From Filosporella fistucella (lineage: Eukaryota > Ascomycota > Leotiomycetes > Helotiales): 64,000 nt of DNA. Under the pieces are notes generated by a model that had not been told where the DNA came from, searched no databases, and saw only the letters and a list, made by a program, of their open reading frames with translations. The stretch is taken from assembly GCA_030077755.1 (NCBI GenBank), contig JAQJZZ010000010.1, positions 3,410,001 to 3,474,000 on the forward strand. The letters run 5' to 3'. Position numbers and translations under genes: made by a program. This document shows positions 1-64,000 of the stretch, in pieces. Numbering within the stretch: position 1 is the first letter of the stretch; each line of letters starts with the position of its first letter.

Positions 1-380
1 TCTCGGGGAAGGGGTGGCCGCATGTCGCCATCAAAATCTCTCTCTGCGACCCTTGATCTCATCCCATTTGGATGAGATGGGAAAGGACGCCTCTCGTAGC
101 CACCAAAGTCCCTTTCAATCACGTAAACATCCTCATCGTCATCAGCGACGTATGGTCGTGGACGTCTCCGAGGTTCAATTGAATCTCGTCTCTCAGGCAG
201 CGGTTGACGAGTTGCTCGTCCATCTCGACGTCCAGAAACGGTACGGGAAAGGCCCGCCGGTGAGTTCTCAAATCGAACAGGCAGGGTGTCCGCCCGACGA
301 GGTGGTCGAGGTTGAGGAGGCGGAGATGGAGATGGAGATATAGGTGGAGGTGAATCAATAGGATTTGCGTACTCTGACAT
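1..380 (-). CDS. N-terminal part of a Pro/Arg-rich protein of unknown function, cut by window edge
   Basis: An open frame starts at an ATG (378-380) and runs off the left edge without a stop, giving about 126 residues. The protein begins MSEYANPIDS, continues with a proline/serine stretch (PPPISPSPSPPP), then basic patches such as PRPPRR and EPRRRPRP, an acidic DDDED run, and an ERDFGGYERRP segment. This composition suggests a disordered, possibly nucleic-acid-binding or scaffold region. I recognise no domain in the visible part. Other frames here are also open because of the repetitive codons, but only this one has a sensible start and protein-like composition throughout. The gene faces away from RER1, whose 3' end lies 1.1 kb upstream. 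Confidence 0.6.
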   Translation of the reverse strand, partial: MSEYANPIDSPPPISPSPSPPPQPRPPRRADTLPVRFENSPAGLSRTVSGRRDGRATRQPLPERRDSIEPRRRPRPYVADDDEDVYVIERDFGGYERRPFPSHPNGMRSRVAERDFDGDMRPPLPR

Positions 381-1477
381 GGGAAGAGATGTTTATCGAT
401 GCACAGGGTTTGTACAAAAAGCCTAAAAACGCAAACTATCCAAATTTCAACACATGTCCAAAAGAGGGCAATATAGCTTCTTAGTCGCTAGCAGCCTAGC
501 TGAGCTCTGTTAGGCTATCAATAGACACTTCCTTGGAAAAAAATGTGTCCTTTTGAAAGCATCTCATAAGAATATAGAAATTTTGTGTATGTGATATATT
601 ATGGATTAAATAGAAGAAATTAGATGAGCTTGTGAGAAATACAATTAGGTGATGGATTTTCAGCTCGAGGATATTTGGGGGCTGGACTAGACCAAATGTG
701 GAAATAGGTAATCACTTCTCATGTGTTTAGACCACATGATCTTTGGATGTGCGATGCAGATTGTCGAGTATATAACCAATTAAAATAGCATAAATACACC
801 GTAATTGTATATTATTCTAAGGTTTCGGTGTTCTCAAGAGACCTAGTCGTGAGATAGAAGTACAACGTAGTAGTAGTGCTTTATCAGCTATGTCTAATTT
901 GAAATTCGGATACAATCACATGTCAATTGTTTATCTGCAAGCCGCTTCGTATTCTCCTTACTATCAGAATACCTATTAGGTATCGAATCAGGTGGGAAGC
1001 GGTAGGCATATGTATTGATAATGTGTGTCAGTCCTAAATAAAGATTAAGCGGCTACTATAACAGAGACATCCTCCATGTAGATTTGAGTCACTTCTTTAG
1101 ACCAGTTGCAAAGTAGCGAATATGAACCAAGTTAAAGAGCTATCATGCGTGAGAGAGACTTCTCCTTTTCTGAGCTTCTACAAGTGCAATGCCTGGCAAA
1201 TGTAATCACGATAATCCCTTAAGCCTTCAAAGTCGCAATCAAGAGATCAAATGAATTGCATCGCTTATCATATCAATTCTTCTATCTTAGCAAGCATCTA
1301 GCCTGCCCCATCCTTTATGCCCAAAATCCCTAGGTATAGCAGCACATCGAAAGGTGTCATTTCATTAAAGGGCAGTAATAAGTTTTCTCTCCCATGCTTT
1401 CCGTACATCCCACACTATTTTGTACAGTGATGCCTGATGCACCAATAATTCATACATCCCTCTCATTGGATCATAGC
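381..1477. other. Intergenic region, no gene seen
   Basis: About 1.1 kb of moderately AT-rich sequence between the start of the left-edge gene and the 3' end of RER1. All three frames on both strands are broken at short intervals. I see no RNA gene, long repeat or conserved motif. It should contain the promoter of the left-edge gene and the RER1 terminator. Confidence 0.5.
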
Positions 1478-2233
1478 TCAATTGCTGTTCTTGTTATACT
1501 TCGCTTTGCCGAATGAGAATGGAACGTAGCGGTATTTAATCATATGTTGGATTTGTCGTCGCACTGTACCCCCACTATTAGCATATTTCATTCCTTTTTG
1601 TCTAAATTTAGAGCAATGACTTACTCGTCAATGTGAAGAGAATCAACCAGTAAACCACCAAGACCGGCCAGAACACTGGGACATCGAAAATGGAGAACCA
1701 TGTGCATGTGAATCCGATAGCAATAGCTCTTGTAGCCGAGTACCAGAACTTGAATTCGGGAAGTCTTCGAATGAAAGGTCTGAATTCCTCGTCTTGCTTT
1801 GTTGGGAGTCCTCCTGCAGCACCATCCTCCATCTCGTTATCTATAACCTCATTGCTGGGATCGAACTTTGGTTGTAAGAAGGCGAGGAAAAGGTTCAGGA
1901 GGTAGATTCCGAGTGAGTAGGCCACTGTCTCCAATTAGTCTCATATTCAATCCCGCGATGTCGAGAGGGTGAGCATACCGATATACCATCCTTGCGCCAC
2001 GAATATCCTCGCAAAGAAAATCAGTAGGAGCATGAATGTACCAATCCATCTATACGGCACGAAAGGTGTGCTTTTATCTAACCAAGCTTGATATTGCTAT
2101 TCCTTTCATCAGTTCCCATCCACCCAGAGAAAAATAGAACAATCTGGGTTGCAGAAAAACTTACACGTTGTAGCCTTGATGTATGCGCACTCACAGCCGC
2201 AAAAGGGGTTTGTTCAGGTTCCATTGAATCCAT
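1478..2233 (-). CDS. RER1: RER1-type Golgi-to-ER retrieval receptor
   Basis: Rer1 is a small four-helix membrane protein of the early Golgi that returns escaped ER membrane proteins in COPI vesicles. Four exons were assembled: 2165-2233, 1979-2096, 1625-1924 and 1478-1563, joined by GT-AG introns, giving 190 residues, the usual family length. The start is MDSMEPEQ. Family landmarks in order are [15 protein letters not shown], the [10 protein letters not shown] helix, [25 protein letters not shown] spread over an exon junction, the acidic EDG loop, [21 protein letters not shown]-like [10 protein letters not shown], and [16 protein letters not shown] at the C-terminus. The last exon is needed to restore that conserved tail. 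It is divergent from the enoyl-CoA hydratase gene, with 412 bp between the two starts. Confidence 0.93.
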
Positions 2234-2645
2234 CTTGGCGATTTCTCTTTAAAGCTGGTATTCCTTGGGTACCTATCTCTCGATTGCAAGTATGAGTAGG
2301 GTGTAGAGAGCGTGGTTGATGGTGGCGCAAAAAAGTGTAGAGTTCGAACCCGTAATTCCCGTTTCCGTTGAATCGACACCTGTTCGCGTCTTGTCTCTCA
2401 TTTCAGAACTTCAAAGAGTCGGCAGCGGTGCCTTAGTTTTTCCGTAGCGCATTTTATCATGTGATATATACAGGGGTAGCTCGGAATGCGTCGGTACGAC
2501 GTCGGGTATGGAGGTGGGTTGATCTTTACGAATGGATGGTGCTTGAGCTGGTCTTGACATGTATCTTCGTTTTTTGTTTCGTCAATTGTCCATTTGAGGT
2601 TATTCAGAGATCAATAATAGTTTAAAGAGCTAGACCTTTCACAAG
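2234..2645. other. Divergent promoter region of RER1 and enoyl-CoA hydratase
   Basis: 412 bp between two divergent start codons. It is pyrimidine-rich on the RER1 side. Both genes must take their promoters from here. I see no clear TATA box or recognisable regulator site. Confidence 0.4.
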
Positions 2646-3573
2646 ATGAATACAATCAGAGCTATGAGGCCAATTGCCTCCCAGTTTCATGCATCAAGGA
2701 GCTTTCTCCCCGCCATAGCTAGAGCTTATTCCGCTTTCTCAGTCAAATCCTACGAATTTATACAGACAACGGAGCCTCGTCCTGGCGTGGGTCAAAGTAT
2801 ATAGTCCTCCCAAATTCATATTCTCTCATCTAACATGAGCAGTAACTCTCAATCGTCCCAAAGCCCTCAATGCCCTCTCTACCCCCCTCATTACAGAGCT
2901 AAACCACGCCCTCAAAGCCTTCGATCAAGCCCCATCTATCTCCTGCATTCTCCTTACTGGCTCCCAAAAGGCCTTTGCAGCAGGCGCAGACATAAAAGAA
3001 ATGTCTACCCTCACCTTCTCGGAAGCATACACAAACTCCTTCATCGAATCCTGGTCCGAACTCACAACGGCCGTCAAGAAACCAATTATAGCAGCTGTAT
3101 CAGGACATGCTTTAGGAGGAGGCTGTGAGTTGGCATTGATGTGCGATATCTTATACTGTACCGAGACTGCGAATTTCGGACAACCAGAGATCAAGCTAGG
3201 CACAATTCCTGGTGCGGGCGGAAGCCAAAGATTGACAAGGGCTATTGGAAAGGCGAGAGCTATGGAATTGATATTGACTGGGAAGAACTTCACTGGCAAG
3301 GAAGCTGGAGAATGGGGTGTTGCGGCTAGGACTTTTGGTAGCTGGGACGAGCTCCTTGAAGGCAGTCTGAAAACAGCAGAGACAATTGCGGGATACAGCA
3401 AGGTTGCTGTAATGGCCGCGAAAGAGGTGGTGAATAAGAGCCAAGATCTTGGTATCAGAGATGGGGTAGAGTTCGAGAGGAGAGTGTTTCACAGCTTGTT
3501 TGGGAGTGAGGATCAAAAGGTTGGGATGAAGGCGTTCGCAGAGAAGAAGAAGCCAGAGTGGACAAACAAGTAA
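2646..3573 (+). CDS. Mitochondrial enoyl-CoA hydratase (short-chain, crotonase family)
   Basis: Hydrates trans-2-enoyl-CoA to 3-hydroxyacyl-CoA in fatty-acid and branched-chain amino-acid breakdown. Two exons (2646-2796, 2843-3573) around a 46-bp intron give 293 residues, the family's normal size. The first about 35 residues are basic and Ser-rich (MNTIRAMRPIASQ...) as in a mitochondrial targeting peptide. The splice restores the conserved ITLNRPKALNALS strand. Oxyanion-hole segments FAAGADIKEM and SGHALGGGCELAL are intact, and both catalytic glutamates are present, in GGGCELAL and in PEIKLGTIPGAGG. The C-terminal region has the usual EGVEFER-like helix (DGVEFERRVF) that packs in the trimer/hexamer. 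It is convergent with ATG15, 128 bp away. The substrate range cannot be told from sequence. Confidence 0.93.
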
Positions 3574-3701
3574 ATTGGAGGTACATTTCCCAAACATATG
3601 TATGTTACGCCTAATGCTAAACCGAGAGCCTGTTATGCCTTGCCAAACGCCTTGCGTGTCCGCCAGCCAATACCTGAGCTGCTTCTAAATCAATTTACAA
3701 T

Positions 3702-5773
3702 CTATATTTCTTGTTTCCATTCGTTATTCGTTGTTGACCATTCCTTACAAACTCCAAGCCAACTCCTCCTCAGACAGTGAGATTTGTCACCTGAAGGGCT
3801 TGTTGGTGTTGAAGTAGGAACCGGAGATGGATCGGCACAGATGAACCCAAACCAAACCTTGGAGACGCATGTGGCAGTATTTGGAGACGTGGTTGGGCTC
3901 GGTGTTGGTGCTACCGGAGGCGATGTTATAGCATGGGATTGGGTGCCCGTTTTGGTAGCGTCGTTACATCCCCAAATATACCCTGGTGTACTGCAATCTG
4001 CTGATGTCGGTGCAGGAGTTATTGAAGCCGAAGTAGAATCGTAACAGCCAAACCATCCGGGGGTCTTGCATGTAGAAGAAGAGGTCTTGGTTGCTGTTGG
4101 TACTGATGTGCTGCTTTGAGTTGTTGTCGTGGTTGTTTCATCGTTGCAACCAAACCATCCAGGTGTCTTACAAGTTACTGTAGTTGTAGTGGTTGTTGTT
4201 GAGCTAGTCGTGGTAACAGAAGGACCAGTCGTCGTCTCGTCAAGACAACCCCACCACCCTGGGGTTTGACATGTTGATGTTCGTGTTCTAGTCTTGGTAG
4301 AAGTGGATGTTGCTGAAGTCGTAGTTTTGCTGTTGTTTCCAGTGACCTCTTTCCAGAGTGGACAGTCATAGCATTCTGGAGTGAATTTACATTCTGGAGC
4401 CTTGGTCCACTTTTTAATAACATTCTCAATGACCCAGATGATCTTATGAGTGATGATGGATACTCTTGTCCCATTCATGTTGACAACATCAAACACGCAT
4501 TCCCTTCCAGTATGGCATGCGCTCTCCAATGCGTAACCTGCATACGAACATGTTGCTGTAGCTCCATTGCAAGTACCCATATAAATGGGGTCTGCATTCT
4601 GACCGAAGTGAAAAGCTCCTGTGAATGCTCGTTGTCCAGGTCTGTTAGGATCAACTCCTGGTGGGACAGGAAGTCCCAATCTATTCGCTGGTAGAGCGTC
4701 CGGAACCGCCTCGAAGGTAAGAGCTGGAGTCCCATAGGTCAATCCTATCATAGCACTGACAGACCCTCCCAGCGAATGACCAGCTAACCAGACATTTGAA
4801 TCCGGGTACATGGCCGTAACATTTTGGTAGAGATATCGAGCAGCAGCATAATATCGATTCTCCTTTGTCAGGCTCTTTTTCAGGCATGTCAAATTGCAGG
4901 TATACGTTCCTGTAGCGCAGTCACAGACTTGTCGATAGAATGTGTTTCCTTGCTGCCCACAGCAACAACTGAAGAAAAGATTGTCGTTTTCCTTGTCATT
5001 CGTTGTGGTGCCATCCCCATCCCATATGGCCAAGGTTGTCCCCTTGAGTCCAATTACAATAGTCGAGTTGTTTTCGTCTGCGTAAAGGTAACCTCGAAGT
5101 CCATCACTACCCCAACCAAAGCCAACATCATCAGTTCTGTTGAAGCCTCCATGGACATCTTTCCAATCTCCCGTCTCCGGCTGCTCCACATATGCATTAG
5201 CTGCCATTTGGGCGAAAGTAAGGATCGTGTCCATATGTGTTACGTCCGGACCATCTACATTATCCAAAGTCCAAGCATCTGCAGATGTAGCCCATACTGA
5301 GGAGTACTCTCTTGCTGCCGCCACCATCGGATCGACCACTGAAGGACGTCTGTCTTTTAATCGATGAATTTTTGTAGGACTGCTTCGTGCGACCAGTGGC
5401 CTTGGTTCTTCCACAACTTTGCCATCCTCTGATTCTATCCATAATGCAGACGCTGATTTCGGCACATCGAGCCTTCTGTGTAAAGCCGGTCTGTTGAGGT
5501 TTCCATGGTGATAGACATGCCGTAAGGTCTACTATATGTTAGCAAATTTCCCTGAGGTGAAATATTACATACAAATACGTGTTCATTCCCTTGATGGTTT
5601 TGCTTCGGTGGCTCCGGGATAATAGGAGAAAGTATAGGTATTGGTTGTTGTTGACTTGACGCATCGTCAGAGGCAGCAATCGGAGCCGATAAGGCGAGGA
5701 ATGAAAGCAGTAGTCCCGCAGTGACTCTGCCAGCAGAAGTACATTTAGAGGATCCTTGATGACGAATGTGCAT
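3702..5773 (-). CDS. atg15: ATG15 vacuolar/autophagic-body phospholipase
   Basis: Atg15 is a membrane-anchored class 3 lipase that reaches the vacuole through the MVB pathway and opens autophagic bodies. Two exons (5573-5773, 3702-5528) give 675 residues. The 5' exon supplies a short basic cytosolic tail and a signal anchor (VTAGLLLSFLALSAP). The acceptor must be the second of two overlapping TAGs; the first would put a stop in frame. After the junction comes the family signature TLRHVYHHG. The catalytic serine is in GHSLGGSVSA, with likely Asp in QNADPIYMGTC and His in SIITHKI. N-glycosylation sites and paired cysteines mark the lumenal domain. The C-terminal third is a Thr/Ser-rich tail with at least four repeats of C-x-TPGW-x-GC-x-D, longer than in yeast Atg15 but known from filamentous fungi. 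Confidence 0.95.
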
Positions 5774-7064
5774 GGCTGAAAGATATTGGTGAAGGTGAAA
5801 TGTACAAAGGAGAGGAGGCGTAAGTAGAAAAACCAAGACGAAGTACGTAGAGTCGATGATGTTGTTGTACCTCCGCATGCGAGGCAAGGCGATCATCAAA
5901 GAGGCGCGGAGCGGGCAGTCATCGGTAGCATTCGTCGTCAGGTGCATGTGCGGGATTACAGGGGTGGGACAAGTGTGACGAGTCAAGCCCAGGACGGTGA
6001 GTGATTGGTAATGCGCACTCCATGATTCAATATACGCAGCTTGAATGAAAAATGCAACAGGAATCAATATAATATTGGCAAAGAATAGCGCTATTTCATT
6101 TGTATAGCAGTAGAGTTCTTTACGTCTCAAATTAAATTCAATTTCTGGCGCTGCTACATCTCCCAGACTGCTTTCTACCAAGTAGCAATCTTAGACTGAG
6201 CTATCTATAGTCCTTTGTTAGGTAGCACTCACAGTTCCGCTTTGCACAGGAAGCTTACGAAGAGTAAGAAAGCGAGACAAGTATATTGTACAAATCAACT
6301 TGAGTTTGAATCAGGAGATGTAAAATATCTGGTAGCAACTTGTCCCAATATTTCAATGAATCACTCCTCTTTACTCTCATCATTTTGGGCAAGCAGAAGA
6401 ATTTACACCAAGCTTTAAGAGTTTCAAACTCTTAAATACTACTGGATTCTGGAGTTTCAAACTCTAAAACCAAGATGCTCGTCAAATACGATGTGCAACA
6501 AACATTTCCTCCTTGTTGCACGCCGTATTTTACATCGATGATCGATGGACCAATAAGACCAAGAGTTTCTCTCAGAAAGGCAGGACGGCCGTAGGCGAGC
6601 GGGAAAGGGGGTGTTCTAGTGTCACGAGCTGAAGAGCATTTATAATGAATATACACCTGTGAGCGTCTGGCCAAACAGAATAATATGGTCCTTTTAAGAC
6701 CCCCCCTTTTCCCATCATAATTCATTCGTTTGGACCGCGCTTACGAGATTCTACGATGATGAATATTCGATTCATACTGGCTTTATTTGGGTACTCAGTG
6801 TAGAGCAGTAGAAAACCAATGGTCAAAATGGTGCACCACAGCTTTGAATTTCCATAGGCGTAACCTAGAATAGTACTGTCGAGTCATAGATATTTTGAGT
6901 GTAAAATCAAACCAGGCGAGGAGCATCGCTCACTCTTCCCATTCTCCATCCCATGACGCTGAATCCACAACAAAGTAACATGCCACCGAACGCCGACGCC
7001 GCAGATGCCCACCTTCGCCATCCCAAACCCAATATGTAAAGACTGTGAATATCTATCTTAGTAC
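5774..7064. other. Intergenic region with palindromes
   Basis: 1.3 kb between ATG15 and the VPS9-domain gene. The part next to ATG15 should be its promoter. Short open frames here show no family features. Two copies of a GAGTTT-C-AAACTC palindrome lie at 6419-6431 and 6452-6464, described separately. Confidence 0.5.
6414..6436. repeat. 23-bp perfect palindrome, core repeated 33 bp away
   Basis: The sequence is TTTAAGAGTTT, a central C at 6425, then the exact inverse AAACTCTTAAA. The 13-bp core GAGTTTCAAACTC recurs at 6452-6464. Such symmetric sites could be a hairpin, a dimeric regulator site or the end of a decayed small transposon. Nothing here decides between these. Confidence 0.6.
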
Positions 7065-9432
7065 TCAAACAGCACCCATATCCTTCAACGCCGTGGCTAA
7101 ACGTCTATAATCTCTCAATAACTCTAATACCTCATTTAATTTCAAATCACCTGGGTTCTCCAAGGTCATGAATTTCTTGATCGGGGGTGCGATTTTCGGG
7201 GTTTCCTTTGGTGGTAGGACTGGTGCCAAGTCGGGAAAGGCCTATTGTTATTAGTATTGAATTGTATGAAATTTTGAGGACTTACAGTGGTAAGTTCTGC
7301 CACACCACCATCGGGGATTTGCTTTGCAACTGGTGGGGGAGTGGGTGTTGTGGGGGAACGACCAAAACCGCGTGAGAAGTTCAAACCAGCAATCCTAGAC
7401 ATAGGATTAAGTGAGTTTCCAAGATTTCGCATAGATTCCACAATCGCTGGATTTGCTGATGAAGAAGGTGCCGGCGCTGAAGTGTGCAATGGTGAAGGAG
7501 CTTTTTCTCCCTCCTCAGTGAATGTAACTTTTTTGCCGCTTCCTGCACTCCGAGAGCTATCTGCACTTCTGTCTCGAACTAGCTTTCTGCCCCCAATCAT
7601 GCTAAGCACCTTGTCATCATGTTTCGCCCCAGAGTCTGCCCGTTTCCTCTCGGTGGTTTCGGGGCTGTGAAGAGAGCTTGCACCGCTGACGGAATCCTCA
7701 TCTTCCGGAGGTGGCGTACTGACAAGCTTTCGGGCATCGTCTAGTGTCTTTGGCACAAGGATCTCTGCCTTTTGGCCACTAGATTCCTCTTGCTTCTCCT
7801 TTAGCTTTCCAAGAAGGAATTTGTAACTATCTCCGAGGCTGTTGCCAATGGACTTGAAGCCTTGATCTGCTGTATCCATGATTGCATCGCCAGCGGCACC
7901 CAGAACGGCTGGAGGCTGGAACATATCGCTTAGCCGACGATTATGGACTTGTAGCTGGGGACGGAGACCTGCTGGTGAAGGGAGAGCTTTAGTTATCGTC
8001 GGGCTCGCATTTTCAGAGCTGACCTCGGGAGCAGAAGCAACAGGAGATGTTGTAAGTCCAAGTATCATAGGATCAAATTTCTCTACCTTTGGGGTGATTG
8101 GTTTGGGCGGTCCTGATGGGACCTCATCCGCCCTCAAGCTTGCTAGATCCACAGTTTCCAAGAAGGTGATAGCAGCTTCCAGATTCGTCAAGCAATATGC
8201 AGCTTCCCCATCAATCTTGGATTCATTTCGGAACCTTTGAATGAAATACAAATTGCTTATAACATCAATTCCCTCCGGTCGAGATGTAATCAAAGTAAAA
8301 ATTAACATAGGCATAATCTCATCTGCCGAAGATGATGGATGGAAATGGGAAAGAGTATCGACGATCTGTTTGTGAGCAGCCTTCAAGTGGTGAAGCTTTC
8401 CAAGCGGGTATTTCTCATTGTTCATCGCACTCAACTCCTCTCTAGCACCTTCAAGCCATGCTTTAACCTCTTTTTCCTTGTCTTCTGTGGCGTCGGGGTT
8501 TTCGCTGGACTCCTGGCCTAGATCAATTCCAAGGTCTGTCAACCCTATGCCGACAACTGATAGAGCAGCAGTCTTCGACCTTAGCTTTTCGTCCTGGGCT
8601 TCGTCTTGAGTACTGCGGTGTCTCCAAATTCGATCATAGATCCCTTCAGTGACCCTCCTCTCCACAGCCTCTTCCAAAGCAACCCGTTTATGTTCCAAAA
8701 CTTTCCGAGCACGTTTACGACCAGCAATTTCTTCTGCCGTCAACATCTGCTGTTCAGAATCCCTTCTCTCGGGTGGGATCTTCGGTCTATCTTTGTTACT
8801 GATAGAAGCTGCCTTCGCTCTAAGCTTGCTTGCTGTGGAGGACAGTGAGGAAACTGATGGTGCTGGGGAGCTATTTCGATGTTGCCGCGATGATAACGCG
8901 GAGATATGTGTATTAATATGCGAAGCAGCAACGCCATAAAAGTCTTGAAATAAAGAAGATAGTTTATCAACGCTCGGAGGTGTTGGATGTACCTTGGCAG
9001 ATAAGGAGTCGATGAAGCTAAAGGACGTCAGAAGGTTTCTAGGTCGCGGAATTTGAATTCACACCTGTCACTCAAGCTAACCAACTCTATAGGTAGTTGG
9101 TCAAAATCATCTGGCAATTTCCCACTACTTTCTTCCTCCAGCTCATTTTCGTCATCTTCAGAGCTTTTCTCGAAGGCATCCAGTATTCGACCTTTTCCAC
9201 CCCCTTGAGCTATCCTCGATTTGTTTACTGTGACTCCTTCTGGTATTACTCCATTCTGAATAGTACTGGCACGTTGTACTCGCGTTGAGCGGTCTGGACT
9301 AGATGGCTCCAGCTTTGAATATGACTTGGACAATTGTAGTGGCCTTGGACGAGAGGTATCGCTCTTCTTCCCCGTGGGACTAGCCATGAAGTCTGGCAGA
9401 GTGAACATCATCTTGTCAGCTATGGACTGCAT
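7065..9432 (-). CDS. VPS9-domain protein, likely Rab5/Vps21 guanine-exchange factor
   Basis: VPS9 domains exchange GDP for GTP on Rab5-type GTPases in early endosome traffic. Three exons (9065-9432, 7286-9017, 7065-7241) give 758 residues. The first splice yields PIELVSLSDSFIDSLSAKVHPTPPSV with frame kept, and the last restores a tail LNEVLELLRDYRRLA. The VPS9 core lies around residues 350-415: DEIMPMLIF, ISNLYFIQRF, GEAAYCLTNLEAAI, including the conserved Asp and the YxLTN-x-AA motif. The rest is Ser/Pro-rich and probably disordered, with a charged helical region (about 214-300) before the domain. I see no C-terminal CUE domain of the yeast Vps9 type. The start is uncertain: ATGs at 9432 and 9387 are both possible, and a frame extends to 9567 without conservation. 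Confidence 0.85.
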
Positions 9433-10520
9433 TTTCGAGTCGATCTGAGTTGGGGAGAGGTAGTTATTCACCTGTAGAATTGGCAGCGCCCAGTGATGTC
9501 GCATGAAGTGTATACGTCTGAAACTCTGATCAAGCCGGGATACAGTGGGTAAACGAATGTGATGCAATTAAAGGAGGAACTCAGGCGGGCTAGAAAGGAA
9601 CAAAAGAATATTGGATTATATTACATTTCATCAGATCCAAGGCGTATCCACGGTCTGCGCATTGATAGGTGAGGTGGCATTAAAGCAACCGCTGATACCG
9701 AAGGTGATGTGAGGTGAATAGAATGATGAATAGCTACCTGGTAAGGTGTAGGGATGCGGCTAAATGATCGGCATGACGCGCCGTTTTGGCGTTCTAGTCC
9801 GTGGTGTGTAATTTGAGTCATGGTCTGAGTTGTTTGGGGAATTGTTCACTGCTGTACACAGGTAGAGTCTCTGCCTACACAAGAAAAAGCAAGACATATT
9901 AAAGGCAAAAGGAGCATACTTCTTTGATTGTTCGAAAAAAGCCTACTTCCTGTTCATCTCGAGTTCAAATTGTTCTACATGCTTTCCTTCGGTTTGACAT
10001 CCAGAACCTTATTATTGCCCCTCGACCGTTGACAATCTGCGACAAGGATCAAGTGTTCTCTCTTGCCCACTGTGCAACGTCACAAAGCTTTGTTCTTCAT
10101 AAGAACTGTTTCGTATAATATACGAAATCTCGATGACCATAACATATTAAAGAGCAAAGAAGATCGGCTCTGCGGACGGTCCAGAGCAACATGGATCTTT
10201 CCTCCACTAGCAAATTCAGGCCTCGACTAAGATTCCGAAGTTCAAGTACAAAAGTCATCTCTTTGCTTGAATATCATCACTATAGCAGGCCCCATGATTC
10301 AAGACAAGATATGGCTTGGATCGATTTTCAAATCTGTTCGCACTTAACATTTTTGAAATACCCTGTCATTTTCAACTAAGCTTCTGAAATCCTTCTATTC
10401 CTGGTTCATTCACAATTTTCTGATATTCTTGAATGTGTGTCCCTGAGGTGAGTTCCCTCTTATCAACGATACAGTGGTTCAAGGATTCATAGCACAGCAC
10501 TCTCTTGCTACTTTGCCGAC
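9433..10520. other. Intergenic region, no gene seen
   Basis: 1.1 kb upstream of the VPS9-domain gene and downstream of the MFS transporter. It contains the likely VPS9-gene promoter, possibly part of its 5' exon (up to 9567), and no recognised element. Confidence 0.4.
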
Positions 10521-12001
10521 TTACATCCATCCGAGCCTCCTGCCAAAGATGCTCATCCCTCCCACGGCAGCAGTCACGCCGGTAAAAACAATCAGTCCTC
10601 CAAACCCACTACCATAAGCTAACCCCGCTTCTCCTACCCAGGGTCTCTCTTTCAATAATGCCTCACTCAAGGGCCCACTAGCAACAGCGCCTACTCCTCT
10701 TACCGCGCTTATAATGGCAAGCATTATACCTACATCCGCGTTCTGATCTTTCAATTTCTCCATCTTTAAGATACCTCCATTAGTGCTCACGAATCCTCCA
10801 GCAAAAAACCCATAAACGATGCTGAAAATGCAAAGGAGAGGCAAGGCGGTAGAGACTCCCCAAAGCAGGAAAACAGACATAGTGGCTCCAACAGTGGAAA
10901 TCAGGACAACTGTTGTGACGTGGAAGCGATCGCAGAGGCCACCGAATGCAATGGTGGCAACGACACCTGCTGCATTGAGTAGTGCAACAAGCAGGGTGCC
11001 AATTGAAGGAGATAATCCGAGTGAACGAGCAAAGGTTGGGAGATATATGGATGGTATGAAGTACCCAAGCGACTCGACCATGAGACCTAGCTGCAATAAC
11101 CAGAAACTTCGCGACCTGAGGAAGCTGAGACCATAGCGAGGAGAATGTCCCGTTAATGAAGGAGGAATGCGTGGCCGAATAAAGTAGATAAGTGGCGAGG
11201 TAAGAACCAAGAGAACAACAGCCCAGATCCTAAGCGTAGTCCTGAATCCGTACTTGTTGAGTAGGAAATTCAGTACGAAAGGGGTGATCAGACCTCCGGC
11301 TCCAGTACCTGCAAACATGATACCATAGGCTAAACCTTTTCGCTGAATAAACCACTCATCGATCCAGAGGAGCGTGGGGTAGTATATAATCACCCCTCCT
11401 AAAGCGTAGATGGCTCCTTGGGTGATAATTAGGGACTCGACCGTGCTGACGAAGGAGGCTGCTATTAAAGCAGCTGCCATGATCGGTAATCCAGCCCATT
11501 TGGAAGCGTTTGCGAGATGGGGCCACTTTTTATACGATGGAAATGTTATGAGACCAAGCATATACATTACACCCTGAGCTTATTAGCAGGATTTTAGTAC
11601 AGAGATATGGGAAGGGTCATACAGTAGCTGTCGTTCCAATAACGGCAACACCCGAGCTATCAGACGAGAATGGCTCATGAGTGCTGTAGTATTCCTGGAA
11701 TATACCGAAAGAGAAAGGGAAGCCTTAAAGCTGTTAGTTGGTCGAATCCACATAACTATTCCTGTACCAAGATGGCAGACCGGAGCTATGCTGAAGTATC
11801 ATAATTGAAAAGCTACTTACCCCATACAAGGGCTTCTACAACAAATCCAGCAGCCAAGAACAAACATGCGTCACGTCCGCTATCTGCTTGCGGCAGCGAG
11901 AACTCACGCTGGTGAAGCTCTTCATTCTGCTCAACTCGATCCGGATCAATACTCCGGTGAAGCGATAGGTTACTCAGAACGATATCGTTTGGAGACTCCA
12001 T
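10521..12001 (-). CDS. MFS transporter, monocarboxylate (MCT/SLC16-like) family
   Basis: A plasma-membrane or organellar transporter of the fungal MCT-like group; the substrate is unknown. Three exons (11821-12001, 11623-11723, 10521-11573) give 444 residues. The N-terminal cytosolic segment starts MESPND; the first junction makes VWGFPFSFGIFQEYY, the hallmark of TM1 in this family, and the second gives GTTATGVMYMLG. About 12 hydrophobic segments follow, with GGVIIYYPTLLWIDEWF and RKGLAYGIMFAGTGAGG (TM4-5) and a central loop with RPRIPPS. The stop codon overlaps a strong donor (AT|GTAAGT); splicing to an acceptor near 10440 would swap the end for about 12 other residues, stopping near 10406. 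Neighbours do not indicate a pathway. Confidence 0.88.
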
Positions 12002-13582
12002 CAAAGCGCGTACTGTAATATAGAGATATGCAATGGATTCTTGACAAGTTACGCTGATGAAAAAGAAAATCTGCATATCGAACCGGGAATGGCATCACTA
12101 AATACCCCGCCATACCCCACTATTGGCACAAAGTAGCCCCTGGAAATTAGCGAGTGACTCAGGGAATGCACGCTGTAATTGGTCTGCCGAGTAACATCGT
12201 CAGCATTGGCGAGGGGCTGTGAGATACCCATCTTTCTATGGCTTGTTGCGGAGGATCACTTGCTTGGAGAAGCTGATCATACAAAAAATAATCAAATAAC
12301 CATCAGCTCAGCATTCTAGTGCTGATAGTCTACACGTACAAATTAGCTTATGAGTAACGTAGTGTTGGATTATTATTACCAAAAACACTTGCCTATAGCT
12401 GATATCCAAATTAAGTCTGGGAATTATTCTGCTCTGCTTCAGAAATTTGAGAGAATTGCACGAGCTGCAAAGGAGTCCTTGCCCTCATCACGTTGGACAG
12501 TCCATATTTCGATTCGGAGGAGGCTATCAAATTTCGAAAATTTTCAAATGGATATGGGTAAATCCTCTCTCTATGCTGACGACTTTGTATTTGCTATTTA
12601 CATTTCCTCCTTTGGATAATGCTTACCAAGTTCCTACGTGAAGATCGCAAGTGAGTAGCGGCTCACAAATATTTGTGTGGCGGCGACCTTAAGTAAATAA
12701 TAACGAGGCTACTCTAGAAGACAGCCCTGTAGCCATACATTTGTTAGATTGAATGTATTTTGTGCTTACAAAAACGCAATATCGCTGAAGATTCAGTTAC
12801 GAAAGATGAATTAGAAATTCACCCCTGAAGCTCACCTATACTATGCCTTTCTCCTGATGCTTTCCTCCTAATCGAGTCATTTCTTTGGGTTCTTTGACCC
12901 TTGGAACTGCCGGATACCCATATGGTGGTACATGAATCACATAGTTCTCGCGTTTGAATGAGTTGTGAGAGCATACAAATGAAATGGACAGAAGCAGAGG
13001 GGTGCTTCTTCGACATCCTTCAGCAAACACTTAAACACTTCTAATTTTCATCTCATCCACACTTCAAACATTTCCGCAAGCGGACTGCATGAGTCGTTCT
13101 TGATCAATACCTTCTCAAAGTCTCGATATCAGTCATCTTGGTGCCTTGACTTTATGACTTTAGTAATGAAAACGAGTTAGGCTTTCATTTCTAGGGGCCT
13201 GAGAGTGAGCAAATTCCGAAACCTTCTCGTAGCTTTTTCGTTTTGAATAGCACACCCATTTTGACGAGGGTGTTTCAATAGCTTTTAGGCTTCAACTCCA
13301 GTGGTATGCTCGACACCAAATCTTACAGCAAAACCACCACATTAACCATTTCAAGCCTTCATCGCCTCACGCAACTCTGCTCGACGCAAGATACCCCCAC
13401 TAGAACAACAAGAAAACAACTTCCAAGTATTTTAATAGAGACGTACAACCCACAGCAGCAATAACATAAAAGAAAGCACGTCCAGTCGTATCACCTCAAG
13501 CAAAAATCAAATCGATTCCACACCACAGAAAAGCTTTCACTGCGCATTCTCAGCCGAACTCGATAGCCAATTTGGAGTAAAT
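12002..13582. other. Intergenic region, no gene seen
   Basis: 1.6 kb between two divergently transcribed genes (the MFS transporter and the gene at 13583). Frames are short and show no conservation. A TGACTCA heptamer occurs near 12145, but one copy per about 8 kb is expected by chance. Confidence 0.4.
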
Positions 13583-14650
13583 ATGAGTAAGAAGAAGCAC
13601 AGAAAACTTAAAATCAATCCTCCAAGAGCCAAAGCTAGTCAAGACGAAGATAAAACGGAAAAAACTCAAGTACTGGACACAGATCACGGCATCTCATCCG
13701 AATCTTTAGGTGATGCTCTCAACACAGTAAAAGATCATGGAGAGCATAACCACAACCTCAATAGGAAGGGGTATACTGCACATGCATTACAAAGAAGAGA
13801 AAGAACCGTGAGTAGATCAAACAGATCTTTTTCATTTAGGGCGCTGATAACCCAGTTCGGAATCACCTCACCTCATACCGAATCTGCTTTACCAGACACT
13901 GGAACCCAGTCAAACACAGAGGTTCTTCCCCCCAAAAATTATCAAACTCATTCCGCCCCTATCGAGGATCCGTTCCTCACGCCAATAGCTCGCTTCTACT
14001 CCTTCGTCATGCAAAAACAGATATTCTGCTGCCCAGTGCAACGTCCGTACAAATACGGTTCCTCCCTGGACTGGCAAACCTCCAGAATGGATGATATAGA
14101 CCGCTTCATCGGCGACATAGCAGGCTACGACTTTCCGCCCCACGACGCTCTCCGAGTCGATAGCGATATTTTCTACACTCTTACATGTCGAGATTACATC
14201 CTCGAAGTATCTCGCCCTTTTCATAATGGAAGACAAGCTCGGTACTTTGTGGAGAGTATGGATCACCACGGATATTGGGTCGAAGTACATGCCATGGATG
14301 CGTTCGGGGGTGTCAACCCAGTGTATTTCAAGAAGTATGAGATTTGGAGAGAAGTGTGGTGTCCGAGACATCAGTCGGTGAGGCGTGATGTGGATATGGT
14401 GGTGAAGAGGGTGACGTGGATAGCGAACCCGGGGTTTGTAGAAGGGCAGAGTGGTGAAAGACCTGTGAGAAGTGTGAGTAAACAGGGGAGGGAGACAGGT
14501 CAGTGGTTGATAAGTGGATTGAATGTAGGCTGGGGAGATGTTCGGTGCTGCGAGAATTGGGAAAAGGGGGAGGGCGTTGAGGGCAGGCCAATTGTCCCTC
14601 CGTACGACGGGTCAAATCTGTCGTACAAGAACCATCAACTGGAAGTGTAA
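13583..14650 (+). CDS. Protein of unknown function, Lys-rich N-terminus
   Basis: A single-exon frame of 355 residues from an ATG with a purine at -3 (AATATGAG). It starts with a very basic stretch (MSKKKHRKLK) that could be a nuclear or nucleolar signal, followed by a charged, low-complexity region to about residue 125. The second half looks globular, with many aromatic residues, a YFVESMDHHGYWVEVHAMDAFGG segment split by charged turns, and CPRHQ. I recognise no domain. The length without stops and the globular composition argue for a real gene. The GC-rich, G-biased 3' end (14430-14590) has unusual composition compared with the 5' half. Confidence 0.6.
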   Translation: MSKKKHRKLKINPPRAKASQDEDKTEKTQVLDTDHGISSESLGDALNTVKDHGEHNHNLNRKGYTAHALQRRERTVSRSNRSFSFRALITQFGITSPHTESALPDTGTQSNTEVLPPKNYQTHSAPIEDPFLTPIARFYSFVMQKQIFCCPVQRPYKYGSSLDWQTSRMDDIDRFIGDIAGYDFPPHDALRVDSDIFYTLTCRDYILEVSRPFHNGRQARYFVESMDHHGYWVEVHAMDAFGGVNPVYFKKYEIWREVWCPRHQSVRRDVDMVVKRVTWIANPGFVEGQSGERPVRSVSKQGRETGQWLISGLNVGWGDVRCCENWEKGEGVEGRPIVPPYDGSNLSYKNHQLEV

Positions 14651-15562
14651 TCTTGGGGAAGTTTTTGAATGCGAGATTTTTCCTGGTTGGCGTGGAAGAA
14701 TAGGTATTGCCTCGCAGATTTTTGAAAGCCTTGTAACATTTCAGGAGGAAAATTGAGAAGTACAATCATGTACATTTGAAGGTGAAGTGGACGTGATCAC
14801 GACGAATATAACAGCACACCACAAGAATCTACCATTTGCCCACAATCATTCAGAGGTTCATGTTCGACCGATCGATCTTTGACATACATTTCTTTCTTTC
14901 TGATTGGGAAGGGTGACGCGAATCTAACTCCAACGACTACTAGGAATCGGCGTCTAGAATCAATAACGGATTAAGAGAGCTACGATATTAATAGCCAAAA
15001 ACCATAGGCGTCTTGTTCAGGTGTCAACATGGGCGGCGTTCCCAAAATATCAAATACATGTATTGCTTCCAGGGGAAATGCAATACTCGACAACTTGAGG
15101 GACGAGCAGATTCAAATGAACTATTCCAGCAACACGCTTGGTATCAGATATGATTTTGCTGAATAATGGATGTTTACGTCTCGGCAGACTACTCCCCTCA
15201 ACACTCATTGGGGATCCAGAAAAAAAGGGAAGTGAAAGAAGGAGATAAGCACCAGATATGCGGAAAACAGCGTGAACGTGAATGGTGGAAGTTTAACGAT
15301 ATGGTATCTAACTTTACTAAGGAAAGGACTAGGAGTGTAGCGTTAACATGATCCAGTACTCCAGTATCAATACAAAAGAAATAGCCTGCAAATTGGCTCT
15401 TCCAGCGTCTATCCGAACCAAGGACAGAAAAGCCAACAGTCCTCACCCGAGCCATCTCCTCCTGTAGAAGGTGAAGCTCGATTCGAAACCTATAATTCTA
15501 GGAAGCATGAACCATGTAGTAAACCCTCCTGTTTCTAATAATCGCGGTTCCAGGTTTTCCGA
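14651..15562. other. Intergenic region, no gene seen
   Basis: 0.9 kb between convergent genes of unknown function. No long frame, RNA gene or repeat was recognised. Confidence 0.4.
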
Positions 15563-16510
15563 TTATCTGTAGAGACTATGACGCACTGGGGTCGGCGTAA
15601 TTTGAGAAGAACTCTTTGGGAGATACGTCGGCTGCAGATTGTGCAACATGAGGTATATACTCTCAATTAACGCAGCCTGAATCGTCTCCTCCTCTGACAT
15701 GTCATCACTGCTTCGCCCTAGCTGTTTTCCAACATGAAGACTCCGGCGAAGATTTGGTTGTAGCTTTTTCTCAAGCAGAGGTATTCTCTGCTCAGTATCG
15801 ACTAACGGGACCACCTTCTTCTCGACTGGCGACTCCTGGACAGAGAATAATTCATCGAAATCACTTGGATCTATAGATGCCGACAGCGGGCTTGACACTG
15901 ATGGTCTGAATGGAGACCATGATGCTCGCGCTTTGAGAGACTTGAATGCAGACTTTCGATTCTGAGACAATTCTGGACTCTCTTCTAGAGCTTCAAAATG
16001 TTGACTTTGACTCAATTGCACCTCGGAGGAAGCTCGAGCCCAGCGTCCGATCGGCAGCGATGGATATCGAATCTTCCGTAATGGAAGCTTACTTTCTGAA
16101 GCTTTTGGGAGGTTTGCAGTATCATCATTTAATTCCTTCTCCGGGAACATTTTGGTGTCGACTTGAAAATAGTTGTCGCTGACAGGGCTTCCATTTCCCA
16201 TTTCGTGGATCTCATTGACCGGGGGAAGAGGGTCGGATGTAGTGTATTTAGGAGGAAGAAAATCCTTCGGACTTTCCTTACTATCCTCCTTACTATCCTC
16301 CGACCAATGCTGAACCGGAATGCTCTCTTGAACACAGCCACTGATAGGAATCGCGTAGAAGAAAGGATACCCAGGTAGAGAAGTGACCGACATGTCTCTC
16401 GAGTCTGTGTCGAAATTTGTTGATTCCGTGGCTGCCAGCGCCGGGTGGTTGTGGAGTGGTGGACACTGGACAAGGCCCCTTTTCTCGTTTGTAAGGAAAT
16501 CTGCAATCAT
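15563..16510 (-). CDS. Protein of unknown function, possible ubiquitin-interacting motif
   Basis: A single open frame of 315 residues from an ATG at 16508-16510. The protein is Ser/Pro/Glu-rich and mostly low complexity, with short repeats such as SEDSKEDSKESPKDF. Near the C-terminus the segment SEEETIQAALIES fits the ubiquitin-interacting-motif pattern (acidic run, hydrophobic, x-x-Ala, x-x-x-Ser); this is a single short match and only suggestive. No other domain was recognised. A linker or adaptor protein is one possibility. An upstream 5' exon cannot be excluded. Confidence 0.5.
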   Translation of the reverse strand: MIADFLTNEKRGLVQCPPLHNHPALAATESTNFDTDSRDMSVTSLPGYPFFYAIPISGCVQESIPVQHWSEDSKEDSKESPKDFLPPKYTTSDPLPPVNEIHEMGNGSPVSDNYFQVDTKMFPEKELNDDTANLPKASESKLPLRKIRYPSLPIGRWARASSEVQLSQSQHFEALEESPELSQNRKSAFKSLKARASWSPFRPSVSSPLSASIDPSDFDELFSVQESPVEKKVVPLVDTEQRIPLLEKKLQPNLRRSLHVGKQLGRSSDDMSEEETIQAALIESIYLMLHNLQPTYLPKSSSQITPTPVRHSLYR

Positions 16511-18253
16511 TTTCGATAAGTTTCAGAGGCTTCTGATGGACTGTGGGAAATTTTGGCGTTTTGAAATGCTGCAAGTGGATGGTTCTGAAGTCACCGAAAA
16601 CTGAGAATCCTCCGATCGATACCCGAACATGATGGAGACATAGGAAATTATAAACAAATGTAATACATGACGGCCAGAGTATCCACTCTAGAATCCTGAG
16701 TAACATGAAAAGTGTGAGGAAATTACTATTGAAAGGATCTTATGCCACCAGAGAATGCGAGGAGGAATGCCGATCATTGATAGCGAATGTCACTAACGCG
16801 ATGATTTGCAGGAAGAATAGTACGCGCGATGCAATGCTAGGAACAAGAATGGAGTATCTATAAACATTGCTCTTGGTTTCAAACATCAATCTTCTCGGAT
16901 TAACGTGATCGGAAAGCCAATATATAACAATGCCAGCATATGACCCTGAAGACGTTTGAGCCAGCTCAGTCAGGGCCATCATTTACAAATCAACACTTGT
17001 GTTGCAAACGATGCATGCACCTGGAACTTACGAAGATATCCTCAATCAAGTTTGCATTATAAAGTCAAAGCAACCACTTGGACCAAGCTCAATCCCATAT
17101 CGTGATAAGTTTGTGTTGAAGGAAGCAGACTGGAGTTGAAGTGGGTCCAGCAGAAGTCCCCGAATCCCCTTCACGTGATGACGGCCGTTCAACATTTCTA
17201 CCGACCATTCGGAACATAAACTTTCTCGAACATCCGTCTCCACATTCTTTCATTCAAGCTCAAAGTCCGGCAGCAAACCCATCACGAAAACCCTCCTGGC
17301 TTATGCAAGCTGCGAACTCTTCCGAGCCGCCGTCACAAGGACATATCATGTATCCTGATAACAGCCCGAGTGTCCCGGACGGTAGAATTCTGTCAAAACA
17401 TTGAACACTCGGACTAGAATATGACATTGCGAAGTCTGAACGATTACTCTTCGATCGGATGAACCTCACATTAGAGTTTGAGAGGCATTATCTTCGAGAT
17501 TGAGGTCATAATTCCCTCTTGTATGCTTCATCAAGGATTCAAGCGTGCAAGAAACCCCATAAATAACCCATGCTGCATAGAAGACGAGCTACCTCGAGAG
17601 CCGAAAACTCAATTTGGACTATACTTGGAGGCTCAGCTCCGGAGAGATGGATAATCTATGAAATCCGCTCTCCACTTCAAGATGGCTACTTGCCACTCGA
17701 TGTAAGTGTACAGGGGGAAAGATCGTCCGATTTGAAGGCCTCGCAGGCTCAGCATGTGCCAGCTTGTGAACGAGACTTCACAAGAAGGCCTATGTTCCGT
17801 CCTCATTTTCACCTCGGACAGTAGAGACGTATGAACGGTATTGGCGACGCGCGGAGCACACGTTGGCTTGTTGCAAGTCTTGCTCAAGTCATGCGTGCTC
17901 ATGCCATGCATTCTCGAGTACCTGCATGTTGGAATGAGTCTTTCTTGCTACCTGGTCTCAATTCCACCTCCGCCGGCCGGTCGAACACAAGGCTACAGGC
18001 CGACGGTCATAAGAAAACCCGATAACGCCTGAAGCAAGGCTGTTCAGCCTTTCTAACAATGACACATCTGTAGGGCGTTTCCAGGAGGTCGGACAATTCC
18101 ATTCTCCGATAAACTTTCATAACTCCCGGCACTAAAACATCCTGGCACCTCGACATCATTCGCCAAGACTTGTTTTCTCCTTTCTTTGGGTCAAGTCAGC
18201 CTCATATACGCCAAGTGTAGCCTCGTTCAGTTCGTTTCTGTATCGTTTTCAAG
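16511..18253. other. Intergenic region, short unsupported frames only
   Basis: 1.7 kb. One 80-residue minus-strand frame (16740-16982) has a hydrophobic stretch that could be a relic exon, and other short frames occur at 17141-17404 and 17570-17824. None shows a family signature or joins to a neighbour, so none is called. Confidence 0.35.
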
Positions 18254-19267
18254 ATGTCTTTCAATTTCAGTTCCGATTTTTTGAATACAATGCCTGCATT
18301 TGAGGCACCTAATATCGAAAAGCCAAAGATATGGGAAAACAAATCCAGTCTTACAAAGCATCGCGACACGTACTCTTTCATTGATCCATATCGTTTCAAA
18401 GGTCAATTGAAGGGAAAGATAGTGTTGATTACTCAGGCTCATAGAGGAGTTGGACGATCTACAGCTTTAGCATTTGCTCAAGCTGGGGCATCTGTATGCT
18501 GTGTTGGTCCAACATCAGAATCTCTTGAACCCTTGCTCCGAGAGATTAAGCAGAAATTCAACTCGCCAACCATGGCTCTTACTGCCGATCTAATGGCTCC
18601 TGATGCAGCTAGCGAGATTGTTGCATTGGTCGAGAAATATCGAGGGCAGGTGGATATTTTGATCAACATTGTGCCTGCTTCATATGTTCGACCGTTCGCA
18701 AAGGAACCGAATATCATGCAGGATTGGTGGCCTGTGATGGAATCTAATCTTCGTGTACCACTCTCACTTATTCACGCTGTTCTTCCAGCTATGGTTGAAC
18801 GTCAAAGTGGTATCATTATCAGTACTGTCATGCCCAGTGCAGTTGTCCAGATGCCTTTTCTATCAGCTCATTCCGTGGCCGCTTCTTCACTTCTCAAACT
18901 ACACCACCATCTCGAGGTAGAATACAAATCAAAAGGCATTCTGTCATTTGCAGTCAACCCCGGTCCAAGTCCTAGCATGATACACGATCCTGCTGTACAT
19001 ACCCAACTCTATCCGGAACACATGGCCGAATACCCAGAATTGCACGGCACCTTGAATGAAATGGCTTCTACAATGACATGGTCAGCTGCTGGGTTGGCTA
19101 GTGGGACTTTCTTGATGCTTTGTGTGGAGACCAGAGCAAGGGTATTGAGTGGATTGTATGTGAACGCGGAGAGGGACTTGGAAGAGCTTATACAGAGTAT
19201 GGAGAAGGACTGGGGGAGGAAGGTTAAGAGGGATAGGCTTTATGTTTTGAAGGTCGACGAGCTTTGA
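18254..19267 (+). CDS. SDR-fold protein with degenerate catalytic site
   Basis: A single-exon 337-residue protein of the short-chain dehydrogenase/reductase fold. The Rossmann start is clear (KIVLITQAHRGVGRSTALAFAQAGASV, here split over about residues 55-82), followed by the ALTADL acidic strand and a VDILIN strand. The classical NNAG is NIVP, and the YxxxK active site is replaced: in the equivalent helix (SAHSVAASSLLKLHHHLE) His stands for Tyr and Ala for Lys. A serine is still present in IIISTVMPSA. The family C-terminus is complete (ARVLSGLYVN, DLEELIQ, RLYVLKVDEL). The intact frame and fold with lost chemistry point to a non-catalytic nucleotide-binding or scaffold role, or a recently relaxed gene. 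An ATG 42 bp downstream is an alternative start. Confidence 0.82.
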   Translation: MSFNFSSDFLNTMPAFEAPNIEKPKIWENKSSLTKHRDTYSFIDPYRFKGQLKGKIVLITQAHRGVGRSTALAFAQAGASVCCVGPTSESLEPLLREIKQKFNSPTMALTADLMAPDAASEIVALVEKYRGQVDILINIVPASYVRPFAKEPNIMQDWWPVMESNLRVPLSLIHAVLPAMVERQSGIIISTVMPSAVVQMPFLSAHSVAASSLLKLHHHLEVEYKSKGILSFAVNPGPSPSMIHDPAVHTQLYPEHMAEYPELHGTLNEMASTMTWSAAGLASGTFLMLCVETRARVLSGLYVNAERDLEELIQSMEKDWGRKVKRDRLYVLKVDEL

Positions 19268-22200
19268 TGGGGTTATGGTTGGATTGGAGTTGGAGAGGTC
19301 TATTGGGAATAGATGTGGTTTGGAGTTGGACAATACGGTTTTACTTTTCGATCTTTGGCGGACAGATTCTTATTCGGACAATGCATTTAGACGACAGTAC
19401 TAGTGACAGATTTGTTTTGTAGCTTTATTTAACAACTATTTCCCCTCATCGACACTATTCATCTCCAATCATCATACAATCCGAATACGATAAGGCCACC
19501 TCCGCCGAAACGTCTCGTACTCCAATGCTTGTTCTCGTAAATATACTTTCTAACACGTGCGTCGACTCTCATCTCACCGTCATCAACTTAGAGATACCGC
19601 TCACCCACTGCCGCAATCCGCAAACCCTGAAATCCGTTCTCCGCATCCCTCGGGTTCCAGCGCGGCTGTCGGTATTGGTAAGGTATGTATGTTCCTTGGT
19701 ATCAAAGTAAGCTTTCCGCTACCGAGCTCATCTGATAATCAAGCTGACAAACATGCCATCATTTCAAATCCATTTCTTAAATCCGTGTATCGTGGACTAA
19801 AGTATACTACGAAGGAAAACTACGTAGGTATCACTAATCATACGATCCATCGAAAAGGGGGTTCCTATTTCATTTGTTGTATTATTCTGAAGAATAATAC
19901 CTCCGGCAGACCGGTCTAATGCTCACATGCAATGTCTCATCTCTGGTCCGCAAAGTGCGATAAGTATGATCTGACCCCCATCACCCCGCACTCATCTGAC
20001 TCGCCTCATCCCACCTCCTTTACACACCTCCACCATATCCGACCCCAAAGCCAGAGATCTAGAGCTCTCACGATCACAGACCTTCATCGCACACCCGTAG
20101 ATGCGGTGCCTCGGGCTCTGAGCTCGCGGAAACGGATCAGGTGGTTAATAAGGTTGGTGATCATGTTCGTACGCAGTGCGTTACGCACTTCATTTCAAGA
20201 AGCCTGGAGGAAAGGGATCAACTGATGGTAATCACATGTATTTTTTCTGCTCCATTAATTGTAAGTATCCTTCCATCAGGGTGTGAAAAGAAGAGTGGAT
20301 TGTAGGAATAAAAGGTGGGGGCAAACACCATCTTATCATAATCGATCATACCATCATCATATTTCCATCCAATACCAAAACACCATCGTGAACTAACAAT
20401 CAGCTGAGAAGACCCTATGATATTTCTATGATTTGGGGTCGGGAATGGTATAACCATCTGATACTCACTCCTCTTAAAGTTTAAGGACTACGGTAGTTGG
20501 AAGGACTTGGTGAGGGTATTGGGCCCCGAAGCCGGCGGGTGTAAAATAAGATAGTCTGGGGAAGCGGAGAAACATTTTGCCTTTAAAGTGATGCCTATAA
20601 ACCTACACATGAGCACAGGTAGCAATATTTGCCATAGCTGGCTTTCTCCAGCATCTCCAAAGAAAAAAACCAGCAAATTAAATCGTTCTTCACCCGTGAA
20701 TCGAGATCGCGATTCAAGAAATGGTGATTCAGGCGAACACCTACAAATTACCCACGTAAGCCCAACGCATAGGCATAGGCATCTAGATCCTGCAACGAGT
20801 TCCTATTGCCAACACACACATCATATCTCCCTACCAACGAGCAAACATAAAACTCGGCTGGACAAACTATAGCAAATCATTCCCTACCAACGATAGAAAC
20901 CAGAAACCTCAGCTTGGTATCGGCGATTCCAGTCCTTTTAAAGTTCAATGATGCAGAGGCACCGTGCCTCAATCCATGAGTTTGAAATGGTGCCGGTATT
21001 ATTATTTCCAATAAAAGCATCTCAAAAGTCCCTCCCATCATTATTCAGCCCTTGGCTTTTAGCCTCTACAGCACAGTGCATCTCCAGCCAGCCTTCCACC
21101 GCTGCTGAATGCCAGCGTACCTGACAACCCCACCATCTCACGCCCCGTTCCAAGCCTCACCTTACTATTTCTTACCACAGCAAGCGGTGTGTTTCCATTG
21201 ATGTCGGCTGTAAGCCATCATTACGGTCAGGTCCGTCTGAGTCAACATTTTGGGTTTGGGTTTGGGTTTGGGTTTGCGGTGGTGTAGTAAGGTAATGATG
21301 TGCACAGCCTTAATTAAGGTGGTGAGTACTAGTACTCCGTATAACGTTACCTTTACCTTTACCTTTACCTTTACCTTGAGGGTAATTAGGTATTGAGTGA
21401 GTGAGTGGGTGATGATTTGGGATGCTGAAAAAAGGTAGAAATTATGAAATATGAAATGGAGGGGAAGAGAGAAGACTCTACAAATCAATATCCTCAATAC
21501 ACATCTCCGGCACTTCTCACATCCATCCATCCATCTATCCATCTAACATCTATCAAAAATCGTACTCGTTCCCCAAATCCCGTTTCCGTCTCCGTCCTCT
21601 CTCCCACCTACCAAATAATTATGCAAATAACCCTCTTCCCGCTCCGACCACACCCACTCACCCAAAATACTGGGCCTTCGTTAATTGGCACAGGTCGCCC
21701 AAAATACGATAAACGAAGACCCCTCCCTCTTCCACCCCTGAAAAGCGGTGTGCTGGTGGGAAGTAGGAGGTGGAGGTGTACGAAAATCTGACCGATTATG
21801 AGCAGGGATGCGAGCCTTTCGTGACTGACTGACTGACGAACTGACGAAGAAAGTGAAGTTCCGAATGCCGGTCGGGGTTCGGTGGATGATTCATCAGGCA
21901 GGCAGGCACATTTTCTGATTATTCTGTTTTGATTTTTTGTTAGTGGTGAAAATTGAGGATGGAGATTTTCTGTTAGAGAGAAGAGATTTTATTATTTAGA
22001 TATGATGACTGTTTATTGTGGGTAGATACTTTGAGTGTGAATAAGGAAAAGGAAAGTGGATTAAGACAGGGAAGATAAACAGATAGTAAAATGTCACATG
22101 CAGATAAGACTGTAATTATTTTGAACTTTCTCAATTCTTTGTTTCTACCACCAGACAATGCTCAACCTATCAGGGAGCAAAATGAAATCCTTATATCCTC

Positions 22201-22380
22201 CAATTATCCTTTCCTATCCCTTCTCATGAGTGGTGTGAACCTATGTACTTGTAACCGCCTTATAATCCCCCGTGTATATCAATGAAAAGCAATGGTATTT
22301 TTGCCCTTTGCCCCCAAAACGCCTTCGCTGAAAAACGCTCAAATCGCTATCAAAACCAATTCGATCTTAAGTCTCCAAAT
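19268..22380. other. Intergenic region with simple repeats, no gene seen
   Basis: 3.1 kb of C/T-rich, low-complexity sequence. It contains hexanucleotide runs near 21250 and 21350, CATC/CTAT runs near 21520-21545 and GACT runs near 21821-21840. Its length and composition suit a long regulatory or leader region, but no full-length gene with splice structure could be assembled. Confidence 0.4.
21249..21378. repeat. Two short hexanucleotide arrays
   Basis: About four copies of TTTGGG (near 21249-21275) and about five copies of CCTTTA (near 21348-21376), roughly 75 bp apart. Neither is the fungal telomere unit TTAGGG. Confidence 0.7.
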
Positions 22381-23145
22381 TTAATACACGCTGATGGCAG
22401 ATATTAAACCCGGTTGCGTCCTTTGTGGGAGGTAGAAACCTTCATCGAAGAAAGCTTGTTGTTCAGACGCGGGGATCGAAGGTGTGGCTTTGGAGTAGTA
22501 TGATGTGGTAGCGATTTGTTGTTTTTCAGAGAAGGTTGGGAGAGTATCGGATGGAGGTGATGGTGGCATTGATTCATCTTCTGAGGAATCAGAATCGTGG
22601 TCGAGCTCTGGTGGGTGGACGGAGTGAGATGGTGTTAAGCGTAATTGAAGACCCTCGAAATCCTCCTCTCCATCATCTTCGAATTCCTCTTCTGATTCTT
22701 GCACTGAGACGATGGCACTGTGTGATTGAACTCTTTGTAAAACTGCGGTCTCGATATCCATCTCATCATCATCAGAATCGTAATCGCTCTCTCCGGAATC
22801 TGAGGAGTCGGCATCCTCTGCTTGCCAATCCTCCTCTGGCTCTTCAATAATTGCATCAGCCCATTGGATGTGTTTTGGCTCTTCAGTCTTGTTTGCCTTC
22901 TTGACAGATTGATTGAACCAACTCTCTTGCTCCTGCTCAGCTTCTGCAAGCTCGAGCATCAAAGAATCGAGAAGATTGGCGTGGCCGACGAGGAGACGAA
23001 GGTTGTGGTCTGCACGGGCAGCCTCAGATGAGAGCTTGCCTCGTGCAGTGTGGGCGAGGTAGTAAGTTTGAGTGACGGACATTGCTTTTCTCTTCAATGG
23101 TGATACTGAGGAAGAATGAAGTGGTGATTGGGAAAGTGTCGACAT
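22381..23145 (-). CDS. Conserved acidic fungal protein of unknown function
   Basis: A 254-residue single-exon protein. I chose the ATG at 23143-23145 (MSTLSQSPLHSSS) because the upstream extension of the frame is Thr/Asn-rich leader-like sequence. The conserved block near residues 20-70 reads SPLKRKAMSVTQTYYLAHTARGKLSSEAARADHNLRLLVGHANLLDSLML (split here only by commentary: a YYLAHTARGKLS helix and an LRLLVGHANLLD helix). I believe this block recurs across ascomycetes and resembles the yeast YBL043W/YJR115W pair, but I could not check that. The remainder is strongly acidic (DDEMDIE, EEEFEDDGEEDFEG) with Ser-Asp repeats typical of casein kinase 2 targets. Function unknown. Confidence 0.7.
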   Translation of the reverse strand: MSTLSQSPLHSSSVSPLKRKAMSVTQTYYLAHTARGKLSSEAARADHNLRLLVGHANLLDSLMLELAEAEQEQESWFNQSVKKANKTEEPKHIQWADAIIEEPEEDWQAEDADSSDSGESDYDSDDDEMDIETAVLQRVQSHSAIVSVQESEEEFEDDGEEDFEGLQLRLTPSHSVHPPELDHDSDSSEDESMPPSPPSDTLPTFSEKQQIATTSYYSKATPSIPASEQQAFFDEGFYLPQRTQPGLISAISVY

Positions 23146-26100
23146 TTTGTATCGTGGATGGTGCAATATTATTGCAACTGAATGACTCAAGGCAACTCTT
23201 TTTGGCGGCGCCGGAATCGGTGAACGGGTAGGTAGCCGAGTAAGGTAGTCAGGGCGTTCAGTGGAAGAGACGTTTTGGGAAGTGTTGATTGAAGTGGTGA
23301 TTGTTGGTAGATGTTGATTAATCTTGCTGGTGAAGATTGATTGTTGTATTGTATTGTATTGAGTCTGTTGTGTATTGAAGATGAAGTGGTGAAAAGAATC
23401 TGACTTGAGCTGGATGTTCGGTGGATTATGTATCCAGCTGATTTCTCTCGTACAGTTCTTTCTACACCGTGCCCCGAACAACAAGGCTCATCGTAAAACC
23501 CGACACCTCCGTCTGTTAACTTCGCGTGGATCCTAGCAAAGTAATCCCTGTTGCGAGTCATCATTGCCCTACGCACGACCCGCAACCAAGACCCTTTTTC
23601 CTTCCGCGCATTTCTCGCTTTCTCAGCAACCAGCGAGCCACAACGACATGCAAGAGTCGGAAAGATACAGAGCCCGAGAGTCCAGCTAAACTGTATTAGG
23701 CAATTCAAAGAGCCGGTTGCTTCTTGACCAAAGTCTCCTTCCACTCGATTGTCTCCGAATCCGATATGTCCATTGCGGTGTATGAGGTGGTGCCTGACTG
23801 ACGGACTGACTGACTGTCACTGCCTGTGACTCTCTCATTACTCTTCCCCACACCATCACCACCAGTCCCAAACCAAGCAATAGCCTACTCAGGCAACTGT
23901 GTCGTTGACCTCACCACCTACTCGCATTTCCGTACTCTGCTCGTTCCTCCGCCGAGCGGCTTGCGGACTTTACAGTTACTCCTTACTCACCCTCACTCAT
24001 TCTCCTTCTGCCGCCATCCCCTTTTCGTAATACGATTGCATACGACATAAACTCAACTCGGCCTTTACGCTCTCTTCTCGCACTTTAGATGACAAACCCC
24101 TACAGTCGAGACGAGACCATGATCTGCTTCATCACCCTCGCTCATAACGACATACTGTACCTACTCTGCGACCGTGACAAAGCAGGAAATGACACCATCA
24201 TATCAGATTAACAACACTGTTTCTCATTCATTCCATCTAATCTCACCAAGACCAATGATTCATCTCAGACAACCTTAATTTCTCATCGCCTACTGCACGA
24301 ACTTTCTTTGTTAGACCGGCCGACGCACTCTGATACTCGCGCTCTCACGACTTGATTACCTAGGTGGGTACTATTTGGGATCACGCACTCGTGGTTGTAA
24401 CAGATGCGACGATCAAGGCTTCCAAATTGATAATCACCACTATTTCATCTCATCTTCTCCACAATCACCTGTATCGGCGCAATCAATCGTGGAAACAAAG
24501 TGCACACAGCCTCCACCTCCACGAAACCACGGATTGTCCGTAATTGCGGTAAGGGCATCGTACGCCTGTACTATAGGGAGGGTACGCCCTACACGCGACC
24601 ATCAGTGTTGAGCCTGGAGATTTGTATGCAGTATGCGACGACACGCGAGTGTTGACGAATTGCGCAGCGCCCAGCGCACAAATAATTTGGCAGCCTACAT
24701 TCCGAGAATACCAGATGCAAAATACGATACCACCACTCAACGGTCGTCCTGAGAGTGTTTGTAAGGACTGGCGAGACTGGTTCGCTCACCAGCCATCCGC
24801 AGTGCGCACGCAAAGAGTAAGCAGTAATCTGTAACGTATCAAAACAGATCAGGCAGCAACTCCATCCCGCCCTTCTGCACCTCCACGCAATGAGAGTTCG
24901 TGGCTCGTTGCAATCAAGCAGCGGTCGGTTCTGCTGAATGGGTTGAAGGGGCTTGATTGTCCCGGATTGAGCTGTAGATGCGAAGTTAGGCTAGATAGAC
25001 AATTGGTTTTTACTGCCTTTCACAACGGGATAGAGGTTCATACGCGGATGAATCGATGAATTGGAATTGAGAGAACTCTGCAAATAAACACGTTTGGTGT
25101 TCCCGCTGTAGAGTCATCCGCTTGCATCTCATCAATTCCAATCTGCAGCAGCAGCATGGAGCGTATTGCACAGCACAGCAAAATCTCAACATTTAAGCAT
25201 GCTCAATCAGTTAATCAATCAATCCGTGGAGAATCCGAGGCTTCGATGCGAGATGCACAGTCTGCATCCCCCACTTCGTGGCTTCTTCAATTCCTTCTCG
25301 AAGGTTGCCCAGTTTGGATGGCTCCGGTCCGCCAGAACCGGTTCAATCTTAATCTTTATTCCTATCTTTTCCGCAAGGCTTGAGCAACAGTTCCCGTGAA
25401 CAACATGAAATGCCTCTCCACAGATTCCAGAAAATAACTCGAAGCTTAAACAGGTCACAGGCCAGATGTTCCCGTGCGAACCGCAGCATTGTTATCCGAA
25501 CATCCTGAATTCTCGGAAAGAATCGTGAAGCTCATGCTCATCGTTATGTTCACATACCTTCGATGACAAGGCTGCGAACGTATGGTAAAGTCTAAATTCC
25601 GAGCACCGAAGACTACGCATCCATAATTCTATGCGGCTGGATATCTTTCTGGGCAGAGTTGGTAATCTTTGTCGTAACTTCTCGCATCTGTCATCCATCT
25701 CATACGGCCGAGCCTATCCTGAAGCACACCGGACTTTTCGCACAGCCAGCAGATCAGTAATACGGTGATTACCAAAACCCGGAACCTTAAAATCTACCTT
25801 AAATGCGAATCGTTTCCTATTGGTGCGTATCCGAATGCGGGCTCGGGTTCGTGGTTTTGGGATTGCTGCACAATGACTCCATGAACCCGAGGCCGTTCGT
25901 CCATCAGCGGCGGACTTAAGCTGCGGTGTTTTCGTTGGAAGCGGATGCGATGCTGACTGTGCTGCTGGCGACAAGAAGAGGGCTGAATAATATTATGTAT
26001 GGTCCCTCCTAATCATTTAAAACCAGCGCATCTCCGCTATGAGCTCCGTATGGTAATGGCTCAATCTGGGCAATGAGCATGGTAGGCGTCGGATATAGGG

Positions 26101-28740
26101 CGCAAGCCATTTGGAATATCATCTTCAACTGAGCTGGCTCTGACGTGAGGTTAATCTTGTCGCTCAATGCGGTTCTCATTCGCGCTTGCTATCATCCTCT
26201 GAGTAGATAATAATCCTCACATCACTTGCTTGGTCCAATCTCGCTGATCTTCAATAGGTTTGTTCGGTATTTCCAGAATGGGTATACAGAGACTAGATGC
26301 TGATCGTGTTGACATAAGAATGTTGTGAGATTTGGGGCTGGATAGCCCTCTGGAATAAGCTGGTCCGTCCCAATGCTACGGACGGCCGCCAAAGCCACAT
26401 CATTTTTTTATGTCAATAAGCGCTGCTCTTTTACCTGGAATATGCTGTACGGATTCATTTCTCCTTTCTCGTAGTAAGGAATATTATTTCGAGGTAGCGG
26501 ATTTGGGCGAAGATGTTTCAAAATTGGCTTGCTGAATTGTTCCAGGTTTGGGAGAGTTTGGTCTGATGAAGTACAGTGATACACGAAATCTCGGCAAAAC
26601 TCTTTTGTTCGGCAACCTAATTGGGAGATCCGAATTGGGCAACAACGATTGAGAATGCGACATTAGTTTCACTACTAAATGTTTTTAAGCAAGACACTGT
26701 ACTAACTTCATACCAGTCATCTTAGATGAAAATAGTCTCGGATCGATAGATCACGTGTCCGTGGTTCAGGGGAGAAACAATTGTCTCCGCCGCAGCAAAT
26801 CTCCCTGTTGTTTCAAGGGCTTGAAACTCAACAGATTTAGGGTTCAGCATGAACTCATTTCCTTCAGCTAAGAGATCCACTATAGAGCACTATCCACAAC
26901 AAAATATTCTCCGGCCTCCTTTCTTCTTTCGGCCCCTTTTATCGATCGATGATATGCACCCCGCATTCTAGAAATAGGTGAAACGGGTGGATGAACCCAC
27001 TGTGGACGAGTGCGCGATGGAAATAGATACGAGGTACGGATTGAGGACGATTATGCGGGCAAAGAACAGGATCTTGAAAGGAGAAGAATTGGGGGAGGAT
27101 CTAGATGGAAAAGAGGCCGATGTCCACTTCAGCTGAGAGGATTCGATACCGAACGTCCATTGATGCCGTGGAAGCGTAGGAAAAGTCTGGATGAACTCTC
27201 CGGAGGGTTTCTCTGGGAAATGTGAGTGTAAGAAGGACTGTGTTCAGATGAAAAGGTGGTTGTGCATCCTAGTGGGATGGTTATTGCTATTGAGTACGGA
27301 CAAAAGGCTGTAGAAGACGTGTGCAGGATGCTCGAAAACTCGAGTGAGTAAGGCAAGAATAGGGAAAGTTGCCCATCATCTGCTAATTCAACTCTTCGAG
27401 TATTCGCGGGAGATACTGTCATATGGTTTAATCCTAATATGGCCCTAAACGCATTTTTGAATTTTCGAGCTTGGACGAAAAGCTATATGGGGTTGGAATA
27501 AACCCTCGAGCGAGGGAAGAAGCTGAAGATGGTGGAAATTGCTCCTCGAGCGAGTGAATAATAAATGGAGAAGATTGTCTAATTTGTACTCGAGTGAGTA
27601 TATCGAGAAGAAAGTAGGATTTTCATTCACTCGCTCGAGTAATTAAGGGACAATTAAGCAAAGGATAGAGGATTTGTGGTTGTCCAAGTGGGATCTGCAG
27701 AAATAGATCATTCCAGACAGTATGGAAAGTTCCGTACAATCAGAGGCTCACGGCCTTAGGTCAAATCATACACTATCACAGGATGACAAAACCCACTTCC
27801 CCAGCGTTATCAGCCCAACACATCGGAGGCGTTGGTCAAACCAGGAAACATGCGTCACGCCATTGTTGACAAAAGAGATATGGGCGCACGTGAATATCTC
27901 TCGCGCTGGCCAAGCTATACATCGGTGCCGGCTTGGCAGATGGAGATGCTATCACTCGGGATATCTACTACGAGCTCGATCCCACACCTTGTGCGTACGG
28001 AGGACTGTCACCGTATAGCAATACGATGGATGACGAAAAGCTATGCCAAGCATCATAATGCGCTCGCCCAATATGCCAGTTTTCGGAAGCATCCGGGGGA
28101 ACAGATATCCATAAGTGAGTCAAGTTAGGGGTAAAATATTTTTTCCTAATATTACACCCTTTCAAAGCTACCGATTGCGGTCGAGCAGTTATACCCACCT
28201 TTTGGATGATTATTGAGATTTTTAGTACCATCATGAACTTCAAGATCCAGCTGTCAGCCTTGTCCTATTGGAGAGGGAGTTATTGACATCGTGCGCACTC
28301 AGCAAGATGGAGAACAGGTAATCTTTCTTAAAGCTATGGGTATACCTTGTGTATCTATATTTACCTCAATAATGAAACGATAAGACTTTGCCTACTCTCT
28401 CCTTTGACCTCTGTTTACATACATATCTGGTAGTGCCATTCCGATCCCTAGTGATGAGATGTGCAATACAAACTCATGTTACACACCACTTTAGGACTAG
28501 AAGAAGGGAGGAGGGACGATGAGGCACGACTCTCTGCTTGCTTCCTTCCCTCTACGTGGATCTCCCATCGACTACTTATCTGAAAGGTTGACTTTTTTTT
28601 GTTATTCCTCATTGTTCCCGCCCATAGCAGATACCTAATTCTCTCACCGAAATAGCTCGCATTCTGTCTCTTAAAACCAATGCTCAACTGTCCACCTCAT
28701 TTTTTAGGGCAGAATATTTATCTTTACCTCCATGGTTCTA
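23146..28740. other. 5.6-kb gene-free stretch
   Basis: No gene with a recognisable domain, splice structure or long frame on either strand. 23150-24400 is C/T-rich and may be leader and promoter of the acidic protein. 24400-27400 has only frames under about 100 codons. A degenerate minisatellite lies at 27465-27640. A 98-codon frame at 27832-28128 has no family resemblance. The stretch may hold decayed mobile DNA, but no terminal repeats or coding relics were identified. Confidence 0.4.
27465..27640. repeat. Degenerate ~40-bp minisatellite with CTCGAGYGAG core
   Basis: The decamer CTCGAG-C/T-GAG occurs at about 27505, 27545 and 27589, and inverted at 27629-27639, with spacings of about 40, 44 and 40 bp; an earlier weaker unit starts near 27464 and an isolated copy lies at 27339-27348. 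The spacers share GAGAAGA-like purine runs but have diverged. Confidence 0.6.
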
Positions 28741-28741
28741 A

Positions 28742-30793
28742 GGCTGCCTCATAAGCCGCGAACATATTTGTCATCCCTCATCTCTTGAGTTAGTTGAGGT
28801 GGGAAACGCAACGCTTCGTTGTTATCCCCGCCACATTCAAAATGGCAACCGATATCAGGTTCCTGTGGCCAGATATCATAAAAGGAATTTCAACGACTTC
28901 TTAGAAGATGACACCTCGGCGATACTTGTTCAAGCTTCAAAGGGGAACCATAATTCGACACCAGCAATCGATGAAGATGAAATTATATGCAACAACTATG
29001 GTAATCTTAATTTCGATAAGTTATTTCGACGACGGTCCAAATTTCAGGTTGGGGAGCTAGTTATGAAGCTTGCTGGATCATTGTTCGAGCTGGAGAGATC
29101 CACATGCAGATTATTCTAACTATTTGCGTGTGTTGCTCCAAGAGAGAATGGATCCCACGGCAATGGATCGCTGTATCTTAGAGCATTCTCGGCAACAAAC
29201 CTCTGCATCAGAACAGAGCCCTCCAGGTTTCCTAGCCCTGGTGCAACAGCACTTGGGGTTGTCAATGTGAGTGATGAGGATTGCCATTCTGGCGAGAACG
29301 ATGCTGCTTCTAGGATTAGTGGTTCCTTGAAAGAGACTGTCTGCTTGTTCCCTACACAAATGGGGACTCAATCAGCGGGAATAGGTATCTGGCTAATACA
29401 CGCTGGACATTTCAGCGTGGATTTCATCAGAGATTGTATGACCTAGTGCGAGCAAAACCATAGGGCAGGTTGCAGTCACGATACGACAGGTTCAAATCTC
29501 TCGCCATACTTCAATGTTATTGATTGCAAGACACAAACCATTGTAAAAGCTCCGCTGGGTTGTGATTATGTTGCGCTTTCATACGTCTGGGGCTCAGCCC
29601 AGTTGACCAAGAAATCCCCGGGCAAATCTTCCCGTAATTCACTCTTTTCTGAATGTCCCAAAGTGATAACAGATAGTGTGGAGGTTGTCTTATCACTTGG
29701 GTTACAATATCTCTGGGTCGACAGATTGTGTATTGATCAACTGGATCACCGAGAGAAAGATGTTCAGATCGGCCAGATGGACGTGATCTACGCAAGAGCG
29801 AAACTCACCATCATTGATGCTACCTGTAATCCTGATGATGGCCTCCCAGGTATTGCGGGATCCCTACGAAAGCAGCAACTATGCATTACAATTCGTGAAC
29901 GTACCATAGCCTCGACATTGCCACACCCCCAAATCTTACTGGCAAGGTCAAAATGGGTCACACGAGGATGGACGTATCAGGAGGGAATTCTATCTGTATG
30001 TGGCCATTTCACCCTGTTTCATCAAAAAAGAAGCCTGGTGGATTTCAGCAATGAGAGAGGGGACTCCTGTTGATTTTCCACAGAAGCGACGATTGATTTC
30101 ACCGACGACCAAGTACTTTCTGAGTGCGATGGTATGCATAGTATTGAAACCCTCAGTCCACCGTTGGATAGCATGCATCTTGAGAAAGAGAAAAGGTTCC
30201 GACGACACATACCTGAAGGGCCCCTCCGCATCAAATCTCCTGGAAGTGATCCATTAATAATCATGGAGTACATCTTTGAATTCTCCAAACGCTCCCTCGC
30301 TTTTCCAGAAGATAGAATCAACGCTATGAAGGGCATCCTTCATGCTTTTGAGCTGGCCCCTGCGCCACTCTACCATGCCACGGGGATTCCTATCTTGCCA
30401 TCGAATCCAAAAACTGCCGATTATCCTAAAGTTGTCGAGCAGGCTTTGTTAACCTGCCTCTCATGGTTTCTCTACGAACCTAGCACGGTCAGAATTTTAG
30501 AATTCACTTCTTGGTCATGGGCAAGTCGGCTTGGGAGCATAAGTTTAGAGTTAATGATTGAATCGGAATATTGGGGTTGCCGCGTCGGCACCAAAATACG
30601 TCTTCAAGGAGAGAATAACACGCTAGTCAAGGTACCAGACTCCTTAGAGGAGCTGGACAAAACAAACACACACGATCTTCTCTCTAGCATAAAATCCATT
30701 GAGCTTGAACGAATCGCGGTTTCACTTCCTGTAACTCGTTGGTTACAAGTGAAAGAGGATATCCAGTGGGATAGGGCAATCCAAAAAAAATAA
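28742..30793 (+). pseudogene. Decayed HET-domain (heterokaryon incompatibility) gene
   Basis: HET proteins trigger programmed cell death on contact with an incompatible partner; this copy looks dead. One reading frame carries the homology throughout. The HET core is clear: YVALSYVWG, LGLQYLWVDRLCIDQ, MDVIYARAKLTIIDA, RGWTYQEGILS, then after an intron (29996-30083) KRRLI-FTDDQVLSEC. Three breaks are visible: TAA at 29117-29119, TAG at 29444-29446 where the family has Trp before a CEQNHRAGC motif, and a one-base loss near 30095-30099 between KRRLI and FTDDQV. Downstream, frame 30134-30793 ends normally (TSWSWASR is a family feature). Both stops can come from C:G to T:A changes. Limits at the 5' end are uncertain; the first about 110 codons are not recognised. 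Confidence 0.8.
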
Positions 30794-32576
30794 CAATGAG
30801 GGAAAAGTTTTCACCGCAGTCATACTCAATAATACTAAACACCCCGAATTCATGTTTTGTTACCCTTGGCAAGATGTAGTGGTATTAATAGTTGAAAATT
30901 GTGGTGGTCACTTTGGACGTGTAGGCATCTGTAAGACGACATTGGAGAAGTTACAAGCTTTTGAAAGTGAAAAGCGTTGGATTAAGTTAGGTTAATTGAG
31001 ATGATGCAAGAGTTTATTTTTCTGCCTATCCTAGTTTCCTTACCCAACTCTCTATTATATTTATTGCTTCTTCGTCATTGACCAATTTGTGTGTTAGAGC
31101 ATAATATACGCTATGTAGAGTCTAATAGCTAAACCCCTTCTAAAATAAATACAAATCAAAAGTTCTCTCAATACTATCCTATACTATAAAGAGGGCAAAG
31201 ATACGATGACTTCTCTTATAACTCTACACACATCTTTACTCCGCTTGCTCACTATCTTGAATTTCAAAAATACAATATCACTTCTTTGAGATGTCAACGT
31301 ACAAGTTCCTAGTTTTAGCCGTATCCTAAATATTCTGCTATTACCTTACATATTAGTCTATTGAAGTAAAGAGTACTAGTAGAAACAAATTACCAGAAGT
31401 ATTAGGCGTAAACAGACTAGAGAAGATGGGAGTATTCGTGAGGATCTAGTATCGAAAGAGGGAAATATGCGTCTGGGGAGCAGCAGAGAGATGACAATTG
31501 GGAGGATAAGTAGACGGGCATCGACTACCAAAGGAAGGATCAAGGGAGCCCCTGGATCTATTACAAGGGAAGATGCAAGGGGGAAAGGATCGCAGAGTTC
31601 GAAGAAGGGAAAAAAAGATGGTTCAAGTCTATCCCATAGAAGGCAGGGAGTAGTGAAGTTCTTGCATAAGTTCCTATTACAACAATATGTCCATGTAGAA
31701 TGTATTATCGGTATAATAGATATGCTAGATGAGGTGATTGAACAGATAAGGGAGTTTAATTTTGGCCTAGAGACAAGATCTCAGAGGATGAGATACGCGA
31801 CTGGGCGCCACTATTTCGTCCATATATCGCATAGGTGCCGGAAACTCCTCGTAGTACTCGAGGAGTCGGAGGAAATTCGTCGCCAAGAAGTTCCACATAT
31901 TCCCTTCTAGCCGATGGGTACAATTAGTAATATCGACGCTGCATACCGGATTGCGCAGGACATCAGTGATAGGTATCACGCCAGCATTTCCGGCGCCAAG
32001 TCAAAAAAATACGAAATGCCACAGGACGAGGCGAATACTATACTGTCTAACCTCCCATGTCGTGGCTACAACTCTGCTGTTCCATCATTGGAACTTCTGT
32101 AGCTACCAAGGTATTGAGACACGCAGGCGTAGGCTGAAATGCTGATATGTTACTTGATTGACTAACTAAAATACTGTACAGAGAAAGAGATAGGCTCTCA
32201 GCCTACAGCCTAGGTGGCTCCTTCGTAACAAACTTGGTGTGGGAACTTTGATGGACCACATTCACCAGATTCATTTAGAAAAACTTTATATTTTAAAGTT
32301 CCGATGAATTATCAAACTTGGAAAGTTTGAAACATCTACGTTCAAGTTGCAAGTATGGGCGCAGAGGGGATGATCTATTGTCACGATCATATTGCAAATT
32401 GCTATCATAACTTTTCATTTCCATCTCTCTATTCTCTTAACTAAGATAAGGACCGTCTAGAACTCGCTCTCATAACCAATCATAAGCATAAAACCAACAG
32501 ACATTACGTAGGCCTTTCCCCTCCTCCATCGCACCTCAATATCCCATCCCCTCATAACACTTCACGTGATCATCAC
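30794..32576. other. AT-rich accessory region
   Basis: 1.8 kb of AT-rich sequence between the dead HET gene and the repeat precursor. Only one frame above 100 codons (31467-31910) exists. Short inverted repeats such as CAAACTT-GGA-AAGTTTG lie near 32314-32330. Decayed mobile DNA is likely but not shown. Confidence 0.4.
31467..31910 (+). CDS. Doubtful 147-residue frame
   Basis: An ATG-started frame with a very basic N-terminal half (RISRRASTTKGRIKG, KKGKKDG) and a second half that could be helical (VECIIGIIDMLDEVIEQI). It resembles nothing I know, lies in AT-rich sequence with no neighbours of similar composition, and may be chance or a relic. Confidence 0.2.
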   Translation: MRLGSSREMTIGRISRRASTTKGRIKGAPGSITREDARGKGSQSSKKGKKDGSSLSHRRQGVVKFLHKFLLQQYVHVECIIGIIDMLDEVIEQIREFNFGLETRSQRMRYATGRHYFVHISHRCRKLLVVLEESEEIRRQEVPHIPF

Positions 32577-33312
32577 CTAAGCAGCATCCTCGACCTCTCC
32601 CTCCCTCTTATACGATCCATACGAAGCATAAGATCCGTATCCCTTTGGTGTTGGGGTGGGAGTTGGTGTAGTGGTTGTTGGTGCTGGGTAGTTGTTATAT
32701 TGACCGTAGTCTATTTGATGTTAAAATAAGACAGCAGCGGTTGAGAGGGGGGCACATACTACCATAATCACCATACTTGCCATAATCTACGGGAGCGGCT
32801 TCTGGAGCTGGCTCTGGCTCTGGCTCGGCTTCACGCTTGTATGAGCCGTAGGAACCATAGGAGCCATAGGAGCCATATCCCGGGGTCGGGGTGGGAGTTG
32901 GCTTGGTGCTCGTGGTTGGAACTGGGTAGTTGTTGTATTTGCCGTAGTCTTTCAGTGTTAGCAATTTCGAGAATGAAGGGGCGAAAGAACCTACTGCCGT
33001 AGTCACCATACTTTCCGTAGTCTACAGGAGCAGCCTCTGGCGCTGGCTCAGGAGCTGCTTCTCTTTTGTATGAGCCGTAAGAACCATATGAGCCATATCC
33101 CGGTGTTGGGGTGGGAGATGGAGTAGAAGAGGTGGAGGTTGATACTCCTGGATAATTGTTGTATTGTCCGTAGTCTTGGAAAGAAATTAGAAGTGTGAGT
33201 TAAGTCAGTGATGGAGAGACATACTGCCATAGTCACCATAATTGCCATAGTCAGTTGGAACAGCAAGTACTGCAGAGGCAGCAGCCAGGAAAGCCAATTT
33301 TGAGAAGTGCAT
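32577..33312 (-). CDS. Secreted Kex2-type repeat precursor, candidate RiPP precursor
   Basis: 196 residues from four exons: 33225-33312, 32995-33174, 32760-32948, 32577-32710. A signal peptide (MHFSKLAFLAAASAVLA) leads into Tyr-Gly sequence (DYGNYGDYG). Exons 2-4 each carry one repeat: NYG-Q/K-YNNYP, a Thr/Pro linker (TPTPTPG), GYGSYGSYGSY, then Lys-Arg. The KR pairs are at 66-67, 127-128 and 187-188, 60-61 residues apart. Each KR is followed by Glu-Ala/Glu-Pro dipeptides, as trimmed by Ste13 in alpha-factor, or by EGEVEDAA at the end. All three introns cut after GG(C/T)-A (phase 1), so exons 2 (180 nt) and 3 (189 nt) are symmetric duplications. The divergent neighbour encodes a UstYa protein, the cyclising oxidase of dikaritin RiPPs. 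A cell-wall or adhesive peptide is the alternative. The product is unknown. Confidence 0.85.
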
Positions 33313-34879
33313 GGTGTTGGTAACCTGATGAGAGGTTGAGTCTTGGGAACAGAAGGAGATTTGCAGAGATGAGATTGTAGAATGAAAAGAGAGGTAGTTG
33401 TGATGATGGGAAAGCCAAATCCTTCGACGGAATGCCGACTTTATAACATCAAGTATGCTACGCAAAGTACCAACAGAATGACGACTGAAAGACTTTTACC
33501 CGAGGTTGAGGTATCAAGATACCATCTTGGCAAAAATTTCTATTCTTACAGCAACCAGAACCTTTCAATTCTGGGGCCCAAAGAAACCCACCAGCATAGT
33601 GCTCTTCTAAGTGTGTCAAGATCCGTATTGACACTTGCACACAAGCCATCCCTGGGTAACCCGCATTCAATAGCTATCCCAACTAGGAAGGATTAGGAAG
33701 ATGAGGCCAACGAGTGCATAGTCCGCACCTCATACGGCAAACATCACTCAAAGTCACCAAACTGCCGATACACAAGCTCAATTGACTATACTCTCATGCA
33801 GACCGTATCTGCAAGTCATGTTTGTTGACACCTGACACCAAAATGATGCGAATAGGGACAAGCTACAGAGAAAGAGGAAAGCAAACAGAGTATTCGATAT
33901 TGATTCGATCGGCAATGTAACGTTAGGCGGGGACAAGCACAGCCTTGCATATGGAGATACAGCTAGCTAGCTGGCAAAGAGACTCCGATCCAGATCATGT
34001 ACGAGATAACTTCGGCCGATTTGAAGAAGTACCTGTATCACCACAACAGCTGTTGTTGTATCACCGCATGTAGCAAGCCGAGCAGAAAAGAGACGACATT
34101 TACTCTTTTGCTACTCGTACCAGACACGTCAATACCCGACACATCCCTCATCCCTAACTCGGTCCGTCATCAAGCTTTGAGCGTACAATCGATTGGATAC
34201 CACGTACTCGAAACTCACCGCTATCCACTTTGTATCTCGTAAAGAAGAGAGGCCACGTCGGAAACAGCCAAGTGTGTTTTTTTCCTAGGAAGGGTAGCGA
34301 GGGTAGTGAAGTAGAACGGAGTTTGCTATTTTAAGAGCGAGAAGCCAGTGTGACATCAAGCGAGCTACAGTAGAAAGTCCCTTGCGGCTACGGAATTTGG
34401 ACTGTGGAGGGGTAGGTTTTTACGTGATGCGGGGTACATAAAAGTCATCACGCCGAGCCTCGTAAAATCTAAAATATTGTCTCGTATCGGTATGTCAATA
34501 TAAAGCGTGTTTACTAAGCCTTGCAAACGCCGTAAGACACGCCACACTTCGCTATTGGGTTGGGTAGTGTTTGCGTTCTAGTTCTGGATTGTTACTTTTG
34601 GTTCCAAATGTTTGGTTTCGTCCGATGCATGCCAACACGAGCACGGAGGAGCCCTTGCGTCATTTCAAGGATGGATTGCCATCATGTATGGGCTTCTTCC
34701 GAAGAGTGGATTGTGCAAAGAAGGCTGGGTAGTCGGTGCTTGTCTCTTAGAAGTTCTTTTTGAGCGTCTCCTCTTCTCTTCGTGTTCCACATAGGCGGAT
34801 CTCGTTTCAGTCTCTAGATATATCTCTACTTACTTGCCCGGCAAACAAAACCATCTGAAATTCTTTCCTGCATATCAAC
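33313..34879. other. Divergent promoter region of precursor and UstYa genes
   Basis: 1.57 kb between two start codons on opposite strands. No gene is supported. Small frames at 33997-34242 and 34560-34794 have no features of secreted peptides or enzymes. The region should contain shared control elements; I see no obvious cluster regulator site. Confidence 0.45.
33439..33446 (-). promoter_or_regulatory. TATA-like box of the repeat-precursor gene
   Basis: TTATAAAG on the minus strand, about 127 bp before the precursor ATG, followed by a C/T-rich stretch that would serve as the leader, a layout common for highly expressed secreted fungal proteins. Confidence 0.4.
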
Positions 34880-35824
34880 ATGTCATATTCTGCTTTAGAG
34901 GATAAAGGCGAGAATGGCTCTCGGCCTGCCGAAGATTATGAAAGTCTTCTGCCACAAGCCGAAGAGACTTCCTTCAGAAGAATCTCAAGGAAAGCCCCTA
35001 CTTGGGCACCATTTGCAGTCATCCCATTGGTGTCTCTTTGTATCTTCGGACTTGGGATATGGGTGGGAAGTGCCTGGTCTTCCAATGATGCATTCTGCCT
35101 CGAGCATGTCCAAAAGTGGTGTAAGTATCTCGAATCGTTGCATAGGTTGTATTTAACTAAGTTATCCCAGCCCCAATTCAGAAAGATGTCGACAACTCCT
35201 TTCACATTGTCCGCTTCAATGGCTCCCTCCTCAAAGAAAACGAGTTCCGACGAGAAGCAGGACCTGAGGTGGACGCCGCATGGGAGTCACTTGGTGTAAA
35301 TTGTAAGTCTCTGCTCCATACTTGAACCTACATTTACTGACACTATCCCAGATAGGAGTATAGCTGTACCTATTAGACATGCCGAAAGGTCTGGCATAAA
35401 AAGAGATCAAGTCCAAATCCAACCAAGATATGGCGGAGGATTTCCAGCCAATGTCGAAGGCCTTCATCATCTTCACTGCTTGAATCTCCTCCGACAATCT
35501 CTCTACTACAATATTGACTACTATCGCTCTCAAGGCAAAGGAGCATTTGTCAACGACGATGCGATTGTTCGTCATCATGTCTCACACTGTCTAGACGTTA
35601 TTCGCCAACAGTTGATGTGTTTTCCTGATACCGGGCTTCTTGGGCAAGTCTGGTGGGACCAAAACCACCCAAAAGCATTTGTGGACTTTAACACCGATCA
35701 CAAATGCAAAAACTTCGATGCGATCCGAGAGTGGGCTAGAGTCAGACAGATACCCGAGAGAGTACCAGAAGATTATCTGAAGCCTCCTCAGGTTGGAGAT
35801 ACTATCTATGCTGAGATTCCCTAG
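34880..35824 (+). CDS. UstYa-family (DUF3328) oxidase, candidate RiPP cyclase
   Basis: UstYa proteins are membrane-anchored, probably copper-dependent oxidases that crosslink core peptides in ustiloxin, asperipin and similar fungal RiPPs. Three exons (34880-35120, 35171-35302, 35352-35824) give 281 residues, with both 49-50-bp introns ending CCCAG. A cytosolic N-terminus with an acidic region (ESLLPQAEET) precedes one TM helix (about 43-66, FAVIPLVSLCIFGLGIWVG), placing the catalytic domain in the lumen. Both family His-Cys motifs are intact: HHLHC (163-167) and HHVSHC (199-204). The family-typical CFPDTGLLGQVWW and a DFNT-x-HKCKNFDAIREW tail follow. It faces the repeat precursor across 1.57 kb. 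No second UstYa, tyrosinase or peptidase gene lies nearby, so the set would resemble the single-UstY asperipin system. Confidence 0.93.
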
Positions 35825-36622
35825 GCGTATCTCGAGATAGACTACCTTTGGGGACGTATGACTCGAGCATATGTTGAGGGCATGTTGCGCTGGCCACCGA
35901 GGCAAGCTTGAGGACTGAATGCTCCACAGTAGAACACTGAGGGAGTTAGCGAAAAACTCAATTCTCGCAAACAAGATGTTGGCTTGCACAGCCTTTGACC
36001 AGGACGTCGGGTGCTTCACAGTCAAGACAAGACTTCAGCAATGAACATTCTGCGACGGCAAACTTTCCTAGGACGGGACCTGAGTGAAGGACCAGAAGGT
36101 CAGGACGGGCAAGGAGGACCCTGTTGGTTGTTCGAGAGTGAGAATAATGTATCATGAACCACATCATAAACAAAAGTTCCACATTTGCAAAACTATATCC
36201 AAGGGACAAAAACAATATTCAATCCACAATTCTCCAATTTTCCTAGTCGTGGCAACTGATAAGATCCTATCTTCAGCCGCTTGGCAATCTCCCAAGAGAT
36301 AACTTGGACATTGTGTGCGTCTGTGTGCCATGTTCGAAGCTAATCGTGACAAGTCAAACACCCAAGCCTCTTCCAAGAATTCTATCGCTTCTTGATAGGT
36401 GAAAGGTTCGCACACCCAAGACAAGAAAAAGGATTGAGGCTGTGCTAAAAGTTACAAAATGGATTGTTTGATTCCCATCAAATGTGCATGTGAGGGACAT
36501 GCGTACCGACTCCGTGGGTGCAGTGATTTAGTTCAAATTACCAGATACATCTGGGATATATCCATGCCGGATTTTTGTAGTTTTGGGTATGATAAGTCAG
36601 ACTACGTGTAGTTTCTGTGCTT
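35825..36622. other. Intergenic region, no gene seen
   Basis: 0.8 kb between the convergent UstYa and rhomboid-like genes. No further biosynthetic gene is present. Short frames at 36084-36424 lack features. Confidence 0.4.
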
Positions 36623-37847
36623 CTACTTCCCAACCCTGACCAATTTACTGTGATATCTTGCGGCTTTGCCCCTTCGCAAAACGAAGAGCCAGAACAACAA
36701 TCCGAAAGCAACTAGCAGATGTCAGTATCTTATACAAAGCTGATGGAGGAGCCGTTTCGAGCAGAATTGAGACGCCTTAAGAAATCCATCGGAAATCCTA
36801 CTCACTTCCACCAAGATCCCCTTCATGGTCCATATTCTGGAAAGGAGTGCCATCGAGAATTCCTATTGTACCAGCGGTAGAAAACCCCACTAAAAGTCCT
36901 AGGAGTGCCAATGAGCGAGCACTGGGATTTTGAGCAATGCATGCTGCCATTAGTCCCATTATATCACCCCAACCACCTACCACTTGCTCAACGCGACCGA
37001 AACTTCTCTCCTGTATGGCATATAAGGTGCAAACAGACCCTGCAATGGCAGAGCCAAAGTATAGAGCCAGAAAACCTTGCAGCCGAAACCACCGAAAAGC
37101 AAGAGGCCCCCATCCAGATAAAGCAAAGGTCCTGCAGACGAGGTGTATGAAGCCTGGCGCGAGAAAGTATTGCGTGACAAGCGTATAGTATCTGCCATCA
37201 TCTATACTCTGGATGGAGAGACACAATTTGTCCATATATTCTTGGAGCTTTCGCATGTTGGGTATGGACGAAGTTCCCCGCATGTCCCTCTCCACTATGA
37301 CCTGCGCAAGATATACAGCAATGCCCACTACGATGAACCCTCCTACTACTAAAAACATATGTTCATGCGGAGGATCACGAGTAAAATGGCTCTCCCCGGC
37401 GACTAGATTGCGTTCTTCTTCGCTGCGAAATACATCTTCAAGGCTTTTCAGATTGGATGCGATAGAAACCTCCTCAGATACACGGGATATTTGTTCGGTG
37501 TCCAAAGCCTCGGGTTTGCTATTACCTCTGGGGAAATATATCTTCCCAACGCTGGCGCTCGAAGGCTCAGAGTGCACGTCATTGGCGCCCTCATCCCTGA
37601 GTGGAAAGTATCTTTTGCCCTGATTTCTACTGGGTGGACTAAAGTATCTTTTTTCTAGCAGCTGATTGCTCTGACCGAATTGTCTGTAGACGCGATGTGT
37701 GATCGAGGTAGAAGGTGGGGTTGAGAGCTGGATTCCGTCAGTGGAAACAACACAAGCAAGGTTGAAGCTTACCAACGCTCGAAGAATTGGTGTTTTACAT
37801 GGTTGACAAAGACTGGCAGAGCGTGACAATCTCTGTAGGAAGATCAT
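36623..37847 (-). CDS. Rhomboid-fold membrane protein lacking the Ser/His dyad
   Basis: 376 residues from two exons (36806-37847, 36623-36711). The second exon adds the last membrane helix (IAFGLLFWLFVL) and a basic tail, so stopping at 36798 would truncate the protein. The N-terminus is basic and may target mitochondria. Residues about 75-120 hold three related motifs, EKRYFSPP, GKRYFPLR and GKIYFPRG. The rhomboid pattern follows: DDGRYYTLVTQYFLAPGFIHLV, then FLALYFGSAIAGS. Where active enzymes have G-x-S-G there is GGWGDIMGL (Trp for Ser), and where they have AHLGG there is GDLGG (Asp for His). It is therefore a pseudoprotease by sequence. It may still bind membrane substrates, as iRhoms do. 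It is convergent with the UstYa gene; whether it belongs to that locus is unclear. Confidence 0.78.
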
Positions 37848-38681
37848 CGCTCGCTCTTTGTTTTCACTCTTATGTATCTAATTCTGACATCGCAGGTGCC
37901 GAACTTTGAACTTCAGGACTGTCCTTGATGCCGTGGAACTGAGAAGTGCTGTTAGGTTATGGTGGTCTCTGGTCAATTACTCCGATTTTAAGTTACAGGG
38001 CGCAACAGGGGAGCTTTTGGGCTTGGGGTACCTGAAGGCGCTAGCCTCGGCACGGCGCTTTGGGGGTATCCACTTGTAGATGCAGTGATTCTATTCGGCG
38101 ACTTCGAAGTAGACCGTTTTGCCAGAGATAATAAATTCTCTATGATTTGTCTTTTGTCGCTATTATTTAATTGCCAATTATATCAACCAATATAACGTTC
38201 TCCACTATTGGCTCCTCCCACTGGCTCTCCCACGACATTGAATATAATTGTTCCATACCTGTTACTACTTTTTCATCTCTGCTCGCATTTTCAAGACCTC
38301 CCTTTACATGTAATATACAAAAGTTGGCTACTGATGGGAGACGCTGCAGGAACACACAATGGGGCAACGAAGCAAATTCTAAGCATGTGATGGGATCATC
38401 AAGTTCAGATATGATAGAGTGATAGATTTGCGAGATGCTCACGCCACACCAACTTGGTATCTACTATACTATACTTCATTTGCAATTGCGATGTAGAACA
38501 AAGCCTCAAAATATATCAAAAGGAAATTTTAAGCACCTAGGCGGGCTACCGGTGGCAATGAAACGCTCAATTTAGAATATAGTGTCAGAACGGATCTGAG
38601 ATACGCCCGGCGCAAATATATACAAGAAAATCCCCCCTCCTTCGCCGTCTATCCGACTTTCTAAAAAGCCAGCAATTCAGT
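37848..38681. other. Intergenic region, no gene seen
   Basis: 0.8 kb between the rhomboid-like gene start and the pectate lyase end. A 91-codon minus frame (38167-38442) has no recognisable feature. Confidence 0.4.
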
Positions 38682-39888
38682 CTAGAATTTCAAAGTAGCG
38701 CCAGCAACGCCGACAACAGCAGCTTTGACCTTGGTAGATCCGAGCAGAGTGTATGCGTATGGAACGGTTGTGAGGGTGCCAGCAGGCGCAGTGTTGGCTC
38801 CAATTCCGAAGTCGTTGTCAGTGGCGACAGCATAACTATATATCATTAGCATCGGAACAGTCTTCAATGCGTGAAAATTTGCTTACCCAACATTATCGCT
38901 ATAGAGGGATGCAAGTGGCTCAGTGACATTGCTGAACACATTTGATTGTACGAGGACCTGAGCACCATCCCTGTTGAATTTGTTAGCTGACTGGAATGTC
39001 TGAAGCTCGATGCTCTTACCTAGTATCGATACCAGTGTTCATGTTAAGGAAGTAAGAGTTGTAGATGTGTCCGACACCATATCTGATGGAAGGCGTTCTG
39101 CTACCAATGTTGGCCCACTGAAGAGGTTGGTTAGTCTACGTCAAAACAAGAATCCAGAAATGCTGCAACATACGTAGTTGTTGTGCTGGGTAACGTGGAG
39201 ATGTCCAGTATCTTCTGCGGCATTGTTGTCACTGTGGCCAATGAGAGACGTCTTCCAGTGGTCATGGAAATAAACGTTTGAGACTGTAACCCATTCTGAT
39301 GCGTGAGAAATATCGAGAAGACCATCATAATAATCTTTATCGTGGGTCAAGTCGGAGTACAACTCGCAATGGTCAACCCAGACATTTGTGCTTTTTTGAA
39401 TCAAGATCGCATCACCATTTGCGGCGAGAACGTTTTGACTGATAATGTTCCTGATGATAACATTCGACTGTTTCCATACAAAAAGGCCGACGCCAACGAA
39501 TTCTGGAGGATATCAGTCTCCAGCATCTAAAATCACTCCTGAAAGTCTTACTAGCTCCTGGTAGACCGATGATAGATTTGTTCGATCCAATTCTGATTCT
39601 TTGAGCTCCAGTTATCGTCCCACTGACTACAATAACTTTGGCAACGGCATCTTCAGGAGTGAGAGCAGCGGTAAATTGAGCAAGGGTAGAGACCGTTGTA
39701 GTCACACCACCTTTACCTCCAGTAGTTCCACCATTTTGGGTAGCATAACCAGTGGTAGCGATATCCGTGATAGCTGCTCTCTTTGCAATATCGGCACGCT
39801 CTACGACCTCATTGACCGTCGGAGTTGGCACGGCTGCTACCAGCGAAGCAAGGAAGGGTATCCCAGCGGACAGAATAGAGAACTTCAT
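38682..39888 (-). CDS. Secreted pectate lyase, polysaccharide lyase family 1
   Basis: Cleaves de-esterified pectin by calcium-dependent beta-elimination outside the cell, a trait of plant-infecting or litter-decaying fungi. Five exons (39552-39888, 39174-39502, 39020-39117, 38887-38970, 38682-38835) give 333 residues. A signal peptide (MKFSILSAGIPFLASLVAAV) and a short propeptide with a Lys-Arg (IAKR) come first. The beta-helix landmarks are GSNKSIIG, FVGVGLFVWK, VIIRNIISQNV, the WVDHCELYSD signature, KDYYDGLLDISHASEWVTVS (calcium Asp and helix residues), and SYFLNMNTGIDTR carrying the catalytic Arg region. Each splice keeps frame and restores the family sequence. A TATA-like TATAAG lies on the minus strand at 40000-40005, about 112 bp before the ATG. 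There is no cellulose-binding module. Confidence 0.94.
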
Positions 39889-41804
39889 GGTGGGGAGAGA
39901 GCTAATATTGCCAGAATACCGAATTGAAGAAAGTAAGGAACGAGAAGCAAGGAATAGACTTGGCTGTGGAAACAAGAAACCCAAGAACACCAAGCTTTTC
40001 TTATAGGATTTGGGTCCAGTCTCTGGGGATCCACTCTACGCTTGTCACGAGTAAGCTTTCCATGTCCCTCCGTTACAAATGCCTCAATTTGAGAATATCA
40101 GGAAATGACAAGCCTTCTCAGGGGTGCCAATTCGTGTCTTGTCATTCCACGAATGAAACAAATCCCCAATTTTTAAGCAGAATAATTATTTTGAGCCAAG
40201 CTATACCCTAATGAACGAAAGTTTTTTGAGATTAGCGGACCGTGTGGACTCAAAACTTCAGATGAACGTTGTTATTCTGATGTTTGGAAACAGATATAGT
40301 GGTTTAAGTGGGTACAAGTCTTGGCACAATCGGCTGCAACCGAGAGTCCGAGTATGGCGAAGTTGCGATTCACTGGTAGGGGAATTTTCCGTCCAGTCAA
40401 TGATCTCCACATGTTGAGGGGTTGACCCTTGTCTACTACAACCCCCTGTGAGTATGGGGTATTGCATTGAGTGTTGCGAGCAAACTTCAAGGAAGGAAGC
40501 TGATGGCGGAAGCGATTTCTGAGTTTTTCCGCGGTCAGCTGCTGAACTTTATGACATATGTGCATGAGAGTTTCCTAAAAGAAACATGATGGGACAAATT
40601 CAATCAAGAAGAGGTAATAGTGAGCACAATGCTGAATTTCAAGGGACTCACATCCCGAAGCCTGTCCCAAATGTGGACTGAATATCCTAGCTGTGTGACG
40701 AGATTTCTGAGTGCAAAAATATTGTTCCTAGTGCTAAATGAGGCGGAGGAACATGGACCTTGAACCAGTTCTCCATCTTAGGATGATTCTCCGCAGCCTG
40801 TAATTATTCCCCTTGGCTAAGAAGCTATTGCGGCAGCTACTCATGACTACCGCTGAGCAATACTGTCCTCAATCACGAAATAGGCGCCTCGTTGCACAAC
40901 TTTGGAGCTGCTTTGGATTCCTCATCCATATTCTAGCAAACAGTTATCTGGCTCGTTGTCAAAACATAATACAGCAGCTCTCTTTCCCAGCAGCACCGAA
41001 TCACACGTCCTTCACACAAAGGAATGAATAGGTGAAATGAACATACTAAACATGCTTGATTCTGACGGCATCCTAGAGTACCGGTTCGAGGCCAAGGTAC
41101 GGCTCCGTTCGGCAGAAGGTTTTCTCCAAAAGATGGCTTCTGACATGAACTCCGTCACAAACCAGGATACTTGGCCTCTGTGGAACGCGATTCGGGCAGA
41201 GGCTGCAAGTCTCCATGATATACTGAACTTCTAAACTCCACCTGACAAGCTAACTTCTCAACAAGATGTAGTAATCTATTACCTCCAGAGCTGTCTGGTG
41301 AATTTAGCCAGGGGCGCGCTACGACTATGTGTATAGCACAAGTGTCTAATGCTAAATTCGAAAAGATTGCAGTACTACTTAGTACATTGGGACTATCCGA
41401 TCCCAAAAAATTCAAAGGTACAGGTCATAGGCATCGAATGTGGCCATAGCCTTAAAATAATTGGAATGTGTGCATCCTGTACATGAATTGCTGGTGAATT
41501 TTCCTCTCAAATTCTGCTTGAAAATTGTCCTGCTTGCCCCGATATATGGAAGAGAATAAAACTTCTACACTGGTAGGCACAAACTGATATATCGAGGAAA
41601 ACATGGTGAACCGGACGACATAAGGGTAAATCTTGTACGACTTCGCAAATGATACATCTTGGCTACACCTCTCCAGGATGAGTCCGACCCCACAATTTAC
41701 CTAGGTGTGGCAACTCTAACAGCTGCACCGCCACAGTGAATCTCAGCTTTGAACTTTTTGATTTCAACCACCATCCAGCCTACATAGTTGCGACAACATA
41801 CACA
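39889..41804. other. Intergenic region, no supported gene
   Basis: 1.9 kb containing the pectate lyase promoter on the left and the cwc2 promoter on the right. Frames at 40813-41031 (starting TTG) and 41037-41234 look protein-like in composition but are short and lack a recognised family; they might be relics. Confidence 0.4.
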
Positions 41805-43022
41805 ATGGCAGACGTCGAAACAACAACTCCGCCAGCAATGGCTCTTCAGGATTCAGAGGCAGGCGAAGCGTCTACAGCTTTAACAACTACAAGCAACGAG
41901 GTCGCCGCGCCAGGTGAGCGAAAGATGAAGAAGATCATCCGCAAAAAGAAGCGCCCAGCGCGACCTCAAGTAGACCCCTCGACAATGAAATCCGAGCCCC
42001 CTCCGCAGACAGGAACGATTTTCAATATCTGGTACAACAAATGGTCAGGTGGTGATCGTGAGGATAAATATCTGTCGAAGACCGCGGCAGCAGGTCGCTG
42101 TAATGTTGCAAAGGATACAGGATATACGAGAGCCGACAAAGTTCCTGGAAGTTATTTTTGTCTTTTCTTCGCGCGTGGAATATGTCCTAAGGGCCAGGAA
42201 TGCGAGTATTTGCACAGGCTGCCCGGAATCCATGACATGTTCAACCCGAATGTGGATGTTTTTGGCAGAGACAAGCATTCGGATTACAGAGATGATATGG
42301 GAGGCGTTGGAAGTTTCATGAGGCAGAACCGAACAGTTTACGTGGGAAGGATACATGTCACAGATGATATTGAAGAAGTTGTTGCGAGACATTTCGCCGA
42401 GTGGGGTCAAATTGAGCGGAGTAAGTGCAGTGGTTTCTAATACCCAGCAAATGCTAACCCTTTCCTAGTACGTGTTCTCAACACCCGCGGTGTCGCATTT
42501 ATCACATATTCAAATGAAGCGAATGCACAGTTTGCAAAGGAAGCTATGGCTCATCAGTCGTTGGATCACAGCGAGATTTTGAATGTAAGATGGGCAACTG
42601 CTGATCCAAATCCGATGGCGCAGAAGAGAGAGGTCCGGAGAATCGAAGAGCAGGCTGCCGAAGCGGTACGCAGAGCATTACCTGATGAGTTCGTGGCAGA
42701 GATCGAAGGTCGTGACCCAGAAGCAAGGAAACGAAAGAGAATTGAGGGTGGTTTCGGTTTAGTTGGGTACGAGGCACCAGACGACATTTATTTTGCTCGT
42801 GGTCCAAATGCGGTAAACCCAATTGGTAGACAGGGCCTAGAATTGGAAGAAGAGCAGAGATTGATGATTGAGGCGGATCAGGTGGAAAGAGAAGAGGCAG
42901 AGGAAAGTGGCATTTTCTCTAGTAGCACACTGGCAGCTTTGAAAGGAGCTCAGGCGTCAGTAGCACCAAAACCAAAGGCGCCCTCTGGTCCTTTGGTTGC
43001 ATATGACAGTGATAGCGATTAG
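41805..43022 (+). CDS. cwc2: Pre-mRNA splicing factor Cwc2
   Basis: Cwc2 belongs to the Prp19-associated complex and contacts U6 snRNA and the pre-mRNA in the active spliceosome. Two exons (41805-42420, 42469-43022) give 389 residues. The start is MADVETTTPP. A disordered, Lys-rich segment (KKIIRKKKRPARP) leads to the Torus region (TGTIFNIWYNKWSGGD, KVPGSYFCLFFARGICPKGQECEYLHRLP) with a C-x7-C-x5-C-x3-H zinc site. The RRM follows (TVYVGRI as RNP2, GVAFITYSN as RNP1), split by the intron after QIER. The connector (ILNVRWATADPNPMAQKRE) is typical. The C-terminal tail is acidic and Ala-rich. The gene is convergent with ureF, the two ends being 102 bp apart. Confidence 0.95.
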
Positions 43023-43124
43023 AATGGTTAATGGCGTTCCGGTGGGCTGGGGCAAAGTCTGATAGGAATGTCACATGTACTTTAGTCTCCCTTGCGTCGA
43101 GCTTTAAGAAGCGAGGCTGTCAAT

Positions 43125-44062
43125 TCAACTGTTAAATATTCTCGAGTACAGCATCTCATGTCTTCCTACCCATAGATCCATTACTGGCACAGTCTGACCC
43201 GCATCTTCTATCTTCGTGTTCCATTCCCGGTCAATGACCTTCTGAATACCATTCTGGACCTGCATGCTTGCCAGCAGCTTTTGGGCATGATATGGACCAA
43301 ATATACTGGCACGCACTGCTGCGGATAACAAAGCCTTCACATGACTCAACATGAAGACATATGCTGTCTGCTGCAAGCTTATCCCCAGTATACAAGCAAT
43401 AACTCCGAATAGAGGCCCCAGATGAGCAGACGCTGTGGGCAAGTCGCCAGAGGCATTGGAAGAGGTTGCCCTTAAGAGTACCGTGAATTCTTTCAGCATG
43501 TCAACAGCGGCTGCCGAAGCTCCAGCGGGCAGCGCAGAATTAAAAGATCTATCCCATATTGAAAGCAGAGCTCGACCTTGTGCTACAGATGCCCTTCGCC
43601 CGACTGTGCACATGATGGCAGCGTCAAGCGCATCGTCGAATTCTACCAGCTCCATAGGATTCCGATGAGCTGCAAGTACAAAAGGCAGAGTTGTCGAGGC
43701 ATAGGAAGAGAGAGAAAATTCCAAGAACGTGGGGAAGGAAGAGCTTGGGCGAGTATGCGCCAGGTATGATTCGAGACCGCTACTGAATGCGAATGAGCCT
43801 AGTGGTAGGGCTGAGTCGGATAAAAGAAGAAGGAAATGGTGAGATGACGCAGCAAAGATTCCTACAGATATCAGAAATATATATGCTAAGGGAAGGTTAC
43901 TCAATTACCATCACTCTGCGCCACCTTTGGTGGAGAGCTCACAAGAGCCTCCTCTGGCTGACCAGCCCTCAATCGACTCCTCGCATCATGCAACCGTTTC
44001 TCCAATTCTGCAATCTCATCTTCAATGGTTTGCGACTTCGAAGAGTCGACCGTATTGCTCAT
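43125..44062 (-). CDS. ureF: Urease accessory protein UreF
   Basis: UreF works with UreD and UreG to load nickel into urease in the cytosol. Two exons (43909-44062, 43125-43861) give 296 residues. The short first exon encodes an acidic coiled N-terminus (IEDEIAELEKRL) not needed in bacteria. After the splice (SDGIFAASSHH) comes the signature LLLLSDSALPLGSFAFSSGLESY, then an all-helical body and the SHVKALLSAAVRASIFGP segment. The C-terminal region has VPVMDLWVGRHEMLYSRIF, also conserved. No urease structural gene or other accessory gene lies in the window, which is usual for fungi where these genes are scattered. Confidence 0.93.
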
Positions 44063-45170
44063 TGAGAAGCATATTATTGTAGCACAGTAATGGCGCTTCC
44101 TGGTCGTTATCAGAAGGTGTCAGGCCGTTCGATAGCGTGTTTGCCGGGAGGTCCAGGGGTTCGGATGAAATCAGACCTCAATGTTTCCCCACTCGAACGC
44201 AGGGTACCTACAGTATGCCCACTTCTCCTCAGGCTCCGGCTCCCCAGCACTCTGTAAGGCTATTCGGATACTCGCCTGAATGATTTCGGCATCACATAAC
44301 AATCCCAACTAGTTTGCTGGCAGTTGATGTGCAGCAGCAGAATGTACGGAAATATTGGGGGCTATGCAAATCCTGATATCCTACACAAGGATTACAGAGT
44401 GGCTCTGGTGAGCCATGACCCTCAACCTCCCCTCAAGGTCTGCCTGATCCTTCTGCAGCAACCTCACCACCAACAATCTCCAAAATGGTATGATTGACGA
44501 GGGAGGTGAGCTTGCTCGTGATCGGCCGTACCAAGGAGGCATCAATCTCTCTACCTATCATCTTGTTCTCCAATATCTACCCCCGGTTCTTAATATATTG
44601 AGATACCGAGTAGTATGTGGGGAATCACAGCAACCCGTATTGCCAGGTAGTTGCCAGGCAACAAAAGAGGATTAATTGAGCTTTCATTACCGGCTATCAC
44701 AAGCACGAATCCACACAGCGATGGCAAGCGCCAGGAATGGAAGTATTCTGCGCGTGAAGATGAGACGATGTTGTGTTTTGACAGATTGGCCATGGGGAAG
44801 TGGCCATGAAACGCTGTGCCGCACGCATCCATCCTACTCTCGCAGGGCTGTGTTATCAAGTCTCTTCCTGGGAATTTTGGCCGGCTTTCAGTGGCTGGTG
44901 AGATGATTTTCTCTGGCTCAGTTTATTTAGAGGCACGAGCAACATGTTACAGCCTGGGGAAGGACGCCTGGTTTTCTGGTTGGATTCTATATTGAGTCAC
45001 ACTAACGTTACCTGTGAAAAGTCTTTCCATATATGAAGGACATTCCCTCATTTCGTTCCCTATCCTTTTGCATATTTTGTATAGAAACCATACCAAACGC
45101 ACAAACCTCTGCTGAAATTTTCTGTACCTCCCATATATAATATAACCTCCTATATCCTACCACCCTGATC
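44063..45170. other. Intergenic region, no gene seen
   Basis: 1.1 kb between the divergent ureF and MARVEL genes. A TATA-like run (TATATAATATAA) lies at 45134-45145, close to the MARVEL start. Small frames at 44490-44906 carry no family feature. Confidence 0.4.
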
Positions 45171-45812
45171 ATGATCGTTACACTTGCTGCTCGCGGTGCT
45201 CAGGTAACCATTCCTTTCTGTACTGTGGAGTCCACTTCAAAATAGCTGCTAAATTTCTTGCTTACAGATCTTGTTTGGTCTTGTTGTCCTCATTCTTTCT
45301 ATCGTTTTGATCAAGGACCATGGACCTGGAAAGAACCCATCAATTATTCCCTATGGAACCTTCTGTGGTGGTGCTGGACTTCTTATTGCCATAGTTGGGG
45401 TTGTTGCTATTTTCTTCGAAGCACTTCAAGGCATTGTTGTTCTTGCTCTTGATGGGCTTGCGACTTTCTTCCTTCTTGCTGGCGGACTTGTAAGTGGCTC
45501 AACTTCTCTGTCGCATTCTCATCTAACTGTCCCCAGGCCTTTGCCATACAGACCAAAGTTGGAGACTGCAACAGCGAGGCTTACCTAGCAGACCATGTCA
45601 AGCTGTTCACCCCTAGCGTCGAGAAGAACTTTGGAGACAAACTTCCAGGAAGCAAAGGATGGAACAACGACTTCTTGAATGACACCAAGAGCCGCTGTAG
45701 GATGATACAAGCAGAAACAGCTATGGTTTGGCTTATGTTCGGAACCTTTTTGGTGACCGTCGCTCTGGGTTTCATGAACAAGACAAGCAAGAGAGGAGGA
45801 GAAATCGTCTAA
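45171..45812 (+). CDS. MARVEL-domain four-helix membrane protein
   Basis: 176 residues from three exons (45171-45203, 45268-45489, 45537-45812). The first exon encodes only 11 residues (MIVTLAARGAQ), the next the first three membrane helices (ILFGLVVLILSIVLI, GLLIAIVGVVAIFFEAL, GLATFFLLAGGLAFAIQ), and the last an extracellular loop with two cysteines (VGDCNSEAY, KSRCRMI), a fourth helix (AMVWLMFGTFLVTVALGF) and a basic tail. This is the fungal MARVEL layout, related in plan to Nce102-type plasma-membrane domain proteins. The role is probably in membrane microdomain organisation; no specific function can be assigned. The loop has an N-glycosylation site (NDT). Confidence 0.88.
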
Positions 45813-46682
45813 AAGACGTGGTGCCGGCTTTGATGGACGATATGGTGACATGCGGTGGATCTAATGATTTTGGTTTCAGCATATCTTGCGATGTCAGCGA
45901 CACCCAGTGAGGTTATATACCCGGAGGGCGGAAATGACAGTATGGGTCGAAGGTCTGCAGTTGGCGAAGGCATGAAGAAGTTATGATCTAATGAAACATA
46001 ACGATTGATTTTCAATCGAACCCCAAAAACTCTCAACCTATAGTCCAACGGTGTTCAATGACAAGAAGATGATCAATCTATTACGTCTTTACAGATCCTT
46101 CAATCTTTCATGTAGAAATGGGTGGAAACCTTTACCATTGAGAGATGGGCAGCCAATGATGATCTCTCTGCTGCCGATTCGTGACGGACTTGGCAAGAGG
46201 TAGATATATCTTCGCTGCAGAAATTCGTTGGTTCTATCGATCTACTCATTACACTTGCAGTTCTAAGTCTCGACAATCAGCAGCTGGAGCCGCAATTCTG
46301 GACGTGATATTGTGACGAACGCCGACTTGCCCCACTCCACTACCGGCATTTGGTTCGCCTCAATCGATAAAAGTCAGCGAACGCCGAGTCCAAACATCTT
46401 TCTGACATTTTCTGACCATTTCTGACGTTTTCTGATCTTCTGAAGGTAGTATTGCAACTTTTGTCAACGCCGGTATGTTGGGATTGGAGCGACTTTGTAC
46501 ACCGAGTGGTGCTCTTGATTGGATCCTTCACTCAAGCACGATGACCTCCACAGATATGGCAGCTAGCTCTAAGCACATTAATTTCATGGTGCACAGAAGA
46601 ATGCAGCACATGCGTATTTATTCGTGACTCTACTCTATTCCTTTGTACTTTGTTTCTTCCCTAACACCTTATTCCTGTCATC
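45813..46682. other. Intergenic region, no gene seen
   Basis: 0.9 kb separating two plus-strand genes. It contains a short run of TTTCTGAC repeats (46396-46438) and no gene. Confidence 0.4.
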
Positions 46683-47690
46683 ATGTCCTCCATAGCTGCT
46701 TTCTTCAAAGGTTCCGTCACTCAACTCTTCCCTGGCAAACCTGGTTTCACAGAAGCCGATGTCCCAGACCAGAGTGAAAAGGTCTTCATGGTAACGGGAG
46801 GGAATGCTGGAATGGGATACGAGCTTGTCAAAATCCTCTACCACAAAGGTGCCAAAGTTTACATGGCCAGTCGTTCTAAAACCAAAGCTGAAATAGCACT
46901 AAAACAAATCACCTCAACTCCTCCCACGAATCGTTCTGGACAAGTCAAAATTCTCATCGTGGATCTCGCCGATCTGAGAACCATCAAACCAGCGATAGAA
47001 GCTTTTGCAGCCCAGGAAAGCAAATTGGATATTCTGTGGAACAACGCTGGTATTGGAAGTGCACCTGCTGGAGAAAGGACGAAGCAAGGTTATGAAGTCT
47101 TGGTTGGCACAAATGCCCTGGGCCCATATCTCCTCACCAAACTCCTACTCCCATATCTCAAAGCAGCGGCATCAACTGCACCCAAAAACAGTGTCCGCGT
47201 CGCCTGGTATGGCTCACCAATCATTGAAGGAGGCAGTGTACCACCAGGTGGTATCGCATTCCCAGATCTCTCTAAAGTCGGCTCTAATTTCAATGATCAA
47301 ACGAAGTACTATGCCATGTCCAAGGTCGGCAACTGGTTTTTAGCCTCTGAATTGGACAACAGAATTCGGGGGCATGGGATAATAAGCTTATGTCTCAATC
47401 CTGGAAATTTGCGGACGGCTATCTGGGATACGGTGCCGTGGTATATTCAGAAACTCATGTCGGTTACAATGCATCCACCTGTCTATGGGGCATATACAGC
47501 GCTTTGGACGGGTCTTTATGATGGCCTCACGGTGGAGGATGGTGGGAAGTACGTCGTGCCTTGGGGGAAGATGCATGCTTATCCCAGAGCGGATCTTTCA
47601 AGTGCGATGAAGAGTGAGCAAAATGGTGGAACGGGTGAGGCGGGCAGATTTTGGGATTGGTGCGAGGAGGAGACCAAAAGATATGGATGA
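46683..47690 (+). CDS. Short-chain dehydrogenase/reductase, complete active site
   Basis: A single-exon 335-residue classical SDR of the retinol-dehydrogenase/WWOX-like type common in fungi. The N-terminal FFKGSVTQLFPGKPGFTEADVPDQ segment is typical of this fungal group. The cofactor motif is TGGNAGMG, the basic residue after strand 2 (ASRSKTK) suggests NADP(H), and NNAG is intact (WNNAGIG). The catalytic YAMSK is present (KYYAMSK). The C-terminal part has SLCLNPGNLRT after the active site and a long final helical stretch with many Trp. The substrate cannot be inferred. It has no shared promoter with a pathway gene, and the adjacent membrane protein is convergent. Confidence 0.9.
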   Translation: MSSIAAFFKGSVTQLFPGKPGFTEADVPDQSEKVFMVTGGNAGMGYELVKILYHKGAKVYMASRSKTKAEIALKQITSTPPTNRSGQVKILIVDLADLRTIKPAIEAFAAQESKLDILWNNAGIGSAPAGERTKQGYEVLVGTNALGPYLLTKLLLPYLKAAASTAPKNSVRVAWYGSPIIEGGSVPPGGIAFPDLSKVGSNFNDQTKYYAMSKVGNWFLASELDNRIRGHGIISLCLNPGNLRTAIWDTVPWYIQKLMSVTMHPPVYGAYTALWTGLYDGLTVEDGGKYVVPWGKMHAYPRADLSSAMKSEQNGGTGEAGRFWDWCEEETKRYG

Positions 47691-48140
47691 GAGATGGAAC
47701 TTGTTTCAGTGCAAGGATAATTCAGTACTATTCTCCAGACTTCAACCTCTGACGACCTGTGCTGAGATTGATTTCGTCATTATTCTTATCTGGGTGTCGT
47801 CCAACATGATCTTGTACTCCAAGATGGAAGCAGGCTCTTACTTCAACCTAATTAAACGATACTCTGTCAATCCAGATGGCCCATTTGTAAAATCCCTACA
47901 AGGAGAATTTCCACTGTGACACTAGTATCCGGCTGATGACTGGTGCTTCGAGTGAATGCGACATGACTAGATCTCAAGGGAGAAGGCGATGCTCACTACC
48001 GACTGCCTGTGGTGTAGATTGCGAATCATCTCCTGAGGCTGCAGTGTCTCTATCCGAACTCGATACACCAACATCTAATGGTCCGCTGGAAACGACCAGA
48101 GGGGCTTTGAGTCGATATTCTGTGCCCTTAGATGCACCAT
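47691..48140. other. Intergenic region between convergent genes
   Basis: 0.45 kb between the ends of the SDR and the membrane-protein gene. A plus-strand frame at 47936-48277 overlaps the membrane protein antisense and is taken as a shadow. Confidence 0.4.
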
Positions 48141-49876
48141 CTAGTGATGGATCAGCGCATAGCTCTTCATCGAATAGTGGCGCGACTTACTTAGCTCAAG
48201 ATATCCATATTCAAGCAAAACCGGAACCCAGATTCCCACAGCAACAATTTGACCGAAACTCATCTGGGTTACGATGATATTTGCAGAGCGTTCCAAGATC
48301 TGAATGACAGAGACCAATTGCATCAACAGTGCTAACAAGCCCAAAAAGAGTTGTATATATACCCAGGAGCGTGGTTTTTGAAGAAAAACCAACAGCCTTG
48401 CTGACAACTTCGAGAAAGATATATAACCAGGGACCGTCGTGCAAAACTGACACACTTTCCGATAATACTTGTAAGATCGAAGTTTCAACCCAATGGCTTT
48501 GCGATTAGTCGACATTGTTACAAGCAATTTTTTCAAGGGTGGCAATGGAGCCAATCCAGACGTGTAAAACGTGTACGAGAGTCTGTACAGAAAGATTGCT
48601 GAAGTGATGATCCAGACCGCCAGCCCTGCACTCTGACTCTCAGCATAGAAGAGACCGGTGTCTCCCCGCCACAGCCCGAACCACCAGAAATTGTTCTTCA
48701 GAAAGCATGGTGCAAAGGGCGCAATATTTCCACAGGACATGACTGGAACAGCAGGGCTCTCGTACGTGTAATATGTAAAGGCGGTTCTGTGCGTGACTCT
48801 AGCCATCCAGTATGTTGCTGTGCCTAGGATGAAACAAAGGGAGGACAGTATCATGAGATACATCGAATTTCGACCCCCAAGAAAATCGATGTGTGTGAGT
48901 GTAAGGAAAATGGGTGCAAATGCATTCGCTGCAGTGATCTTCAAAAGAACTTCATCCCGTAAGTGCGTCCCGATCTCGAAAGTTGGTATAACAATCAAGG
49001 CTGCGATCTGAAGCGTGGCCGAGAAGAAACATTGAGACTTCTGGAATTCGACAAGTGCACTTGTGAGTGCTTCCAGGTGTCGAGTCATCACCGTTTTCGC
49101 CTTCAAAAGCTGTTGATCAGACTTTTCTGACTTTCCACGTCGGAGGAGTAGTTTTTGAGAAATTTTGTATCTCAGAAAGAACAAGAAATGAATGAACATT
49201 CCAAGAAACGAAAGACTATATTGGATGAGAAGCGCTAAAATAACCTGCTTGTGTTAGAAAATCATATCTCAAACGGTATTTCACTCACACCTAACCCTCC
49301 AATATCTGGGTTAACACTCCCAGTGCTCCCACAAACATAATCTCGCAAGCAAGTTACCGCCGCCGTACGATTCAAATCTGCGAATGATCCATTTGAGCTG
49401 AGAAGATTATCCAAAGAGCAGGATTGGGCACTGTCTAGGGTCATGCACTCTGAAGATGATTGGCAGTAATCTGCAAGACAATTTGCGATCGTCGAAGATA
49501 TTGTCGTGGAGATTTCTTGATCCCCAGACTTGATCCCCAGCTTATCTAGTGTTTTGACTGCAGTTGTATTGAGGTTGGGCTCCACAAGAGTCTCTGATAT
49601 AGCGGGATACCATGAGCAGGTGTAAAAGTTTGGCCAGTTCGAAAATATACTTGTTACGTTGGAACAGCCCTCGGTGCAAGAAACATTAACTGGATATAGA
49701 GAGTCTTCTCTGACGAAGTAGCAGCCGAGAGAGTTGGTGAAAACCGGGTTGTTCAGAAGACTTGGAATACTTTGCTCAGGGTAAAGCAGGTTATAAGTGG
49801 CAATTGCCTCATCATATTGAATGAGGGTACTATTTATCAGATTTGAGAAGTCGGAATAATTTAAGGGCGAGGCCAT
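48141..49876 (-). CDS. Large multi-pass membrane protein with Cys-rich ectodomain, unknown function
   Basis: Two exons (49289-49876, 48141-49244) join in phase as DIGGLG-VILALLIQ, giving 563 residues. The first about 195 residues have no membrane helix, no strong signal peptide, ten or more cysteines (CSNVTSIF, NCLADYCQSSSEC, SCSLDNLL, CLRDYVCG) and several N-glycosylation sites, so this part is probably extracellular. About seven hydrophobic helices follow (ILALLIQYSLSFLGMF, FSATLQIAALIVIPTF, SMYLMILSSLCFILG, AVWIITSAIFLYRLS, and others), with a basic loop RYKISQKLLLRRGKS. The topology resembles a receptor-like fungal membrane protein family, but I recognise no named family and no PTH11 CFEM pattern. 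Confidence 0.75.
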
Positions 49877-50116
49877 ACTTGCCCATGATATTTACTCATG
49901 TGACAAGTAGCATGTCAGAAGGTATATACAGAAAGAAAAGACGAAGAAAAAAATCTCGTAAGGCTATCACTCAAACCGACAGATTTATTGTTAGATCAAT
50001 GCATAGGCGGCAAATCTGAAACGAATTGCAGGCGCAGTCTGGTGTATTGGTCGGTGGTGGGCTGATGAGACAAACCCTGCATGTACCCAGGGGTCTAGGG
50101 CGGCTACTGCATGGTA

Positions 50117-50145
50117 ACGAGCCATATGGCGTAAGTCCGTGCGCT
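50117..50145 (+). repeat. Left terminal inverted repeat of the Tc1/mariner element
   Basis: 29 bp, exact inverse of 51375-51403; similarity continues weakly inward for about 8 more bases. Confidence 0.9.
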
Positions 50146-50212
50146 ACAGCGTATTTTGCCCACTACAAAATTGAACTTTAGCGATTCTAACCCACCAAAA
50201 CCACCTAAAAAA

Positions 50213-51325
50213 ATGCCTCTATCTACCCCTCCACCTCCACTCGATTTTATCCACCTCCCAGGCTACGAAGTGCCTACAAAGCATAAAGAAGCAATTAGAC
50301 AGCTCCACTGGTTCGGCAAAGTGTCTAGAATAAATTTGCAGCACCGCTATCACCTCCCAGAGTCTACAATCCGCAAGATCCTATCCTACGAGGCTCCTGA
50401 GCGCAAGCGAGAGGGCCGCAAAGGACGCCCTGAGCACCTCACAGATCGACAAATAGATGTTATAATCGAATATTGTTCTGAGCATTGGGAGACACGTATC
50501 CTCGACTACGCTGCCGTATGTAGAGAGCTTAAACTCGACGTAGCACCATCGACGCTACAAAAGCGGTTCCATCAAAGAGGCTATTATCGCTGTGTTGCTT
50601 GCCAGAAACCCTACCTCACTGCCACCCAAGTTCTAGCTCGACTACTCTGGGCATACGCACACTTATTCTGGCATTTAGAATGGCTAAAGGTGCTCTGGTC
50701 TGACGAGGTCACTTTTCTTATTGGAGGCAGATCTGCGAAGCAGAAAGTTACTCGCAAACGCGGCGAGCGGTGCCATCCTACGTGTATTTAGCACCAGTTC
50801 CACCGTGGCCATACTACACCTGTTAATGCGTGGGGAGCAATTGGATATGGCTATAAGAGCCCTCTCTACTTTATCCATGGATCTGGTAAGACAGGCGCCT
50901 TTGTTTAGACCGACTATTTGTCTCAAATCCTAGAAAAGCTACCTCCTTTGCTCGAAGCTTTTGCGCTAATTACCCACCAACTCAAGCCGTCGGCGGAGCC
51001 TTTATTTATGGAAGATGGTAACTCTGCACATGGGCATAGGTCTATAAGGAATTGCTGCGCTCGTTTCCGGACTGCGCACGGAATTATACTGATGCCACAC
51101 CCTTCTACGAGCCCTGATATGAATCCAATTGAGAAGGTTTGGCGTAGAATGAAGCAGTCGCTTCATAGGCGCAGACACCAGCCTACTACGGTTGCTGAGA
51201 TGGAAGCCGCAATACTCGAGGAATGGGAAAAAGTGCCACAAGAATGGATTAATCAGTTGATTTTAAAGCAGGAGCATTGGGTCCAGGTACTATTAGACCG
51301 TCAGGGCTGGTCTACCCCTAATTAA
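50213..51325 (+). pseudogene. Tc1/mariner transposase with two in-frame TAG stops
   Basis: From the ATG at 50213 the frame covers 370 codons in one phase with no frameshift. N-terminal helix-turn-helix regions are visible (HRYHLPESTIRKILSYE; DYAAVCRELKLDVAPSTLQKRF), then the DDE/D catalytic core: WSDEVTF, FMEDGNSAHGH, and SPDMNPIEKVWRRMKQ. TAG codons stand at 50789-50791 (between TCI and HQFHRGH) and 50906-50908 (between GAFV and TDYLSQIL). At both places Gln is the expected residue, so both are explained by CAG to TAG, a single C to T change. The rest of the frame is undamaged. It is either a recently inactivated copy or a TAG read-through case; inactivation is much more likely. Confidence 0.88.
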
Positions 51326-51374
51326 ATATACTCTATATACTTCATTTTGGTGATTCTAAGCCTAAGGTGCCTGA

Positions 51375-51403
51375 AGCGCACGGACTTACGCCATATGGCT
51401 CGT
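51375..51403 (-). repeat. Right terminal inverted repeat of the Tc1/mariner element
   Basis: 29 bp, exact inverse of 50117-50145. Confidence 0.9.
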
Positions 51404-52380
51404 AAGGTACGAGGAATACCAACTGCTTCTCACCTGCGTAATCGTCTGATCGGACATTTGCCTACGTAGCGCTGTCATAGACACTGTGAATCAGCACATA
51501 ATACATTTCAGACAAATCGAATCCACGCCGGAGAAACTAGTAATAAGTTGTCCACGGTTGAAATATTTCTGCCTTTTTGCTGACAGAACCACCACTAGGC
51601 AGGCTTAAATGTTAAGATGTAGAGTTAAAGGACTGTGCAATACCATATATTCAGAATGTCAAGATACACAACAAATCGCCGATACCTCCACACGCACACA
51701 ACCCAATGGACGTAATGTGAGAAGAAATTCGACCAGGTGTTGTACAGAGCAAAGAGTTGCTGCCGGATGAACGGTTCAAGAGAAGTCGGCGCTTTCATCC
51801 ATTATGGCTCTCTTGATTCTCCAATTTGATACCCACGAAAGTTAACTCGAGGCGGTGAAATTGCAGGGGAAAGATTCGATAATGATGCGAATAACAGCAT
51901 GGCCAAGAGACAAAAGCAGCGTCACAGCTTCGCTTCTTCTGCATTTATGCTTGTTGAAAAGAGGAAGAGAGAACAAAGTAGAGAATGTATGCAGTTATAG
52001 GATAGCTCCGTGCCCCAAACAAGCGATACTGTCTCTGCTGGCGGGGTCCTTGATGGAGACTGTTTCGAGGTCACTCGTCTGGTCGTGCCTTGCTCTCGCA
52101 TTTAATCCAGCTTTCTGGTGACCTATGTCAGAACCCAATTGCAACTCCCTTGACACCAGGTATCAAATCTTCGATGCCTGGAGGCTGTCGCTGAATTTCA
52201 TTACGGGTAAAGTGTTACTACACTTTCACACTTTCAGCAACTGCCAGATACCTGCCGAGGCCAACATAGTGCTTGCACTACCCCACTGCGGATCAACCCC
52301 ACAGCTGGAATTACCCCTCCGCAAACGGCGCAGATTTTTCAAAACATTTCTCTATCAAACACCTTTGGATATCAGAAAAC
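51404..52380. other. Intergenic region, no gene seen
   Basis: 1.0 kb between the transposon and the FAD monooxygenase gene. No supported gene; frames at 51855-52121 and 52125-52391 lack features. It includes the monooxygenase promoter. Confidence 0.4.
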
Positions 52381-53772
52381 ATGCCCTTTGATCTGTCCAT
52401 AACTGTCGTCGGTGCTGGCATAGGCGGGCTGGTTCTTGCGCTCCAATTGCATGCTGTAGGCTACACAAACATTCATATTTTTGATTCTTCTCGGGAATTA
52501 AAAGCTATCGGCTCGGGCATCAATCTCCAGCCATCTGCAGTACTTGTCCTACGAAATCTAGGACTCTTGCCAACATTAGAGGCCGTAGGAATCAAAACGG
52601 CGGAGTTGCGGTATTACAACAGGTTCGGCAACTATGTTGTTTCCGAGCCGAGAGGAGAAGCTGCTGGATATGCGGTACCCCAAGTTTCTATCCATAGAGG
52701 AATGCTACACGAACTATTGCTTGATGCGGTAAAGGAGAGGGTCGGAAGCGAAAGGGTGCATATGGATCACGCCTTTGTGAATTTCGCCCAAAATGATGGG
52801 AGTATTACGGCTAGCTTCAGTAGGAGGTCGGATCCAGCAATAGATGCAGAGTTTCCCAGTAAAACAAGTGATGTGCTGGTTGCGGCTGATGGCATCAATT
52901 CGACCGCAAGACGGCTACTTTATCCCAATGAAGGCCCCCCTAATTTTTCGGGACGCATGCTTTGGCGTGGAGTCTCGCAGCGGGCACCATTTCTTACGGG
53001 AAGATCTATGGTATGGGCTGGGCATGCTGACCAGAAATTCATCGCATATCCCGTAGGAGGACAGGCTGAGAAAGAAGGCAAATCCTTGGTCAACTGGATC
53101 GCGGAACTGAGAGTGAGGGACAAGGATGACCCCGATCTTACACCACCAGTAGCAGATTGGGGTAAGATAGTTGAGAAAAGTAGATTTCAGGACGCTTTTC
53201 AGAGCTGGACATTTGGATTTCTGAGCATTCCTGACCTGATTGAAGAGACAAGCGAGGTTGCGGAATTTCCGATGTGTGATAGAACTCCGGTTGACAAATG
53301 GTCATTCGGACGATTAACACTTCTTGGTGATGCGGCACATCCCTTGTATCCAAGTAAGTTCCAACTCATCTAGCTTTTAAAGAGTCTTTCTGACCGCATA
53401 GTTGGATCGAATGGAGCGAGTCAGGCCATCCTCGATGCAGTCGCACTTTCTTCCGCCTTGAAAAATAAGCCAGATGTTCCATCAGCATTGACTGCATATC
53501 AGGATGAACGCTTGCCACCTACCGCAAAGATATGTTTCGCAAATCGGGCCAACGGGCCGGATCATGTGCTTCAGCTTGCACATGAGCGTGCCCCCGACGG
53601 ATTTGAGAACATAGATGATGTAATCGGAAAAATGGAGTTAGAGGAGGTAGGAAAGGCTTACAAGTTACTTGCTGGTTTCGATATGGAGACCGTGAATAAG
53701 AAAGCCAGAGATACAGAAGGCGTATGGGAGAACATCTCAAGTAGAAACAGATCTCAAGGAGATGGTAAATAG
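52381..53772 (+). CDS. FAD-dependent aromatic-type monooxygenase (salicylate hydroxylase-like)
   Basis: Two exons (52381-53353, 53402-53772) give 447 residues of the class A flavoprotein monooxygenase family, which hydroxylates aromatic or related substrates with NAD(P)H. The ATG at 52381 is chosen because the FAD-binding strand follows directly (SITVVGAGIGGLVLALQL, GxGxxG). The GSGINLQPSAVLVLRNLGLL segment and the DG motif (LVAADGINSTARRLL) come next, then GD (RLTLLGDAAHPLYP), where the intron falls before IGSNGASQAILDAVAL. All three family motifs are intact. The C-terminal part has an Arg/Asn helix (CFANRANGPDHVLQ) as in fungal salicylate hydroxylase-like proteins. The substrate is unknown and no aromatic catabolic neighbour is present. 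Confidence 0.92.
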
Positions 53773-53834
53773 AAAGAGAGCATTGGGTTTTTATTCCTCT
53801 ATGTTAACGCCGTTACAGTGGTATAATATCGCTT

Positions 53835-55360
53835 CTAAGTACGGTAATCTCCATTAATCGTGATATATTCGTGGCTAAAAACGAGTTAGTTATTGCCTTT
53901 TATTCTCGCATAAAATCTTTACCTGTAATCGCAAGTCCAGTATGTAGCTTCTTCCTTGCCTCCGCCTAGTCGAACGAGGATCTCCAAGTCTTCGTGCTCG
54001 AGAATTTCCGCGGCTCGAGTCTCATTGACACTCTCTGGCTCTCCATTCACAAGCAATTTCAACTCGGGAGAGCCATCACTGGGAATGAAGGAGACGCTGG
54101 TCTTCTCTGGTACGATCTCGGGAACTTCGTTTATGGGCTGACCTGGCTCAGAAATCTGAGAGTAACCAGTGGCACACAGAATTCGGCCCCAATTTGCATC
54201 TTTGCCGTAAAGCGCTGTCTTAACTAGAGGAGACCTGGCAATAGTGCTTGCAATTTTGCGTGCCCCGATTTCAGAGGGTGACTCGATGACCCGGATGGTG
54301 ACAAACTTTGTTGCTCCCTCACCATCCCGGACGACGAGTTTAGCAAGGTCAGTAGCAAATTCAGACAACACTTTCTGGAATGCCGAGTAATCTTCTGATG
54401 ACTCCGATGTTAATTCTTGGCCTCCGGCAGCACCGTTGGCAAGAATAGCAACAGTATCATTTGTGGAGGTGTCGCCGTCAATTGAAATGCTGTTGAACGA
54501 TTTGTTGACAGCATTTGTCAGGAGCGTTGGAAGAAGGGCGGGAGCAATGGCAGCATCGGTAGCAATCATTCCAAGTAAGGTTGCCATATTGGGATGAATC
54601 ATACCGGCGCCTTTCGTCATCCCAGCGATTCTGTATTCAATTGAGGGAGATGAGGGGAGTGTAAAGGTTCGAGAGACAAGTTTTGGAAAGGTATCCGTGG
54701 TGCAGATAGCTCTAGCTGCTGCCATCCAATGGTCGTGTGAGGATCCGAGAGCATCGTAAGCTGCAGGTATTTTGCGAAGTATTTTTTGAATTGGTAGTCT
54801 GTAAAAGCACGTCAATTGTAATGACAACGATCAAGATCGGATATTGCCTACCTCTGCCCAATTACACCAGTGCTCATAACAATCGAACTTCCCCCTTTTC
54901 CATCGCTGGGCGCATCAAAGCACCTGTCAGCTTCCTTCCCCATACTCTCCGCATCTTCCATCCCACCCTTCCCAGTAACGGCGTTGGCACATCCTGAGTT
55001 CACAATCACCGAACGGACTCCGGAATTGTTTCGTCTCTTTAGCATATTTCGACTAACGGTGACGGGAGCTGCCTGAAACTTGTTCTTGGTAAATACTGCC
55101 GCAGCAGCACATGGTGATTCCGAAGCCAGGAATGCTAAATCAGGGTTGCTCTTGTTCGTAGGCTTGACTCCGACGTGTGTGCCAGAGACGAGAAATCCTT
55201 TTGGGTATGTACCATTTGATGGGACATATTTCTGTTTTGCAGATGGGATTACGCCATCGAGAGGAGCTGAATAGTATCGAATTCCACTTGCAGACGTTTG
55301 TGAGAGGGTTGGCCTTATCAGTCGTGTGACAGCCAACGATGGAGGCGGTCTGAAAGCCAT
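53835..55360 (-). CDS. argJ: ArgJ, mitochondrial ornithine acetyltransferase/acetylglutamate synthase
   Basis: ArgJ moves the acetyl group from N-acetylornithine to glutamate in the mitochondrial arginine cycle. Three exons (54852-55360, 53923-54798, 53835-53874) give 474 residues. The first about 30 residues are basic and Ser/Thr-rich with a GIRYYSAP presequence cleavage-like site. Family blocks include [35 protein letters not shown] and the self-cleavage motif [16 protein letters not shown], cut between Ala and Thr to make alpha and beta chains. [13 protein letters not shown] is also conserved. The tiny last exon supplies [13 protein letters not shown], the invariant C-terminus; without it the protein would end early at CDYR. 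It shares a 415-bp divergent promoter with GCN2. Confidence 0.96.
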
Positions 55361-55775
55361 TGTGGGCAATTGGAAGATTCAATTGCTCTCAGGATAGCTT
55401 TCAAGATACGTCAAGTCCCAGTACGAATGAGACGAGAACAAATCCCGAAATTTTCACAGATGAAAAAGTTCTGACCGAAATTTGACTCACTGCCTCGTGC
55501 TTGTATGTAAATATCTTAGCTGCAGAATGCGGGGGAGAGCAGAGTGGTGTGATTGGTGGGACGTGCATGCAATTCTCAGCCTTGTCACCAGCAGCATCTC
55601 GAGTTTGTTGACTCTTACTCTTCGACTATAACCACCCTGGAATACTACTTATACCAAATTCACCCAAGATATGTCAACCCCAAGCGCATAAGAACTCGCG
55701 GCTCCGGCTGCGTGTTTCTATTCAGAATATCTCTCTCTGAGCCTTCAATTTGTTCAGCCGCGAAAGATATACATC
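55361..55775. promoter_or_regulatory. Bidirectional argJ/GCN2 promoter
   Basis: 415 bp between the two start codons. It carries a canonical TGACTCA element (55483-55489), 123 bp from the argJ start and 287 bp from the GCN2 start. The rest is C/T- and A-rich with no clear TATA box. Confidence 0.6.
55483..55489. promoter_or_regulatory. TGACTCA, general amino-acid control (Gcn4/CPC1/CpcA) element
   Basis: The exact palindromic heptamer bound by the Gcn4-type bZIP. About one chance copy per 8 kb is expected, so its place in a 415-bp promoter between an arginine gene and the Gcn4-activating kinase is suggestive rather than proven. Confidence 0.5.
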
Positions 55776-58700
55776 ATGCCGCCAACCAGTCCATGGGGAA
55801 AGAAATCACAACAACAAAACACATCCGCGTCCGGTTTTCCGGGCTTGAAACCGAATACCGTAAAAACCCAACCACCAATTTCTTCTGCCCAGAAGTCACA
55901 ATATGAGGAAATCCAACAGGACGAGCTTATTGCTTTGGCTTCAATTTACGGTGAGGATTTTAGGACGATAGAGTCAGCCCCAGGTCCTTGGAAGGTACGT
56001 TGACTTAAAAGCCCTCCAAGGTATCGCTAAGACTAATATCTTTGCACAGAAAACAGAACCTTCCTTCGAAATTCGAATCAAATCTCCTGATGAAGATATC
56101 GCCCTGACTCTTGCTGTGACTCTTACGGCGACCTACCCTAAAACACCACCACTTCTTAGCATTAAAAACGACGGCGGACTTAAAGATGGAACGAAGTTTA
56201 AGATACAAAAGGTTGTTGAGACCAAGCCGAAAGAGCTAGTAGCAGAAGAACAGGCCATGATTATGGAGATTGTCACTGCCTGCCAGGATGTGTTGGAGGA
56301 TGCCGCTCAAGCTAAAGCTGCAGGGAAAGAACTACCTAGCTTAGAAGAAGAGCGCGCTGCTCATGAAAGTGAAGCCATCAGATTGGCTGAGCAACTCAAG
56401 GCAGAGGAAGATAAGAAAAAGCAGCTCGAGAGCTTAGAAGAACAACGCATACAAGAATCAATGGTTCAGGATGAAATCAAACGGCGAAGAGAGCGAGCTA
56501 AAGAAACAAAACGTAAGAATCGACCTCCTCAAATTATTCACCAATCGTCAATCGACACGAGCGTCAGTGGGCAAGCCCCGCATGAAACTCTAGCATTCGA
56601 GCAACCGATCAGTCTGCTAGATGCCAATAGCAACAATGTTCTCTTCCAAGTAGTGGCCGGAAAGGTTTGTATCCGCCGAGGCCCGGTTTCAAAATCTTAT
56701 ACAGTTCGCCCGATGGTTGCGAATGGATCTGTCGATGTCCCAACCTTGGTACTAAAACAGACTGACCTGGAAACTGAAGTCAAGGATAGCAACAAGTTCA
56801 AGGCACAGCTGCAGCTCCTTGAAACCGAATTGAGAACCCTCAAGTTGGTTAGACATCAGAATCTTCTCGAGATGTTAGATTTTAAGGTTCATCGAACAGT
56901 AGACGAAGATGGCGAATCCGATACATCTTGGACCGTTAGTGTGCTCATTGAATTTGCAGAAAAGGGCTCTTTGTATGAGTTTCTAGATATTGCTGGAAGC
57001 CTCGGTGTAGAAAAGGTTCGTTCCTGGACTATTGAATTGCTGGATGCTCTCCGTTTTCTCCATGAGAAAGGAATCGTGCATGAAGATATTCATGCAGGCA
57101 ATGTTTTACTTGTCAGATCACCAGATGGGGAGGTGAGGCCGAAGCTTGCCGATGCAGGTTATCAGAGAAAGCTTCACTCTTTGGGTGGCAAAAGAAAGCC
57201 ATCAGACACTATAACGATGGCCAAATCTGCTTACTGGTTTCCACCCGAGATTGCGAATGCTAGTCAACCTCAGTATACCCAGAAAACGGATGTCTGGGAC
57301 TTTGGCATTCTTTTCTTGCAAATGATATTTGGACTTACTGTCCTGCAAAAATACCAATCACCAATGGCATTAGCAGACACTTTGGCTTTATCGGATTCCC
57401 TAAACGAGTTTGTTCTCAAAATGTTCAAAGCGGATCCTAAGAAAAGACCTCGTGCCGTCGAGTTGGGGCCTTGCGAATTTTTGGCCACAGATGCTCCGAT
57501 TTTAGACGACGATTCATCTGAAGACCCATCAAGGCTTGGGTCGATTTCATCGCTCATTCCCCCTACACCCCGGAGGCAGAGGCACGATTCCATGAATACT
57601 GGTGCACCCTTCAATCGATCTAGATATCGAGAAGACTTCGTGGAGGAAGGCCGCCTAGGTAAGGGTGGCTTCGGAGAAGTCGTCAAAGCCAGGAAGAGAC
57701 TCGATGGCCAAATCTATGCCATTAAAAAGATCATACAAAAGTCCTCTGCATCTTTGACAGAAGTTTTAAAGGAAGTACGACTTTTGTCTCAGCTCAGTCA
57801 TCCTTCTGTAGTTCGTAAGTTGAATCACTTTATTCTCTTTTCACGACCTGTTCTGGCTCCTACCTTCACTCAGGCTGCATGACAATAAACGCGGGAGCTC
57901 CCTGGAATAATCATATTAAAACCGTAATTTAACTTGAAGATGAAACACGAAACTCCTATTCTAGCATCACTTTGCATAGCCAAAGAGAACTCCCAGATGC
58001 TGACAAGATTATTCAGGGTATTACAACACTTGGACCGAAGAGTTATATGATGGATCGGAATTGGATGAGGATGCTTCTACAACTGAGGCCCTGACTACTG
58101 AAGATTCAATCAGTGACATGTCGCCTGGAGCAGGACCAAATATTGAGTTTGGAATGAGCACGGGAGGTCTCGATTTCATGTCGTCAAGCGGATATCCTCA
58201 AGTGGAGTTTGGATACGACAGTGCAACAGACGAAGATGAAGGCACCGACGAGGAAGGAGATGGTTCAACCCATCCAGACAATTCAGTTGTTGACGGAGCA
58301 GAACAGCAGAATCTTGTAAGAGTATCCTCCCGGCCATTGTGTATATTTACAGTGGCCTCTTGAAAACCTCAGTGCGTACTAACCTTTCTGAGGTGCTCAA
58401 TCGTACGAGATCCGGGTCGCGTTATAGTCGACCTTTCAGAACTATCCTCTACATTTCTATGGAGTACTGTGAAAAGCAAACACTTCGCGATCTGATAAAG
58501 AGAGGCTTGGCTAAAGACAACGAAGAAATATGGCGTTTGTTCCGACAGGTTCTTGAAGGTCTGGTCCACATCCATGGCCTCAACGTTGTACATCGTGATC
58601 TCAAGCCCGAGAATATCTTCATCGATGCAGCTTCAAATGTGAAAATCGGAGATTTCGGTTTAGCGACGAGTGGGCAATACACCATTGCAGACAAAATGTC

Positions 58701-61058
58701 ATCTGTTTCCTTGCATATCAGTGGAGATATGACACGGAGCATTGGCACTGCATTTTATGTCGCACCCGAGGTTCGATCAGCAGCAGGCGGCAATTACACC
58801 AGTAAGGTTGACATGTATTCTCTGGGCATCATCTTTTTCGAAATGTGCTTCCGCCCCTTGGTTCCAGGAATGGATCGAGCTCGCGTCGGTGAAGGCTTAA
58901 GGCTGAGACAACCTATGCTTCCAGAGGAATTCAAGGCATCAGAAAAGCCAATACAAACAGATATCATCTTATCACTTCTCAATCACAGCCCTAAAGAGAG
59001 GCCGTCTAGCTCAGAACTACTCAAAAGTGGCAAGCTTCCAATGCAGATGGAGAATGAGACAATTCGCCAGGCTCTAGCAGGCCTAACAGATCCAAAATCT
59101 CCATATTATGATAAAATGATGAAAGCTATGTTCTCTTCGCCAAGCAGTCAAGCCAAAGACTATGCTTGGGAGTTGGGAACCCAAAGTCCAAGTGCTGGAG
59201 ACCTTCTTCTACAAGGCCTAGTCAAACAGAGATTGGTATCTATTTTTCGCAATCATGGAGCAGTTGAGACAGCACGAACCGTTTTGTTTCCTCGCTCGAA
59301 CCAGTACGGAACCAACGCCGTTCAATTGCTAGACGAAAGAGGTACTCTGTTGCAATTGCCATATGATTTGACGCTTCCGCATGCAAGAGCGATCGCAAAG
59401 CATGAGCCCTCAGTTTCACGATCCTTCGCATTTGGACGGGTCTTCCGGGACCGAGATGCTGGTGGTCAGCCACAAACATTTGGAGAAGTTGACTTCGATA
59501 TTGTCTCTGCAGATACCCTTGACCTTGCTTTGAAAGAGGCAGAAGTTATCAAGGTTCTCGATGAAATTATTGAAAGCGCCCCATCCCTGACATCTTCACA
59601 GATGTGCTTTCACATTAATCACTCTGACCTTCTTAACCTTATCTTCGACTTTTGTAGGATAGAGTCCAGCATTCGGCCAGCCGTAGCTGAGACTCTCAGC
59701 AAGCTTAATGTCCAGGCTTTCAATTGGCCCAAAATCCGTACTGAGTTAAGATCACCACTCGTCGGTGTCTCTGCACCAAGCGTCGATGATCTTCAGCGTT
59801 TTGACTTCCGAGGTATGCACCTTTCGTTAGTACAACAAGGCGTAGCTAATTTCTGCAGATTCTCCTACCAAAGCCTTTTCAAAGCTAAAGACTCTATTTG
59901 ACGGTTCAGATACTTTCGAAAGAGCTTCTTCAGCTATTGCACATTTACGAGATGTAATTGAGTACACGAAGCGATTCGGAGTTCGTAGCAAAATCTACGT
60001 TAATCCTCTTGGCAGTCTGCATGAGAAATTTTGCAAGGGCGGCGTCATATTCTCCTGCCTTTTCGATCGCAAGACTAAGGATGTCTTCGCAGCCGGCGGT
60101 CGGTATGATTCCTTGATTCGTGAGCACCGACACAAGACTGGTAGTCACTCGGACGCAAGACATGCTGTAGGCTTTAATCTGGCATGGGAGAAGATGGCTC
60201 GGCTCCCCAAACAAAATGCAAAAAGTGCTTCGAAGAAACTTGAAGATGAATCCCACGGATTTTGGAGTACGAAGCGGGTAGGTGACACCATGTCTGATGT
60301 ATGAAAAGTAAGCTAAGCCTTTGCAGTGTGATGTCCTCGTTGCTAGTCATGATGCGGCAATTCTGCGCTCGACCGGGGTTGAAATTGTCCAAACTCTTTG
60401 GAAGTATGATATCAGCGCTGAACTTGCAAGGGATTCTCGCTCCCCCGAAGACCTTCTTTCACAATATCGAGATGACCAACATTCATGGGTCGTAATAATC
60501 AAGCAGGATTCTGTACTGAAGGTCAAGAGCCAGGACCGAAAGGAGGTGGCAGACGCGGACATTCCTTCAACCAGTCTACTTATAAGCTGGTTGAGAGGCG
60601 AGATCAGAGATAGAGATCAGAGACATGGAGCTCATCAACGAGCGAAACTTCAACGCCATAGCAGTCAACAAGAGTCTGTCTCGGAGCCATTACAAGAACA
60701 AGATGTCCGCGTTCTTGTCTCCGCTGCCAAGAGCAAGAAAACTAATCGCCGATTCATTATCGAACAGGCACAGACCAATGCTGGACTCCTCGTTCACGAA
60801 TTCCTCAAGGGTCCAATCTTGGCAATTGAGACTTCAGATCAAGTATTGGAAATGATCCGTGGAACGAGATTGTCAGATCCTGAGAGCTGGAGACAAGTCA
60901 CTCATGCTGTCCCAACAACAGAGAGAAGATACATTGGGGAGGTCCATGATACGATGAATACGTTGGCACATCAGGATAAGGAGAACAACAATTTGAGGCA
61001 CGCCTTCATCTATAATTTCAGAAGCTCCAAGTGTATTTACTACGACATGGGCGCATGA
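55776..61058 (+). CDS. GCN2: GCN2/CPC-3 eIF2-alpha kinase
   Basis: Senses uncharged tRNA and phosphorylates eIF2-alpha, raising Gcn4/CPC1 translation. Six exons (55776-55994, 56050-57814, 58017-58315, 58393-59812, 59859-60277, 60327-61058) keep frame and give 1,617 residues, the family size. Domains in order: RWD (about 40-155, DELIALASIYGEDF), a charged coiled segment, pseudokinase (about 290-560, with HEDIHAGNVL in place of HRDxKxxN), and active kinase (about 599-1010: GRLGKGGFGEVVKARK, YAIKK, acidic insert near 690-755, HRDLKPENIF, DFG in IGDFGLA, APE as APEV). A HisRS-like domain follows (YDLTLPHARAIAKHEPS; GGRYDSLI) and a C-terminal dimer/ribosome domain. The HisRS-like region lacks some synthetase residues, as in all Gcn2. 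The third intron-exon junction is in the kinase N-lobe, after HPSVVR. Confidence 0.96.
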
Positions 61059-61460
61059 AGTGTTGTGAAGGGCCATGTGCACAAGTGGAATCGAGGATTA
61101 GGATACCCGGAGATAGCAGCTTATGGAACATTGGACGAATGCTAGATGAAGTGATATAATGGCTCTCAATGATACTCGATTTTCTTCCCTGTACTTGTAT
61201 GATGTTATTTGACCTGTTCAGATCCTGCGTCAATATTGTGACACCAGTATATGCCAGTGGAAGTACGTTCCCCTCTGGTTATACTACCGAGAATATGGGC
61301 GTACTCAATTTCACTTTCCGATCAGCGCGTCTCAAATCGAACACTAACAAACATCCAGCAAGTACACTCTACTGTAAGACTTGAAGCACTACGTCGCGAC
61401 TCAAATGCTAAAAACTCCATTCACTTATGTACAACCCATTTACTAGCTATAAACCCCGAC
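61059..61460. other. Convergent 3' region of GCN2 and NDUFA12
   Basis: 0.4 kb between two convergent stop codons. No gene seen; it should hold both terminators. Confidence 0.4.
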
Positions 61461-62200
61461 CTAAGCTCTTGGAGCAGCAGTTGGCATCCAGGCAGTAATC
61501 TTTGGCTTAACACTATCCAGAATGTCAGTAAACACAGTCCGACATTCTGAAGGTCTGATATAATTACGTCGAATATGTCTTGAAGGCACCACGGCTGGCA
61601 GTATAGTTCGGTCTGTGTTCAGGCAATTCCCATGGTCTGACTTGAGTCTGGAGAATAGGATCTTGAGTGGGCGGCTTGTCGGCCATGTATGAAATCCAGG
61701 CGTGCCATCCGGGCTCGATTTGCGAGCTGGAGTTATTTTTCAGCATTTCTCCTCGCCCTTATCTCTCATGGTACTTACGGATCAAACTCCTTCTCTTTGT
61801 AATCCACCCATCTTGTTCGTACTAATACTATGTCAAAATACAGGTATGTCTCGGCGTTTTAGTGCCTGCTCACGAGGTAATTCCTCCTCCAAGTTCTCGT
61901 AGTATTTGTTGCCGAATCGATCCTTCGCAATCAGAGTTCCGGCCTTAGTATCACCTGCCAACCTGTGAGCTACTCTTCCATCCCAAAGCTATCCAATATA
62001 GCGTACCTTGGTACTAAACATCAAAAGGCCTGATCAGTGTATGTTGTTTGGCTGTCATGGAGGGGTGGGCACATACATGCATTTGATGAAGGGCATCCTA
62101 CAATTATCCACGTCAGCAAGCTTCCAACCTCCAGTAATTTCTTACATACCTTGATACCAACTCGACGCAGATTGCGCAACGTTCTTATTATCGTTGACAT
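61461..62200 (-). CDS. NDUFA12: Complex I accessory subunit, NDUFA12 (B17.2) family
   Basis: A subunit of the peripheral arm of mitochondrial NADH dehydrogenase. Seven exons are needed: 62150-62200, 62077-62097, 62007-62013, 61874-61954, 61779-61821, 61568-61726, 61461-61512, for 137 residues, the fungal family length. The start is MSTIIRTLRNLRRVGIK. Exon 2 encodes DALHQMH, exon 3 is a 7-nt microexon giving YQ and one base, and exon 4 gives GDTKAGTLIAKDRFGNKYYENL. The conserved core follows: RTRWVDYKEKEFDPSQIEPGWHAWISYM (over junctions), DKPPTQDP, RPNYTASRGAFKTYST, and a last exon VKPKITAWMPTAA. All six introns are GT-AG and frame is kept at each. Most of the gene is intron. It is divergent from PGS1. 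Confidence 0.9.
62007..62013 (-). other. 7-nt microexon of the NDUFA12-type gene
   Basis: TACCAAG between an AG acceptor and a GTACGC donor. Leaving it out shifts the frame and drops two residues from the HQM-xx-GDTKAG spacing. Confidence 0.75.
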
Positions 62201-62428
62201 CTTGGTGGGCGCTCAATGGCTTCTGAGGTTGAAAGAGAGTCGTTGTATCGGAGTTGAGGCGGCTTTGGGCTCTTCCAGAAGCGGACTAGCTTGAAGTGCA
62301 GCCAGTACCTCCAACTACAATTATCATGTCCAAACCCAGAATATAAGCAATTGGGCAGATAAGGGATTGACATTCAAGACGACCGAGCAAGGCCATTGTC
62401 AATAGCCTATTCGGCGTCTTGCCTCACC
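62201..62428. promoter_or_regulatory. Bidirectional promoter of NDUFA12 and PGS1
   Basis: 228 bp between the start codons of two divergent nuclear genes for mitochondrial proteins. No named regulator site was recognised. Confidence 0.4.
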
Positions 62429-64000
62429 ATGACAATGACGCTAAAATCGGTCATTTTTCCACTTCGATGTACTGGACGAGCTCTTAAAGCTCTCCAAAAG
62501 CAGATTTCGATCACTGATTGCTCACTTCAAAACATTAGGGCCCTAAAAACCGTTGCCGTACCTCGAAGCGCAATAAGATACTCAGCATCCCGAAGACCCC
62601 AAGTCTGCCGGTCACGAATACTTGTGCCTCGCCGATACTCTACTTCAAGCTCTGTATCAGCTTCCCCAGCCAGCCCTTCACCCGCGTCGATGTTAGGCGT
62701 TTTTACAAATGAGCTGGATAGAATAGCACCCAAATTCGAGATCCAAGGATCACAGATACATATTCTGCGTTCACCATCAGAATTCTACGAGACACTTAAG
62801 GTCGGCCGAATGACTGGAATAAGGAGGATTGTGCTGATGGAAGCAGAGCAAGATCCTAGGCGCAGAGCATCGGATATTCCTGTCAACTTTGTATATAGGA
62901 AAAACAGAACATGAGCTTGTAATGATCCTATTCTTATGAAAATGCATGTGTGGTTGTTGATTGTGTTCAGATTTCTACACTCCAGCAGGCTCTTCGAGCA
63001 AAACCTAAATTGAAGCTCAGTATCCTGACAGATGCCCTCCGGGGAACAAGAGAGTCGCCGAATGCATCATGTGCTTCGTTACTGGCACCTCTAGTCTCCG
63101 AGTTTGGAGCTGAAAGGGTCGAGATACGAATGTATCATACACCAAATCTAACTGGGATGCGAAAGAAACATATCCCCAAGAGAATTAATGAGGGCTGGGG
63201 ACTACAACATATGAAGCTGTATGGATTCGATGATGAAATCATGATTTCCGGGTGAGTGCTTTGTTGGAACGGAGAGCGCATTGGCTCATTACTACAGGGC
63301 CAACTTGTCAAGTGACTATTTCACAAACAGACAAGACCGCTATCACGTCTTTTCCTCCAAGGAAATCACCTCCTACTTCGCCCAAATCCATGATGCTGTT
63401 TCTCATCTCAGCTTCCTGGTTGTCCCTAATCCCCAATTCCCAGCCGGCTATACTCTAGAATGGCCAACGACCAACCTGGCTCCTTCACCTCTCCTGTCAC
63501 CATCAAAATACATAGCCGCTTCTTCCACAATACTTACAAAACTCATCCAGCCCCTCTCGAATTCTTCTTCAATCAACAGCTCCAAGAACAATACAACAGT
63601 CTACCCACTCTCTCAATTCACACCGCTCCTAAATCCCGACACCTCCACCGAACTCCCAGCTATAACTTCCCTCCTAAAAGCTCTATCCCTCCCTGAGTTC
63701 ACCTCTTCCTCATGGGTCTTCACAGCCGGCTATTTCAACCCCGATCCCTCTCTTACTTCCTTACTCCTCTCCACCACATCACGCAACAACATAGTAGTCA
63801 CCGCTTCTCCGTGGGCGAACGGTTTCTACGGCTCAAAAGGTGTATCCGGCCTGCTTCCTGCTGCCTATACTTTACTGTCTCGCCGATTCCTTCAGTCCGT
63901 ACATAAAGTCGGTCGAAAAGATGACATTATTTTAAAGGAGTGGAAAAGGGGAACAGTAGGCGAGAAGGAAGGATGGACTTATCATGCAAAAGGATTATGG
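62429..64000 (+). CDS. PGS1: PGS1 phosphatidylglycerophosphate synthase, 3' end beyond window
   Basis: Makes phosphatidylglycerophosphate from CDP-diacylglycerol and glycerol-3-phosphate in the mitochondrial inner membrane, the committed step to cardiolipin. Exons: 62429-62800, 62847-62918, 62971-63251 and 63298 to the window end, still open. A long basic Ser-rich presequence (about 85 residues) precedes FTNELDRIAPKFEIQGSQIHIL. The first junction gives ETLK-SKILGAEHRIFLSTLYIGKTEHEL, the next ISTLQQALRA. The first phospholipase-D-type HKD motif is intact (HMKLYGFDDE, then SGANLSSDYFTNRQDRY). The second motif begins at the very end (YHAKGLW), so the window stops inside it. The first intron donor is GTCGGC, unusual for fungi, but protein conservation demands this junction. 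The ATG at 62429 is chosen because the frame upstream has no ATG. Confidence 0.93.

Follow-up and report, generated by a model that had tools for sequence, protein, structure and literature searches.

A divergent gene pair in Filosporella fistucella, a Tyr/Gly repeat precursor and a UstYa oxidase, as a candidate peptide-modifying system

A gene for a protein rich in Tyr and Gly lies beside a gene for a UstYa oxidase in the 64,000-nucleotide stretch of Filosporella fistucella DNA analysed here (the window). The question raised by this locus is whether the two genes work together to make a modified secreted peptide and, if so, what kind of peptide it could be.

The precursor gene is on the minus strand (32577..33312), and homologs of it were found. 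It has four exons (33312-33225, 33174-32995, 32948-32760, and 32710-32577) and three predicted GT-AG introns of 50, 46, and 49 nt. When spliced in silico it encodes 196 amino acids, with the ATG at 33312 and the stop codon ending at 32577. The initial annotation had described a 196-residue protein with three repeats separated by Lys-Arg, and splicing these introns gives exactly this gene model. The hydrophobic N-terminus, judged by eye, is a probable signal peptide, MHFSKLAFLAAASAVLA (residues 1-17, 33262..33312). A17 and P19 are invariant in 12 of 12 rows of an alignment (A2). The core of repeat 1 (residues 18-65, 33068..33261, split by intron 33175-33224) has GYGSYGSYGSY at its C-terminal end. 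It is followed by a Kex2-type Lys-Arg site (33062..33067) and by the spacer EA-AP-EP-AP-EA-AP (33026..33061), a series of Ste13-type dipeptides in register. The core of repeat 2 (47 amino acids, 32839..33025, split by intron 32949-32994) consists of VDYGKYGDYGNYGKYNNYP, a linker, and GYGSYGSYGSYGSY. Behind it are the second Lys-Arg site (32833..32838) and the spacer EA-EP-EP-EP-AP-EA-AP (32791..32832), again of Ste13-type dipeptides in register. The core of repeat 3 has 44 amino acids (32610..32790, split by intron 32711-32759) and leads to the third Lys-Arg site (32604..32609) and the tail EGEVEDAA. All of these features are on the minus strand, and the Kex2-type sites were assigned by sequence.

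Every one of the three repeats ends in YKR. XA or XP dipeptides make up 6 of 6 and 7 of 7 positions in the two spacers, and none follow the third Lys-Arg. Tyr is found mostly at every third residue of the Tyr/Gly repeats, and the low-complexity YGSYGSY blocks are connected via Thr/Pro linkers. The protein has no Trp or Cys, and a Pfam scan of it matched no family, including no pheromone domain. Between repeat copies 1 and 3, the 13 codons of the C-terminal block show 11 synonymous changes and 1 non-synonymous change. The codons have drifted while the residues were kept, and therefore it is the peptide, not the DNA, that is conserved; judged from these codons, the repeats are under purifying selection. 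Candidate UstYa substrate peptides from the precursor are GYGSYGSYGSY and DYGKYGDYGNYGQYNNYP. A search of literature text, supplements aside, found no paper with the core peptide strings.

The UstYa (DUF3328) gene is on the plus strand (34880..35824; exons 34880-35120, 35171-35302, and 35352-35824) and encodes 281 amino acids. The protein matches Pfam UstYa, PF11807, with an E-value of 4.5e-57 and 193.9 bits, against a curated cut-off of 25. Two HxxHC motifs were located through the homolog alignment, HHLHC at residues 163-167 (35465..35479) and HVSHC at residues 200-204 (35576..35590). This alignment had 121 rows; 8 short ones were left out and the 113 of at least 255 residues were counted. 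H163, H166, C167, and H200 are present in 113 of 113 rows, and H203 and C204 in 98%. A structure model of the Acephala ortholog has a single long helix at 40-64, and both HxxHC motifs are helical. Neither single-sequence nor profile searches found a solved structure. By analogy with studied relatives, the enzyme is inferred to be a dicopper oxidase that depends on oxygen (PMC12435403).

The initial annotation had placed a full UstYa with both histidine motifs 1.57 kb from the precursor on the other strand, and this holds, the gap being 1,567 bp. It had also described the two genes as facing each other. The precursor is on the minus strand and UstYa on the plus strand; therefore they point apart and are divergent. 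The start-to-start gap (33313..34879) is a shared upstream region with short ORFs only. A rhomboid-domain gene is found at 1 kb, and a FAD-binding monooxygenase gene is further off. An MFS transporter gene and two short-chain dehydrogenase genes are 21, 13, and 11 kb distant and therefore not clearly part of the pair. Several other neighbouring genes are ordinary ones (VPS9, Torus-domain, UreF, and ArgJ). A Pfam scan of 28 further ORFs in the window found no S41-type peptidase, methyltransferase, or tyrosinase. The likeness to asperipin that had been claimed, one UstYa and no tyrosinase, agrees with the lack of any tyrosinase match within the window; the nearest matches, at 2.94 Mb of C9, are some 0.5 Mb distant. 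Tyrosinase is an optional feature of the dikaritin class; ustiloxin and phomopsin need one and none is listed for asperipin. The genome has one place for a Kex2-like enzyme and two for dipeptidyl peptidases.

The core-end pattern, YxxYGxYKR, has five matches in three places of the 45.8 Mb genome, although it is blind to precursors with an intron inside the signature. A second Tyr/Gly-Lys-Arg pattern gave 4 matches genome-wide, those of both patterns all lie in three places, and the reversed control gave 0. An Arginine variant that allowed other small residues gave 2 matches against 3 in its reversed control, neither of them at a UstYa place, and was set aside as chance. All three signature places adjoin, divergently, a UstYa of one subfamily. 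The gaps are 1,567, 1,359, and 1,143 bp, the start codons of the two pairs outside the window having been picked by eye. The dikaritin-like pairing that was first proposed is thus supported. The precursor was not found apart from UstYa in this genome (3 of 3 places have one), although its being widespread without such a neighbour had been named as grounds for refutation. One of the three enzyme copies, on C13, looks broken.

The UstYa genes were grouped by us into 18 separate places, and the window and 17 other regions were scanned. The Tyr/Gly precursor is present at 3 of the 18, which are the window and the two top scorers with a model of its relatives. A Tyr-ladder scan found these precursors and none at the remaining 15 places, and a stricter Tyr/Gly scan recovered only the C1 copy and missed the window gene. 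A scan for unspliced repeat precursors in the 17 UstYa regions returned two plausible but unrelated candidates, together with two stretches rich in basic residues that were judged spurious. It missed the Tyr/Gly precursors, including that of the window, probably because introns split the genes. When ORFs of at least 40 amino acids from 25-45 kb of the window were compared with the other two loci, only the enzyme and the precursor matched. A larger cluster common to the three loci is thus not supported within the 14 kb compared. The three intergenic regions have no 9- to 12-mer in common. A low-complexity artefact was also rejected, since the repeat codons have diverged with the residues kept and the patterns match nowhere outside three UstYa places. 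The three pairs may come from one duplicated ancestor and are therefore not taken as three independent events.

Relatives of the precursor come from six Pezizomycotina classes among the matches listed (120 of 141). In 84 precursor relatives, 834 of 1,151 neighbouring Tyr pairs are spaced 3 apart, and 64 of the 84 have a single Tyr-Lys/Arg-Arg site and no repeats. XA or XP follows 89 of 185 dibasic sites, compared with 23% in general (2,267/9,952). Species named in both homolog lists were treated as comparable, and a shared contig was read from equal contig sizes. Conservation of the pair in relatives, suggested earlier as a check, was seen in this form: precursor and UstYa are on equally long contigs in 4 of 4 comparable species among the matches listed. 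These are Amylocarpus encephaloides, Acephala macrosclerotiorum, Geoglossum umbratile, and Tothia fuscella. Geoglossum umbratile is the only species that gives closeness, its two gene numbers being adjacent. Of these precursors, that of Tothia is the weakest: its model has 70 aa, ends in YKKE, and lacks Lys-Arg. A contig of 934 bases also appears in both lists (metagenome records P0182 and P0090), but it could not hold the two genes and was left out of the count. There are 584 UstYa relatives at E <=1e-20, and the best 120, which were examined, include Aspergillus, Penicillium, and powdery mildews. No precursor from these groups is named among the 120 of 141 matches listed, and thus a one-to-one pairing may not hold for them. 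The UstYa tree branches mostly with taxonomy, and four genera of powdery mildews retain the enzyme. The divergence, the Ste13-type spacers, the two further pairs, and the wide family go beyond the initial annotation.

We consider it likely, with some reserve, that the pair is a two-gene divergent unit making a modified secreted peptide, with a UstYa dedicated to a Tyr/Gly substrate family. The precursor would enter the secretory pathway, where the membrane-anchored UstYa could act in the lumen on the side chains of Tyr residues in the YGx ladders. UstYa probably modifies the precursor's tyrosines. The chemistry would most likely be Tyr-based crosslinks inside one ladder, but the reaction could instead be another oxidation, hydroxylation or desaturation. 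Kex2 would cleave after Lys-Arg, a Kex1-like enzyme would trim the Lys-Arg, and a Ste13-like dipeptidyl aminopeptidase would remove the XA/XP dipeptides, leaving cores of about 44-47 residues. Pairs of this kind recur within the genome and also turn up in distant fungi, which points to an old system dedicated to peptide modification. Because the enzyme is widely spread and its tree follows taxonomy for the most part, an endogenous role, in wall, spore, or signalling, seems more likely than that of a niche toxin, and perhaps the peptide has such a role. A bolder proposal has, in our view, clearly less than an even chance. Under it, a Pezizomycotina-wide, mostly vertically inherited UstYa lineage would have the single task of oxidatively crosslinking the Tyr ladders (i, i+3, i+6...) of small secreted Tyr/Gly peptides. 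The product, stapled or polymerising, would have a core function in the life of the fungus, for instance in wall, spore, or signal.

The ladders could instead self-assemble on hyphae or spores and be hardened by Tyr crosslinks, with UstYa making the crosslinks or activated Tyr. The YGSYGSY blocks with their Thr/Pro linkers would suit a structural surface peptide, as would the wide and largely taxonomic spread of the enzyme. Rep1 of Ustilago, which is Kex2-processed, gives peptides that attach to hyphae, although it lacks the Ste13 signature (PMC6339444). The UstYa enzymes named in the sources act on small peptides, and we regard this structural role as possible but rather doubtful. An ordinary dikaritin-type defensive or toxic metabolite, made from short core pieces after further proteolysis, seems unlikely to us. 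A precursor paired with UstYa is the dikaritin hallmark, and a survey places UstYa within 15 genes of 22% of Kex2-processed repeat proteins (PMC7329392). The rhomboid-domain gene, the MFS transporter, the two dehydrogenases, and the FAD-binding monooxygenase could in principle contribute. However, the 28 scanned ORFs lack the S41-type peptidase, methyltransferase, and tyrosinase, the transporter and oxidoreductases are 11-21 kb off, and several neighbours are ordinary, with none common to the other two pairs. The enzyme's mostly taxonomic branching and its retention in powdery mildews also argue against such a metabolite.

It is quite improbable that the product is an unmodified pheromone-like signal, matured by Kex2, Kex1, and Ste13 only, with UstYa as a bystander. 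The perfect XA/XP spacers are as in alpha-pheromone precursors, and such precursors yield linear peptides in two surveys (PMC6339444, PMC7329392). However, UstYa is near or on the same contig in 3 of 3 places of this genome and 4 of 4 comparable species among the matches listed, and the precursor has no Pfam domain. This reading is not preferred because the UstYa link is conserved and a pheromone domain is lacking.

The two-gene, UstYa-modified peptide system thus stays the preferred reading. It links one UstYa subfamily to a substrate family that can be recognised by its YGx ladders ending in YKR. The link is seen at three places of one genome and again across distant fungi, so that an enzyme, a substrate, and an organism can be selected for direct tests. 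If the ladders are crosslinked, the pair would provide tyrosine-stapled peptides of 40 or more residues by a genetically encoded route and would hint that some members of the UstYa family have an endogenous function. If the core role is true, we know of no earlier UstYa system whose role was core and not accessory, and pheromone-type maturation and UstYa modification would be regularly combined. The Tyr/Gly pair joins Ste13-type maturation to a UstYa neighbour, two features that are mostly apart in surveys. The UstYa enzymes described in the cited papers belong to pathways for toxins and other metabolites of an accessory kind.

The pair is best read as following the dikaritin logic, with long Tyr/Gly ladders as its distinguishing feature. 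Epichloecyclin has been grouped with the dikaritins ustiloxin, phomopsin, asperipin-2a, and victorin (PMC10512285). Like these, the pair has a precursor, here putatively secreted, with predicted Kex2 sites, Tyr-bearing cores, and an adjoining UstYa-family gene, and like asperipin-2a it has one UstYa and no tyrosinase. Dikaritin cores are short, whereas those predicted here are 44-47 residues long, with Tyr spaced mostly three positions apart. Ste13-type spacers are said to be absent from the ustiloxin, phomopsin, and epichloecyclin precursors (PMC6339444), whereas the Tyr/Gly precursor has them. The pair also differs from dikaritins as a two-gene unit, as far as seen, with an enzyme lineage that extends across classes. 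Ascomycete alpha-pheromone precursors have the same Kex2, Kex1, and Ste13-type layout with XA/XP spacers, but the Tyr/Gly precursor lacks Trp, Cys, and the Pfam pheromone domain and has a UstYa neighbour. Such a neighbour is rare for pheromone genes, with three exceptions, among them one in Rutstroemia that lies two genes away (PMC7329392). The Tyr-rich types G-5 and G-6 of that survey may overlap with the present family. Rep1 shares the layout predicted here, that of a Kex2-processed secreted repeat protein, but it lacks the Ste13 signature and the available text mentions no UstYa link (PMC6339444). By description, the enzyme resembles the copper-dependent DUF3328 proteins CctR/AprY in having a single membrane helix, the HxxHC(x)nHxxHC signature spread over two helices, and a conserved C-terminal Cys. 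CctR is described with a long membrane helix and both motifs on helices (PMC12435403). Unlike the CctR/AprY systems, the putative substrate here is a long Tyr/Gly peptide.

The precursor MHFSKLAFLAAASAVLAVPTDYGNYGDYGNYGQYNNYPGVSTSTSSTPSPTPTPGYGSYGSYGSYKREAAPEPAPEAAPVDYGKYGDYGNYGKYNNYPVPTTSTKPTPTPTPGYGSYGSYGSYGSYKREAEPEPEPAPEAAPVDYGKYGDYGNYGQYNNYPAPTTTTPTPTPTPKGYGSYASYGSYKREGEVEDAA is encoded by four exons on the minus strand of the window (32577..33312) and has 196 residues in the spliced translation. Its introns are of the GT-AG type (50, 46 and 49 nt), and each repeat is interrupted once, at an equivalent position. The UstYa gene (34880..35824, plus strand) has three exons and encodes 281 aa. 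The initial annotation placed its product in the UstYa family, and the Pfam UstYa profile agrees (E 4.5e-57). The coordinates, lengths and motifs proposed for this fungal RiPP locus also proved correct. However, the precursor was described as facing the UstYa gene, and the two genes are in fact transcribed divergently from start codons 1,567 bp apart.

Each repeat of the precursor runs from an N block, DYGxYGDYGNYGxYNNYP, through a Thr/Pro linker to a C block, GYGSYxSYGSY, and Lys-Arg. Tyr residues are spaced by three in 25 of 30 neighbouring Tyr pairs. In the two spacers between repeats, Ala or Pro is second in every dipeptide (6/6 and 7/7), and both runs stop exactly at the VDYG of the next repeat. 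The piece C-terminal of the last Lys-Arg has no Ala/Pro-ending dipeptides. Alpha-pheromone precursors have this XA/XP layout, which is trimmed by Ste13-type dipeptidyl aminopeptidases (PMC6339444). The predicted mature cores are 47 residues for repeat 2 and 44 for repeat 3. In pairwise comparisons of the repeat copies, the N blocks (18 codons) differ by 6-8 synonymous and 1-2 non-synonymous changes, and the C blocks (13 codons) by 4-11 and 0-1. Synonymous changes far outnumber non-synonymous ones, and therefore the residues are kept by selection.

The search for UstYa relatives returned 584 proteins at E <=1e-20, with the best 120 listed. The enzyme possesses two HxxHC motifs. Across the 113 aligned rows of at least 255 residues (8 shorter rows of 121 were dropped), no variation occurs at H163, H166, C167 or H200, and conservation is 98% at H203 and C204. 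The Acephala ortholog P0030, with 63% identity to the window UstYa, was modelled with AlphaFold2 from an alignment of 47 of the best 120 of 584 relatives (mean pLDDT 76.9, pTM 0.64). The model has a single long helix (40-64), and the HxxHC motifs lie within helices 160-177 and 194-213. A sequence-based search of solved structures gave no match to the enzyme. From the chemistry of its family, the enzyme would carry out a dedicated reaction on tyrosine.

There are at least 27 UstYa exon matches in the 45.8 Mb F. fistucella genome (19 contigs), which we grouped into 18 separate places. The surrounding 13-16 kb of each of the other 17 was examined, and a Tyr-ladder scan of all 18 found precursors only in the window and on contigs C1 and C13. 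The second pair (C1:807-810 kb; stretch L021 joined with L022, about 6264-9060) consists of a UstYa paralog and a divergent, single-core Tyr/Gly precursor 1,359 bp away. This precursor has 84 aa, the C-terminal end GGYGSYGAYKRAIGEWVKKIWN and an amphipathic tail beyond its Lys-Arg. The third pair (C13:3075-3078 kb; L025 joined with L026, about 6254-8630) has a 77-aa Tyr/Gly precursor ending in YGNYAKYGNYGTYKREPEAKAEADVVEDMKV, divergent and 1,143 bp from a UstYa gene that is apparently broken by a stop codon and a frame change within the domain. A UstYa subfamily profile (window protein and the best 120 of 584 relatives) gave summed scores of 388 bits for the C1 copy, 331 for the C13 copy, 207 for the next place and at most 87 for the remainder; two UstYa places had no match to it.

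Genome-wide patterns were run independently of the UstYa places. YGxYGxYKR gave four matches and YxxYGxYKR five, every one in the three precursors, and reversed-pattern controls across the whole genome gave none. By our arithmetic, the chance of one precursor lying within 1.6 kb of any of the 18 places is about 0.13%. For all three it is about two in a billion, a figure that overstates independence if the pairs were duplicated from one. Two other UstYa places (L031, C15:2.01 Mb; L033, C2:0.23 Mb) have unrelated Kex2-type repeat precursors with the unit DTxxIKAAVDAISxxDY. The spacer pattern also found a Cys-rich repeat protein, read by eye (CWSTCSTNCVNDGNLRGGLC..., with Lys-Arg and an EAAPAP spacer), at C9:1.49 Mb (L009, about 1340-1700, minus).

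ORFs of at least 40 aa from window 25-45 kb had no match at the C1 and C13 loci beyond the enzyme and precursor. The nearest neighbours of the window pair are a HET gene on one side and, on the other, a pectate lyase and a rhomboid-domain gene (36798-37847, minus, about 1 kb downstream of UstYa). The rhomboid-domain gene had no match near the C1 and C13 pairs. Pfam scans covered 28 ORFs of the window in addition to the pair; the window has 66 ORFs of at least 120 aa, many overlapping. An MFS transporter (about 21 kb from the pair), an FAD-binding monooxygenase (about 17 kb) and two short-chain dehydrogenases (about 13 and 11 kb) are present. The window also carries VPS9, Torus-domain, UreF and ArgJ genes. 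Tyrosinase matches come no closer to the pair than about 0.5 Mb. Tc1/mariner-like transposase remains (50213-51325, two ORFs) matched DDE_3, with HTH_Tnp_Tc3_2 just under the cut-off.

Relatives of the precursor numbered 16 by single-sequence search and 141 (E <=0.01, best 120 listed) by a 12-row profile, both searches scoring only the approximately 8,000 candidates with most words in common. Among the matches listed, 86 of 120 passed a simple filter (Tyr-Lys/Arg/His-Arg and at least four Tyr-small pairs). Two of these, the ATPase-domain proteins P0224 and P0226, were taken as bacterial and set aside; their tails hold a similar KYGKYGSYGSYGDYGEY cluster, which we take as convergence. In the remaining 84, consecutive Tyr residues form 1,151 pairs, 834 of them with a spacing of three, and a Tyr-Lys/Arg-Arg site occurs just once in 64 of these proteins. 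Named holders include Leotiomycetes, Geoglossomycetes, Lecanoromycetes, Dothideomycetes, Eurotiomycetes and Sordariomycetes (classes checked for examples). A tail past the last Lys-Arg, KRAxDFVKRLWS and variants, was found by text pattern in 20 of the 86 (e.g., P0011, P0139, P0154, P0181, P0205 and P0222) and also in the C1 precursor; it was not seen in the window precursor. It may be a follower recognition sequence or a second peptide.

At least four species are common to the listed precursor and UstYa matches. The pair appears linked in all four, with identical contig size as the proxy for a shared contig: Amylocarpus encephaloides (72,057), Acephala macrosclerotiorum (848,192), Tothia fuscella (368,983) and Geoglossum umbratile (101,775; neighbouring gene numbers M1839_000997 and M1839_000998). 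The simple filter rejects the Tothia precursor, a model of 70 aa with the C-terminus YKKE. The random chance of all four linkages is about 9e-10, assuming genomes of about 40 Mb; inherited linkage would be a single event. In a quick enzyme tree (62 rows: window, 3 paralogs and 58 of the best 120 of 584 relatives), a Leotiomycetes group of 32 rows (SH-aLRT 99) includes the window enzyme together with the two Leotiomycete enzymes that are linked to a precursor and sequences from four powdery mildew genera. Outside this group are a few other Leotiomycete rows (Sclerotinia borealis, Pseudogymnoascus and Xylogone) as well as the C1 and C13 paralogs; the enzymes of Geoglossum and Tothia belong to a different group with weak support (82). 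Subgroups of the Leotiomycetes group mostly match the taxonomy, with the exception that the Acephala enzyme adjoins the powdery mildews. Such branching is compatible with vertical descent. Aspergillus, Penicillium and powdery mildews have enzymes among the UstYa matches listed, and no precursor from them is named among the best 120 of 141 matches. Thus, either annotation of these fungi has missed a short, intron-split precursor gene or the enzyme acts on other substrates.

The precursor-oxidase pair is real and under selection, and the two are very probably dedicated to each other. The pair is dikaritin-like in logic. It is apparently new in its substrate family, maturation layout and breadth. 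None of the conserved motifs written out in sections of the surveys PMC6339444 and PMC7329392 is a Tyr/Gly ladder. Topic and copper literature searches gave no title on such a precursor family. In the main texts of the openly accessible papers searched, the strings GYGSYGSY, YGSYGSYKR, GYGSYGSYGSY, YGNYGKYG, GGYGSYGSY, YGSYKR, YGKYGNYG, YGTYKR and YASYGTYKR had no match. The Tyr-rich types G-5 and G-6 (PMC7329392) possibly overlap with this family. Because of this possible overlap and the weak Tothia precursor, our confidence in a dedicated dikaritin-like pair is slightly lowered, and we regard it as fairly probable.

According to PMC7329392, 22% of 7,878 Kex2-processed repeat proteins have a UstYa gene no more than 15 genes away (mean 3.09 genes); near pheromone types such genes are almost absent, with three exceptions. 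Le Marquer et al. reported the Ste13 signature as missing from the precursors of ustiloxin and phomopsin, which are toxic cyclic peptides, and of epichloecyclin (PMC6339444), whereas the window precursor has Ste13-type spacers. CctR is described as a dicopper enzyme of the DUF3328 family that is anchored in the membrane and requires its HxxHC residues (PMC12435403), and the long helix and helix-borne HxxHC motifs of the P0030 model agree with it.
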